Assembly (NCBI GenBank): GCA_002049455.2
Contig: KV918788.1
Location: forward strand, 62,001 to 126,000
DNA: 64,000 nucleotides
Source of the DNA: Porphyra umbilicalis
Taxonomy: Eukaryota; Rhodophyta; Bangiophyceae; Bangiales; Bangiaceae
Direction: 5' to 3'
The notes under the pieces are model-generated. The model saw nothing but the letters and a program-made list of their open reading frames with translations, had not been told where the DNA came from and searched no databases. The position numbers and the translations under genes are program-made. Every line of letters starts with the position of its first letter. Position 1 is the first letter of the stretch. Shown here piece by piece: positions 1 to 64,000 of this stretch.

Positions 1-436
1 CAGAAATTATCCTGCACCTCTTGGAAATGGACCACCTCCTGAAACCTACGAAAATGCCCGGTGAGGTGGGGCACTCACAGGTGGTTTTATCCATCATCCC
101 GCGTACAGCCGCGTGCCTCTGCTGGACCCCATGTGAAAACCTGTGCTGCTCATAGCGGCGGCCGTCTGGAGTATGACCGCTTGCTGTCTCTTCAGAGGAG
201 CAAAGCGCAGCACCTCGGTCCGCGCCAACGACCTACCCACCGGCAGCGCTCTATATTGGGACGCACGCAGGGCAGGAAACTGTTGTTCTTGCCAGTAGCG
301 TGCCGTGTACGGCGCCCGGCCGCGCTGGTACGTGCCCCTTCCCCTTTTCCTGCGCAGCCTCGCGCACCCCCAAGCGCATGCCCGCCAAGCCCAGGTGTCC
401 CACACACAGCCCCCTTCCGCCCACGGCCCTCACGCA
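1..436. other. Spacer downstream of zinc-finger gene
   Basis: GC-rich sequence lying 3' of the minus-strand zinc-finger gene. Overlapping open frames exist on both strands, as expected at this base composition, but none carries a recognisable domain. I see nothing else to annotate. Confidence 0.4.
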
Positions 437-1511
437 TCAATGTTTCCGCCGCTCCCCGGGCGGCCGGTACGTGTTGCCCTCGTCCGGCTCGCCCCTCTCC
501 ACATCCGCATCTGGCAGCGGGTGCAACTGTCCACCGGGCGCCACGCCGCCCTGCGGCGGGCCGCCCCCGTCCCTGCGGCCGACCGCACCCGCGGCGTCAT
601 TGCGCCTGCTGACATCGTACGCGTCGCCAGCAGCGGCGCCAAAGACGCCGACGACGCCCGCACCGCCGCCGTGACCGGCGGCGCCACCCCCAATGCCGAC
701 TCCGCCGGCGCCGCCACCAGCGCCAACGCTACCGAGGCCGCCGCCGCCACTGCTGCGGCCGACGCCGACGCCGACACCGGCGGCGGCGCCAAAGCCGCCC
801 ACCTCGAGGCCGGAGCCCCACACGCCAAGGCCTTGGCCACCCGCCGTGGCGGCGGTGGCGGCGGCAGAGGCAGCTCGACGGGCCCCACGTTGGTGGGTGA
901 GCATGTGCTTCTTCCAATCGCATTTTTGGCCGAAGCGCTGCTCGCAGGTCGGGAAGGGGCACGAGAAGGGGCGCTGCTTGAGGTGGACGAGGCGTGTGTG
1001 CTTATTTCTGCGTCATGGAATCCGTTGAGGGCCGCGTTGATGCCGTGTAGCAGCACAGCAGTACACAGAAAGCGTCAGCCAGTCACCAGCAGGGGCAGCG
1101 AGGCATGTCAGAAGGGGCAGCGAGGCATGTCACGAGTTGGTGCCCGCGGCGATGTGAGTGGCTTTGTCAACCGGGTAGTGGCACGCGGCGGCACGGCCAT
1201 CCTACACACCCCCGACGGCGCCCTCTGTTATCGAGGCGGCCCACCCTCGGCGGAGCGTCAACGTACAGATCGCTGCGACGGCCAAAGCGCGCTGCACACC
1301 GCCCACACCAGTGTGGCTTCTCCTTCAGGTGTACCGCCGATATGTGCTTCTCCTGGTGCGCCCGCTGCCGAAACGTAGCGTCGCACACGGAGCACGAGTA
1401 GGGGCGGGCCGGCTTTTCGACGGCACCGCCGCGCGCGCGGACCGACCCAAAACTCGTCGATGTGCTTCCCTGCGCGCGGCGGTCGTCGGTCACGGGCGCA
1501 GCGACGCACAC
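437..1511 (-). CDS. Three-finger C2H2 zinc finger protein, two exons seen, 5' end missing
   Basis: Probable nuclear DNA- or RNA-binding protein. Exon A (1511-1267) encodes finger 1 (CSVC...HISAVH) and the first half of finger 2 (CGRC, then F and L at the usual places). It stops at a GT donor (GTACGT) in the middle of finger 2. A 259-nt intron (1266-1008) ending CGCAG joins in frame to exon B (1007-437), which supplies N-K-H-T-R-L-V-H and finger 3 (CPFPTC...HMLTH). All three fingers then fit CX2-4CX12HX3-4H, strong evidence that the splice is real. Linkers are LKEKPH and LKQRPF rather than TGEKP. A Gly/Ala-rich tail of about 150 residues ends at TGA. Exon A has no ATG before a TGA just upstream (1515-1517), so a first exon must lie above 1511. 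The DNA target is unknown. Confidence 0.8.
1008..1266 (-). other. Intron inside zinc finger 2
   Basis: Donor CT|GTACGT at 1266 and acceptor GCAG|AAATAAG at 1008. Removing 259 nt restores the second finger exactly (CX2CX12HX4H), which unspliced translation does not give. Confidence 0.8.
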
Positions 1512-1937
1512 GGATCAATGGGCGCAGCAGGCCGGTGGGCCGAGCATGGCCGAAGCGCCACGGCCACAACAGATGCGTTGACAGTCAGTGTTGGCTGCCA
1601 CCCGGGTCGGCACTGGGGTCGCAGAGGCCGCAAGAGCGACGAGCGACGCTCCGTCCGAGCGCCAGGGTCGCCCATGGCACGGGCGCGTCGCTGCGCACAC
1701 ACACGGTCGCGGTCGCCCACCATCGCGGGATGCGATCGCGGCCCACCGGGAGAGGACCCACGGTGCGGCGTGCTGCGAACTCGCGCACACCCCACCCGCC
1801 GGTTAGGTATGCCCCCCAGGTCAGCCGCTTTCCGTGGGCCGCGCCGCGCCCCGACCCGACCCGTGCCTACAATCGACTCGCCACGCGCCCCCACCGCCGG
1901 CACAGGCCACTCACCCCGTCGCCACCCCGCCCACGAT

Positions 1938-3652
1938 CTATCCGCGCCCGTGGCGCGCCCAACGTACCGAATGGAGCTGCGGGAAGCGCGTCGCGTCGGG
2001 TAACCCGCCCCCACCCATGGGGGGCCACCCACCACCCGCCTCCGGGCCGACCAGCGAGTAGCCGCCGTAGGCGCCGACGCCGCCCGCCCCGCCACCCGCA
2101 CTGACAGACAGGGAGCGGCTCGGTGAGGCGGGCCGCCGCGGCGAAGTCGGTGGCGGCGTCAGGAGGGAAGAGTGCGGGCGTTCGGCCGACAAGGTGCGGC
2201 GCGCGTCGAGGCCCCCAAAACCCCGTGCGTCGCCCCCGTGGCCGCCGACGCCACCGCCCCCACCGACGCTGCCGCCGCCGCCGCCGCCACCGCCGCCGCC
2301 GAGGCCCAAGGACCACAGCGGTGGCAGCATGGCCGGCGGCGGCGACGGCTGCTGTTGCTGCGAGGACGAGGCCGGCGCAGATGCCGGGCTGGTGCCCAAG
2401 GGCGGCCACCTTCGCGGCGGATGCCGCTGCGCGCCCTCCCCCTGCGAAAGCCCATACCCAAACCTCGACACGCCGCCGAGCGGCGCGGCGGTCGTCGCCC
2501 CCACCGCCGGTATCCGCCAGTGCGGTGGGGCGTCGGCGGCGAGGCCGCCGCCCCCCGACGCGGCCGACAGCCCCGGGAAGGAGGCCGCACGGCGATTGCC
2601 GCCAACTCCGGTCGCGGCACGCCCCCACAAGCCCGCCGGCGGCGGCAAAATCCCTTCGTCGCCCCCGCCACGCACGATCGAGGGGCGGGAGGGAAAGGGG
2701 CCGCCCCCGCCACCGCGCGGGCCGCCGAGGACGTCCCGACCCCAACTCGCCGCCCCGGGGGCGCCGGCCTCTGGGGGCTCCCCCGGCGGCCGCCCCGGTG
2801 GCGACGCGGTGAACAGGCGGGGCGCGACGACGCGCAGCGGCGTCGGCGCCGACGCGGGCGGTGGGAGGGGCGGCGGCGTCGGGGCGCCGCCCGGCGGCGC
2901 CGACCCGACCGCACCCCACGCAAAGGGGGGCGGCGACGCGCGGGGCGGGGCGCCCCACAGGGGCGGAATCCACGGGGCCGCCGGCGCGCCGCCCCCACCC
3001 CGCGACCCGACCCCGGCACGCGACGGCGGGGGTGCGATCGGGCCGCCGAGCGGCGGCGGGTGGGGGGCCCCACCGCCGCCCGTGGCGCCGGGCGGCCACC
3101 GCAGCGGCCCCGGCGGGGCGGCCGCCGCCGCGGGCGGCGGCGACGGCAGCGGCCCCAGGCGCAGTTCGGAAGCCGCCGTGGGTGCCCCCGTCGCCGCCGC
3201 CGCCGCCGCTGCCGCGCCGTGGCGGGGCGGCTCAGCCGCCAGCGGCCGCAGGAGACCCCACGCCGCCTCGCCGCGACCGCCCATCGACGGTCGTTGCTGC
3301 GCCGACAGCGGCGGCGGCGCGCCGGCGCCCCCACTGCCGAGCAGCGGCGGCTCTGCGGCGCCGACGGCGCCCGGCGCGGCCGCCACGGCCGCCGCGCCGC
3401 CGCCGGCGGCCGCGCCGGCCGCCCCACCGCCGGCCATCCCGCCCGGCGCGCGCGCGGCAGGTCGCGCGTCGAGATCGGCCGCCGCCGCCGCGGTCGCCGC
3501 GGCCGCCGCACCCCGACGCGCGCCGCCGCCCGCGTCGGCGCCACACAACAGAAAGGGTATCGCGTGCTTTCCACCGCCCCGGTCGACGCTGCCGCCGTCG
3601 GCGCCGCGCCCGCGTTTGGGGTGCCACCCGTCGGGCGGCACGCCGCCGCCGT

Positions 3653-3687
<35 letters not shown>

Positions 3688-3821
3688 TTGCTGCTGCCGC
3701 CGCCACCGTGCGGGTTTCCCCCTTCACGCCCCCGCCCGCTGTTGCTGCCGCCACGGCTGTCGCTTCCACTGCGGCTCGCAGGGCGACCGCGACTGTCGCC
3801 CTCCCCCCCGTCACCATCCAT
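1938..3821 (-). CDS. Low-complexity Gly/Ala/Pro/Ser-rich protein, 627 aa
   Basis: No family recognised. The ATG at 3821 starts MDGDGGEGDSRGRP. The frame stays open to a TAG at 1938; eight codons later in the same frame there is a TGA (1912-1914). Composition moves from an acidic/Ser-Arg-Gly N-terminus through poly-Gly, poly-Ala and Pro-rich blocks to a segment with a QQQQ tract followed by another poly-Gly block. Ser, Gln, Tyr and Trp embedded in the low complexity (for example SRFGYGLSQGEG) make this frame more protein-like than the overlapping ones. No transmembrane segment or catalytic motif is visible. It could be a disordered regulatory protein, or the last exon of a larger gene. The frame is open upstream to 4250, but that part reads like untranslated sequence. 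Confidence 0.45.
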
Positions 3822-5600
3822 GGTGGGACGGCCGCTGCCCGCTCTGTCCGTTGGTGGTGGCCGGCCCCCCGGCGACGCTGCATGAAGCGGGGGGACACCG
3901 AGGGTGGGGGTCGTCGCGCCGCGACCTGGTGGGGACAGAGGGGAACGGGGCGGCGGCGGAGCACACACACCCGGGTTAAAAGCTGGGGGTGGGGCGGGTC
4001 GGGTCGGGCGGCAAGCGGCGGACGACGGTGTGCCTTCCTTTTTGCGCGCGGCGCGGGTGGCCCCTCCGTCCCGCGGGGTGTGCCACCCCCCTGATCGGCG
4101 CACGCGCGTGCGGCGCCCACCCCCACCCCACCCAGGTGGCCGCCGCCGTACCCGTGTGCACGGGCAACGCGTGGTGGCACGTCGCGACCGGCCCCCCGCC
4201 GCGGGCGCCGGCGGCCGGCGGCCGCCTCCCCCCGTCCCCGGCCCGCTCAACGATCCCCACCCGACCGACGCGCTGCCCGTCGTCGTCCTCCCCCCCGCGC
4301 CCGTCGGTGCCGACGCGGGCCGCCCCCGCGGCGCCGTCGCCGACCAAACGTGCGGGCGCGCGCGTCAATAGCAGTGACCGCGCGCCGCCGTCGCGGTCCG
4401 CCGCGGGCGGGAGGGAGGTCCCCCCGACCGAGCGCCGCGTCGGGCGACCCGCGGGTCCGCAACCACCGCGCCCGCGCGCCGCGTGCGGCCGAGCGGCAGA
4501 CGCGCACGCGGCGGCAGCGGCGGCCGCACAGCGGCGGCCACGACGGCCGTCGCGCGGGCGCCAACCCCGCCCCTTGACCGCGACCCGGTGGTGGCGGCGA
4601 CGGGCGACGGCGGCGATAGCTTCCCTCACCGCACTAGTGCACACACACAACCCAATCTGTCGTCCCAGCAACGACAACGACGTGACGCACCACCCCCCCC
4701 CCCCCCCCCCCCCCCCCTCCCCCCCCGACCGACACGCAGTCCCGCCCCACCCACGCCCGCACCGCGTCGGATGGCACGCGCACGCACCGAGTGGCGGCCG
4801 CACCGTGGTCGTCGGCAATGTCACTCACGTTGCCACCGGTCGGGTATCGCACATGGTTCCCGTCGTCCGCTCCAACAATGGCCTGCCGTGGGCGCGTGCA
4901 CGGTCGTGGCGCACAGCGGATGGCGGGGGGGAGGCGAAGGGGAATGGATGGGCGCCAACAAAGGGTGGAGAAGGGCGGCAGTGGGGGGAACGAAGGGATG
5001 AACAGCCGTTGACGCGCGAACAGAGACGCGCGCCTGAGAACCGTGGGTGTGGGACGGCCACGTGCCGTGGCGGTCGGCAGGTATCTGTCCCTCCTCCCCT
5101 CACCGCCGACCCCTCACTCTGTCCCCCCACCGCAACAGGTGGACAGGGGCAAAACGCAGAAAACTGCCGTCTCGCTGTTGGGCAGACGTGGCCCCCAGGG
5201 GCCGCCCCGCGACACCCTGTGCGCAGCCACCCCGCCGCCGCCGCTCCCAATTGGCGCTGGAGCACGGCGCAGCGACTTCCTCCTGCTTCCCTGCCCCCCG
5301 CTCGTGCTCCCTCCCCCCTCCCCACGGACCAAGCGCCCCACACTTGGTGCGACGGCTCGCAGACCCACACACGCTGGCGCGCCGGAGGGGGTAGAGGTCC
5401 CCGTCAGGAGCCGCACACTCTGCAAAGGCGGCTGCGCAGGGTGGCAAAGGTGGGCAAAGGTTGGGGTGCGAGGTGGGGCGCGCCGTCGCGAAATCGATGG
5501 TGGCAAGCGAGGCTATTTTTTGTTGAGCCTGACGGGCTAGCTACCCCCCCGGGAGACAGGAACCACCCGACGGTGGTGTAGGGCGCCAAAAGGGTGCACG
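3822..5600. other. GC-rich spacer with a 25-C run
   Basis: No supportable gene. An uninterrupted run of 25 C occupies 4693-4717, followed by a second shorter C run. Open frames on both strands are Arg/Pro/Ala-rich by-products of composition. It probably holds the 5' region of the gene at 1938-3821. Confidence 0.35.
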
Positions 5601-8600
5601 CACGATGCCGGTCGCGGCCGTCGCCGCCGCACAGCGGCCCTGGCAACGTGTGCCACGGCTGACAGGCGCAAGCAGAGGTCCACGGCAGCCTCACCAAGCG
5701 CCACCTGCGCCACGCACAGAGAGCGGTGTACACGAAGCGACGCAGACGGCACGCACCAGCGGCGCGGCAGCCCCGTGTCTGACGGTGGATGCCCGCCGCC
5801 GCGGCGCCTCGCGGCGGGCGGCGGTCTACGTCATGGAGGGGGCTCCCACAGTCCGAAAACGACGATGGTGGCGCAACGCCACCAAGCAGCCTGGGCTCAA
5901 GGCCAGCGGCAGCCCCAGAGAGGGCGGGAAGTCATGGACAACCCCGCCTGAAAAGACAACTGAAAGCTGGAAACACAGGTGTTACGCGAGAGGATACCAG
6001 AGGCAGGCACCAAGGACGCAGGGTGAGGCGAAAAAAATAAAAAAAGAAACGGCAATCCGATGGGTTTCCTCCACCACGCCCTCCCTGCCCCGGCGACCAA
6101 CACGTGATGCAGAACTGGCGCTGTGTTTGTTCCGACGTGCGGTCGGGCCAGCGGCGCTGCTCACAGCCACGACGCACGGGCCTGGACGATGCGGGGAGGC
6201 AGCCAGCCTCGCGCGGGTCGTTTCTGGCCCAGACGGGGCGACTCTCCCGCACTTGCACGCACCACATCACCCTAGGATAGGTGGGCACCACATCACCCTC
6301 GGATCTGTGAGCGCTGCCAGGGTCGAGAAAATGGTGTTCCCCAGACTCACGGTTGCTCCGTCCCCTGACGCCGACCGCCTCCCCTCCACTCCCAGCGTGC
6401 CGGCGGGCGTTTTGGAACGGACCGGTTCCTGTTCGGGCGTCGGCAGCAAGGTTTGTGCGGGTGCCCGTGAGAGAGGGCTGCAGTGGACAGGGAACGCCCG
6501 CCAGCTGGGCGAGGGACCTCGAGCGAACATCACTCAACGAGCCGACAGGAAAGGGCGGCGACCCACGACCGTGGTCGACGGCCTTGGACGCACCCAGTTG
6601 ACAGCAGCCCGGGGATCTGGTCCTCGCTCAGCAGAGACGTCGGACTCGCTGCCCATCGGAATGGCCGCTGAATGCTCTGTAGTGAGGCTGGGCGGCGGGC
6701 CCACACCAACGTGGACGCCTGTCGTGGTCAATTATCCCAGGCGGGGACCTTGCACTCGCGCTGCAGCACGCTCCCGGTCGGACGAAGATGCACCGGAGAC
6801 ACGCGACGGCTGTTCTCGAGGCTAGGTGCGCTGCTGTCCAGGGTGAAGCTGCCCATCCGGGCCTGTGAGCAGCACCCTCAGCTGAGCAAGCTGACAGAGG
6901 GTTATGGGCCCATTGCGGAAATCGTCGTTTTTAGCAACACCTGCGGCAGCGATCACTCGCCATGTCTGCCGCAGGGCAATACAGCTGACGGCTTTCAGGC
7001 CGTCGCACTGTTAGCCGCGAGCGACACCTGGATCCGTCCGGAGCCGGGCTCTTCCTCAATAGACTGTCTCGAGAGCCCGATAGGCTCGCGCGGCCGCGGT
7101 GGAAGCTCCAGCGGGCGGCATCGAGCGAGTGAGAGACCGCACCTGAGGGCGGTCCATCAGTGGGCGGCGCCAGTACGTCGGATCTCGTACACGTCTCGTC
7201 CGGAGTCAGGTGCAGGAGCGGCATCAGCGCGACCTTCCCAAATGGTCTGCCTGTCTCTTGTCAGACCCGTCTGATTCGCTTTTTCGATGCTAAATTAGGC
7301 ACTTCGGGTGTACAGTACAAGCGGCAAGCAGCAAGGATCAACCGTCAACCAGGACACTCCGATTCTGGCTCTCGACGACGGGGACCAATTGGACGACAAG
7401 CGGCACACCACTGGCGGCAAGAAGAAATAGTGTTCTTAAACACTATCGAATATGCAGCAGAATTGTCGTCAATCCACAAAAATCTGTTGAAAGCTCTCAG
7501 ACTCGCGGTATGAAAGCAACTCGATCCTGCGATGACCAGTGGCCTCTCGCGCATGAAAAGTTGCTAGTCGTGCTCATTCTGCGTCCGTTCGAGTACTCGT
7601 GACTATCACTTGTTTACACGCTCGAGGGCCACAAATCCACATTCGGCGGATCCGATGCACAGTGCAAGCAAAGGATCAGCAGACTGGCCCTCATGTGGCC
7701 TGGTCTGCATACCGAACGCCAAGCGTAGGGCGCTCAGACATGGGGGCGTATGCTTCAGCGTGGCGGTACCCGAACCAGTTGACTGCACGGCCGGGCACAG
7801 GTCGTCATGCCTACAGGGTCCCACCGCGTTGGAGCTACGGGACTGGCGGTCGCAAGTGCGGCGAGCTCCGAGGTTAGTCTCATGCTCGATTATCTCCACT
7901 GGGCACGAAGCGAGGCTCGAATAGAAATCTTGACGCTCTGACGGGAAATCTGGGACTGCTCTTGACAGTCGATCCGGCACCGGAGTGCGCGGTGACGTGA
8001 CAAGTGGTGCGCGGCAACTCGAGTTGAACGTGGCCGAGCACTCGGCCACGCTGGAACGAAGAGGCCTGGCACTGCGTGCCTTGTCCGGCCCCTCGTCCCC
8101 GACTATTCAGATAGCTATTCACATGTCCCGTCCCCGACCGTGTGAAATCTGCAGCCGAGCGCTAGAAACGCACATATGTCGGGGCTGCGAAGAGACAGTT
8201 GAAGAGGACTGACTTGAACGAAGCATTAAAATTGTGCCTCCCCACAGCCCACATATCTCTGCCGATCCGGAACTGGCTCTGACCAATTCCTAATGCAAGA
8301 CACGTATTGATCCGATCTGGCATCCACGGAAATGCACTTTCTCACGGCCGGCTACGAGCATCACCTGCCCCCCATCACCACCGCCCATGTTGATCAACGG
8401 CAACAGATGTCGTCCAGACTTCCCCGCAGCACCAATGACACGCATTTTGTTGCCTTGCCACGTCGAGTTACCGCCTGCAGAGCCATCAGCGGGCCATTTA
8501 TTCCACAAAAAGGCGTTCAAGACAACGGTGGGATGCAAGAAAAACGTCTATCTCTCAAGCCTTTTGTCGTAGCGGCCTGAAAGTGTGTCATCAAAATGCT

Positions 8601-11178
8601 GATGAAGTAGGCTGGCTCCAGGATGCGTTCATGCGGAGCGCCAACGCTCGTTCCTTGGCCGAGTTCTGTGCGCGCCAATATGAGTCGCGCTCATGCGCCT
8701 AAATGCGTGGAATCGACCTTTAGTATCAGGACAGCACGTGTGTTCCGACCGATCTGTCTTCGACCCGAAAACATAGGGCTACACTATACTGCCCAGAAAA
8801 GAGGGTGCCAAACGTTGGAGAATGACGGAAGCGCCAAGCCCTATTCGAAATATTCTAAGACCTTCTTGTGTTTTCCTCAGCAGTCGGGGGCATTGCTGCC
8901 TCCAATCGCCAGCTCTGGATGCGCACGTGCGCACCCCGCTGGCAAAGGAAACTAGCCCACAACGCATCAACGTCCCACTGTCATTTGTGGTTGATGGGGA
9001 ACCTCGTCAGGTATAATGATGGATCTCCCTCTGGTTTCGTGGCCGCTGAGCGTGCATATGTCCCGAGCGGACCGACTTTTGACGATCGGCAAGAGAGGCG
9101 GCCCGGATGGCGCTCTTCCAGGCATGCCGCACTCGATACCGTCACCGCCTCCCCATCCGCCTTCACGGCATGCCCAGCTGGTTCAAATCAAGTTCCTTCC
9201 GGAGTTCTGCTACAGGAAATGAGTTGCGGCAAGGCCACGCCACTGGACGCCAGAGTATTTTTTACATCTTTAAACGTAGAGTTTCGGGCCAGGCTCAATC
9301 CCTCTGCGACATCGCCATTTGGCAACCTGGTCCGCCGTGCTCCCGATGCCGCGAGCGAGCGGGGCTGGTCAACTGCTTGCGTCCACGGAGGCCCCGCCAT
9401 ACTCCACTACGCACAACAGCGCACAGAAGGCCAAGCAAGAGATTTGAAGGAACCGCCGTACTGCCCCCTGACGCGGTCACGCGTGGGCAGCCGCGGCGAG
9501 ATTTTCCGTACACGAGGCACGTCAGTTACTCCTGGGAGTGCTGCAAGTGGTATTAATATTGTCCTCCTGGGCGGTTTTGTGTGTGCCAGCGACCCAGCCT
9601 TCTGCATCATGGATGATACTGGTCGCCTCCGAGCCTGCCAGAACGTATGTGGTCGCGGGACGGTCTCGCATGTGCGAGGGCCGCGCTTTGGCATCTAGTT
9701 TCTGCCCGAGGACACTGGCTTTGTGCTCGACGTGGGGAGCCAAGGATCGAAACCGACTTCCACACGGCCCTCGTATTCAGAGCGCCACAACGCCAAAAAA
9801 AAAAAGGTCGCTAGTCGAGGGGCCTGCGAGTTGTATGCGTCAGCCCTGTCTACTGTCAACGGGTCAAGTAGACCGAGGGCGGAGTCTTTTGCTCGGCCCT
9901 GACATGGCCACGCAACAGTGTACGAGAGTACACCGCACCACGTGCTCTGCTGCAAGGCCGATGATGGACAGTCAAGCATGCCGTATGTACCAGGCGGCAC
10001 ACTCCCAGTTTGCTGAACAAGAAGTTCTTCCGTCTCTTTTTTTTTTCTTTCTGTTGTTGAAAGCAGTGGGGCCCTCTTGGCTTGCCCGCCCGTATTTCTG
10101 AATGCCTCTGTCCCGTTTGGTGAAGTGTTGCGTGCTTCCGCTAAGGGTTTTAGCTTCCCACACGAAGAGAGAAAAGCGTGTGGGGCTCACCGAAGCCCCA
10201 CACTCGGGCGAGGGCCATCGCTTTTTCTCCGTCGGATAGACTGGGGGGCATAGCTATGGCGGGCTCCTCTGCACATGCTGTGATATTTTCTCTCGTCCCT
10301 GTACGTAGAGCTGCAAAAAAGCTGGGCTTGTGGATGGAACTGCGCGTCCTGACAATGGGAGGAATACAGCAGGCAGGACCGCGCTCGATCGGTCCTCTCA
10401 CAGACCCCCCCACTGGAGGCAAAAAAGACGCTCAGTCTGTGGCCGCCAATCAGATCACCTGATTGTTCTGACAAGTGGCCCTTGGGATGAGCCGGATCAC
10501 GACGACCCGCGGCAGCAAATTGGTGGTGGAACATGAATCGTGCCCTTGTGTACCGGGTTCTGTGCCAGTCCACGAATTCGAATTGGACACGTGTTGCAGT
10601 CATCAGGTTCGTCGGATTGAATTCGGTGGGAGGAGGCTGCTCCTGCCCTCTGCGCACTCCGGCGCGTGCGCGAGGTTTGGCATCCCGTGGGCTGGCTGGC
10701 CTGCACGGGTGCGGCCAACGGCAGGAGCTGCGTCCGTCGTCTCCCAGAGGATAGCATGCCGCTGCGACCCGTCTATGCCCAGTCGACCCACAAGTGCCGA
10801 CACGATAACCTGCTTTCATGAACGCCAATGGTGTGCCAGGGGTCTGCCCTGTCCATCGCTCATGGTCGTGTCGCGGACGCAGTGGAATTGCAAGGCCGGC
10901 GTCTATGACGTCGAGCCCGTCCCCCTGTCTGCCGCCTCTTTTCACCTCTCGTTGTGTGCCGGTATATCCCGCCACGCCCATCGCTCATCCTGATGTGGGG
11001 CCGCGCCTCCCTCTGCATCCTTGTTTTCTGGACGGTCGCGGACCGCTACCGCTCTCTCGCTCCCCGCCCGACGACGTAGCAGTCGCGGTAGTTGCCCGTC
11101 ACGCCTGCGTGCCAGCGCGCTCTGGCCCCAACCCCTGGCTTCACTCGCAACACCGGTGACCCACCCGCGGCGGCGGCC
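5601..11178. other. Spacer without recognisable genes
   Basis: GC falls toward the right. A plus-strand frame of 406 codons (5605-6825) is open but has no protein-like domain. The interval 6.8-11.1 kb holds short overlapping frames only. Small items: a direct repeat of CACCACATCACCCT near 6258 and 6286; a short plus frame at 8123-8212 with a CX2CX8CX2C pattern; a T-rich tract near 10038-10053; a perfect hairpin at 10178-10203. Nothing else found. Confidence 0.35.
10178..10203. other. Perfect 10-bp stem-loop
   Basis: GTGTGGGGCT and AGCCCCACAC pair perfectly across a six-base loop (CACCGA). It lies in a spacer with no gene nearby, so its role is unknown. It could be the core of a small inverted-repeat element or a chance palindrome. 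Confidence 0.5.
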
Positions 11179-11819
11179 ATGGTGTTTCATCGACGGAGCC
11201 GCCGCGTGCCTGTAACCGGCACGCTGTCGGCCTGCGTCCTGCTCCTCGTGTCCTTGTGGGCGCCGGCGGCGCCAGCAGTCGCGGTGTCACCGCCGTTGCC
11301 GGCGGGCCTCTCATCAGAGGGGCCGTCCACGGCGGTGGTGACCCCCCCCCCGAGTCACCCGCGGCGTTCGCATCGGGGCGGCTGGCCAGCGCGCGAACGG
11401 TGGTGGTCACGCTGGCCAGCACGGTCGGCCGCAAGCTCTTGGCCATTAGCAACACGCGGCTGGACCAGCTGTTTGTGCCCAAGGGAAACCGACTGTCCGC
11501 ACTTTCCGTGTCCCGGGCCGGGGCGGCCGACGGCGTCAACGGGAAAACGCCCCAAGCGGGTGCGGTTGCCGCTGCCGCCGCCCCGCCGAGGGCGTATCCG
11601 ACGCCCGGAGCACCTGCGCCGACCGCCAACCCCGCGGTCTTGGAGGCGGAGGCGGCGCCCAAGCGGGACCGCGCGGCGGATTGGGCGGCGGTCGGCCTGG
11701 TGCTGCTGTTTGTGGCCATGGGCGTTGGGATTCTGGCGCCCGTCGTACGGGGACTACGGGAACGGAAAACTCTGCTGCCGATGCACAACGAGGACTACGT
11801 GCCAGCTGGGACGCGGTGA
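11179..11819 (+). CDS. Small type I membrane protein with a frame break at a C10 run
   Basis: Function unknown. The ATG at 11179 has a good Kozak context (GGCCATGG) and starts a signal peptide: basic MVFHRRSRR, a hydrophobic core (CVLLLVSLW) and a small-residue cleavage region (APAAPAVAVS). At the C run 11342-11351 (10 C) the frame is lost. With 11 C it would continue in the frame that stays open to TGA at 11819, giving about 213 residues. The rest has a Thr/Val-rich ectodomain, an Ala/Pro-rich stalk, one transmembrane helix (WAAVGLVLLFVAMGVG...) and a basic 23-residue tail ending EDYVPAGTR. A signal peptide in one frame and a membrane anchor in the next strongly suggest one gene with a homopolymer error. 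A real frameshift or a tiny intron is the alternative. It is convergent with the deacetylase gene. Confidence 0.6.
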
Positions 11820-12333
11820 TGGGATAGACGGCTCGGAGGGGTATTGGATGGGGTGACAAGGGCAAAGCAAGAAGATCTGTGGCGACCGTTGGTGCGCCTC
11901 GTAGCCGCATTGGCAGTGAACCTGCACTGGCGCAGCGTTGCAACAGATGCGTCGTCTCCGCTCTGGCGACGGTATGGCCTCGCCTAGCACCCGACACCCT
12001 GTTGACAGAGGCCATCGCTGTCTGATGACCAAGACCACAAGAATACCAGTGTCCCACTCGATTGGCCTGGCCTTCACTTGTCCTCGGTCCGCTGTCACTG
12101 GGACTATGCCTGGACACTCGACCGCTGCGCGTGGTCGCCCGTCCCCTGTGTTCGTCGCCCCTCTGTGCGGCAACGGACCCTGCTCGTTACTGGGCACGAA
12201 GGACTGCCATTTCGCCAAAGCGGCCGTACCCATATGAACACGCCGGCTCGCAAACACCGAATGACAGCAGCGGGGGCACCACAAAACACACACAAACAGC
12301 GCCAAGAATGAAGAAACAGACACGAAGCGGCGG
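11820..12333. other. Intergenic region between convergent genes
   Basis: Shared 3' flank of the membrane-protein gene (plus) and the deacetylase gene (minus). No domain-bearing frame on either strand. Confidence 0.4.
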
Positions 12334-14520
12334 TCACGGGGCCGGCGGGGTCGGTGGACTGGGCCGACGCGGCGGCGTCAGCGGGGGCAGCCCCGCACTG
12401 GCAGCAGCGCCGCCGCCATTCTGTACCACCGTGGTCGGCGCTGGCGTAGCGGCCCGCGGAGCGGCGGGCACCTTTGGGGGCGCCCGCGGCGCGCCCGCGG
12501 GCGCCTTGGGCGGCCCCACTTTGAGCGGCACCGTCCGCGGGGCGGCGGGCTTGGCCGCCCCCGTCTTGACCGTCGAAACTTTGGGCGTCGCTGCCTTGCC
12601 GGTGCCCGGCTTAGCCGCCACAATCTTGGTCGTAGTCTTGGACGAGACTGACTTTGGCGTGCCCCGGTTGGTGCCGCCCATCAGCACGTCAATGTCGCCC
12701 GCAAAGAATTCGTTGCGCGCCTCTCCTCTCCGGTCGGCCGGTTCCTTGTCTTCCCCCGTCACCTCAGAGGGGCCGGGAAGGTCCGCCCCAGGCGGCAGCT
12801 CCGCCATTTGCACGCTCGGCGCGGCGGCGATGCTCCGCAGCCCCTCCAGCACTTTGACCTTGACCTTGTCCAGAAACTCCCGGTCGTTCTTATTCTCAAT
12901 GGTGCCCGGCGCGATGTGCAGCTCAAAATCCGGGGCGTAGTACTCCCAGTAGTCATTGTAGGGGATGCGCGGGTCAATGTCCGTGCCTAGACACACGGCC
13001 GTTTCGTACGTCCAACAGCGCGCCACGGAGCGGATGTTGTAGCCGCCCCCGCCGAGCACCAGCGTCGGCACGTTGAAGGATTTCACAAACTCCACGCACG
13101 CCGCGTGGCCCTTGAGCGTCAAGTTGAAGCACCCCAGCCGGTCGTTGGCGAGCGAGTCCGCGCCGCACTGGAGCACCACCGCCGACGGGCGGAACACCTC
13201 AAACACCTTGGTCAGCACCGGGCGGAAGACGCGCTCGTAGGACGCGTCATCAATGCCGTCGCGGAGGGGAAAGTTGACGGCGTAATGGGCACCCGCCCCG
13301 GCGCCCGTGTCGTAAACGTCGCCCGTGCCGGGAAAGAAAGAGTCCCCGTACTTGTGCAATGACACGGTCATGACGCGGTCGGTCGTGTAAAACGCCTCCT
13401 CCACCCCGTCCCCGTGGTGCACGTCAATGTCAATGTACAGCACGCGCGGGAAGCGCGTCAGCAGCTCGAGGATGGCCAACACAATGTCATTGACGTAGCA
13501 AAAACCGGACGCTTCGGACTTTTTGGCGTGGTGCAGCCCCCCCGCCCAGTTGATGGCAATGTCCGCGGTGCCGCCGGCCAGCTTCTTCGCGCCGTCAATG
13601 CTGCCGCCGGTGGTCAGCGCGCAAAAGTCATAGAGCCCGTCAAAGAGCGGGCAATCGTCGGCGGTGCGGCCGACGTTAAAGCGCGCCAGCGCACGGGCGT
13701 GGTCAGATGCGTTGTCAGGCGTGACGGTGCGCAGGAAGGAGATGTAGTCGTCCGAGTGGAAGGCGGTCAGCTCGGTGGGCGTCGCCGAGCGGGGGCGGTA
13801 CACCTCCTACGTCCGAGGCCAAAGACCGTGGCCAAGCCACAACAAGCGCGGGGGTACAGCTCGACAAAGAGGAAAAACCGCAAGAGTCAACAAAAATGCA
13901 ACCGTAGACAACCAAAAAGCAAAACCAACAAGAGAAGCCACTCGAGCACCACACCGACGGCGTGTCGGAAACGCCCCGCTGCCGCAGAACCAATGGGAAC
14001 CGCGCGACCCGACCTCTTGCGTGCGAGACAAGGAAAGCACAACGTACCATCTCACGGTAGAGGCCTGCGCCAAATAATAACGTGGCCAGGTGGGCGCAGG
14101 GGGGGGGGGGCAGGGGGGAGGAAGGATGGAGCAACAAACGCACCACCACCAAGCGACAGAAAAACCACACCGAAACAAGGTGCAAACACGGACCAGACCC
14201 ACAAGCACCCACCGTCAGCCACCCGCAGACCTGCCGCCCGCACGGCCGCGGTCCGTGATGCGCGTACGCCCGCCCGGGGCGCGCCGTCCGCGGGCCCCCA
14301 CCTCACGCCGCACGTCACATGCACGCCCTCACCGCCGGCGGGTCCCCCCCCCCCCCCCCCCCCCCCCCAAAACGGACGGCACAGCCCCCCAAAACGCACC
14401 GTACGCCAAGCACAGGTTGTACGTCATGGACAAGCGGTGCGGCTTCATCGGGTGGTGCTGCGCGTAATAAAACCCCCCAATGTCCGTGTCCATAAAGTAC
14501 GCCACACGCGGACGCGACAT
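12334..14520 (-). CDS. Class I histone deacetylase (HDAC1/RPD3 type), three exons, 536 aa
   Basis: Zn-dependent lysine deacetylase expected to act on histones in nuclear corepressor complexes. Exons: 14520-14400 ([20 protein letters not shown]..., the HDAC N-terminus), a 17-nt microexon 14064-14048, and 13806-12334. Splicing reads [16 protein letters not shown], which matches the class I pattern YGLYxKMExYRP. Catalytic residues are complete: His pair in [14 protein letters not shown] (about 138-139), Asp/Asp/His in [11 protein letters not shown] (172/174/176), Asp in CGADSL (263) and Tyr in GGGGYNIR (302), near HDAC1 numbering. After about residue 375 comes an unusual Lys/Ala/Pro/Thr tail like a histone H1 tail, then Pro-rich sequence to TGA. 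I chose ATG 14520 because homology begins there, although the frame is open further upstream. Introns are 335 and 241 nt; the first holds a 25-C run. The family assignment is certain; the paralogue is not. Confidence 0.95.
14048..14064 (-). other. 17-nt microexon of the deacetylase gene
   Basis: Sequence GCCTCTACCGTGAGATG on the minus strand, preceded by AG (GCGCAG) and followed by GTACGT. It completes a split Gly codon and adds L-Y-R-E-M. Without it, exon 1 (phase 1) and exon 3 (phase 0) cannot be joined in frame by good splice sites, and the conserved YGLYxxM segment is lost. Confidence 0.85.
14344..14368. repeat. 25-C homopolymer in deacetylase intron 1
   Basis: Uninterrupted run of 25 C on the plus strand, G on the transcribed strand, inside the first intron. 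Similar runs occur at 4693-4717, 17296-17317 and 63696-63719. Confidence 0.9.
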
Positions 14521-14965
14521 GATGAGGACAGGGTACAACGACCGCACAGGGGGGGTGCGCCCACCACCGACCGCGTCGACCGCCGGGGGGGGGGCGGCGC
14601 GCGCGCCACGGGGCGCGCCGACGCCGCCACGCGCGCGGCTGGTTGGCGCCACAAACGGGCTCCGTCGGCCACGAAAGCGACAAAGAAAAGAACAAGGGGC
14701 AGATGGCAACCACACCTGGGTGAGTCGATGAAGCGCGCGGGGAGAGTTTGGGGAGGCGGGGACGGCGGGGCAGAGCCGGTCGGCGAACAAGGGAAGAGCC
14801 GACGCCTTTGTTCCCGCGTCCGCGCGTCGCGACCGGGTCGCCCCCCCCACTAGCGGCAAGCGTTGCTATGGCCCCTTGAGAGCCTTGCAATTGTCCAACA
14901 GTACAGTATTTCAATGTGAAAGTTATAGAACTGCCTTGGTGGAAAGCACTTGAGGGTGCTTCGCC

Positions 14966-15141
14966 TTGTAAATATTACAGTCTCCCCACTTTTTGCCGAT
15001 CCCGACAAGAACAACTGTGTAGAACAGATGCACGACCGCCAACCATCCGGCCGGATACGACCTCTTACCAATTAGAAGTTGTGCGGACTGTAGGTTGTTC
15101 TTGTCCGGATGGGCCAGAATTGGAAAGACTGCAATATTACA
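14966..15141. repeat. Imperfect palindromic element, MITE-like
   Basis: The left arm (about 14966-15016) and the reverse complement of the right arm (about 15094-15141) align over roughly 50 bases, sharing the exact core GACAAGAACAAC and flanking blocks like AATATTxCAGTCT. The spacer is about 78 bp. It resembles a short foldback transposon in the less GC-rich gap. No target duplication was identified. Confidence 0.45.
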
Positions 15142-15202
15142 CGACTCTGTGTACTGTACTGTACTGTACGAGGCTGCGCGCACCCGCGCGGTCTGCATCA
15201 CA

Positions 15203-15254
15203 GAGAGACCACGCGCACCCCCGTGCCGCCGGAGGCACACGCGCGTGGTCTCTC
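15203..15254. other. 14-bp hairpin with nested stem
   Basis: GAGAGACCACGCGC (15203-15216) pairs perfectly with GCGCGTGGTCTCTC (15241-15254). The loop contains a smaller stem (GTGCC/GGCAC). It sits about 1 kb upstream of the plus-strand gene. Role unknown. Confidence 0.5.
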
Positions 15255-16210
15255 CGTGTTGAGAGCTCCATGCCCACGTGGGCACCCCGGCCTCGTGCGG
15301 CACTGCCGCCGCTCCCCCCGCCGCCGCGCCGCCCACCGCGGGCGGTCGCGCGCACCCGCCCCCGCCCGGCGGCGGCGCGCGCGCGGGCCGGCCGCCGCGG
15401 CGGGGGCGGGGGCGCCCACGGGGCGGCGGCGGGGTGGCGCCCCCATGGGTGGGCGCCCGTTGGGCCCATGGGCGCCCGCCCGTTGCGGCGGGGGGCCCCC
15501 ACCAGCAACCGGGGGTCACCCCCCCCCCGGCTCTCCGCCCCCCCTGCCGCCACCGCCGCCGCCGCGGGCGGTGCCACGCGCGCGGCGCCCGCGCGTGCGG
15601 CGGCCGTCGGCGGCTGCCGCGCGGGCGCCCACCGACGCGCCGCCGCCGCTGCTGCCCGCCGCCGTCGTGCCGCCGCCGCCGCCGCCGCCGCCGCCGCGTG
15701 CCGGCCGCCGAGGGCGGGGGAAAGGGGCAGAGGCGGCCTCGATTGTGACGCCGGCGCCCGGTGGCGCCGCCACGCCCCCCCCCCCTGCAGCACCCCGACG
15801 CTGTGCCGGCGCGGGGCCCGTGGGGTCCCCCCCCCCCCCCCCCGCCCCTTCCCGCGCGGTTCCCCTGCGCGCCGCCCCCCCCACGCGGCCAAGACGAGGC
15901 GGCCGGGGCGGGGGCGGCGGCGGCGGCGGCCGCGTCGGCCGCCGCCGCCGACGGGGGCGCCGCCTACAAGACGCGGCGCCGCGGTGCGGCGGCGGCGCTC
16001 GGGGGCGGTGCTGCGCCGGCGCCGCGACGCGGGCGACCCCCGCCACGCCCGCGTGGCGCCTCGCCCCCGCCCGACCGCCGCGCGGCGCGGCGCGGCGCGG
16101 CGGTCGCCACCCCCCCCCCCGCCCGCCCCGCGCGCGTGGCGTGCCGCGCCCCGGCTGGCGGCGGGCGCACCGCGTGACGGCCGCCCCCCGCCGCACGCGT
16201 CGTGCGCGCC

Positions 16211-16330
16211 ATGGCGGGCGCGGGCGGGGCGGCCGCGGCCGCCCGTCGCCCGGCGGCGGCGGTGACGGCAGCGGCGGCGCGCCACGGGGTGCGAGCCCCG
16301 CCGACCGCCCCCCCGACGGCCGTCGCCGTG

Positions 16331-16361
<31 letters not shown>

Positions 16362-16759
16362 GGCCACCCCCGTCGGTCGACCCGTCGCCACCCCTGCCCC
16401 TGCACCTGCGCAAGCGCGCCGTCGCGGCAGCAGCGGCCGGCGGCGGCGGCAGCGTCGACAATGCCGCCGGGGAGTCTGCCGACGGGCACTGTGACAGCCC
16501 GACGGCGGTGGCGGATACGGGCGGCGGCGGGTGGGGTGTCGCGGCGACGGCGCGGCGGTCGGGCTCGTCTGACGCTGCCGGCCATGGCGGCGACGGCGGC
16601 GGTGGGGGCGGGGGGGGGCGGCCGGCGCCCTCCCCGCCCGCCCCCCTCCGCCGCACCGCCGACCGCTCCCTGTCGGCCGCCGCCGCGCCCGCGGCGGCGG
16701 CGGTGGCGGAGCGCCTCGCCGCCCGCCCGCCGGGCGCGCTCGGCCGGCGGGGCGGCAGC

Positions 16760-16791
<32 letters not shown>

Positions 16792-17711
16792 TCGACGCCG
16801 CAGTAGCCGCCGCGCCGGTGGCGACGACCCGGCCGACGAGGACGACGCGCGGCGGTCGGGGCGGGGTGCTGCCGCCGCGCCCGCCCGCCGGGGCCGACGG
16901 CAGGCGGCGCCGCCGGCGCTGCGGCGCCGCGGCGCACCCGCGTCACCGTCGTTGGCGGCGGCGGCGGCCGCCGCCGGCCGCGCGTACGAGGTGCACCAGC
17001 GGAGCGGTTTGGGGGACGGGGCGGGGGATGGGGGCGGCTCGGACGGCGGCGACGACCCGCTGTCGCTCCGCCGCTGCGCGTCGGCGGCCGCGGGCGGCGG
17101 GCGGCAGACGGCGACGGCGGCGGGTGCAGCGGCGGCCGCCGCAGCGGCCGGCCGCCGCGCGTCGGCGGCCGCGGCGGCGCGGCCGGCGGTGGCGGCGGGC
17201 GCGGCGACGGCGGCGGCGGGTGCGGCGGCGGTGCCACGCCGCCCGCGGCCGCTGCCAGACGGCCCCGATGCGGCGGGGGGTGGGGTGTCGGCCAACCCCC
17301 CCCCCCCCCCCCCCCCCGCGGGCGGGCGCGTTTACCCGCCTGGCCACCCTGCTGCGGCTGCGGGAGCCCCGCCGCCGCCGCCGCGCCGGCGACAGTGGCG
17401 GCCGGCGGTCGGTCGGTGGCACCCCCGGCGGCGCCGCCCCGTCGGCGGCGGGGCGGCCGGCGGGGGTGGGGGCGGGGCGGCGGCACAGCCGCCGCCTCGG
17501 CACCCGCGCCGCCTCGTGGGCGGCCGACGGGAGGGGGGGGGGGGGGGGGAAGGTGCGCCCACCCGCCGCCGTGCACACCGCCACCGACACGGCGGTCGGG
17601 GGGGCGGACGAGGGCGCCTGGGCGGCCGCCGCGTGGGCGGTGCCGGCCCCGCGGTCCCGCGCGCGGGCGCGCGTGGCGCCCGCGGTCGTGGCCCGCCGCT
17701 CGTCGGCCGCG

Positions 17712-17754
<43 letters not shown>

Positions 17755-17861
17755 CAATGGCCGTCGTCAGCCCCCTGGGGGGCACCCCCGACGGCGCCGC
17801 CGCGGACGGCGGCGGCGTGGGCGGCGGCGGCGGTTGCGGCGGCCGCGTCGGTGGCGTCAGC

Positions 17862-17892
<31 letters not shown>

Positions 17893-18110
17893 GCGGCCGC
17901 CTCTCCATCGTCACGGACGAGTGGATTGAGTTTGCGACCGCCACGGGCGCGTCGTCCGTGTCGTGGCGGCGGCGGTCGCCGCTGCGGCGGCGGCGGCCGC
18001 CCGCCGCCTTGGGCGCCTGGGTGCGCCGCCTGTGGGGGGGGGACGCCCCGCCGCCCGCCGCGGGTGGCGGGCGGTGTGCGAGCTTTGGGGGCGGCCGGGG
18101 GGGGGTGTGA
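16211..18110 (+). CDS. Ala/Gly/Pro/Arg low-complexity protein, frame broken at a 22-C run
   Basis: No family recognised. The ATG at 16211 sits in GCGCCATGG and opens MAGAGGAAAAARR. The first frame contains ordinary-looking sequence among the low complexity (for example SVDNAAGESADGHCDSPTAV, YEVHQRSGLGDGAG, DDPLSLRRCASA). At the C run 17296-17317 the protein-like reading moves by one base into a frame containing FTRLATLLRLREP, HTATDTAVGGADEGAW and, near the end, RLSIVTDEWIEFATATGASS, and ends at TGA 18110. The simplest explanation is one gene whose C-run length is wrong by one; an intron is possible. About 630 residues if joined. GC is the highest in the window. No domain, signal peptide or membrane segment is clear. 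Confidence 0.5.
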
Positions 18111-19161
18111 GCGACCCCGCGGGCGGCGGTGTGGGGGGGGGGGGGGGGGGTGGAGGTGCACGCACGTGCGCGGGTCAGGTGCGAGGACGCGTGTGTTTGT
18201 GCTGCTTTCCGCTTGTTTCCGCGCGTGCGTGGATACGGTGTATGGCGTTCGAGTCGCTTGTGCTGCGCGCCGCTGTATTTTCTGGGTGGCGTTGCCCCCC
18301 CGTGTGGCTTTGAGTGGCAATGGCGACGGCGACGCGGGCAAGGGCGGGTGGGCAGATCAGAGACACAGGCAATCCAGCTCGCCACCGTCAACGTCAGGGG
18401 AGACCAGCTTCCAGTGGCCCACACGAGCGACCGGGCAACACTTGGGGTGGCCACCTCGCTTGTGTTGTCCTGTAGGAGACTGTATGACATAGGCCCACAT
18501 GTGCTGGTTCCGATAGAGGCACCGCCCGCCACAGGCGGTGTGCGCTGTCATTTGTGAGCCACTGAGCGACATCGGCTGTATGGCCCGGTGCCGCCTGGCA
18601 CTTCGATTGGTCCAACGGCGATAGATTGAGCCGCGTTTGTGGTGGCGGCGATCCAGGGCCGTCTTACAGTCCACTCCTGGTGCGGCTCCCCCTCTGTCGT
18701 GCCGCAATGTGCCGTTCCCCCACGCGGACGCCGCGATAGCACTTCGGCCGAGCCCAGGTCCGCCGACCCCGTGTTATGACGGTGTGCTCGCCCGCCTCCC
18801 CACTCTCTGGGCTGGCGCCCTCTCCCTGCGCTCGAACTCCCGAGCTGTGCGCGTTCCCGCGCGGCTTCTCCTGACAACAGGGGTGTCTGGGGCAGCGTCT
18901 CGGCGCTCAAGGGCCGGTGCTCTGCCCCAATCGTCCGTCTCTTTCCTCCCGCACCCTGGTGGACCCGTCTGCTCTACTCCCATTTTCTGCCCCGCTCCCC
19001 TACCCCGTGCTTCGTGCGCCTCTCCTCCATTCCATGCCCGGCCATTGGCCTCTCAACCCCCTTGCAAGGAGAACAGCCCCCGTTCGTTGGTCCTCGGCCA
19101 ACCACCACCTCCCCGTGCTCCCGCGCCCCGCCGCACGCTCGTGTCACTGCGGAGGGTTGCC
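18111..19161. other. Spacer with 18-G run and probable promoter of next gene
   Basis: An 18-G run at 18133-18150 follows the stop of the previous gene. The right half becomes C/T-rich and ordinary in composition before the ATG at 19162. The reading frame of the next gene is open upstream to 18637 without homology, so I treat that as leader sequence. Confidence 0.35.
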
Positions 19162-19587
19162 ATGGCGACGGATGCTCCTTCATTCCCCGTCGAGCACAAG
19201 GTCAACACCGGATGGGGCAACAAGCACCTCCCACCCGGCGTCCTCTTTGAAAAGCTGGAAGGTTGGACGCAGCGCGACGTTCGCGCCAACACCCCGCCCG
19301 AGGTTCAAGACCTGATGGACCGCAAGGGCGTCATCAGCCTCTACCTGGAGTTTACGAGTGCGGTGCAGGCCGCCCCGCGCGTCCGCCTTGTTGGCACACT
19401 CAAGCTCGACGCCATCGCGGCGGTGTTGGCAACGTACGCGCCCCGGTTCGACGCCGCGGGGTTGGTCGTCTTTTTGTGCAAGAAACGGCAGTACGTTCAT
19501 GGAGGGTGGGTCACGCACAAGTGGCTCGAGTATGTCGACCGGGAGGTCGATGCGACGTACATGCCAAAGGAAATTTTTACCGGTTGA
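19162..19587 (+). CDS. Unknown compact globular protein, 141 aa
   Basis: Not recognised. The ATG at 19162 has an excellent context (GTTGCCATGG) and the frame ends at TGA. Composition is that of a folded protein, not low complexity: mixed charged and hydrophobic residues with eight Trp/Tyr (WGNKHLPP, GWTQRD, ISLYLEF, QYVHGGWVTHKWLEYVDR, ATYMPKEIF). One central stretch (DAAGLVVFLCKK) looks like a buried strand. There is no signal peptide or membrane helix, so it is probably soluble. It has no intron. Codon use is GC-ending like the confident genes. Its normal composition in a region of low-complexity frames makes it very likely real, but I assign no function. Confidence 0.75.
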   Translation: MATDAPSFPVEHKVNTGWGNKHLPPGVLFEKLEGWTQRDVRANTPPEVQDLMDRKGVISLYLEFTSAVQAAPRVRLVGTLKLDAIAAVLATYAPRFDAAGLVVFLCKKRQYVHGGWVTHKWLEYVDREVDATYMPKEIFTG

Positions 19588-20101
19588 GCATGGTTGGGGA
19601 GCGGGGGCGCAGAGGGAAGGCGTGAGTCTAGGGGGCATGCGTAGCTTCGTACGTCATGGCAGGGAGGGAGGTAGATGCATGTGTAGGGTCGCAGATGACT
19701 CTTGCTCCAGCAGCGACTTTTGTCGCTCCTTGCCACCCTCACCGCTCATCCGACTTCCGACCTTGGTGTTCAGTGAAGTGTAGTTCCTTACAACTCAAAC
19801 AACTGTCATCACTCATTTTTATTTACAACTCAGGGTTGTGTGCGTTTAATTTGATTTACTAAATCCTGAATGCGAACTAACCTGAAGCCCTTAAACCACA
19901 GAACGTTCGGATTGAACCTAACATGCGACATCGTGTATTTGACCATTGTTCATGGAAGTACAATAGGTGAGGTTGTGCATCATCGCAACCGCCTTGCTGA
20001 TGCCTCCTACGATGACCGAACCAAACCCGCCCGCGCCTAAATATTTACCCAGGCCTGTTACAGTCCCCTTCGGATCGGGATGCGTCTCGAACGATCTGTT
20101 A
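19588..20101. other. Spacer, AT-richer
   Basis: 3' flank of the 141-residue gene; no gene seen. It ends at the TTA that flanks the inverted-repeat element starting at 20102. Confidence 0.4.
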
Positions 20102-20666
20102 GAGCGTCTCCACCAATGCAGCCAAAAGCCAAAGCCAAACGTCACGAGTGCCCAACGTGTGGCCCTGTCACTGGCTCTCCAAACGTCGAGCCAAAGCTAA
20201 ACAGGTCACGTCTCAATCTTGGGCTCCCCCGGATGCTCACTATGGGTAGGCCTCTTTTGTGGCGGACCGACAATCCACAGATAGTGCCGGACAAAGAACC
20301 TCGGTGGATGGCCGATCGCCGCATCACTGTTTGTATGCCACGGGTCAGGCATTCCATTGGCGTAAGTTGGCTCAAAGTGGAACCAGGGGATTGCCAAACG
20401 TTTGGGGGCACATCCAAACAGGCCTGGTTGGAGTGGCGCGCCTCCAAACAGGCCCGTTTGGAGTGGCCCTGCCGTTGAAGGTCCAAAACTAGAGCAATCG
20501 CGTGTCATGGACACGAGGTCGATTAGATGACTAGAATATGTGAGGATGGTATTGTTTGGACCGTCACACCCTAGTTTTGGATCGCATCATAGCCACCAAT
20601 GCCCGTTTGGCAAAACCGTGCCACGTTTAGGCGTTTGGGTGTTTGGATCCATTGGTGGAGACGCTC
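20102..20666. mobile_element. 565-bp inverted-repeat element with TTA flanks (PIF/Harbinger-like MITE)
   Basis: Perfect 17-bp terminal inverted repeats, GAGCGTCTCCACCAATG at 20102-20118 and its reverse complement at 20650-20666. Both ends are flanked by TTA (20099-20101 and 20667-20669), the target duplication typical of PIF/Harbinger elements. No transposase frame inside, so it is non-autonomous. Partial copies occur at 28537-28652 (right end) and 32668-33100 (the rest), both in reverse orientation. Two internal blocks repeat CCAAACAGGCC/T motifs. Confidence 0.8.
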
Positions 20667-20669
20667 TTA

Positions 20670-21814
20670 GCAAGTCAAGTCAATCTTCGCAGGCCATTGG
20701 CCAAGTACGCGACTGTCAGTGTCTTCATCAAAGGCTAGCCACGCACGTTAAGAAAAGTGCTTCCGTGTTCCCTTGGCCAATGATCGCAAGACAACTCGGC
20801 GTTCCATTGACGGGACTGCATCTGACAACGTGAAAAGGTGCCAAAGACTTGCGTCGAGGGGCCACCCACCCCGCCACTACTATTTACCTTTGTACCTTTT
20901 TACCCTCTCTTGAGCATCAAAACACAGCGCCTTGGCCCATACCTTGCGCTCTATTTCACCCTTTTCCGTCGCGACAAGGCCATGCCCGAAATGCTCGCCT
21001 CCTTCGGTGGCTTGACGCAGCTTTCACACTTCCATCCTGCCAGCCACCGCAGAATCTCACGCCGCCGGCCAGACGCAGCCATCCGTCCGCACGAGCCGCT
21101 ATCGCTCGCCAGCTCGACCACAGCCCCCGTGCGCGCTGTCACGATGGCGGCTACCATGGACACTACTCTGCAGGCAGGGGGGGGGGGGCGCCGGGGGGGG
21201 GGGGGGGGCGGAGAGAGGGGCGGGGGGGCGCCAGGGGGGGGAAGGGGGGCGGAGAGAGGGGGGGGGCGCCAGGGGGGGGGGGGTGGCGGAGGGAAGTGGG
21301 AGGGCGGCGCCAGGGGGGGGGGAGCCGCGCGAGGAGCTGCCCTTGGGCGTAGAGGACTTCGGCGACGGCGATGCGGGTGGCGACGCGTACACAGCCGTCG
21401 AGGCCATCGTCGGGGGGGGGGGGGGGCAAGGTGCGTACGCAGGGGTGTCTGCGTCGAAAAAGGGGGTGGCGAGGTCGCAGTTTGGAGAAAATGGGGAGCG
21501 TGGCGTCGGTCGTGGGCGGGGGGGGGGGGAGGCCACGAAAGTGGGGTTCGGTCTGCTTGGGATCCTCCTGGAGCCACACAGGGCTGCGAGGTATCACCAC
21601 GTTGCGTCGAGGAGAAAACATCACTCTTGAGAGTGTCTGGTCAGGCGCACACGACCGAAGGGGTGCTCTTCGTCGTGGCACTCAAAAGTTCTGAAAGAAA
21701 GGATCTCTCGTTGCCTTCATCTGATCAATATTTGCGCTTTCGAAGTACAAATGGTCGCAAAGGACTGACGCAAAGCACAGTATAGGCCACATTCGATTGC
21801 AAATGGCCTGGTTA
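20670..21814. other. Spacer with G-rich tandem repeat
   Basis: Left part ordinary. Between about 21178 and 21540 long G runs alternate with GGCGCCAGG and GGCGGAGAGAG blocks. Both strands are open there: minus reads Pro-rich (for example SPNCDLATPFFDADTPAY), plus reads Gly-rich (for example ELPLGVEDFGDGDAGG). I cannot decide whether either is coding. Confidence 0.35.
21178..21320 (+). repeat. Poly-G minisatellite
   Basis: Roughly 40-bp degenerate units built from G runs of 7-12, GGCGCCAGG and GGCGGAGAGAG. The runs could form G-quadruplexes on the plus strand. Exact G counts are unlikely to be reliable. Confidence 0.6.
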
Positions 21815-23735
21815 CAGTCATTATTCGGTTATATCCATCGCGATCTGTTTACAGTTGCTGACAGTACTTAGGTCCCTCTGGCTCGACTTGCGATCGGCTG
21901 CCGTGAGGTGACTTCCATACAGTCTTTCTCCATTCCTGTCCACCCCTTTTGTCGATCGTCCTGGGAGAACCAGGACGAGGAACCCAGCCCAATCGCGTAG
22001 CATTCGACGCCAGATCTCCGTTTGATCGAGAAGAATCGAAGGGTCGATTGCTATTTCCCGGGTTGAGACGCGATGATCGCAGGAGTTTCCCCGTAGTTGA
22101 ATCCACGCATGCAAAGAAGTTTGTGATCGGGCTGTTCCAATTGTCCACCCTTCGCGTCACAAGGCGCACGACTTCGCCATGTTCTTAGGGTCTTGGCCAT
22201 TCTAACCAGAGCAGTGGCATGACGTCGCTACACATTCCCTCCCTTCAGCTTGAGCACGAAGCGCCCACGAGCGTGAGGCGTCTATGCCACCCCCCCCCCC
22301 ACCTCTGCAGACGCTTTCTATATCGGTTGTGGCGTTCTGTAGGCCGTGACTGAGGAAATCTTCCACCCCGCCTTCCTTTCTCCGCCTCGCACGCCTGTGC
22401 ACGTAAGCCGCCACCCCGCTCCCTCCTTTCACGCCTCCGATAACTTGTCTGGCATAGCTTTGTGGCTCTCTGGAACATCCTGATAGGACCCACCTGTGCG
22501 AACTCGTACATCTACCCCGTGCCAGCGAGTAGAAGAGCACCCCAGACCACCCAGAGCACCCTCCTGCGAGAACGTCAACCGAAACAACAGAAACATCAAA
22601 CGTATAACGTAATCCCGAGGCGACATGGGGTGATACAACTGCTCGCAATGGAGCAGCGGGAGGTATAAGGAGGTATGGGGGAGGATGCAGCGAGCGGATC
22701 GGTCAGCATCGGACGTGGATCAGCAGGGGGGGGTGAGGGGTGCTGGCGTGGGGGTGGGGGGGGGATCAGCGGGGGATCAGAGGTGGATCAGCGGGGGGTG
22801 TGAAAGGAAAAAGAGGTGGGAGGAGGGGAGGAGATCGGCGGGGGATCGGGGTGGAGCGGCGAGGCGGGGGCGGGGCGTGGACGGCACGTGCGACGACGAT
22901 GGTGGATGCAGCGACGACGGCGGCTGCGGCGACGGCAGCGCGCTGTTTATAAAAGCATCCGCTCGACTTGTCGTGGTACTTTTAACTGACGGTCAATTGC
23001 AAACTCCGAGGCACTGAGGACGATCGCCTTCGTGGGCCACGCTTGTCGGTCGAGCTGCGCCCGTTGCTATTCACCCCTGGATAAGAAAGGAACCTACAGG
23101 AATGGAGAAAGACTGTACTACTGGGAAAAAAGAGAAGTACGAAAGACAGCATTTACGGGGAACTCGGACGAGATGAAATCCAATTGTACTTGCCTTGGCA
23201 GAACCTGATCACTCAAGAATGTGCCTCGTACCAACCGACCATGCCCCATCACTCTTCATCGTCCGCCCCAGCCAAAACCACGTCAACGCCTCATCGACAG
23301 CCTCATCACCGGTCTCAGCCAGCACCCAACGACGCATCACCTGCGCATGGTCGGACCGCTTACGCTCTTGAACTCGCGCTGCAGCGTCGTGTGGGCCGTC
23401 ATGGCTACTAGAGAAGACAAGTCCAACTTTTCGTTGTCAGCAACAGGCTGAACGTCATCAGGATGGCGTCTGAGCTCAGCGCTGCCCCTGTTGGGCAGGC
23501 AGTCCGCCTTCAGGCAGACCGGCGGGTAATCTGCGAGGGCAACATTGCGTTCCATTCCTCCAGGATGAGCTCGGAATTGTGTAAGTTGACCCGACCTGAG
23601 AATAAGCTCAACAGGTGGACCATAAATGTGTTTGCAGTCCACATTCCCCGTTCTCTCGGCGCCTGTGGTGCGTTCTTCGGCCCGGTTATATCCACTGTGG
23701 ATATAACCGGGACGGATTTAACCGAATAATGACTG
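21815..23735. mobile_element. 1.9-kb element with CAGT-type terminal repeats and TA flanks (Tc1/mariner-pogo-like)
   Basis: The left end CAGTCATTATTCGGTTATAT and the right end (reverse complement, about 22 bp with one mismatch) are inverted repeats starting CAGT and flanked by TA on both sides (21813-21814, 23736-23737), as in Tc1/mariner and pogo elements. No transposase is recognisable inside. The interior holds a G-rich block with GGATCAGCGGGG repeats (22.69-22.86 kb) and a TATA-like TTTATAAAAG at about 22945. The right end carries further copies of the terminal motif in a palindrome. Confidence 0.65.
23681..23711. repeat. 31-nt near-perfect palindrome near element end
   Basis: CCCGGTTATATCCAC, one T, then its exact reverse complement. 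The half-site CGGTTATATCCA is the same motif found in the left terminal repeat of the enclosing element, so these are probably subterminal transposase-binding repeats. Confidence 0.7.
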
Positions 23736-25549
23736 TATAGGGAAGGATCTGACACATACCTGTTTTTAGGGGCGGTCCCCACTTTTAGGGAACTACCTTT
23801 GGGAACGTGCCCTTCCCCAAAAACTGACGTTTGCGATTGATTGCGTCGCAAAATCCGCACCGCTGGGCTTGCTCTTAGTTCTATGGGAAAACGGGTCTGG
23901 TTTGGGCGATTTTACATCAATAGACCCCAAACGTTGTAGAAGTATCAGAGGGTGGCCCTCGGGTCCTCAGAAGAAAAAGCAGAGCACGGAGCGCAGCACA
24001 TACCTCCCGTTGGTGCTCACTTCCGCATTCGTATCGATCAGGGACATCCGATACACCCAGTTCTCGACAGCACCCGGTTTATCACTGACCATACTGGGAG
24101 GAATGCAAGGACAGGGAGGCTGCGTCTTCAGCCTCGAGAGCTCTATGTCAAGATCTGGTGATGCCGCAGGGATAAGCAGCGGGGATGGTGACAGCTGACC
24201 CAAGGAATAGATTTCACCGAGCACAAGTATCTGAGAAGCGGCAGCCATATGAACCACTGGCAGCGGCCTTCGATTAATGTGCACCGGTGGACGTCAACCG
24301 GCATCGGCGGCATGCTGCCCTGGCACACCCAGGTAAAACCCTTTCTTCCCAGCCTTCTGGCTTCGAGGCCGTGAGGTGGAGTGAGGCGATTGGCGTCCAG
24401 GACAGCAAAAAACACGACAATGTAGAACAAGAAAAGGCACATCTGTTGAGCTTGGGGGTCCCTTTTTCTTTTGCCTGGAAGGTCTCCTTCCTTGCTTCTC
24501 TGTACGACAAAGAAGTAAAAGAATATCCCTCTGCTGGCACTCTCGACCAATCGGAAGGCTGCCTCACGATCTGGAAGACCGCCCTTCACTGGAGGTGCTG
24601 GCTGTCAGCGCAGGCTGCCACCGCCCCCGCACGCGCGCCGTCTGAACGCAGTGCCGCCTCCGCCCCCCGTTCCCCCCCCCCCCACCCGCCTTCGCTCGGG
24701 CCCTTCTGGCGGCGGGCCGGCGCGATTGGCCCGTGTTGGCTGCGGGGTCGGCAACGGGGCGGTGGATGTTGGCGCGGTGGCGAATGCGAGTGCGAGCGCA
24801 GCGCCGGCAGCGGCAGCGGCGGGTGCAGCCGTAGTGCTGACGCCGCTGGCCACAGCGGCTGCGGCGGACGCGACCACGCCGGCGGTTCGGGCAAACCCGT
24901 CACCTGCGGCGTCAATCGCCGCGCTGAAGTTCACTGCAGCGCTCGTCGCCGCCGGCGCGACGCTCATCACCGCCGACGCAAATCAACTGCCCTTCCATCC
25001 CCCCCCCGCCCCCGCCCCCGCCCCCCCCCCACATAGTGCTTTTGGCGGCGCCGTTGGCTTTCTGGAGCAAACAGTCCGCTCCGGCCACCGTCGGCGGTTC
25101 TGCCATCGCGCTTCTTAGGTTACTTTCAAGCGATTTGGGGGCGACACAGTGTGGTGCCCCATCGAAACCGAAGCCTTCAACTTGGAATGGCCGGTCGGGG
25201 ATCTGGCGACACAACTATTCGGTTCGGATGGCATGGTCAACGGCTAAGACAACGAGAATCAAGCTCACACGGCCAAGTCCCAGACTTGTGTATCACTGTA
25301 ATGAGGTAGTTTCACGAATTCAGGAGGGGCCTCACCCCTGGTGCACTCAGGCGAGATCACTGTCAGCACGGAATGGTGAGGACAGCAGCAGACCGGCCTC
25401 GGCGTCCGAGGTTGAGTGTTTCTGCCCTGCGGCGAGGTGTTTTGAGATGATTTTCATTGGATAAGAGCCATGTCCGCATTGTTCCGCTTGTGTACCCTTG
25501 TGTTTCCAGCAATATGATTGGTTGGCAGTGGACTATTCTCCCATAAATG

Positions 25550-27115
25550 CCCCCAGAGCACTTGGGGGGGCGGGAGAGCCTCCAACTGCCACCACCGGCG
25601 GCCGCAAAGGGCAGCCCTGGCGGCCGGCGGCCTTCCCCCGCCCCCGCCGCCCGGGCGTTGGCCCCAACTCTGGTCGCGGCCTTTTTCGGTGGCGGTGGTG
25701 TTGGCGGTGGCTGTGGCTTCGGCGGAGGCAGCGGCGGCCGGGGGAGGGGGGGGGGGGGGGAGCGGAGCGGCTGTGGGGGCGGCCGCTGTTGGTCGCGGCC
25801 GAGGCGGCGGACGCGGCGGCGTCCGCTGGCGCCGCCGAGGACGGCGGCGGTGTCGGAGGCCGCCGCGGGGACAGTAGCCGCGGCGAACCGGCGGCGGCGG
25901 GGCGGCAAAGGCAGCGGCGGCAGGTCACACCGGTGGCGGCCGCGGTGAGGCCGGCCCGCCGGGGCGTTCGGCCGCGGCGCGCCCGGCGTCGCCGGCAGGG
26001 CATTCGTTGGTGCCGCCGCGGCCACCATCGGCGCGGGCTGGTCCCGGTCGGCCGGGGGCGCCGGCTACTGGCGGCGGGATGGCGGCGGCGGGCTACGGCG
26101 GGCGGCGGCGGTTCGGCGGCGACGTGTGGCGGCGGAGTGTCGGCCCTGTCCGCGGCCGGCTGCGGTGAGGCGGCAAGCGGCAGCGGCGGCAAGGAGGGGG
26201 ATTGGGTCCGCGGCCCCCCACCGCCGCCACCCGCGCGCCGCGACAATGCGGCGGGCGGCAACAGCGACGAGGCGGCGGCGGCGGTCTTGGCGGCACGGGC
26301 GTGCAGCCCGTCCACTCTTCCGCCCAATGGGCCCGCAACGGCCGAAGAGCCGCGAGCGGAGGCGGGGGGGGTGGCGCCGCCGGAGTTGCGGGGAGTGGGG
26401 GCGTGGCGCGGGCGGCGGCGGCGGCGAGGGGCGACACCACGGCGCCAACCGCGGCGTGCGCCCCTTCGGGCGCCGAACTCGGCGGGTGCGGCTGCGCCGT
26501 TGCGTCCGGCGGCGCCAGTGAGGCCTCGACAAGGCGCCGGCGCGGCCGACACCCGTCTGGCGGGGTGGCAGCGTTATGGCTTGTGGGTCGGGCAAGCGGC
26601 GACGTTGCGACGACGGGCGTGGCGGCGGCACTGTCAAACGGCTAAGCCATCCCCCAACCCCGGCCTACGCCGGTCGAGGAGGCGCAAGCGGCGGGGGGGG
26701 GGGGGGCTTCGCCGTCGCTGCGCAGCGCCGGCGAAGCCCGCCGCCGCCAGGCAGGTAAAGCGGCACGCCCCCCCCTCCCGCCCGTCGCGCGACGGCCAAG
26801 GAGGTGCGCGCGGCTGGGGGGGGGGCGGCGTCGCCGGCGCGGCGTCGACCCCGGGCGGCGGGCGGGCACCGGCGGCGGCAAGGGGCGGCGCCGCGGCGGC
26901 TGCCACGGACTGCCCGCCCGCAGGCGACAGGCGCCCCGCGCGGGGCGGCGCCGCGGCAGCCGACGGAAGCGGCGACTCGGCGGCGGCGACTCGGCGACGG
27001 TGCCTCGGCGCGGCCGGCCGCCGTCGGGCGACGGCGGGGCGACGGCGGCGGTGGCCGGCGGCGAGGTGGCGAGCTGCTCCGGCGGGGCGGCGGCGGCGGG
27101 CGGCGCCGCCCCAAC
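25550..27115. other. GC-rich low-complexity island
   Basis: About 1.6 kb of extreme GC bounded by ordinary sequence on both sides. All frames are open for long stretches and shift character several times. It may be a decayed GC-rich gene like the one at 16.2-18.1 kb. It contains an 11-bp hairpin near 26705-26740 (GGGCTTCGCCG / CGGCGAAGCCC). Confidence 0.4.
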
Positions 27116-28536
27116 ATGTCCTCCTCATATGGCTGGTCGCTTGTCAGTCATTGATTGGCACTAAATTGGATCAACAAATCTAAAGCCGCCAAATAGTACT
27201 GAAACATATGCCCGAAAAATCAGTGGTAAATAGTTTGCGCAGATTATGCCAGAAACCGGCACGGCCGGATGCTTATCCGCCGCTGAAGTGCTCCTTTGGT
27301 GCTACCGTCTGCGACGCATTTAGCCTTTCCGCGCTACTCTCTGGCGACACTTCGTCGTATTGTGTCGCCATTGTGTCGCCCGTAAGGAACCAAAGAGTCA
27401 CCTTGGGCAAGACCACCGACGACCGGTGCAGTGACACACACACGCTGCCCCACGACGGCGACCACAGGAGGCACGCAGGCGACGGTGAGGGACGAGTGAG
27501 GGGTAGGTGTGCGACGGCGCTTGAGCCACGCAGAGGCTTTCGAGGACAGCCCTGGCTTCAATATGGGAGTGCCTGGGCACAGGCGCTCATTGGCTGCTAC
27601 CGAAGCGCGCGAGTCGATTGATTGCCGGGTCTTGTGAGATCCACTCTCAAAAGGCGCGCAAGAGATTGCAATTCTGAATGAGCAAACTTTAGAGTAGCCT
27701 CCTACTGTAACGGGACCGCTGCGAGAAACTCTTCCGCTTCTTCTCGACATACTCTTTACGGACGTCTACCTTCAGTCAGTGGGATTGGAGCGCTGCGCAG
27801 ACTAGTGCAATTGAATGCACGAGGTATGTGAACATAGGACAAATGAATGAAAACGGTGCTGTGACCTCGTGCGGCTCGCCCTGTGTGCCGGAAGGCCTGA
27901 AAACGAAGCGTCTGAGCCGTATCTTTCCGATATAGGTGTGCCGTTGAAGGGCATCCTGCAGAAGATTGCGTACCAGTTCTTGCAGCAGAAAGGTTTGGGA
28001 GATCTCCATCCTTCGTGTCAAGATAGCTTGTTAAATGAGGTCGTAGCAGCGGATTTCTGGTCTCTCCACAAAAACGGGAGGCTCTCCAAGGACAAATAGA
28101 GTGAGACAGACTCTAAATCGCCATAGAATAAACAGGCGTGCGCCTGGCGCACCTCTTTGGGTGTCAGATGCTCACCGGCTGGGCCGAGGCTGACGCTACA
28201 GTGTATCAGCATATGATGATGCTTTGTCTAGATGCAACGAGCACAGTGTCTCGCAGGTCGCCGAGATAAGCCAGTTCTGTTAGCAAAATTATCTACACCT
28301 TTAACAGTTCTTTCCATGATTATTTTCAGTTGGTTCGCCCGTTCAACCTCAGATTTCTGCATAATCCGTACGTTCAACCTGAACGTATTGCCATGATGCA
28401 ACTGAGTGACGCAGTTGGTCGCTGCTCCATTGTAGTTTGGGGCCCGCCTGCGAGTCGACACAAATCCCGGGCATTGCCCCTGAGATCGACACTAGACAGG
28501 CAGCTGACCACGGAGAGTGGAGTGATCATAGTAGTG

Positions 28537-28652
28537 AAAGCGTCTCCACCAATAGATCCAACCACCCGACCGCCTAAACCTGGCACTTTTTTGCCAAACG
28601 GGCATTGGTGGCTGGGATGCGATCCAAACCTAGGGTGCGACGGTCCAAAATA
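28537..28652 (-). mobile_element. Truncated copy of the TTA-flanked element (one end)
   Basis: AAGCGTCTCCACCAATAGAT and the following 100 bases match the reverse complement of 20549-20666, including GCCAAACGGGCATTGGTGGC. The other end of the element is missing. Confidence 0.75.
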
Positions 28653-29304
28653 GGCCTTATTTGCATGTTATCGCAGTTTGCCCAATTTCGACCGATCTGA
28701 ACGGAACTGAAGTGCTGAGGACAATTGTACACTTCCATAATTGCTCCAAAGTGATGTGTGCGTGCCATGATGAGTCGTCCGAGAGCGCAATTAAGGCAGG
28801 CAGGATCCTCATTCTTGTCTCAAACTCTGTCGTATGGAAACCAAGTCGTACAATCTTTGCAATCAAGTCGAACAGCTGTCCGACTGACCGCCCACTCTTG
28901 GGAATGGAGTCCATCGTTGCCAGTGTTAAACTACTGTCGTGGCGGTCCTTACGCAGACTAGTGGTGCTCCTGTGCATTTCTTCCGTTCCCAGTGGTGTTC
29001 TGAAGCCGCACGAGCCGAGACCGAACCCTTCTGAAGGAGGTTTGGTCGCCTTTCAGCGTGCCACGAGTTCAGGTGGAAGGCAACTGACGGCAAACGCCCG
29101 GGACACAAGGGCATCAGGAGCAATTGCAAGCGTTTAGCATCAGTCACTCCAGCATCGTCACTCACCTTCAATGGATGATGCTTTTCCAGCCTCTTTTGTC
29201 TGTGACCGCATTCCTTCCTCGCTCCACGAGGCTTCGTCGGGACCTCATCCTCTAGTGCACTGCTGCGCCGCCCCCCCCCCGTCCGCTCCCCGCCGCGTGG
29301 GACA

Positions 29305-30324
29305 ATGATGTCCGTGGATAAGAGAGAGCACCTCGTGAGGATGGTCCGCGAGGACAGTCGCAGCGTCGCGGCCGCCGCCCGGGACGTCCGCATTTCGGTT
29401 CGGTCTGCACCGCACTTCCTTCGCTACTTTCTGGACACCGGCGGAGACTGGCACTACGATCCCGCTCGGTGGAACCGGCACCGCGACAGTAGCGCCGACG
29501 ACTTTTAGCTGCGTGATGCGGTGCTGTTGACCTTTTGCAGGGCGCCAGAGCTGTTTCTCGACGAGATGGCGGACGCCGTCAACGACATTGCTGCACGGGT
29601 TGAAGGGGCGGTTGAGGTGGCTCCGGCGACTGTGGCTCGAGTGCTGAGGCGTAACGGTTACATGCGCAAGGTTGTCGAGCGGGCCTTTATCACGCGTAAA
29701 GAGGCGAACCGGGTTTCCTGGGTGGTGGCTCAGTGGCGCATCCCGCTGCGCTGCCGTGAGTATGTGGATGAATCGCACGGAGTGGAGCGGGTGGCGGAGC
29801 GGAGGTGGGCCTCGTCACTGCGCGGGGCTCGTTCTGAGTCCTACGTGACGTCACCGCCTGGGGTGCGCACAAGCTTATTTTTGGCTATGTCGCATGATGA
29901 GTTGTTGGACTGGATGATGACGTGCATCCCATCAGGTCAGACCTCTGTGGACTTCCTTCTTTTCATGACGAGCGTTGTGTTACCTCGCATGAGCGCTGCG
30001 GAAAAGGGGGGTGAGTGGGCCCGTCAGCCTGAGCGTTGCATCCTCGTTTTTGACAATGCCAACGTGCATGATGAGGTTGCCTTGGCAACAGTGAGAGACG
30101 CCGGAATGGTCGTTTTGCTTTTGCCGCCCTATTCGCCGGACTTCAATCTCATTGAAGACGTCTTTTCTGGATTCAGTAGCTGGCTGCGACGCTACTCCCG
30201 CCCGGAGCATTTCAACGCGTGGCCCATGCTGACGATCAACTCAATGCTGGCTGACATTACTGGTGACATGTGTCGTGAATTGGTCAAAGTGGCCGTATGC
30301 CGCTATGAAATGTACGTCCCGTAA
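29305..30324 (+). pseudogene. Tc1/IS630-type DDE transposase with one in-frame TAG
   Basis: Cut-and-paste transposase of the IS630-Tc1-mariner superfamily. The ATG at 29305 starts an N-terminal helix-turn-helix region (SVAAAARDVRISVRSAPHFL). Codon 68 is TAG (29506-29508), after which the same frame continues without shift: a second helical region (LFLDEMADAVNDIAARV...ATVARVLRRNGYMRK) and the catalytic core. The acidic triad appears intact: Asp in YVDESH, Asp in ILVFDNANVHD, and Glu in LPPYSPDFNLIEDVF, the diagnostic motif. It ends at TAA 30324, about 339 codons, followed by AATAAA at about 30329. I found no terminal inverted repeats. Only the TAG separates it from a full-length gene, so it is either freshly dead or read through. 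Confidence 0.9.
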
Positions 30325-31655
30325 GACCAATAAACACACGAGCAATGTACAAAACCAGAGCTACACACCCCCGCCACAACACAATGCCGACGACGAAGTG
30401 GCCGCGATCCGGCAGCCACGCCGTGTGCCGTCAAGCCCGCCGCCGCCGCGGGGAAAGGTGAATCCCCAGCGGTCGCCGCCCGCCGCACCACCCGCACCAA
30501 AATCCCCCGCCCGCACCAAACGCCGCCCTTGCCGCCGCCGCCGCCGTCGCCGCCGCACCGCCGCCGCCGCCGTCGCTACCCTCTGCTGCTAGAAGGGAGG
30601 TCCGACGTAGTTTTCGCGGGGCGCGACAGTGCGCGATGGGAGGAGGTGGGGGAAGGGTTCGCGTCCGCAATGAGTGCGCGCATCCGGGACCGAGCAAGGG
30701 CGAGGGGAGTGGTCAGGATTGCTAGAAACCCAGAAAAGTGGGCTTCTCACGGAAAGGCGAAGATGGTGCAGCTTGTTCGAGGACGCAAACCGAGCCGAGC
30801 TCAGACGCTCGCTGGGCTCTTTCAATAATCGCCCAAGGTCCTCATCACCTAGGCGCAATTCGAAGATGAACTGCCGCAGAGAGGCGAGCACAGCTGGCAC
30901 CGTCAAGCTTACCCACGTCGGGCACTCCATTAGCTCGTCACACAGCTCTTTCACGTGAGCTCCTCAGAGCTAAAAGAAGCCCCGGTGTCACCCGCCCCTC
31001 CACAGTGAAATTGGACATGGCAAGCTTGAACAATCCGAGCGCCTTGCCGTGAGGCAGAGACACATACCGTCGCTCCGCCTTCTTCAGCTCCTTGCCCTTG
31101 ACCCCGAAGTACGCGTTGCTGCTGCCGAGCACCTCCTCCAAAGCTAGCTACCCGCCAGCTCCGAGCCCGGCCACGTTGTTGCACCACCGTCGAGCCGCGC
31201 GTGTGTCCGACAAGTACTTCGACGCATTTTTGACCGCCTCGCGGATCTATGCGATCACGTCCGCTCTCGATCTGTCAATGATGACAGCTCCTAGAGCCTC
31301 TGTAATTGGTTGCGCCGTGCCGCCACACCACTGGGTACCCGCATCTGGCAACAGCGTCCCCAGAATGCGGCCCGCCTCTCTAGAAGCCCCTGCCTCCTGG
31401 CCCACCGCAGCTGCGACAATCACCATTCAGACGGCAGGAGCCGCGGCGGCACCGCCCAAACCGATCAAATCGATCATCTCTGATTGCGCCACGTGCGTGC
31501 GAAACCGCTTACCGTCCGATGGCCGCGTCCCCGCCAGTGTGCGCTTCTGAGCGCGAGTGGCCTTTTTTTTGGGCGCGCACCGTTGGTCGAATGTAAAGAA
31601 GCGCAGGCTGCACACGACCTTGCATTTGCATTACGTCGTGCTTGGCACGCGACCA
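30325..31655. other. Decayed coding-like sequence, mainly minus strand
   Basis: A C/G-rich patch (30.42-30.60 kb) is followed by minus-strand fragments in several frames that look protein-like but are broken by stops and shifts, for example AYFGVKGKELKKAERRYVSL (about 31110-31050), FIFELRLGDEDLGRLLKEP (about 30870-30810) and REAVKNASKYLSDTRAARRW (about 31240-31180). They lie just downstream, on the same strand, of the zinc-knuckle region and may belong to one dead retroelement. Confidence 0.35.
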
Positions 31656-32311
31656 TCAAGGCCCTGCCCATCCAAGGATCAGCGCCTCCAGGTTATCGAG
31701 CTGGTGACCAACGGCCTTGCAAACAGCGCGAGGCGCAGAGCATGGCCCGCACGAGGGATCAGTGCACCGGCAGCGCACGTTCCCGTCCACGTTGAGCGGG
31801 CAGTGCGTGACCCTGTGACCTAGTACGCGGCAAGCACCGCACTTTTGGGCAGCTGTTTCGAGCCATAAACCAGCAAGTGCGAATATACAGGTAGCCAAAT
31901 CACACAGCAAGTGTGTAACAACTCCCGGCAAGGGATATGCACCAGCTTTGCACCTTCCGTGCTCGCCAGCGGAAGGCGCGGAGCATGGCCCGCACAAGGG
32001 ATCAGTGCACCGGCAGCACACGTTTCCCTCCACGTTGAGCAGCAGTGTGTCACCCTGTGACCTAGTACGCGGCAAGCACCGCACTTTCGGGCAGCTGTTT
32101 CGAGCCATAAACCAGCAAGTGCCAATAGACAGGTAGCCAAATCACACAGCAGGATGTGGAATAGCCTCTGGAAAGTGGTATGCCCCAGCTTGGCACCTTC
32201 CGTGCTCGCTCTTGCATGATACATGTCCATCAGTAGCAAAAGGTGCTTGGTACCAAGCGCCCACATTGAATGGCAACTTGAGCGTACCATCGTTACTCGG
32301 CCCACCACCAA
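31656..32311 (-). pseudogene. Gag-like zinc-knuckle remnant
   Basis: The minus strand encodes KCGACRVLGHRVTHC twice (about 31846-31799 and 32088-32044). Both are perfect CX2CX4HX4C zinc knuckles, as in nucleocapsid domains of LTR retroelement Gag proteins. They lie in a 243-bp tandem duplication, so the second knuckle is a copy. After each knuckle the frames diverge and the sequence is Cys-rich (CRCTDPxCGPCSAP). No protease or reverse transcriptase is recognisable here. A related but imperfect motif (CFECRVVGHRVGT) occurs in the minus frame at 45.8-46.4 kb. Confidence 0.5.
31729..32213. repeat. 243-bp tandem duplication (two units)
   Basis: Unit 1 about 31729-31971, unit 2 about 31972-32213, offset 242-243 bp and highly similar. 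Shared landmarks are GAGCATGGCCCGCAC, CCTGTGACCTAGTACGCGG and GCACCTTCCGTGCTCGC. Each unit carries one zinc-knuckle motif on the minus strand. Confidence 0.85.
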
Positions 32312-32667
32312 CAGAGGGGGCAGCAGCGTAACTCATAGACACTACCACTTCTGGCAGCTCGCAGACAGGTCGCAGAGAAGGTAACGGACGTGCAGGAGCC
32401 ACGTAGAGTCGGTGGTGTCGCGTCGCCGACCATTCGACCGCGTGGGCTGCTTGACAATGCAGGTCTCGTGGAGGACCCCTGTCGACGCCATCGTCGTTGA
32501 TGAGAGCCCAGCCCTGTCCCCCATGGTGAACTGTTGCCAACTTCGGCGCACCAGAAAATCGAAGATATCGGATGTACTTACGCGAACGATACAAAACTTA
32601 GATGTAAAAACGACAGTACCTTTGGCGTTCGTGTTCCGCTCGAACTGGCTGAAATTGAGCTGTCTGC

Positions 32668-33100
32668 AATATAGTCGTCTAATCGACCTCTAATCTATGA
32701 CACGCGATTGCTCTGGGTTTCGATCTTCAACGGCAGGGCCGCTCCAAACGGGCCTGTTTGGAAGCGCGCCACTTCGGACAGGCCTGTTTGGATGCGCCTT
32801 CAACTGTTGGGCAATCCCCTGGTTCCATTTTGAGCCAATCTACGCCTATGGAGTGCGTGACCCGGGGCATGCAAACAGTCATGAGACGATTGGCGATTTA
32901 CCAAGAGTTTTTGTCGGGCATCTGCGGATTGTCGGTCCGCCAAAAAAGAGGCCCGCCCATATTGAGCACGCAGGGGGGCCCAAGTTTGAGACGTGACCTC
33001 TTTAGTTTTGGCTCAACGTTTGGAGAGCCAGTGACATGGCCTCACGTTCGGCACTCGTGACGTTTGGCTCTGGCTTTTGGCTTCATTTTTGGAGACGCTC
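32668..33100 (-). mobile_element. Partial copy of the TTA-flanked element
   Basis: Matches the reverse complement of about 20102-20540, from GTCGTCTAATCGACC to GGAGACGCTC at 33091-33100. Shared blocks include GACACGCGATTGCTC, GGGCCTGTTTGGA, GGCAATCCCCTGGTTCCA and GGCTTTTGGCT. The end represented by the 28.5 kb fragment is absent. Confidence 0.8.
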
Positions 33101-36100
33101 TGAGTAAGGCCATGAAGTCGCAGTGTTTTGTCCCCGACTCTTTATATGTAAGAACTGGCAGAATCGGTGACGCCCACCGACGTTTCGCGGAACTGTCGCG
33201 TAGTGATCCGGGGATCCAATTATGCGCTATTTTGCTTGATCTTCGAGACAGAGTCCACAGTGGATATGAGAATTGCTCGATGACTGCGTTCACACACATT
33301 CAGTGGAAATCTCTCCATACGAACAGCCGCAGAATCCGCAGTTGTCCGGTGAAGTTGCTGCCGAGTCTCTTGGAAGGATCATTCTGATTTGCTGGTTGTG
33401 ATTTTTTGCATATTATGTTCAGGACTGAGCTGAAGTCGCGGTACGATCATCTTCTGGATCGTCCTTATGAACACGCGTGCGCGACATTGAATATAATTCC
33501 GACCCCACGGTTTTGATCGCAGATGGTAGCCTGGATTACTTTGAGCGATATCAGACGGAGGGTCACAGGTAGCTGGAGAACAAGCGGTCTGAAGTATACG
33601 TTATAGGCCGATCATCTGGCCTGTTTTGTACGTGACCCTTCGAATCATGCTGAGTCTATCTGACGTCAGCGTCGCACGGCTATCTCAGAAACTTCTTTCG
33701 CGTCTTCTCGTTATGGCTTCACAAGCCGGAGTTTTCCGAACTAACCTGGGCATGAGATACCGACGCAGAGTGCAGGGCTGGAACCGAGTCGGAAAGCTTC
33801 TTATACAATCTCAAATTTATCAAAGGCAGTAAATGCAGCCATCTAAAAACTGTTGGCCTCCGGCTGACAATTCGACAACGCAAGAAGGCAGTGGCACCCT
33901 CCTATAGGAAGCTGCCTTCGCACAAAGGTCAGAAGCTGGCGACAGTGCTAGTTGTCGCACTATCGCCTGCTGGAGGCTCCCCCGCCAGCGAGTCGCGCAG
34001 AATAGCCGCAAACAAGTGGCGGTGCTGGTCCCAGTTGGTGTTAGGTGTGAGATGTCCAGTGTCTCACACCTGTCCTGGGGCGCCGTCAACCGTACACCGG
34101 TGGCACGTAACATTTAGTAAAGTCCTTATTTCTGTCCCGTATACTGTCTTTGTTATCGTTATCGTCCCGTTAATGTGTCCACCAGCATCGTCTCCTCGGA
34201 CACAGTCATAGACAGCCGACGCAGTCTTAGCAACAACGTGGGCAGTCGTCTCACCCATTGCTGCGGCGGCACGAGCCCGGGCATGAGCCCGGGCACGCGT
34301 ACACAATGTATACGCTTCCTGCTATTCCTGAACTCCAAAAGATGGCGGCTTCAGAGTGGTTGCAACCATTGGACAGTGCTGGTGGACAGATGGAAAGGCT
34401 GAGAATCGTCTGAGTTGCTTACAAATTCTCCCCATGCAGCTCTGGGCACTGAAGCAGCACATCAAGATCTCAAGAAATCTAAGACGATTTATAGATCTTA
34501 TGAGAAATGACGGGTCTGGCCCAGATCCCTCTCCATTCCCTCTTCAGGTCGAAGCAAGCGGCCCAAAACCCCGAGGAAATCTCATTCTGGGTTGCAATGA
34601 CTTTGTGTGACTCCTGAATGACATAGTAATTGACTTGCAAGATTACTGGCGGAGACTCCCAGCCAATAGATCGATCGTGTCTTTTCGAACAGCCAATCCG
34701 ACATCATTTTTACGCCCTGTCGTCGGTTCTGCCTCCCGTCTCTCTGCAAGCGCCTTTTTCGGAGGTTAGCAATAGCTCGCACCTCGAGAAAGCGAAGGGG
34801 GAGGTGGGGGGCACGCCTTGTTAAGCTGGCTGTTTTGCTTCAGTGCAATGCACGAGCAGCCGAAAAGCCCATCCCTGACGTGCAACGCCTCTAGGCATCA
34901 GAAGCAATTATGCAACGTCTTCGTTTTCCTTCCGCGACCCCATTCTATTTCCATCCTCGATGACCTCTCTCAGCGGGCTTAACGATGTTCAAGAACCAGC
35001 AACAGTTCAGACTTTATCCGTGGCGGACTATGCCTTGCTTTGGCCAATTCCATTCTGTCGCGTGCTCTGGCCCAGTCAATCCTGTCGCGTGCAGGTGATC
35101 CCATGGATCAAGTCACTTACAAGCGCCGCTCAAAGGTGCGGTATTCTGGCCCTGGAGGGACGCAATATGGCGGAAGCCGGTGAAGTCCAGGCGTAACTGC
35201 TCTGGTTGTGGTGCGAGACGGTAAACGCTCAGATGAGGAGAGAAGTTCTGCCGAGGGACCATTTTCTCACTGCTTGCCAGCCGGTGCGCGGAGAAGCGAG
35301 GCACTCACTCTCGCCACCCGCCACCCTCGTGAACAATTTGGTCGCCCAGTCCCACGTCGCGCGCTCCCGTCCTTGCCTCGGTGGCAGAGCAGGGGGGCCT
35401 GGTGGCGGCGTTTCCTTTTGGCCACAAAGGCTCTGACGTTGAAGATTGGCTCTTAGAGGACCCCGCAGTGGCCTGGGGCGGGGGAAAGAGGGGAGGGGGT
35501 GTGCGCAGACAGGCAGACACAGACACACAAGAGAGACACGGTGCACACCTGCAGTCGAGACGCACGGCAACGTGCTCGCGCAGCTCTCACGGGGGGACGG
35601 TGCGGCGAAAAGCACAGAGGGACCGGCAGGAAACGTACCACAACATGGGGCGGGCAAGGCGGGGGCAGGGGCGGCGACGTCGGCAACGACAGCGACGATG
35701 TCGGAGGCCACGGCGACGGCGGTGTGGGAGCGGGCGTTGTCCGCCGCTCACCACCTGGCGTCATCCTCTCCCTCCCAACCAACACCAGACCATAAAAACG
35801 GCCAGCCAAGCCTGCCCATAGAGTCAGGGGCCAGGTGCGGGGGGGGGAGGCGGGGACGTGCCGAGGTGGGGGCGGCGGTGGCGCCGGTAGCGGCGGGCAG
35901 CGCCATGCTGGCGGGGCGAGTGTTGGTCACCGATGGTGGCCGGCGGCACCCGACGCAGTGCACCTTTTGACCGCCTGCGGGGCCCTCGACACACGTTGCG
36001 GGGGGGGGGGGTCCGGGCACGCTTTGCGGGGCCTGTGCGCGGGTGTCGGCGGCCGACGGGCGAGACACCAGCGTTGGTCGGGCGTGTGGGACGAGGGGGC

Positions 36101-36847
36101 GCGATTCGGCCGCTGTGTGGCCGTGGCGGCGCACGCGCGTGGGAGATACACCCCGCTGGACGGCTCTGAGGCGGCAAGAGGCTCAACGGAAATCTCGATG
36201 AGCCCCGCTGGAGGCGCACGTGGTGGCGGCCATCCAATGGCCTCGGAAAGAGATTCTCGTGTCCACCAATGGGAACAGAGATCGGCTGCAAAAAGTTTTT
36301 TTTGAAATCTTTCTATTGCGGACTTCGTAGATCATTGTTGTGCTGATGTGAATATGATTTTGAGGAGGAGGGGAGATTGTCGCCGGCAGAGATCCTCCAA
36401 TAAAAATGCATCCATGTGCCTTTTCGTGAGAGCGAGCGCCTGCGGGGGCAGCCCCCTCCGCTGCCGGCGGAGTGAGGGCCCCACCCGCGCGCCCGTGTGC
36501 AAGGTGGCGCGCGGGTGCCTGTGGACGTGGCGCTGGTTGGCACGCGAGGCCGTATAAGAAGCCCGTGCGGCTGGCGGTCGGTTGCCGCGGCCGCAACATA
36601 GTGCGTCTCCCGTCGCCGTCGCGCCCGCCGCTCTTCCTCGGACTCTGCGCCAACGGGCTGTGTGCGGCCCCCACCACATCCACGAGCGGGTGTCCCACCC
36701 GCCGCCCGACTGGTTGCCGCCGCGGTGTGCCGCCCCGGGTGTCTCTGTCCGCTTTGCGGCTTTCAGCGGTGCTCTCTGCGGCGGGCGTGGCCGAAGTGCC
36801 CCGCTGTCGTGACCATCACCGGCGCCCGCTCTAGCGTGCATCTACCC
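33101..36847. other. Spacer without recognisable genes
   Basis: Ordinary composition to about 35.2 kb, then GC-rich. A 12-bp tandem GAGCCCGGGCAT/C occurs near 34271-34294. A plus frame at 35698-35970 (MSEATATAVWERALSAAHHL...) and minus frames at 35.2-35.7 kb are open but carry no domain. A TATA-like GTATAAGAAG at about 36551 lies some 295 bp upstream of the H3-like ATG. Confidence 0.35.
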
Positions 36848-37543
36848 ATGGGCCGCAACAAAATGACGGCGCGTCAGTACACGGGCGTGCACAAGCGCCA
36901 GTCTGGGTCTCTGGCGGGCGCAAAGGCGGGCGCGACGGCAGCTGGCGCCGGTGCGGCGGGCGTTGCGAAGGGCGGCGCCGAAGTGGCGGCAGCCAAGGCG
37001 GCTGCGATGGCAGCTGCGCCGGCCATTTAGCCGCGCCGCTGCGACCACCCGGGGGCGGTGGCGCTGCGAAAGATTGCACGGTTTGAGTCTCGCGGGTAGC
37101 TCTTCCTCCCGCGCTACTCGTTTGAGCGGCTATTAAAGGAGGCGGTCGTCAACTGCAGACCGGGGCTGCGCCTGACAGCCGAGGCAGTGGACGCCATGCA
37201 ATAGGCAGCCGAGGCGTACCTTGTGGAAGGTTGTGAGGAAGCTGTGCTGTGCGCGGCGCACGTTAAGCGAGTCACGGTGATGGTCAAGGATCTGGCGCTG
37301 GCGCGCAGCATCCGCGGCGGGCGGGGGAACGTGGGCGCCGCGGGTAAGGCGACGGAAAGTGGTGGCGGGCGTCGCCGACCAGCGGGCGCCACCGAGGGGG
37401 GCGACGCAGGCGAGGGACGGGGGCGCCGCAGGCGCGGTTGGGGGCGACGCAGGCGCGGCGGGCGGGCGCCGCAGCTCCTGATCGTACCCACACCTATACT
37501 TTCTGGAATCGTGCATCTCAGCAATTTGCAGAAAAAGCAGTGA
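36848..37543 (+). pseudogene. Histone H3-like gene with three in-frame TAG codons
   Basis: H3 is a nucleosome core histone. The ATG at 36848 starts GRNKMTARQYTG, which aligns with the canonical tail ARTKQTARKSTG (Lys4 kept, Lys9 to Gln, Ser10 to Tyr). An Ala/Gly/Lys-rich insertion follows. One frame then runs through the histone fold: HPGAVALRKIARF (RPGTVALREIRRY), YSFERLLKEAV (LPFQRLVREIA), LRLTAEAVDAMQ (LRFQSAAVMALQ), AEAYLVEG (SEAYLVGL), [20 protein letters not shown] ([20 protein letters not shown]). Only three TAGs interrupt it (37028-37030, 37097-37099, 37202-37204). The last two align with conserved Glu59 and Glu94, so single GAG-to-TAG changes would explain them. There are no frameshifts. 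The frame continues past the fold with a Gly/Arg-rich extension to TGA 37543. Loop 1 is not lengthened as in CENP-A. Called a pseudogene, but most substitutions are conservative, so readthrough is worth testing. Confidence 0.82.
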
Positions 37544-38322
37544 AACAAGTGGGGCCACTGCCATGACGTTGAAAATGTGCACAGGTGAAGTGATCCAGCA
37601 GTCTACAAGTGGAGAATCACCAAGGGCCAGGGGCTGCGCAAGTTCTGAAAATAGATCACGGGAGTGCTATAATGCTGTCCTGGGGGTCTCTTCGAGATCT
37701 GCTTTGGTGTCGAGAGAACCAGCACGACAGGGCACTTCGGGCCCGCGTGCCACGCACTCCGCCACGGCCGCTGCAGCGCTGCATCTATCAAATGTACCAA
37801 TCGAGGACAATACGGCAGGTGAAAGTTACACCGTCCTTTTGTGGCCTCTCATGGCTGTACATTGCGGCACTCTTGTACTTTAATGCGATCAAGTTCATCA
37901 ATACACGGCCCTGAGAGCCATACGAAGGGGGCCCGATGTTGATCTCTTGCCAACGACCAGTTTCGGAGTGACATGCAAGAGCATATGATGTGAGTTAAGA
38001 GAGTATACAAGGAGTATGGGTGACGGCCCTGGAAGTGGCTCCGAAAAGCTGTACAGTGGATGACGAGACCTTTTCATTGTGGAAGTCCGCGGTGCTGCAC
38101 GAGCGCCGTTGGCTGCCGGCTATACCGACCCGTGGCTGCGCTGCACGGGCCACGGGCTGGGCACGGGCCCGATCAAACGAGTTGCTCAGCCCTGGCCCGC
38201 CGCTCTTGCGCGGCGTCCTTAGACGGGTCGCCGTGCCATCGCCCGCGCTCTGCCGGCGGACCTGGCCGGGCACGGTTCGTCGTCGTGTTTCTCACCCCTG
38301 GTGGGTGTCTGCGTGTCGCCCG
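37544..38322. other. Spacer
   Basis: No domain-bearing frame on either strand. It leads into the 47-bp minisatellite. Confidence 0.35.
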
Positions 38323-38800
38323 TCCTGCTCGCGCGCTACTGGCACCCCCCCTTCGCGTCTGTGCGGTCCCGCGGCGTGCGCTCTCTCGCGCACCGTCGTC
38401 GGCGTTGCTGTGCTCGCGCGGAGTGCGCGTCCTCGCCCTTTCCCCTCAGAGTCGTTGTATTTGCGCGGCGTGGGCTCCCTCGCGCTCCCTCCTCGGCGTC
38501 TGGGCTGTCGCGCGGCGTGCGCGTCCTCGCCCTTCCCCCTCGCCGTTGCTGTGGTCGCGCGGCGTGCGCATCCTCGCCCTTTCCCCTCGGCGTCGCTGTG
38601 GTTGCGCGGCGTGCGCTCCATCGCGCTGCCCCCTCGGCGTCTGGGTGATCGCGCGGCGTGCGCTCCCTCGGCCTTACCCCCCGGCCTCGCTGTGCTTGCG
38701 CGGCGTGCGCTCCCTCGCACTCCCTCCTCGGCGTTTGGGTTGTCGCGCGGTGTGCGCGTCCTCGCGCTTTCCCCTCGGCGCCTTGGCGAGCGCGAGGCGC
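38323..38800 (+). repeat. 47-bp minisatellite, about nine to ten units
   Basis: The anchor CGCGG recurs at 38370, 38417, 38464, 38511, 38558, 38605, 38652, 38699 and 38746, exactly every 47 bp; flanking half-units are more degenerate. The unit is C/T-rich (GTGCGCTCCCTCGCGCTxCC...CTCGGCG). Because 47 is not a multiple of three, any frame through it cycles through all three phases and would encode a 47-residue repeat. All phases lack stops, so the long open frames here are probably not evidence of coding. Confidence 0.9.
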
Positions 38801-38880
38801 GCGCTCGACGACCTCCTCCCACCGCCGTCGGGGTGGGCGCGGCGGCATTGTCGCACACACCACCCGAGCCTCCTGGGCAG

Positions 38881-39030
38881 GTGTGGTGCAAGATCTGCCA
38901 CATCTTTGTGGAGTTGAACAACCTCGACGAGCACTACACCGGGAAGGCGCACGCGCGTTCCAAGAGCTTTGCAGAGTTCGAGGAGCATCGCCGGGCGAAT
39001 GGGGCCGCCGCCGCCTCGGTGCCGCGCTGA
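38881..39030 (+). CDS. Terminal exon with U1/matrin-type C2H2 zinc finger (partial)
   Basis: Begins right after a C/T-rich tract ending GGGCAG, a good splice acceptor. It encodes VWCKICHIFVELNNLDEHYT then GKAHARSKSFAEFEEHRRAN, ending at TGA. The pattern CX2C...HX5H with the GKAH signature fits U1-C/matrin/JAZ-type zinc fingers, which bind double-stranded or spliced RNA. The usual spacing between the second Cys and first His is 12; here it is 11. The same frame is open upstream through the 47-bp minisatellite to 38020, but that sequence is repetitive and may be intron. The 5' exons were not identified, so the full protein is unknown. Confidence 0.5.
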   Translation: MWCKICHIFVELNNLDEHYTGKAHARSKSFAEFEEHRRANGAAAASVPR

Positions 39031-39294
39031 TTTTGCGCAATCTGCCGCAAGGGGAACGACGCAGCGATCAGCCTGCTAGCCCACTCAGCTGGGAAGTCCC
39101 ATTGTCGGACGGTTGAGATGCTGGTGGAGAACCGTGCGGGCAGGCAGGTGGCGCTGACCGTCACGGCGCTACGGACGGCTCTGCACTCGACGGCTGCGGC
39201 TTTGAGCGTGTCGATAGCGCTGCCGTGGGCGGCCGCACCCCCGCCGGCGGCGACATCGACAATAGAAGCGACGACGGCGACGACGGGGGTGGAC

Positions 39295-39493
39295 GGCGCC
39301 GCCGGCAGCGGCCGCACCTCCGCCGGCGGTGGCGGCGACGACGGCGACGACGGCGCCGGCGCCGGGGAGTTAGACGGCGTCGCCGGCACCGGCCGCACCT
39401 CAGCCGGCGGAGATAAGGACGGCGGCGGCGACGACGGCGGCTTGGGGGGGATGCACGGCGCCGCCGGCACCGGCCTCACCTGCTCCGGCGGTG

Positions 39494-39524
<31 letters not shown>

Positions 39525-39618
39525 TGGGTGGTTGGATGGTGCCATCGGCAGCAGCCGCACCTCCGCAGGCGGCGGCGGCGACGACGGCGACGGCGGCGAC
39601 GACTTCTGGGTCGAGCGC
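39295..39618. repeat. 81-bp tandem repeat, four units
   Basis: Units start at 39295, 39376, 39457 and 39538, each beginning GG(C/T)G(C/T)C(A/G)(C/T)CGGCA and containing GCCGCACCTC-like blocks. The period is 27 codons, so frame is kept. Plus reads GAAGxGRTSAGGGGDDGDDGG; minus reads SPPPPAEVRPLPAAPS, an extensin-like Pro-rich repeat. The minus reading is continuous with sequence down to 38934 and may be a real secreted or wall protein; this is undecided. Confidence 0.75.
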
Positions 39619-39884
39619 GACGGGGATAGCGTGGAGCCGATCGCCGTCAGGCTGACCGTGTCCCCGTGGCCGCGGAAAGCCGTCTCCATCACAAGGGGAC
39701 CGCCGCTGGGTGGTTGGATGGTGCCGTCGGCAGCAGCCGCACCTCCACAGGCGGCGGCGGCGACGACGGCGACGGCGGCGACGACTTCTGGGTCGAGCGC
39801 GACGGGGATAGCGTGGAGCCGATCGCCGTCAGGCTGACCGTGTCCCCGTGGCCGCGGAAAGCCGTCTCCATCACAAGGGCACCG
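39521..39884. repeat. 182-bp tandem duplication
   Basis: 39521-39702 and 39703-39884 are nearly identical, from GCTGGGTGGTTGGATGGTGC to CATCACAAGGG. Because 182 is not a multiple of three, the duplication breaks frames on both strands. Removing one copy gives long uninterrupted frames, so it is either a recent mutation or an assembly duplication. Confidence 0.85.
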
Positions 39885-42800
39885 CCGCCGACGTCGGCTC
39901 TGGCTGCGCCAACGCCCTCATCCCCCTTCGATTGCATGGAACAGCAGGGGCGGGGTGGCATCTGACGGCTGCTCAATGCCGTCGCGAAGGGAGTCACACA
40001 CGCCGCAGCACTGCGGCTCGCCCCAAAGGGTGGTAGCGCAACGACAGGGACACCCACAGAGGGCAGCTGCGTCTGCGTCGGTGTCGGTTAGTGAGGTAGA
40101 TGACGCTGAACAGCGGCAGGGGCGGGAGCTCGCGGGCGGATGATGTGTGTTGTCCGACATTGCGCCAGAAAGTGCTGCGAAAAGTCTGGCGGGGGGTGGC
40201 GGTCAGGAACGGGGTAGGCGCTCATGGGTCGGCCACCGCCGCGGAACCTGCCGGGCAGTTCTTATGTGGGGCTCATCCCGCTGCCGCAGGGCCAGCGACA
40301 CACGTTTCGAAATTTGCATCCAGGGGCACCCCGTTTGAATGCATCGCCTGAGCACATCTATGGGATGCACGGGCAGCACACATGATCGCCGATTGGGCAG
40401 TGGAACTGATTCCGCCTGCGATCCGTGGAATTCGTTTTTAGGGAAACTTTTCTCTCTATTTTCGGGCCGGCGCCATGCTGTGCCACCCAACCCAGTGCTC
40501 TCCGCTTTAGCGCACTTCAATACATCAGCTGGGGCGAACTGGATGTGTTGGGCCTGAGAATTCTGTGGGAAGGCTTTTCTCATGATATTCGTGGTTCTAA
40601 CTCGTCCACATACGCCTAGCTAGCGTCCTACATCACAATTCATTCAATTTCCTTGTGTTGTCTACGTCCTGATCTGTTACCACTTGTTAAAGTTGTCAGA
40701 ATTTGATCGACCACGGCCTTCATGGATAGTCATGCGTGTGATATCTACGTGGCCGTCTCCCATGTCCTAGCGCATGTGTCATCATACGTACCGTCCAGGC
40801 ACACTCGCATTTTGGGGATACGCCTGCGCTGCTCGCCAACGTTCCCGGGTGCCACTTGATATCATCATTTATTCACAAGCAATTGACGGCTACTGAGAGA
40901 TACTCTGGCACTCCACGTTGTACTTTTCCTCGTAAAAGGCAACAAGATCTGAAAGACGTCTTCCTAGGATGACATGAATGCCAGTTACCCGTGAGCTTGC
41001 GGAGCAACCCAACCAGCAGCCACAACTCTATTTAAGACCCAAAAGAGCCGATGCACCCAGTGCTATCTAGGCGTGGGGTGGGTAGAAGGCGAGGGCAGGG
41101 GGTCGGGGAGGAGGCGGGGGTAAGGGGGAACGACAGGTTCATGCCATGGCGCGTCACTAGCAGATGACTGCGTCAGATGAGGCTGGTGGTGGGACGGGTG
41201 CCAGAAAGCCACGGGGAGGGCTAAATGATATTCGAACGACGGTCCTTGTCGACTCTGGACGCAACGCGGACGACGTAGGGCAACGCCAAGTGAGATTCCT
41301 TTGGCTGCAAATGGTTCATTCATACCTTCCAGTTCTCGGCAGTGTCTCAAAAGAACACGAGGGATGAGCCATATCTTATTTACAGCCATCCGCCTAAACG
41401 CTGGGTCAATCGTTATATGGGTGACACAGTCACATGCATCCGATGGAATCCCCCGCACCGAGACCGTGCCATCTCTGTTGGCCGGTCATTTTTCGCAACG
41501 TGGCACTAATGCAGAAACAGACCCTTGCTTGAAGTTTCGCTGATGATCGCACCACGAAATGAGAAAATGCCGTTCATATTGGGGGCGTCGACTGGAATGT
41601 AGCCCAAGCGAACCGTCGGCTGGACCGCGTGAACTCCCGCTGCAACGTACCTGCACCTGAGCACGCGCGTCTGTGGCTTCCAGCCCAGAAAATGCATGTT
41701 TCATTGCGATTTCATGTCCAATCTTTCTGTAGTTACTGCTACTCGCTATACCTTATGCCACTCATTACCTTCATCTTCCTCATCATCATTGTCCGCGATC
41801 GAGAGGCGTCATTCTTGAGAGAATACCTCTTGTTTGTCACGGGGCGCCTCGTACCAACTGGAGAATGAGCCGTCATGAGAATGAGGAGAAGTGTTACCGG
41901 CGTGACAACATTCGTTCGCATGGAGTCGAGCACGGGATCCCGGGCCCTGTGATCGCCATTGAGTGCTTCGTAGAGACGCTCTCATGCGATGTTCCACCGT
42001 GTTGCTCGACGTACGGTGGCCCGCCCTATGTCAAACTGATATCTGTCTGCATCTTCTTGACCTCTTGTTCGCTTGTTTGGCGGGTGCGCGCAGAGTCCGT
42101 AATCTATGGGGCCGTTGACACTTCTGACCTGTTCATGTCGTAAGATTGTTCTCGTCGCTGTCAGGCGAACGCCGCCTTCCCCATCCCAGCGTATCACATG
42201 CGTCAGCCGAGCTGAAATTTAATCGATCCACCACATTCTGCTGACGTTAGCCGGAAGCCAGGACAGGACTTGCCAAAACACCCATGAAGCGGCATTGCCA
42301 CGCAGAATTAATCAATGTGCTTTTGGATCAAACAATGTTAAACTAGGCGTATTATATCTCGGTTCGATGACGCTCAAGTAGATCGCGGAATCTCATGTTG
42401 GACGCCGCATATGTTCAATTGTTACGCTTCGTCTTCCACACAGTCAACGTCCCTTCCAGGAAACAACTACCCCCTTGCCTACCTCGTCCTCTCCAGAGCC
42501 TCATGATATGCATTGCCGGTTCCAGTCGCGATGAGAATCTAGTCACGGTGCTTTCAAGTAGTCTTGAACTTACATGGTACGCAGACACCGTTCTCCGGCA
42601 AGATCAGATCAAAGTCATCGCGGGCCTGTAAACTCGTGCAGGGTTGCGACTGTCGCACCCATACCTTCGCGACGAAGCCGCCTTCCTGAATTTGCTTTAC
42701 TTCTCAGCGGGCAATCGAAGCTGGACCCTCTCGTCGCCGAGAGGCTCTCTTACTTCTCGTTGCCGCCATAGATAGACAGCGCCTCCTTCCCTTCCAGCAC

Positions 42801-44988
42801 ACGTGATCTAATTGTACTGACAGGCACAATGCACCATTGTCGACCTCCGCACTTCCCCTGCAACTGTGTATGAGATTTCATGGCATTATGATTCCACACC
42901 CCTTGAGCGACCTCTGCGCAGAGTTTTTGTGGGCATGTTAGTGAGTGCTGAGAGGTGATGAACTCACCATGGTTTATGGGACGATGGACGCTACGCCACC
43001 TCTCTGTGCGTCTGCGCAGGAAATTCAAAAACCGGCGGTCTACTCGCTTAGTGTTCTTCTCCTCTCTTTATATTGGTGCGTCCTCGATCTTTAAGGTTGG
43101 TTTGCCTCTGATTGTTGCGGCGAAACGGAAGCACTGCCTCCTTCTAGTCACAACTTGCTCATACTCATGCGGACACGCGTAGTGCGCGCATGTAGGCCAC
43201 CGACTTGTGGTGGCTCTACTGCCATGGATTCCGCGGACGGTCTTCGATATTAATGCACGCCATTTTTATCACCAGTAACGCGCCAATGTGTCCATTTTTC
43301 TGACTTCGTTGTTAATGACAACATATTTTCTGTGTTTCACTTCTTATCGTCTACCTCCCCTTCCAACGACCCTTCTAGCAACGCAGCATCTGACGTGTCG
43401 AAGAGGGCCTCCTCAGCTCTCTCAATGCCAGACCGCTCATCCGACGTCAGTTGGAACGCTCATTCAACATCAGTTGGAGCTACTGTCGTCCACGGTCACC
43501 AGAGGCTCTCGCACTGCTGTAGAAGTCCCCCATATCATGGATTACGAGCACCACGTTCTCTAATACAGAGCGTGGAGAATACTGGTACGACCTGAGAATA
43601 GCCATCTCCATCTTTGCTGGCACATTACGCGCCTTGATCCACCGTTTGAAAATGTTTGCGGGGTCCATCGCCGTTGGAGTACTACGGGAGGCAAGTCGCG
43701 GCCGCGCCGATGAGCAGCCGGTATGCCCTAACTGGAGAGACGGCGAAGGTGGCCGGCGGTAGGCACCGTCGACTGGGACGACGGGCCCGACCCAGGGACG
43801 AAGCAGCCGCGACTGGGACAAGGCAGGCGAAGGGCGTGGCGCCAACATGCGGCGCAGAAGGCGCGTGTCCCTGTCCTGATGGTAGTAGGCCCGCGCCCGG
43901 TACGATGCTCAAAGCGGTCACGAAGACCCTTTTATGGGCGGCGTTGGACCGGAACAGTGCGTCGGGTGCGCTGCGCGACGCTTGAACGATATGTGGCCTT
44001 GTATTTTGCAGTTGTTACCTCGGGCGACTCGATAAGCACGTAGGAACGTATCTGTATTCGTACGTCTCGGCGCAAGGCCATTCTTACGATGGGAATTAAT
44101 CCCGCCAATTGATTTTTGTCTTTTGAAAACGAGGGGCGACAACGGTGGGAAGAATCGTCGTCGCCGGCAAGCAGACCGCGCCTGGTCGTCTCGGAACTTT
44201 GGTCGGACCGAGCTTTCTGTACCTCGAAGCCTATCGCGCGTCACCAAAGAATGATTGGATGCGAGCAAGTCGCACAGCAAGTTACAGCATAATGTGACCG
44301 AGCAGTGACCGTCCTTTGCTTGAAACTTTTTGCTGAGGGCTCCAGGATTCACCTGTGGGAGAAAAGTACGATCACAGCCACTTGAAAAGTTTTGCTTTGA
44401 GCTGCTGTGAACTGCTGTGACTTTCTATGAGCGTTAATCAGATACGACCTCTCTCTGGCGACGCACCATGTAGCCACTTTTGCGCGACCGGCTAGGAAGG
44501 CCGTTTTTTCTCTCGCTCTAAGGTGACAATTCTCTGGGGAAGCCCCCACACATGAGCTAGTCCTGGCTGCCCATGCGATTGGCAATTATGTTTGCGGTGT
44601 ACGTATTGTTGATATGCGCACGGTCTCCGCCTACGTGTTCTCAAAACTTCGTTGGTGTAGCCAATAGTATCAGTTACTGAACAAATCAGGCACACAGTCA
44701 GACCACCCAGCTAGATCTACCACAGCTTTGCAAGGTTGCTCACCCAGTCGATTGAATGATGGCGTGGATCAATCCATCCTCCCCGCGGCTACCTGAGCCC
44801 TCCACGCGGAGTGGCCCCCACCACATACGGCGAGCAGATAGTAGCAGGCTCTCTGTATATTGCGACACGGGCAGTGCCGGGCCAATAGAGGGCAGCGGTG
44901 CGAGGGCGCCTAGGGGGGTTTCCTGTTCTGTGTCTCCTATGAAGGGCAGGGGCGTGACGGATGTGCGCGGGATGGGTGCCGCATTCAG
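39885..44988. other. Spacer without recognisable genes
   Basis: Ordinary to AT-richer composition. Short frames only, all without domains. A minus frame at 43480-43848 contains a protein-like segment (NIFKRWIKARNVPAKMEMAI) and a minus frame at 44740-45048 is open; both may be transposon fragments. Nothing else found. Confidence 0.35.
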
Positions 44989-45822
44989 ATGTGCTCCGCA
45001 GGGCGCACGCCCGCCTTGGCGACCTGCTCCCAGCACTGTTTCGAGCATGCCACTCTGTCGGGTACTAGTGCAACCGAAGGAGGTATCAAGGGAACAAGCC
45101 TAATTAACCCGCCACGACCGAAGTCATGTACGGGCGCTCGACTTGCAAATTATGTAGGCCGTGACACGCGCACCTGGCGGCTGCGTGAGCTGCTACCGGG
45201 CGTCGCGAAGCTGCCCAGGCGGGCGGTCGTCGCCGTTGACCGCGCCGGCGACCTCGCCGAAGTACGCGTGCTGGAGCAGCACGCGGACGCGTTTGAGGCG
45301 ACGGTGGCGCTGTCACCCGCCGCCGACACACTGACGCTCGTGCGCGGCGTCGACCTCCTCTCGCCGTCGCTGTTGGGCGCCCCGCGCCGACGCGGGCTGA
45401 CGGCGGAGGCGGCGATCGAGGCGGCGCGCGCTTTTTTCGTGACGCGGCGCCGCGCTGAGTTGTCGTCACTGGACGAGCGGATTGGCATGCCACCCGCCCA
45501 CCGGGACGCCCTTCGCCCACTGCTCCACCGGGAGCTCGCCCCGCACCTGCGGGAGCTGGCAGCTGGTGGTGGCGTGGTGGGCGGCCGTGAGGCGCTCCAG
45601 GCGGCGGCGGCCGCCGGTGCCGCTGCGCAGCGCGGTGGTGCCGTCCGCCGCGGAGCGGACGGCGCCCGCCTGGTTCCGCCCCAGGGGGTGGCGACCGCGA
45701 AGGCGGTCGACGCGGACCGGCCGGGCGCCGCACATTCCCAGCAGGCGGCTTCGACCCCCGCGTCAGCTTCGGCCACCCCGTCCGAAGTTTCGGTACTGCC
45801 TCTCACCCCCCCAAAGTTTTAG
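44989..45822 (+). CDS. Unidentified protein, possible mobile-element origin
   Basis: Not recognised. The ATG at 44989 opens the frame, but protein-like sequence starts near 45150 (RDTRTWRLRELLPGVAKLPR) and continues with charged helical stretches (EAAIEAARAFFVTRRRAELS, LHRELAPHLRELAAGG), then an Ala/Gln/Ser-rich region ending VLPLTPPKF at TAG 45820-45822. There is no signal peptide or membrane helix. It lies in a repeat-rich region as a GC-rich block, and its stop overlaps the stop of the convergent minus-strand frame, an arrangement seen in compact mobile elements. The same frame stays open past the TAG to 46281, but I find the opposite strand more convincing there. Gag-like structural protein is one guess. 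Confidence 0.4.
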   Translation: MCSAGRTPALATCSQHCFEHATLSGTSATEGGIKGTSLINPPRPKSCTGARLANYVGRDTRTWRLRELLPGVAKLPRRAVVAVDRAGDLAEVRVLEQHADAFEATVALSPAADTLTLVRGVDLLSPSLLGAPRRRGLTAEAAIEAARAFFVTRRRAELSSLDERIGMPPAHRDALRPLLHRELAPHLRELAAGGGVVGGREALQAAAAAGAAAQRGGAVRRGADGARLVPPQGVATAKAVDADRPGAAHSQQAASTPASASATPSEVSVLPLTPPKF

Positions 45823-46439
45823 GCCGCCGCCGAAGACGACGCGGCGGCCGAGGAAAGCTCTCGCACCATCTCGTCCACGGCGGCAACCAACACCTCAGAA
45901 CGAGTTCGGTGTTTGACCCAATTGGTCGCGACGGCGACACCGGCCATCGTCAGTGTATTCGCCGCCTCGATGAAGTCCCTTCCAACCTCGTGCACGTTGG
46001 CGGCGATCCGTGCCTCAGAGACGGCGATCTCCGGAGCCTCGCGCCACTCCTGCCAGAAAGTTGCGTGCTGCACCCGCACCCACTCAGCCTCGTTGCTTTC
46101 CTGCAGCCAAGTGCAGGCAAAGTTGGACTTTGGCAGCGGTGGATCCTCGCGCCGCCGCGTGATGGTACCTGTTCTGCCGTTCATGATAAAGCGCTCCGGA
46201 GACAGTACCATCGTTCCGACGCGGTGCCCTACCACCCTGCACTCGAAGCATCTCTCGAGGCACGGGCAGTACTTGAGATAGCACGTGTCCTCCTTGTGGA
46301 ATGGAGGGGTAGGCGGCAGGCGATGAAGGAACGGGTAAGACCTTAGGGCACACGTGCGCTTCGAATTCAAACCCGTCCGCTTGTTTCCTCCGTCATCTGG
46401 CCCCAAGTCAAACCCGTAGGGAGTGCATATGCCCGTCAT
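45819..46439 (-). CDS. Unidentified Cys-containing protein, convergent with the previous frame
   Basis: Not recognised. The first in-frame ATG (46439) gives 206 residues ending at TAA. A Cys cluster (CYLKYCPCLERCFECRVVGH) includes a near zinc knuckle, CX2CX4H, in which the final Cys is replaced. It resembles the CGACRVLGH knuckles at 31.8 and 32.1 kb. The C-terminal half is rich in Trp and charged residues with helical character (NEAEWVRVQHATFWQEWREA, RSEVLVAAVDEMVREL) and ends SSAAASSSAAA. This composition is protein-like and argues for coding on the minus strand. Its stop overlaps the stop of the plus frame by four bases. Likely a mobile-element protein. Confidence 0.45.
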   Translation of the reverse strand: MTGICTPYGFDLGPDDGGNKRTGLNSKRTCALRSYPFLHRLPPTPPFHKEDTCYLKYCPCLERCFECRVVGHRVGTMVLSPERFIMNGRTGTITRRREDPPLPKSNFACTWLQESNEAEWVRVQHATFWQEWREAPEIAVSEARIAANVHEVGRDFIEAANTLTMAGVAVATNWVKHRTRSEVLVAAVDEMVRELSSAAASSSAAA

Positions 46440-48166
46440 CCCCGAGTGCCGTGCACACGTGGAAACACGCGCAGCCCTACTTACGACACTCCACACAGCC
46501 GTACCCGTGTCACACAGCAAATGTCGTGCGACACCGTGCTCTTTGTCGCTTCAGGCGAGGTGGCTACCCCGCTCGAGTACGCAATGATCTTCGCCACACA
46601 CTCATGCCTTTCTGGGAGATGGTGGTGAATATTACTAAGGGCGACAGAAGATGATTGAGGGTGATGCTCCCAGGAGTGCGTCAGGGGAGTGCCTGCGGAG
46701 AAGGGTGGTGAGCGACGTGCTAAAACGCTCGTCGCCGCAGCTGAACAGCTGTTGCAGGGATGCAAACGCCCTTCGCGTGTCTCTCGGACGTGTGGTCACA
46801 CTCTGCGCCTCTATGAAGTCAGCAAGGCTCTGCACGCGAAAGCGAACAATCAAGCAGAGGCATGTCCATACATAGAGTATCCCGTGAGGGCGCCGCGGCG
46901 GCCAAGGTGATCACGGCAGCCATGTAGCCTTCCATTTCTAAACTTTGCACACTCTGTGGACCGTTCGCACCTCATCAGCCAGAGGACGGAGTGGAGCACG
47001 GCTCCCCTCAGACGAGCAGCGGCACGCCGCTTGAGGACTCCGAATCTTCAAACAATCTGGCCACCTACCCGGGAGGGGTCTCTGGGAGCTGCCTTCAGAT
47101 ATGAGCTAGGGACCAACCCGCATAGTGCTGGTCGCTGCTGCACGTAGTGGCACACGCCTCCCATGGGATGAGTCCCACTCGGACTCAAATCAACATCGGT
47201 GCATCCAACCAAGGCGCTGGACCACCCCTCGGGCCGCCTGCCAGGGAGAGTCGCCACCCACTCATGAGGTGGACAACCTGTCCTGGTCCTTTATCGCGCC
47301 GTCCCACTGCTCTGTAAGCAAACGCACAAGCCCGACGAAGCGAGCCACCCCTCACTGGCATCCAGGTAGGGGTCAAACGTGCGCCGTTGACGAAGCGGGT
47401 CCATTTCTTGCGGTCAGAGGAGCCAAAGAACCATCAGTGGAAAGGCGTACTTACCTGGTTGATATTGTCCTCCGAATGACAACATACAGGATGTACAGTG
47501 CTTCACGTTGGAATGGTCCATCGTCGAGGAAGTCTTCGCCCTCGAATCTGCACTAACAAAGGCACAGATCACAGAGAAGACAGGCGCGCTCACGAGTGCT
47601 TCTTGTCAAATGCTCGGCCGCTCATATTGTCGGTCGCGTAGCGTACCTTCGCGAGGCCCAGAAACGGCATCCATCGCTTTTTTCTCAGCTGCAATAGAAT
47701 TCTATCGGTAGTGCTGACCGCCATGAACTGGCGGTTGCATAGTGGTTGCAGACATCATGCAGCGTTCGTGGACCAATGAAATCTCCAAATTCCGGCAAGA
47801 ACAATGATGGATGTGGCCGGCCTGGCTGAAGAGCCTGGAAACGCACTTGAGCATAAGCGAAATGATCAGAATATTCCAAAATCTCCCGAGGAATACTGCG
47901 TTTGTACCTAGATCGCGCCGCGGACAGGTTCGGGCAAGAAAGATCTGGAGAAATTCTTCGGTACTCTCGAACCGGATGAAAACGTAGAGTAATCATGCAG
48001 CCGAAGCACCAAATTGGCGTGCAAGAAGTCAAACACAAGATGTAAACCAGTGAATTTAGGGTGGCCTCTGCGTACGCCAATCAGGTATCGTATCCACTTC
48101 GTTGTCGTGCACTCTGCTTTCCAGGCTTCTACAACTGCTATTCTTTTGGAGGTCAGCAATGACATT
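46440..48166. other. Spacer
   Basis: No recognisable gene. A minus frame ending at 47908 has a protein-like stretch (VEAWKAECTTTKWIRYLIG) up to the edge of the repeat element at 48167, suggesting a decayed gene interrupted by it. Confidence 0.35.
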
Positions 48167-48794
48167 TGGTGCGTGTACCAAAAATGAGATATGGCGGTTT
48201 TTTGTTTTTTTCTCGGCCCACTGGTCTTCTGCAACGGTGTTATAATGTAATGTGACCCACTCGGTCCCACTGTGCTTCCAGAACAGCCCCTGACAGTGTC
48301 AGCAGAGGCGGCACATCCTGACGTGTCATGGGGGAAAGTGTCGTTCATTGCTACATCGACAGGTGACGATCACGCGGCCCAATCAAATGCACAAATACTA
48401 GAGCAGGCATGTGCTGACAATTTGCGCACCAAGAAAAGGGCACCACCTTACCAATAAAAACGTGAAAAAGACCGCAATGTAGCCCCCTGTGAGGAAAACA
48501 CGATTTGGGACACCCCTCATCGAAGCTCCAGTTAGCACATGAGCTTTGGCGTTGCAAACCTTTAACCCCAACAACCTGAAAAGGACTGGCTCCAAGACCG
48601 GGGCTATCTGAGATGTCCACAGAACAGGGCCCACAGGGGGGTATTAAGGAGTTGTCAGCCAAGCACGCGTCGGGAGAGGCTCTTTCCATGCAGGCCAGTC
48701 GAGAGTTTTCTCGTACCCCACGGTGCCTGCCCCCGTGCAGTGATATGTCAGTCCTTCAGCAAACCCGCATGTCTCATTTTTGGGACACGCACCA
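48167..48794 (+). mobile_element. 628-bp TA-flanked inverted-repeat element, copy 1
   Basis: Starts TGGTGCGTGTACC and ends GGGACACGCACCA, an inverted repeat of about 27 bp with a few mismatches. The right flank is TA; the left flank is TT, probably mutated. About 95% similar to copy 2 at 50494-51123 and in the same orientation. It contains a 61-codon frame conserved in both copies (MLPEQPLTVSAEAAHPDVSW...) but no transposase, so it is a non-autonomous Tc1/mariner-like element. Confidence 0.8.
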
Positions 48795-50493
48795 TAGTCG
48801 TGTCCAGAGCTCGTATGTGCAGATATATGGGGATCCATGGGAAGAAAAAGCAGGATATTGTGTCATGTGCTTTTGCAAGCTTGGTGTCGAAGGCAATGTG
48901 CCGCACCCCCGGGCTTTGTGAGTTGAATTCGGTAAGGCTGCGGTTTCGCTATGGCGGGCTGGAGAGCTAGGTACCAGGAGAGCCAAAGAATGGTTAAAGC
49001 TACTCAATGAGCATGAGAGAACAATCTGGTCGAAGCAGAAGATGCGCTCCACCTTCAGCTTCAGGGAGCGTCTGCATCACCTGTGGCTTGCTTGGCGCAG
49101 CATTGTCTCCCAAAAGCCATACCTATGTACAATCGGCGTTTGGGCAACCTCCGCGTGGTGTGGACTGAACTGAATGAAAATTAAATGGACGTGGGTCCAT
49201 TCAGCACCCTGCTGGCTCGACGTGATGCGGCGCCTCAATCCAGATGATCCTTGGGCAGATGGGATTCCCCACTAGGAGTCTCTGTAGGTGATGTCGAGCT
49301 ACAGGGACGCGACATGCTTGTAAGCTTCGCTGACGATCCGTTATGGCGTTCCAGCACCAGCAGGGTACGCATAGTGAAGGCGTGATATCTGAAGTATAAG
49401 TACTTGAACGATTAGGGCCGCGTCTGAACACCTCTGACAGCCTCCAGCGCCATTCGACCCCTCACCGCAGCACTGGCGCCACAGTCCGTTTCGAACAAAC
49501 CTTGGTCGCTCCCACCACTTCCAGTTCACACCGCCACGGCTACTCCCCTCGACTGACCTCCGCTGTATCCTGGCCCGCTGAGGTGGAATTTGCTCGTCTC
49601 TCGGGCCTGTAAAAACGCACTGCGTGGACCCTGGGGCCCATGATTCGCAATGATGAGAGTGAGTTGCCTCGGCTCGTCCTCGCTCCATCTTGAAGGCAGC
49701 CTAGGAATCATGGTATGGCGTGAGATCTACGCGATTCCAATTTTTGGCAGAGTCGTATGGCGGAAGCATGCCGCATGTAATCGAAAGGTCATCTCTCATG
49801 TGAGCACAGGTGACACTTCTAAGTGGCCCGGTGGTTGGCTTCAATTGCCTGACCAATGACAACAAGACACGTCCATCTGCAACATCGCTTCTCGATCCAG
49901 CGACCATGCATTCCCGCCTCCCAGAAGCACTGTGCGACAGGGAGGATTCAAATTTTGCCGTCTTTTTTCCAGTCACTGCCACTGTGCTCTACATAGAGAA
50001 CGAAGCGATGCAATACGCCTGCTTCTTTGTCGTCAACTTCAGTTTGTGTCAGCTGGCCGAGGGTCGGGGTTGGGGGGGTGCGCTGAACGCCCTCGTTCTT
50101 CCGGGAGGGCGTGAGGCCATGTCTCGCAAACGCCCTTCAGCTCCTGTGTGGGGGGGGCAGAGCGGGGGGGTGATATGCGAATATAGGAAAAAGAGGGTAC
50201 TGAAGGGGACACTGCAGCGGGTAATCCGCCAGCAGAAGCCGCATGGGATTGGTTTGCAGCTGGGATGGCGCAGGCCGGGCTCCATCACCACTTCCTGGCA
50301 CGGTCCCAGAGAGTTCGGGTTTTACGTTATGATCTGGCGCACGAACCCCTGGAACACACCGACCATCGGCCTCGCCATCATTTGGAGAGGCCACTGACCA
50401 GGCGCCACGATTCCAGTCGAAAATGCTGTACTCTGGCGTTCGCAGGCACCGTTGGGCTTGCTTAAGTGATATAATACAACTGTGACACATATA
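48795..50493. other. Spacer between element copies, with decayed frames
   Basis: A plus-strand frame at about 48797-49170 reads SSYVQIYGDPWEEKAGYCVM, then after one TGA WRAGELGTRRAKEWLKLLNE and further Trp/Arg-rich sequence. It looks like the remnant of a protein. A 195-codon plus frame (49813-50397; no ATG at its start) contains LEGYxx-free but protein-like stretches such as CDREDSNFAVFFPVTATVLY. No family recognised. Confidence 0.3.
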
Positions 50494-51123
50494 TGGTGCG
50501 TGTCCCAGAAATGAGACATGGCGGTTTTTTCTTTTTTTCTCGGCCCACTGGCCTTCTGCAACGGTCGAATAATGTCATCTGACCCACTCGGTCCCACTAT
50601 GCTTCCAGAACAGCCCCTGACAGTGTCAGCAGAGGCGGCACATCCTGACGTGTCATGGGGGAAAGTGTCGTTCATTGCTACATCGACAGGTGACGATCAC
50701 GCGGCCCAATCAAATGCACAAATACTAGAGCAGGCATGTGCTGACAATTTGCGCACCAAGAAAAGGGCACCACCTTACCAATAAAAACGTGAAAAAGACC
50801 GCAATGTAGCCCCCTGTGAGGAAAACACGATTTGGGACACCCCTCATCGAAGCTCCAGTTAGCACATGAGCTTTGGCGTTGCAAACCTTTAACCCCAACA
50901 ACCTGAAAAAGACTGGCTCCAAGACCGGGGCTATCTGAGATGTCCACAGAACAGGGCCCACAGGCGGATATTAAGGAGTTGTCAGCCAAGCACGCGTCGG
51001 GAGAGGCTCTTTCCATGGAGGCCAGCCGAGAATTTTCTCGTACCTCACGCCGCCTGCCCCCGTGCAGTGATATATGTCAGTCCTTCAGAAAACGCGCATG
51101 TCTCATTTTTGGGACACGCACCA
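50494..51123 (+). mobile_element. 630-bp TA-flanked inverted-repeat element, copy 2
   Basis: Starts TGGTGCGTGTCCCAGAAATG and ends with the matching inverted repeat (about 27 bp, one mismatch). TA lies on both sides (50492-50493 and 51124-51125), the Tc1/mariner target duplication. Near-identical to copy 1, 2,327 bp away. No transposase inside. Confidence 0.85.
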
Positions 51124-51125
51124 TA

Positions 51126-53349
51126 CATGTGCACTAATTTGAGTAGTATGGGCACGGAGGAACGTCACGCGAGTGGCCTTTAGTCCATTAGCCCTACGTT
51201 CAATTAGGAGCGGTCTGAAGTTAGTTTTGCTTGAAAACAGTGATGACGCGACCGTCGCACTTCGACGAGTTCAACGCTGTATCCGGGCCCGCTAACCATC
51301 GTATACGTCGAGTCGGGCTGCTCCGCCTGCATGACACCTCCATTACACGTTTCGCGCTCGTCATCGCTACTTTTTTTCAACTGTTTCCGCTTTGTTCTAC
51401 TCCTTTCCTCCCCACAATGGATCATCTGCTTTAATCGTCTGTACCCGTCACGTAGCGGCTGTACTGTCGGCTGTGGGGGATAGCCGGAGATGATTGGGAC
51501 GTGATGCCACCCTTGAGTACCTTTGATTCGCAAGAATGCCAGAAACGTTTAGTTGTGGATGGTGTTGCATCGGCCCTGATGGGCTTGGTTGGTGTCGAGC
51601 TGACGCGGGCGCCTCTGCCAACCTCAATGAGCGAGCGGGTGAGCTGCTGAATTTATCGCTAGTACTCACCGCCGGGACTGAGTTGGCCCATTTCAGATGG
51701 CTGACAGGTCCAGGGAAAGAGTCGTCACAAAAGCGTTTCTAGTTCGAGAGCCTTTCGAGGGAACGCTGTCCGGCAACCAATGGCCGGATTGAGTTTTGCC
51801 AACCCGCCCCACGGCACCTTTTTTTAGTCCCGAACGCCACAGACGCCCCTTATCTCTTGCACCGTATAAGGAAGGGACTGTTGAGAGTATCTTGCCGGAC
51901 AGACAGAGACAAAGAACGGAAAAAGAGAAAAGGCAGGAATTAATGGGGGTGGTATTTAGGTGGGAGCCCTGAGATTCGTCGGTCCGGAGCCAATAATGAA
52001 GAACAGAGCTGAAAAACACTCACGCATAATAGAGCCTCTGGGCTGTTGCATACATTGGGGGCAGTGCTGATATTTTAACTACATAGCCGAGAGCCAAGTG
52101 GGCTGATTGAAGTCCACCGTATGGTCGTTCAGGCTGGCCACATCTTGCTGCGTGAGGAAGCAAAAGCGAGGTTGGCAGCACTGGTGCCTGTGCGCTGCGT
52201 GACACGCGTTGCTTCTTGCCACATATAAAAGCGTCTTGCAAGTGCCTTTGCATTCTCCTCAGGTACCGGGGCCGTCGTGGAATCAGGTGCCACTCGCCAC
52301 CGTGAACCAGTCCAGGATGTAAGGTACACGCCAGGGCTGGAGGAGCGGTACTGTGAGGCTGACGGTGAGTCGCGTGTTTCCACTCGCTCAAACGTCTTGC
52401 GTGCACTCAGCTGTGAATGACAGACGTAAGATAGCAACTCACAAACCACACGAAGTGCGACACCAAAATTGTCATAGATTCATAAATCAAGCAGAAAAAC
52501 GTAATGCCTCAGAATGGGATAGCCAGAGTCAGGAGAAACTGGACGAGAGCTCAATAAACTTACTCTATTTTCAGCCCGGAGGCTTCGTGATTGAGCAAGA
52601 CGACTGTTGGATATTCGGAACTGACATAAGGTGGCACCTGTCCGCCGCCAGTAGTGCCACAGCCAACTTCCTCTGCCGTTGCCACCGTGGCGTCAACGCC
52701 TGGGCGGCTTTCGGCCACAGGCGCAATGGGCCCGCTGCCGTCAGCGACAGCGGCTTCCGTCGCCGATTCCAATATACTCGAGGAAAACAACAGCATAGAC
52801 CTCCTTCTATCCCCAACCTCTCTTCACTTCCGCCGCAACCTGTACCACCGTCACCCAGATCGGTGTCGTAGGCTCCCTCTCGCGCTCTCGCTGGCACGCG
52901 GGCGTTGACGTGATTCGAGAGCGACGTTACCGCGTCATGAGAAAGCACCTGGGCACCTCTGCACCTGCGCGGTGTCCTTGCCGGATCTGCGTGCTTTCTT
53001 CCACGTCGTCGGCAGGACATTTTGGCGGGTTGGTTATAGCGGGCGGGCGCCAGACGGCACGATTCTGTTGCGGATTTGACCCCCAAACTTCTCTTTTTCG
53101 TACTTGGTGGGTTTGAGTGTCAACTGCAGCTACCTCAATCGATCGAGTTGAGTATTTGATGTGGAATTGATCGCTTTTTCCTATCATATCCCTGCCTCCA
53201 TATGGTCGTTGCGCCAAAAGCTGGACACTTCCAGACAGGCGGATCGACGTTTGGGCCAATCAAACGCACAAAAGCGCCTCTTTGACAGGCCTGGACTCTC
53301 CACTTTTTGGCGGAACGACCATACCCAGAGGTGGCAGGTGACTTTTATT
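51126..53349. other. Spacer
   Basis: No supportable gene. Around 52.56-52.87 kb both strands are open (minus AVADGSGPIAPVAESRPGVD, plus QPTSSAVATVASTPGRLSAT), possibly a fragment of a low-complexity protein. Confidence 0.35.
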
Positions 53350-53353
53350 TGAG

Positions 53354-54286
53354 TATAATCATGATGATATAATTATTATAACCATTTACATCACGGGGCT
53401 GAGGATTATAATCACATGGCCATGCAAGGGGATTTACAGTTGGGCATACATGAGGGGGGCTACTAGGAGATAGAGACAGCTGGTTGGCTTGCCAACTGAC
53501 AGAGTCAGGCGTTTCACTGGCTGCTTGGCCAGTCCACGACTGTCGTTCGTGTCAACAATGCGAAGGACATGCCCTGCCGCACTCACACGGTACGCTCCCA
53601 CAGATGGCAGAACTGGCAACGAGCATGGCAGTCTGATGCGTCTACGCGCAGGGAAGAGTGAAGAAAAAGTCTGAGCCAAGCGACAGAGCGTCGAAGAGCA
53701 CCACATGCATATGAAGACAGGCATCTGCAAAAAGAGCCAAAGTTACCATGGCATCAGTACACAATTGCCACATAGAATCGTACATAGTACATCTGAGCGA
53801 GGTTGCCAGGTGTGGTCGATTCAAGTTGGCCTCCTACGCGTTTGTCATGGCCCGTGAACTGACTGGAGCGAACGAGGACGCTTGGTCAAAGCCACAGGGT
53901 TGTCACGAGCAACCGCTCAGGCCAGACCTGAGTCTCACTATCCAGAATAACATGTCGCTTCAGCTCCACGATCGTTTCTCACCATCAGTTGCTGCTCAGC
54001 GGCGGCGGTGTCGGCACTGTCTTCTTTCGACAGGGACACAGCCTGCAACCCTGCCGAAGTCACTCTCGTAGCTTTGCACAGGATGTTTAGGAAGTTGGCT
54101 TATCACGTCTAATGTTGACTTGATTGGAATTCTGTCATATTTGTGCGTACTTCTGCTCTGTCGTAAAGGCGCCCAATGATTATAATCATGGCCAATGATT
54201 ATAATCAATAAGAATCGCCCCATACGATTTAAAATCAAGGGGTTGATTATAATAATTTTACCCGAGCCCAGAAATGATTATAATCA
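53354..54286. promoter_or_regulatory. Cluster of TGATTATAATCA palindromes upstream of prefoldin gene
   Basis: The perfect 12-bp palindrome TGATTATAATCA occurs at 54177-54188, 54196-54207 and 54275-54286. One-mismatch copies are at 53403-53414 and 54244-54255, and a partial TATAATCATGATGATATAAT at 53354. The nearest is 418 bp upstream of the ATG at 54704. These may be transcription-factor sites, or subterminal repeats of an AT-rich mobile element spanning about 53.35-54.29 kb. Confidence 0.5.
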
Positions 54287-54703
54287 CACCTCTGTCCGTA
54301 CCTCAGCCTTGGTAATTGCTCATACCTCGAGCAATGATCGAATGAGTGGCGCATTTCTTTGTCGGCGACGAACCACGTCTTGACATCGCTTTCCGGCGGG
54401 TCATTTGCCGCTCTTGGCTCTGCGCCGCCGTGTGCCACCTGCTTGCGCCCTGCCAAGGCCGCCCGTCATCCAGGCGGAAGCGCATGCGCCAGTCCGCTCT
54501 CCTGGCATACCCGTGTTCTCTTTCTCGGTCTTGGCCGCTTTTGCTCCTGCCGTTTTTTGTTCTCCATCCTGTACCTCCCGCTCGCCCTCTTTGACCCCAG
54601 ACCCGCAGCCGCGGGCGGTGCGCCGCGCTCGCACGCCCCCTCGTGCGGACGCCCGCGTCTGAGCCGCAACCGCCTGACCTCTGTCCCACCCCCTGCCACC
54701 GCC

Positions 54704-55534
54704 ATGGATACCTCTGGCGGCGGTGGGGACACCCCGGCGCCCGCCACCACGCCCGCGCCAATGGCCATTGCCACGGGGGGCGGCAGCGGCGTCGTTGCCC
54801 CCGACGCCCCCCTGCTCTTTACCAACCCCACCACCGAGGAGGAGCACCGGGGCATCCCCGAGGCCGTCTTCTTTGACGATGTCCCCGCGGTGGGTGCCGC
54901 CCACGGGGCGGCGCCGACGATTGCGGCGCTCGACCAGCTGCTCGCCAAGTACAAGTTTTGGGAGGAGCGCTTCCAGCGCCGCCGTGCGGCGCTCTCCACC
55001 AAGATCCCGGACGTGACGCGGGCGGTGGATGTGATCCAGGCGCTGCAGGCGGCGGCGGAGGCGCAGGGCGGCGGCGCCAATGGGGACGGCGGGGATGGGC
55101 GCGCCAAAACGGGCGCTGCCGCCGACGCTGCTGGCGCCGACGCTGCCGGCGGCGGCGGTGATACGGGCACCCTCGAGACCCACTTTGAGCTGTCCACCCA
55201 ACTCTTTGCCAAGGCCACCGTCAAGGCCGGCCGGTCGGTGTGCCTCTGGCTCGGCGCGTCCGTGATGGTGGAGTACGAGCTCAGCGACGCGATGGAATTG
55301 CTGCGGGAGAACTTGGCCGGCGCCCAGTCGCAGCTGGCCGAGATGGAGGGCGACTTGGCCTTCCTGCGCTCCCAGATGAATGTGGTGGAGGTCAACATGA
55401 CGCGCGTGTACAATTGGGACGTGGCGATGCGGCGGCAGGCGGCCAAGGCGGCGTCGGGGGGAGGCTCTGCCGCCGCCGTGGTCGCCGCGCCGGGGAAGGG
55501 GGCGATAGAGGCGGCGCCGTCGGCAAAGGCGTGA
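54704..55534 (+). CDS. PFD3: Prefoldin subunit 3 (VBP1/Pac10/GIM2 family), 276 aa
   Basis: Alpha-class subunit of the hexameric cytosolic co-chaperone prefoldin, which hands unfolded tubulin and actin to the CCT chaperonin. The ATG at 54704 has a CCGCCATGG context. After a Gly/Thr/Pro-rich leader the family blocks appear in order: RGIPEAVFFDDV (50-60), first coiled coil LDQLLAKYKFWEERFQRRRA (76-95), PDVTRAVDVIQALQ (102-115), ETHFELSTQLFAKA (158-171), VCLWLGASVMVEYELSDAME (179-198), second coiled coil to DLAFLRSQMNVVEVNMTRVY (217-236), and NWDV. All match human VBP1. An Ala/Gly/Asp-rich insert of about 35 residues (120-155) lengthens the tip of the first coiled coil. The C-terminus is Ala-rich. 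Intronless, ends TGA. Confidence 0.95.
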   Translation: MDTSGGGGDTPAPATTPAPMAIATGGGSGVVAPDAPLLFTNPTTEEEHRGIPEAVFFDDVPAVGAAHGAAPTIAALDQLLAKYKFWEERFQRRRAALSTKIPDVTRAVDVIQALQAAAEAQGGGANGDGGDGRAKTGAAADAAGADAAGGGGDTGTLETHFELSTQLFAKATVKAGRSVCLWLGASVMVEYELSDAMELLRENLAGAQSQLAEMEGDLAFLRSQMNVVEVNMTRVYNWDVAMRRQAAKAASGGGSAAAVVAAPGKGAIEAAPSAKA

Positions 55535-55984
55535 GGGCAGCCTCATGCGCTCTGGGGGGCGGTTGGGGACGGCTGGACGTTGCGCTTTCGACGTGGGTGC
55601 GGTGCTGTTCGTTAGCAATGTCGTGTGTGTGTTTCATCCTCTTTTTTTTTTTTCTCTCGTTCTTCTCCATGCGTTCGGTTCTTGGCGAGGTTGTTTATTG
55701 TGGGTTGTGGGCCCTTGCTTCTTCACCACATCCCATCGAGGTCAAGGCGGGCCGGCCTCTCGTGGTGCGTCCTTGACACTGAAGCACTCGATGTGCGCGG
55801 TCGCAAAAAACCGTCACACGGATTCACATGCGCACGAGGCTGGGATCAACAGAATCCAGTCCTCTGTTTGCCTTTGGGCGACCCACCGTGTCAGCCCCGT
55901 CCCGCCACTCGCTACACTTTCTCCGCAGTCCTCTGATCAGATAGTAAAAAATCACACAGCGAGACGACCGCACGGCGGCGCCAC
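55535..55984. other. Intergenic region between convergent genes
   Basis: 3' flanks of the prefoldin gene (plus) and the Hint-domain gene (minus). Contains a T-rich tract at about 55643-55655. No gene seen. Confidence 0.45.
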
Positions 55985-58900
55985 TCAAATGAGCGGTGCC
56001 ACGGCGGCGCCCGGCGGCAAGAGGCGCCCCAGGCGGGCGCTCACCCCCCCTTCCAGCCGCCCGAGGAGCCACCCGCCGACTCCGCCGCCGACGCCGCCAA
56101 CGCCCAGCCGCTGGACCGTCCGCAACAGCGCGCGGCTGACCGCCGGCGGCAACGCCGTCGTCAGGTCCGACACGAGCAGCCCGTCGACGACCATTGTGCC
56201 CGACGTGGTGTGCGGGTGGTACAGCCCCGCCGCCCACACGCGCGACACGCCCGTGACGATGGCCGCGCCGCCCGTCGCGTTGACGAGGCGGTCGCCCACG
56301 GCAATGGCCGCCGCGGCGACCAGCCGCTCGCTAGTGACCACATAGTGGCCGGGCGACAGGGTCAAGGCCGCGGCGCGGCCGTCGACGGACAGACGCACAA
56401 ACGCGCGGCGGCCGCCCGCCTGCTTGTGCGTCCAACCGTACACGGTCGTTGGTGCTTGGTCGGCGGCCGATGCCACGGCGGCGCCGGTCGCCAGCTCCTC
56501 CACAGCCACGGTGGTGCCGTCGGCCAGCGACACCCGCGCACCGGCGGGGAAGCACGACGGGCCGTCATCATCGGCCGAACGGCCGCTCCCGCCGCCAGTC
56601 GGAGGCGGGGTGGCCGTCGCCGTCGACTGCGCGACGGCTTCCCCGTCACCACCCGAGCCGCCACCGGTGCTGCCGTCACCACCCGAGCCACCACCGTTGC
56701 TGCCGTCACTACCCGAGCCGCCACCGGTGCTGTTGTCACCACCCGAGCCGCCACCGTTGCTGCCGTCACCACCCGAGCCTCCACCGTTGCTGCCGTCACC
56801 ACCCGAGCCTCCACCGTTGCTGCCGTCACCAGCACCGCTGCCACCACCGTCGGCACCATCGCCCTCACCACCGCCACCAGCGCCGCCGTCCGTAGCGCCG
56901 TCGCCGCCACCAGCGCCGCCGTCCGTAGCGCCGTCGCCGCCACCAGCGCCGCCGTCCGTAGCGCCGCCGTCGCCACCAGTGCCGCCGCCCGTAGCGTCGC
57001 CGTTACCACCAGCGCCGCCATCCGTAGCGTCGCCGCCGCCGTTACCGGCGCCACCGTCGCTACTGTCACCGCTGCCGTTACCACTACCGGCATCGCCACC
57101 CGTGCCAGCGCCGCCATCACCGCCGCTGCCGCTGTTCCCACCGCTGTTCCCGCCGCTGTTCCCGCCACTGTCTCCGCCGCTGTCTCCGCCGCTGTTCCCG
57201 CCACTGTTCCCGCCACTGTTCCCGCCACTGTTCCCGCCACTGTCCCCACCGCTGCCGCTGCCGCTGCCGCTGCCGCTGCCGCTGCCGCTGCCGCTGCCGC
57301 TGCCGCTGCCGCTGCCGCTGCCGCTGCCGTTGCCGCTGCCGCTGTTGTCGCCGCCATTCCCGTCGCTGCCGCTACCGGAACCACTCCCGCTGCCACTACC
57401 GCCGCCGCTGCCGCTCCCATCCCCGCTGCCCGCGTCGCCGCCGCTCCCGCCATTGTCACCGCCACCGGCAGCGCCGCCACTACCATTGCCGCCGCCGTCG
57501 CCGTTGCCGCCACCCGCGTCGGTGCCGCCACCCCCGTCCCCGCCACCGCTGCCGCCGCCGCCATCCGTGGGCGTCCCCGTTGTCGGTGGCGGGGACGACC
57601 CCGGCCGCGGCGACGTGCTCGGCGTGGCACCGCCGCCGCCGCCGCCGCCGCCACCATCGGGGGCGGTCGGCGACCGGCTGGCCGTCGGCGGCGGGCTCGG
57701 CGACCGCGTCGGGGGGGGCGTCGGCGGCGCCGTCGGCGGCCGCGTGGGCGGTGCCGTGGGGGGGGCCGTCGGCGGCCGCGTCGGTGGCGCCGTCGGCGGC
57801 CGTGTCGGCGGTGCAGTGGGGGGGGCTGTCGGCGGCCGCGTCGGTGGCGCCGTGGGGGGGGCTGTCGGCGGCCGCGTCGGGGGCGCCGTCGGTGGCGCCG
57901 TCGGTGGCGCCGTCGGCGGCCGTGTTGGCGGTGCAGTGGGAGGGGCCGTCGGCGGCCGCGTCGGTGGCGCCGTTGGGGGGGCCGTCGGTGGCCGCGTCGG
58001 GGGAGCCGTCGGCGGCGCCGTCGGCGGCTGCGTCGGTGGCGCCGTTGGAGGGGCCGTCGGCGGCTGCGTCGGTGGCGCCGTTGGAGGAGCCGTCGGCGGC
58101 TGCGTCGGCGGCGCTGTGGGGGGAGCCGTCGGCGGCGCCGTCGGCGGCGCCGTGGGTGGCGCCGTGGGTGGCGCCGTGGGTGGCGCCGTGGGTGGCGCCG
58201 TGGGTGGCGCCGTGGGTGGCGCCGTCGGCGGCGTCGGCGGCGTCCCCCCCCCGCCCGCCGCCACCCCCTCGTCGCCCGTGCGGTAGATGCACGCGCCCGG
58301 GTTGAACGACACCATAAACGGCTCGCGCTCCGCGAGGAAGATGCGGTTGTCGGTAAAGCTAATGGTGCTCGAGTCGGACTTGACAAACAGGTAGACGGTG
58401 CCGCGGAGGAAGATGACGCCCGGCGCGCACTGCCGCGCCCAGCGCTCGTAGCCAACGACCATCTCGCCCGAGGAGCGCAGCATGTCGTACGTGCGCCGCA
58501 CGTTGGGCGCGTTGAGCACCGCGCGACGGATGTTGCTGACGCCCGCCGCCGCCGCCGCCGACTCGTCATTGATGATGGACGACGTGACGAGCGTCGTGTA
58601 CCGGTCGAGTGCAATGTCCGACGGGCGGCTCATGTCGGCGCGGGAGCACTTGATGCCGTCCATGTAGATGCTGCCAAAGGGCATGCGCCACACGCCGGCC
58701 GTGTCCGTGTCGAGCACCAGCGTGTGGCGCACATTGTACGCGGGGCAGCTGCGGTCCGACAGGGTCGTGTTGGACGCGCGGCGGAAGGGGGCGTCGAGCG
58801 CGTTTTCGCGCGCAAACGCCCGCGACGCGGGCGCGTCGGCGCCCGCCAAGGCGCCCGCTGTCCGCCCAAGCAACGCGTCAAAGAGGCCGCCGTCAAGGGC

Positions 58901-59185
58901 GGTGGTCGCCCCACCGGCGCCGCCGCCTGTCGCCGACCGCACCGTCTGCAGCCGCTGCTTGGCCGCCCCGCTCAAATGCGTGATGGTGATGGACAGGTCG
59001 TCCGACCCGTCCGTAGCCGCGCCGACGGCGGCGCCGAGCGCCGGCACGGCAGCCACCCCCGCCCGCGACGTGGCGGCGGCGGCGGCAACGACCGCCACCA
59101 ACGCGCCGACGACCGTCGAGCGGCAGCGGCTGGCGGCGCCGGCCCGACGCTTCCGCGCGGCCGCCACCACCCCGCCCATGGTCAT
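55985..59185 (-). CDS. Secreted multi-repeat protein with C-terminal Hedgehog-type Hint (Hog) domain
   Basis: Probable extracellular or cell-wall protein that cleaves itself. From ATG 59185 (59179 is equally possible) it has 1066 residues: a signal anchor (basic stretch, then VVGALVAVVAAAAATS, about 25-40); a unique domain to about residue 310 with scattered Cys and motifs such as CPAYNVRHTLVLDTD and CAPGVIFLRGTVYLFVKSDS; a long PPTAPPT/PPTRPPT array (about 57.7-58.24 kb); then SG, GGNS and GGGSGGDGSN repeats. From about residue 878 the Hint domain reads CFPAGARVSLADGTTV, LTLSPGHYV (catalytic His) and GLYHPHTTSGTMVVDGLLVS, matching Hedgehog CFPGxAxVxLxDG, LTxxH and GxYxPxTxxGTxVVDxVLAS. Cys1 follows Ser instead of the usual Gly. 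Ends TGA. No sterol-recognition region is evident. Intronless. The unique N-terminal domain is unrecognised. Confidence 0.88.
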   Translation of the reverse strand: MTMGGVVAAARKRRAGAASRCRSTVVGALVAVVAAAAATSRAGVAAVPALGAAVGAATDGSDDLSITITHLSGAAKQRLQTVRSATGGGAGGATTALDGGLFDALLGRTAGALAGADAPASRAFARENALDAPFRRASNTTLSDRSCPAYNVRHTLVLDTDTAGVWRMPFGSIYMDGIKCSRADMSRPSDIALDRYTTLVTSSIINDESAAAAAGVSNIRRAVLNAPNVRRTYDMLRSSGEMVVGYERWARQCAPGVIFLRGTVYLFVKSDSSTISFTDNRIFLAEREPFMVSFNPGACIYRTGDEGVAAGGGGTPPTPPTAPPTAPPTAPPTAPPTAPPTAPPTAPPTAPPTAPPTAPPTQPPTAPPTAPPTQPPTAPPTAPPTQPPTAPPTAPPTRPPTAPPTAPPTRPPTAPPTAPPTRPPTAPPTAPPTAPPTRPPTAPPTAPPTRPPTAPPTAPPTRPPTAPPTRPPTAPPTAPPTRPPTAPPTPPPTRSPSPPPTASRSPTAPDGGGGGGGGGATPSTSPRPGSSPPPTTGTPTDGGGGSGGGDGGGGTDAGGGNGDGGGNGSGGAAGGGDNGGSGGDAGSGDGSGSGGGSGSGSGSGSGSDGNGGDNSGSGNGSGSGSGSGSGSGSGSGSGSGSGSGSGGDSGGNSGGNSGGNSGGNSGGDSGGDSGGNSGGNSGGNSGSGGDGGAGTGGDAGSGNGSGDSSDGGAGNGGGDATDGGAGGNGDATGGGTGGDGGATDGGAGGGDGATDGGAGGGDGATDGGAGGGGEGDGADGGGSGAGDGSNGGGSGGDGSNGGGSGGDGSNGGGSGGDNSTGGGSGSDGSNGGGSGGDGSTGGGSGGDGEAVAQSTATATPPPTGGGSGRSADDDGPSCFPAGARVSLADGTTVAVEELATGAAVASAADQAPTTVYGWTHKQAGGRRAFVRLSVDGRAAALTLSPGHYVVTSERLVAAAAIAVGDRLVNATGGAAIVTGVSRVWAAGLYHPHTTSGTMVVDGLLVSDLTTALPPAVSRALLRTVQRLGVGGVGGGVGGWLLGRLEGGVSARLGRLLPPGAAVAPLI
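56600..58250 (-). repeat. Coding repeats of the Hint protein
   Basis: From N- to C-terminus: PPT triplet repeats with A, R, Q or P as the fourth residue (about 57.7-58.24 kb), an (SG)n block (about 57.25-57.34 kb), GGNSGG repeats (about 57.13-57.24 kb), GGAGGGDGATD-type repeats (about 56.87-57.0 kb) and 15-residue GGGSGGDGSN repeats (about 56.64-56.83 kb). The Pro/Thr array suggests O-glycosylation and an extended wall-spanning stalk. Confidence 0.85.
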
Positions 59186-61389
59186 TGTCGGCCCCCGCCT
59201 CGGCACCCGGCCGCCGCCCGGCGCCGAGGGCGTGCAACCCCCACCACAAGCCAACGGCGGCGGCTCGTCTGCGACACCCACCGACGACGGTCCTGCCGAG
59301 GCACCGGCGTGAGTTCCCGGTCCACCTACCTCGACCGCCAACGCCGACGCCGACGCCGACGCCGCTGCGTTATCACCGCCCTCTGAGCCACCACCCCGAC
59401 GGCCGACGCGGGCTTAAGGCGGGGCGCGCCCGCCGCCGTCGGGAGCGGGCACGCAAGGGCGCGGGGGGGGGGGGGGGGGGCGCGGATCCGCTGCCCGACG
59501 CCCAGCCGACTGCCCCGCCGACGGGGAGCCGCTGCCGCACGGCCAGGCGGGGAGCCCGCCCGCCGACCGCGGCGGCGGCCCCCCCCCGCACGCCACCAAA
59601 CCGGCCGCTCACGGGCCCCCCGCCCACGGCGTCGGCCGGCACGCCAACACAGCCCGCCTGCCGGATCGGGAAACTGTATCGACCAGTCCGCCCGCCCTCC
59701 CCCCTCGGTCGCTCGTGCACGGCACGCGTCGGGGGGGCGGCGCGGCAGCGCCGGGACGGGAGCGCGCTCGCCGTCTGACGCACGCCCACGTGCCCGGCCG
59801 CGGGCGCGGGCGGGCAGTCCTGCACATCCACAATGGGCCCCGCGACGGTTGTGCGGCGCTTGCACCGCCCGCGGTCTGTCCAGGAGCGCCCGCCGGCGCA
59901 CGTGTCCCCGCCCGCAACCGGCCACGACGCCGGCGCGGGCCACGCGGCGCACTGGGTGGCAACCGCTCCCTACATCCCAGCCAGACCGCCGAATACAGCC
60001 CTTACAAACTGGTCGCGGTGGCCACACCCGCGCCAAGCAGACCCGGCTCTGCTACTGGAGAGGAGGGATGCCCCGCCCACGCCCCTCCCGGCGCTGGGGT
60101 GCGGTCATTGTCGGCCAAAAACAGGGGGCAGGAGCATGCCGCCCACAGACTGTGGCGGCGCGCGAAGAGTGCTCCACCACGCCAAGCCACAGGCACTCCA
60201 CCTTTTTCGCACGGCCCGCTCGTCCCGTCTCCCCGCCCCCGCCTCGAGGGCGCGCGCCGCCCAGTGCACCCTCATGAAGCCGCCACGAACACGACGCCGC
60301 CTGCCGCCAACAACACTGCTTGCCGCTTGCCGCCGTCTTCATGACCACGGCGGTGCGTGGACCGCCACCGCACGTGGCATGCCGGTGGGAGCGGGCGCGA
60401 CAGGGACGAGAGCGGCAGGGCCCAGCTGGGCCCGGCACAAATAATCAAGTGCACCAGCGTCGATAAGGGGCGACAGGAGCTGCAAAGCAGAGCTGTTACC
60501 TCGAGACATCTCTATGCTGCAACAGGGCAGGGTGCACAGCAGCACACCCTGCTGCCGTACAGCGGAGGCGACACTGTATTCTGTACACAGTTTCGTCGTG
60601 GAGGAAGCGGCCAAACACTCGACAACCGCCGTGACTGGAGCTCGATGATCGATGAGTCACATGTCAAGTGTGTTGTAGTTATGTAATTGTTGAAGAAGTA
60701 GTCTTGCATGATCTTGGAAAGTACGTTGCGGTAGATGACGCACAAGTGATGGAACGTGGGATTTTGCGGCCCAGAACGACCATTGAATGTCTGGCATTGG
60801 CCAATCAGCGCCCTTTGTACCAGACCGTCCAATCAATGGTAGAGATGGTATTGTAACGTGGCCTCTCGATTCAACGTGAGGCCAGAAGATTCCGCACGTA
60901 TCGACGCATTTGTGCCGCCATCCACGGGCCGAGTTCCGCAAGAACCCCGCCGGCGGCACACGTCGGATGGCCGTGGCACCCGCGGATCCCGTTGTGGAGG
61001 CGGTTGGCCGCCCCAGACTTGCCTCGGCGCGTGGCCAGCCACGGCCGCGCGGCTGGCCAAGGGCGCTGCCGCCGGTGGGTGACCCCCCTGCTCCCGGTAC
61101 CACCGAAGTTGCTGGCGGCACCGCCTGCCGCCGTCCGTGCTAGCGTCCGCCGTCGACGCGGCGGTCGTCAACGCGGCACGCCGCCATCCCGTGCTCGCGA
61201 CTTTGACCGCCCCGCTGGGACAAGCGCCGCCACCTCGCCGGCGCCTGCGCTGGCGGACGGCGCCGCCTCCCGCTCGGTTGTGACGGTGCCGCTGTTGGGG
61301 GGCCTGCCGCACCACCCCACCCACCGCCGCAGGCCGCCGCCCTGGACGTGGGCGGTCGGTGCGTTCCCCGCGCCGCGGAGGTCGGCGCC
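59186..61389. other. Divergent promoter region with G runs
   Basis: Lies between the starts of the Hint gene (minus) and RibBA (plus), about 2.2 kb. Contains an 18-G run at 59463-59480 and a less GC-rich middle (60.45-60.9 kb). Long frames on both strands are Arg/Pro-rich and carry no domain. No gene supported. Confidence 0.4.
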
Positions 61390-62939
61390 ATGGCGTTTGT
61401 CGGCGCTGCCAGCGGCCTCCCCCGGCGGCGGCCTGCGAGCCACCTCCCGCGCCGCCCGAGCTGCCGCCGGCCGCCGTCGTTGCGGCCGCTGGCCATGGCG
61501 GCGGGGGCTTTCATCCCGCCTGCGGCGTCGGCGGCGCCCCCCCCCGCGGCCAACGGGGCGGCCACCAGCGGGGTGGCCACCAATGGGGCGACCACCAACG
61601 GGGCGGCGACCAGCGGGGTCCCCCCCCCCCGGCGGTGGCCACGTTTGACGTCCCCGACGACCACGACGGCTGGTGTTTTGGCTCCGACTCGGTAGACGCG
61701 GCCATTGCGGCGCTCGCCCGTGGCGACATGATTGTCGTGACGGACGATGAGGACCGGGAGAATGAGGGGGATCTCATCCTCGCCGCCGACGCGGCGACGC
61801 CCAAGGCCATTGCGTTTATGGTGCGGCACACGTCGGGGGTGCTCTGCTGCGCCATGCCCGACGCGGCGGCGCAGCGGCTCGCGCTCGCGCCCATGGTGGC
61901 GGTCAATACGGACCCCAAAAAGACGGCCTTTACCGTCTCTGTCGACGCCAAGGCCGGCACGACGACGGGCATTTCCGCGTCGGACCGGGCGGCGACGCTC
62001 CGCGCGCTCGCCGCCGACGCGTCGGTGGCGACCGACTTTAACCGGCCGGGCCACATCTTCCCCCTAACCGCCAAGGAGGGTGGGGTGCTCAAGCGGGCGG
62101 GCCACACCGAGGCGGCCGTGGATTTTGCGAGGCTGGCCGGCCACGCCCCCGTCGGCGTCTTGTCGGAAATCGTGCGGGATGAGGATGGGGAGATGGCGCG
62201 CCTCCCCGAACTCCGCACCTTTGCCGCCACGCACGGCCTGGTGCTCACGTCCATTGCGGACCTGATACGCTGGCGGCGGGCGCGGGAGCGGCTGGTCGTC
62301 CGCACGGGGGAGAAGCCCGCGCGGCTGCCGACGCGGTACGGGGAGTTTACGGCGTTTGGCTTTCGCTCCCTCGTCGACGACGTGGACCACCTGGCGCTCG
62401 TTGCGGGGGACGTGGACTCCCTCGGCGACGCGCCGGTGCTCGTGCGCGTGCACTCAGAGTGCTGCACCGGCGACGTGTTTGGCTCCCTCCGCTGCGACTG
62501 TGGGCCCCAACTCGAGTACGCGCTGCGGGCGGTCGCGTCTGCCGGCCGCGGCGTCGTCGTGTACCTGCGTGGCCAAGAAGGGCGCGGCATTGGCCTCGGC
62601 CACAAGATGCGCGCGTACGCGCTGCAAGACGCGGGGCGGGATACAGTGCAGGCGAATGAGGACCTCGGCCTCCCCGTCGACAGCCGCGAGTATGGGATTG
62701 GCGCGCAGATGTTGGCGGAGCTCGGCATCTCGCAGCTGCGGCTCATGACCAACAACCCGGCCAAGTACCGGGGGCTCCGCGGGTACGGCCTCGAGATTGT
62801 GGAGCGGGTGCCCGTGCAGGTGACGCCCAACGTGGAAAACCTCGGCTACCTCCGCACCAAGCGGGAGAAGATGGGGCACTGGCTGCCCGACTTGGAGCGC
62901 GTGTCGTCGGTTGCCGCCGACGGCGAGGCGGCGGTGTGA
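61390..62939 (+). CDS. RIBA: Bifunctional riboflavin enzyme RibBA, plastid-targeted, frame break at a C11 run
   Basis: Two activities that start riboflavin synthesis, expected in the plastid: 3,4-dihydroxy-2-butanone-4-phosphate synthase (from ribulose 5-phosphate) and GTP cyclohydrolase II. ATG 61390 (GCGCCATGG) opens [15 protein letters not shown], a transit-like leader with an early Phe as in red algal plastid proteins, then an Ala/Thr/Asn-Gly repeat. At the C run 61620-61630 (11 C) the frame shifts; with 12 C leader and enzyme are continuous, about 516 residues. RibB motifs: [51 protein letters not shown]. RibA motifs: [18 protein letters not shown] (three zinc Cys), [35 protein letters not shown]. 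Ends [14 protein letters not shown] plus a short Ala-rich tail, TGA. All key residues are present. Confidence 0.95.
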
Positions 62940-63434
62940 GGCGGTGGGGGGGGGGGGTCGGGACGCGTGTGGGGGGGTCCCGTGCGGACGCGGAAGGGTG
63001 GGTGGGTGGGCCCGTTGCTCGGAGGTTAGACCAACGGGCGTCTTGTGTTGGTTATTTTTCACGCGGGGCAAGGGTGACACCCGCGTGCGCGTGCAACCGC
63101 GCCGGTCAGCAGAGGCGAGCAAACCTAGGAGTGGGCCACCCACACGCGTCTGTTGTCATAAGCTCTCTTTTTTTTTTGCTCTGCTTGCTCGCCACGCGCC
63201 ACACCCGTCCACGCCAACTCGTCTTGTGCCGGCTGGGGCACCGTTCAGCCGACGCCAGCCTAGCCGCTTGGCTTGGCTCGCTGGTCTCCCGTATCCACCG
63301 CCGCGCTTGTTTTTTGCGCCCGGGTCACGGGCTGGCGCCCCGCCGTCTCTCTCCCCTGGCTGCTTCATTCGCGCTGGCTTGGAGTGCCGTCACGGGTCTG
63401 GGCCATCCACGTCTTAACCTGCTTGCTTGTTGAT
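62940..63434. other. 3' flank of RibBA
   Basis: G-rich then T/C-rich sequence with a T9 run at about 63168-63177. No gene seen. Confidence 0.4.
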
Positions 63435-64000
63435 TCATCCACACCGCGAGCGTCGTCCCAGGGCCACCGGGCGGAGCAGCCACCGACGAGCACAACCGTC
63501 CCGGGTGCCGACCGTACACTGCTTAGGCCGCCCTACACCACGCGCGCGCCCTTGTCTGCCGCCGAGCCCCCCCCCCCCAGCGCAGGGTCCGCCTCGACCC
63601 CCCCACCACACCGCGTGCGTCCCTTCCCCCCCCCCCCCCCCCGGCGCCACGTCCGTCCGCACGTGCACCCACAGCACCTCCCGCGTGCGGATCCACCCCC
63701 CCCCCCCCCCCCCCCCCCCACCGCCACGCCGTCAAAGCCGCGCACCCCAAACAGCACGTCAAACCCGTCCACAACCGGCACGTCGGCAATCAAGTGGGTG
63801 AAGCGGCGCACGCCGACCCCCCCCCCCCCGCGCGTCGACCGCCTCGTCGCGGCTCACCGTCCACGGCACGCCCGCGGCGGCGGCGCGGGCGACCGCGCCG
63901 CGCTCACCCCAGAGGGTCACGCCCGCCATGGCGGCGGCGGGGCACACCCAGAGGGCCACGGGCGTGGACGGCGGCGCCGCCACGGCGGCGGGCGCGCGCG
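63435..64000 (-). CDS. Partial gene fragment, frame broken at two C runs, runs off window edge
   Basis: Protein-like sequence on the minus strand in three pieces, separated by homopolymers. From the edge: VALWVCPAAAMAGVTLWGER then GAVARAAAAGVPWTVSRDEA to about 63830; across a 13-C run (63817-63829) VRRFTHLIADVPVVDGFDVL and FGVRGFDGVAV to 63720; across a 24-C run (63696-63719) REVLWVHVRTDVAP. The first piece is open to the window end, so the start is missing. The GE(R)xAxARAAAAGVPxTxS pattern faintly recalls FMN-dependent alpha-hydroxy-acid oxidases, but the next piece does not fit well. The VDGFDVLFGV segment could instead suggest a retroelement protease. Function left open. Confidence 0.4.

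Follow-up and report, generated by a model that had tools for sequence, protein, structure and literature searches.

A histone H3-like frame interrupted by three TAG codons in Porphyra umbilicalis: a probable pseudogene in a genome with transposon-borne H3 variants

A histone H3-like frame in Porphyra umbilicalis (contig KV918788.1, positions 62,001 to 126,000; this stretch of 64,000 nucleotides is called the window below) is very probably the decayed gene of a divergent H3 variant, a pseudogene whose three internal TAG codons are ordinary stops. This reading, which an earlier note on the same DNA had offered as one of two, is supported by the three nonsense codons, the loss of the end stop, the existence of an intact relative (P0001) and the use of TAG as a normal terminator. 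Translation of the forward strand gave a continuous frame from the ATG at 36848 to the TGA at 37541-37543 with exactly three in-frame stops inside, all of them TAG, as the earlier note had described. In a profile search of the genome's contigs the frame matched PF00125 with E=1.1e-18, and with hmmscan the match reached 6.7e-20, above the cut-off, making the core histone H3 fold significant; the homology to H3 lies far beyond chance. The frame is not open over the fold, as it holds three TAGs, the first of which precedes nearly the entire histone match. The absence of indels claimed previously was found to hold from the tail to the end of the fold; beyond it the end stop is lost and 71 codons follow after GGRG. 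At this place P0001 and P0004, another relative, terminate after GERG, and the end stop of the window copy may have been lost either through a small indel or through substitutions. Features are collected in Table 1.

Table 1. Features of the H3-like locus, its surroundings and one transposon (window positions unless a contig is named)
Feature	Position	Strand	Basis
H3-like frame: MGRNKMTARQYTG tail, Ala/Gly-rich stretch, histone fold, up to SIRGGRG; probable pseudogene	36848..37327	+	translation, PF00125, P0001
Run-on past the usual H3 end: 71 codons + TGA 37541-37543; end stop of relatives lost	37328..37543	+	translation, relatives
TAG 1 (codon 61), in tail; Gln in P0001 and P0002, P0004 out of frame there	37028..37030	+	alignment
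TAG 2 (codon 84), H3 Glu59; Glu in P0001, P0002 and P0004; also 3' edge of the model's first intron	37097..37099	+	alignment
TAG 3 (codon 119), H3 Glu94; Glu in P0001 and P0004, Lys in P0002	37202..37204	+	alignment
Implied intron 1, 117 nt, removes TAG 1 and TAG 2	36983..37099	+	P0003 mapped on window
Implied intron 2, 27 nt, removes TAG 3	37187..37213	+	P0003 mapped on window
Implied intron 3, 597 nt, removes most of the run-on	37331..37927	+	P0003 mapped on window
Left flank, repeated at C489 (90.8%)	35475..36498	.	sequence match
Right flank, repeated at C489 (82%)	37984..39183	.	sequence match
Histone deacetylase	12337-13806	-	Pfam scan of window frames
DDE_3 transposase stretch	29509-30321	+	Pfam scan of window frames
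Prefoldin	54338-55531	+	Pfam scan of window frames
Riboflavin synthesis	61284-62936	+	Pfam scan of window frames
PIF/Harbinger-type element with H3 variant	C28:233489-246529 (L126:1-9901 = C28:235900-245800)		terminal repeats

A protein search revealed the intact relative P0001 (160 aa; identity 89%, query coverage 92%), with the sense residues Gln, Glu and Glu at the sites of TAG 1, 2 and 3. In the H3 alignment two of the TAGs sit at the conserved Glu59 and Glu94, as noted before. Relative to this intact homologue, the disabling changes of the window copy amount to three nonsense codons and the loss of the end stop. Two further relatives are damaged themselves, P0002 by an early end and P0004 by a tail that lies in another frame. 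P0001 could derive from another species or another strain, or could be a paralogue absent from the assembly, in which no second copy of the window's H3 subfamily was found. DNA of the intact relative was not found in viral contigs, and prokaryote genomes gave only one distant H3-like match; it lies on L125 (CALZFZ010000106.1), a MAG contig labelled Muriicola, which encodes an H3-like stretch that is perhaps a eukaryotic contamination. In a tree built from 24 fold sequences, P0002 not being among them, the window copy, P0001 and P0004 formed one group with a support of 100, the branch of P0001 being near zero and those of the window copy and P0004 about 0.09 each; a placement of this subfamily among H3s beyond its own clade was not obtained from this tree.

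The window copy and P0001 differ at 12 fold positions, two of which are TAG sites. The commoner H3 residue was that of P0001 at 10 of these positions, that of the window copy at one (by a margin of one sequence) and neither at one. One of the window's changes is R129S, at a position where R is kept in 63 of 63 other H3s, many of them near-identical copies. Since at four of the 12 positions one of the damaged relatives P0002 and P0004 carries the window's residue too, the changes at these positions may predate the loss of function. The asymmetry of residues, which consists of residue counts and not of dN/dS, fits a relaxed constraint on the window's branch. The conservative nature of most substitutions had been taken to suggest constraint at the protein level; this would be valid for the ancestor, as they are mostly shared with the intact P0001. 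Several changes specific to the window copy hit residues that other H3s conserve.

A frame that is otherwise open, in which three of three stops are TAG and two of them occupy conserved Glu positions, could also be explained by decoding of TAG as an amino acid, be it by reassignment or programmed readthrough and be it organism-wide or specific for this gene, and such a possibility had been raised in the earlier note. However, the canonical full-length H3 genes L001, L002 and L003 read RIRGERA followed by TAG, with the sequence after TAG differing between L001 and L002/L003. UAG is therefore in use as a terminator, and these H3 ends refute TAG as a sense codon for the genome-wide code. Moreover, eRF1 retains the stretches TASNIKS and YLCDNKF, which we take to be stop-recognition motifs, and looks standard. 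TAA terminates two H4 genes, eRF1 and three actins, and the three Rab genes with readable Cys ends stop at TGA, TAA and TGA, so that the case for TAG as a terminator rests on the H3 genes, given that TAG occurs at none of these three Rab ends. According to the accessible part of a published study, highly biased genes prefer UAA over UAG and UGA (PMC10496412), and TAG would thus not be the preferred stop there.

Also, in-frame TAGs elsewhere do not stand for one amino acid. Seven distinct other H3 loci carry TAG, five of them with a close sister (all except L011 and L015), and in these five the sister's residue at the TAG site is Ser, Lys (twice), Leu or Gln, never Glu. No in-frame stops were found within the eRF1 match and two actins, and TAGs flagged inside the actin L033 and the Ran-like L110 appear, as read from homology, to lie at intron edges. 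Similarly, the postulated suppressor tRNA with a CUA anticodon did not turn up. The corresponding genome pattern search, of a limited sensitivity that intron-bearing or unusual tRNAs could escape, gave 21 matches, 20 of which are one near-identical sequence. ARAGORN recognized no tRNA in the six of the 21 matches examined, four of these six were compared with Rfam and had no match, and five of the six code for a portion of a transposase. With a control pattern for CTG, the raw counts were 22 matches and 11 in the reversed control. We consider decoding of TAG as an amino acid extremely improbable, also in view of the codon composition, which accounts for the TAG bias.

In order to describe this bias, nonsense routes were counted as single-base steps to each stop, transitions being weighted 2 (kappa 2). 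The share of TAG among nonsense routes was 0.88 for L001, 0.92 for L002 (canonical H3), 0.84 for the variant L006, 0.77 for H4, 0.72-0.80 for eRF1 and two actins, and 0.52 for the window frame with its TAG codons left out. At such shares of 0.52-0.92, TAG in three of three cases would turn up with a probability of about 0.14 to 0.77 and is unremarkable. The premise that TGA and TAA, too, ought to arise by random decay thus fails here, since codon composition predicts mostly TAG and other decaying histone matches agree with it: among 84 PF00125 matches genome-wide, 10 have internal stops, namely 11 TAG, one TGA and no TAA, a tally in which three TAGs come from the window copy and in which C132 and C399 are identical in sequence. 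The assembly searched comprises 83.8 Mb in 665 contigs; the accessible part of PMC10496412 gives a genome of 87.7 Mb with a GC content of 0.658 and a GC3s of 0.816, the top value among the red algae compared there.

The pseudogene would have arisen from an ancestral gene for an H3 variant some 160 residues long, in which nonsense substitutions accumulated after selection had ceased. Since the GC-rich codons GAG, CAG, AAG, TCG, TTG and TGG lie a single step from TAG, nonsense changes here would nearly always be TAG. Translation, if any, is predicted to yield 60 residues and to halt before almost all of the histone match, and hence no H3 would be made. The occurrence of three nonsense changes without a frameshift in tail or fold is mildly unusual for an old decay and counts against the pseudogene reading.

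The same locus carries the public gene model BU14_0074s0016 of Porphyra umbilicalis (P0003), whose three main pieces match the window exactly and whose 112 residues are those of the window frame, less the TAG-bearing parts, together with four from downstream. If this model were correct, the TAGs would be removed by introns and a 112-aa protein would be made; the kept pieces agree exactly with the window, and all three implied introns have GT...AG borders. However, the 117- and 27-nt introns cut into tail and fold and delete residues that belong to an unbroken frame in P0001, the spliced product would miss part of the histone fold, and the two intron-bearing matches looked at have gaps of about 440 bases (actin) and 235 bases (Ran-like). 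A spliced gene is therefore very improbable, and BU14_0074s0016 (window 36863-37942) is likely an artefact of a prediction that skirts the three stops. An intact gene marred by errors of sequencing or assembly might also be thought of, as the evidence comes from one assembly and an intact relative exists. However, many errors would be needed to produce TAGs at three places, the loss of the end stop and several changed residues, and the frame after TAG 3 has been annotated separately as the protein P0006 in seven contigs, which may share the same data, so that we give this explanation hardly any credence. With the pseudogene reading, a false lead to an altered genetic code is removed, stop-type bias by itself emerges as a poor hint in GC-rich genomes, and the public model is flagged.

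The flanks of the pseudogene recur together at C489, where 77 unrelated bases lie between them; this copy is without H3, and H3 may have been either inserted in the window locus or lost at C489. The part of the left flank at 35475-36292, whole or in pieces, also has matches at C153, C173 and C498. No convincing terminal repeats were found for the recurring segment 35475-39183, and none of the 10 ORFs scanned in it gave a Pfam domain above cut-off. In the H3-less flank copy (L097, C489:16500-20500) a reverse frame with two C2H2 zinc-finger-like stretches was noted by eye. Tandem repeats lie near the H3 frame, just 3' of it, at 38301-38898 (47-base unit), 39285-39608 (81) and 39519-39882 (182).

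The abundance of H3 in Porphyra umbilicalis is probably owed in large part to transposons, a well-supported reading in which variants of H3 have come to be carried as genes by PIF/Harbinger-type elements. The H3-like folds that could be sorted, after leaving out the window copy, duplicate fetches and fragments (including L004), numbered 62, with 33 in family A, 10 in B, nine in C, four in D, five near canonical and one single. Two family A copies have 9.8 kb in common at 99.6%, together with a PIF/Harbinger-type transposase, and the transposase of L126 matched PF04827 (3.5e-60) and PF13359 (1.2e-15), which makes it one of the Harbinger/DDE_Tnp_4 kind. A scan of L126, which lies on the same contig as the window (C28), for a second, Myb/SANT-like protein gave NAM-associated at 24.7 bits (cut-off 27.7) and Myb_DNA-bind_4 at 17.3 (cut-off 27), both below. 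In the three elements read, which are 13.0-13.3 kb long, terminal inverted repeats of 20 bp (GAGCAAACCC...) are flanked by the 3-bp target duplications TGA, TTA and TCA. The exact terminal repeat occurs 81 times genome-wide and never in the reversed control. Facing pairs of it at distances of 8-16 kb number 20, and an H3 match is enclosed by 18 of them; as two pairs share one end, an H3 match lies inside 17 of 19 repeat-bounded elements of 11.2-14.6 kb. At least 17 H3 matches of Porphyra umbilicalis therefore sit inside PIF/Harbinger-type transposons of 11-15 kb. Further loci noted together with L126 as H3-carrying PIF/Harbinger-type transposons of ~13 kb are L127-L133.

The comparison of dN and dS covered 26 of the 33 family A and six of the 10 family B copies. 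In its main contrast, L006 versus L048-L052 (five near-identical sequences, which count as one contrast), a dN of 0.003 and a dS of 0.126 were obtained, and here the transposon H3 is under purifying selection. In L026, L073, L089, L075 and L079, dN is near dS, and these copies look decayed. Stretches related to the element ends lie near at least four family B copies at 78-83% (among the best 40 of 181 and of 289 candidates). Divergent multi-copy H3s form family C (L012, L020, L061, L062, L071, L077, L081, L084, L087) and family D (L027, L082, L083, L086). L011, L022 and L069 are single divergent H3 genes, and at a guess one of them could be the centromeric H3.

Nothing in the window supports a Harbinger origin for its own H3 copy, since the element's transposase, Myb-like frame and terminal repeat have no match there and only the H3 itself aligns. 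Because the other copy of the recurring segment lacks H3, and P0002 and P0004 are broken as well, the window frame might be seen, next to the transposon-spread H3s, as the remnant of a further mobile H3 which multiplied in a similar way and then died out, a joint reading that we find rather unlikely. The transposon-borne H3s outweigh the TAG question in importance and merit a separate study, and purifying selection on them raises the question of whether the element uses its own histone to mark or protect chromatin.

When compared to its relatives with a MGRNKMTARQYTG tail (P0001, P0002 and P0004), the window copy has the same tail and fold, whereas three stops and a missing end stop belong to the window copy and P0001 is intact. 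BU14_0074s0016 represents the same locus as the window frame but drops the TAG-bearing parts as introns. As far as the accessible parts of the sources go, the window copy resembles genes of nuclear codes with UAG reassignment in having in-frame UAG within a homologous frame, and differs from them in that UAG terminates real genes in Porphyra umbilicalis. Among the literature matches listed, which do not cover subscription papers, no red-algal or Harbinger H3-carrying transposon was found. Fungal hAT transposons are described, in the accessible parts of two studies, as carrying H3-like genes (PMC3538342; PMC6710886), and like the Porphyra elements they present an H3 gene amplified within a DNA transposon. 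Unlike these fungal hAT carriers, as far as those parts describe them, the Porphyra elements are of PIF/Harbinger type and red-algal, and the likeness extends to these elements and not to the window copy.
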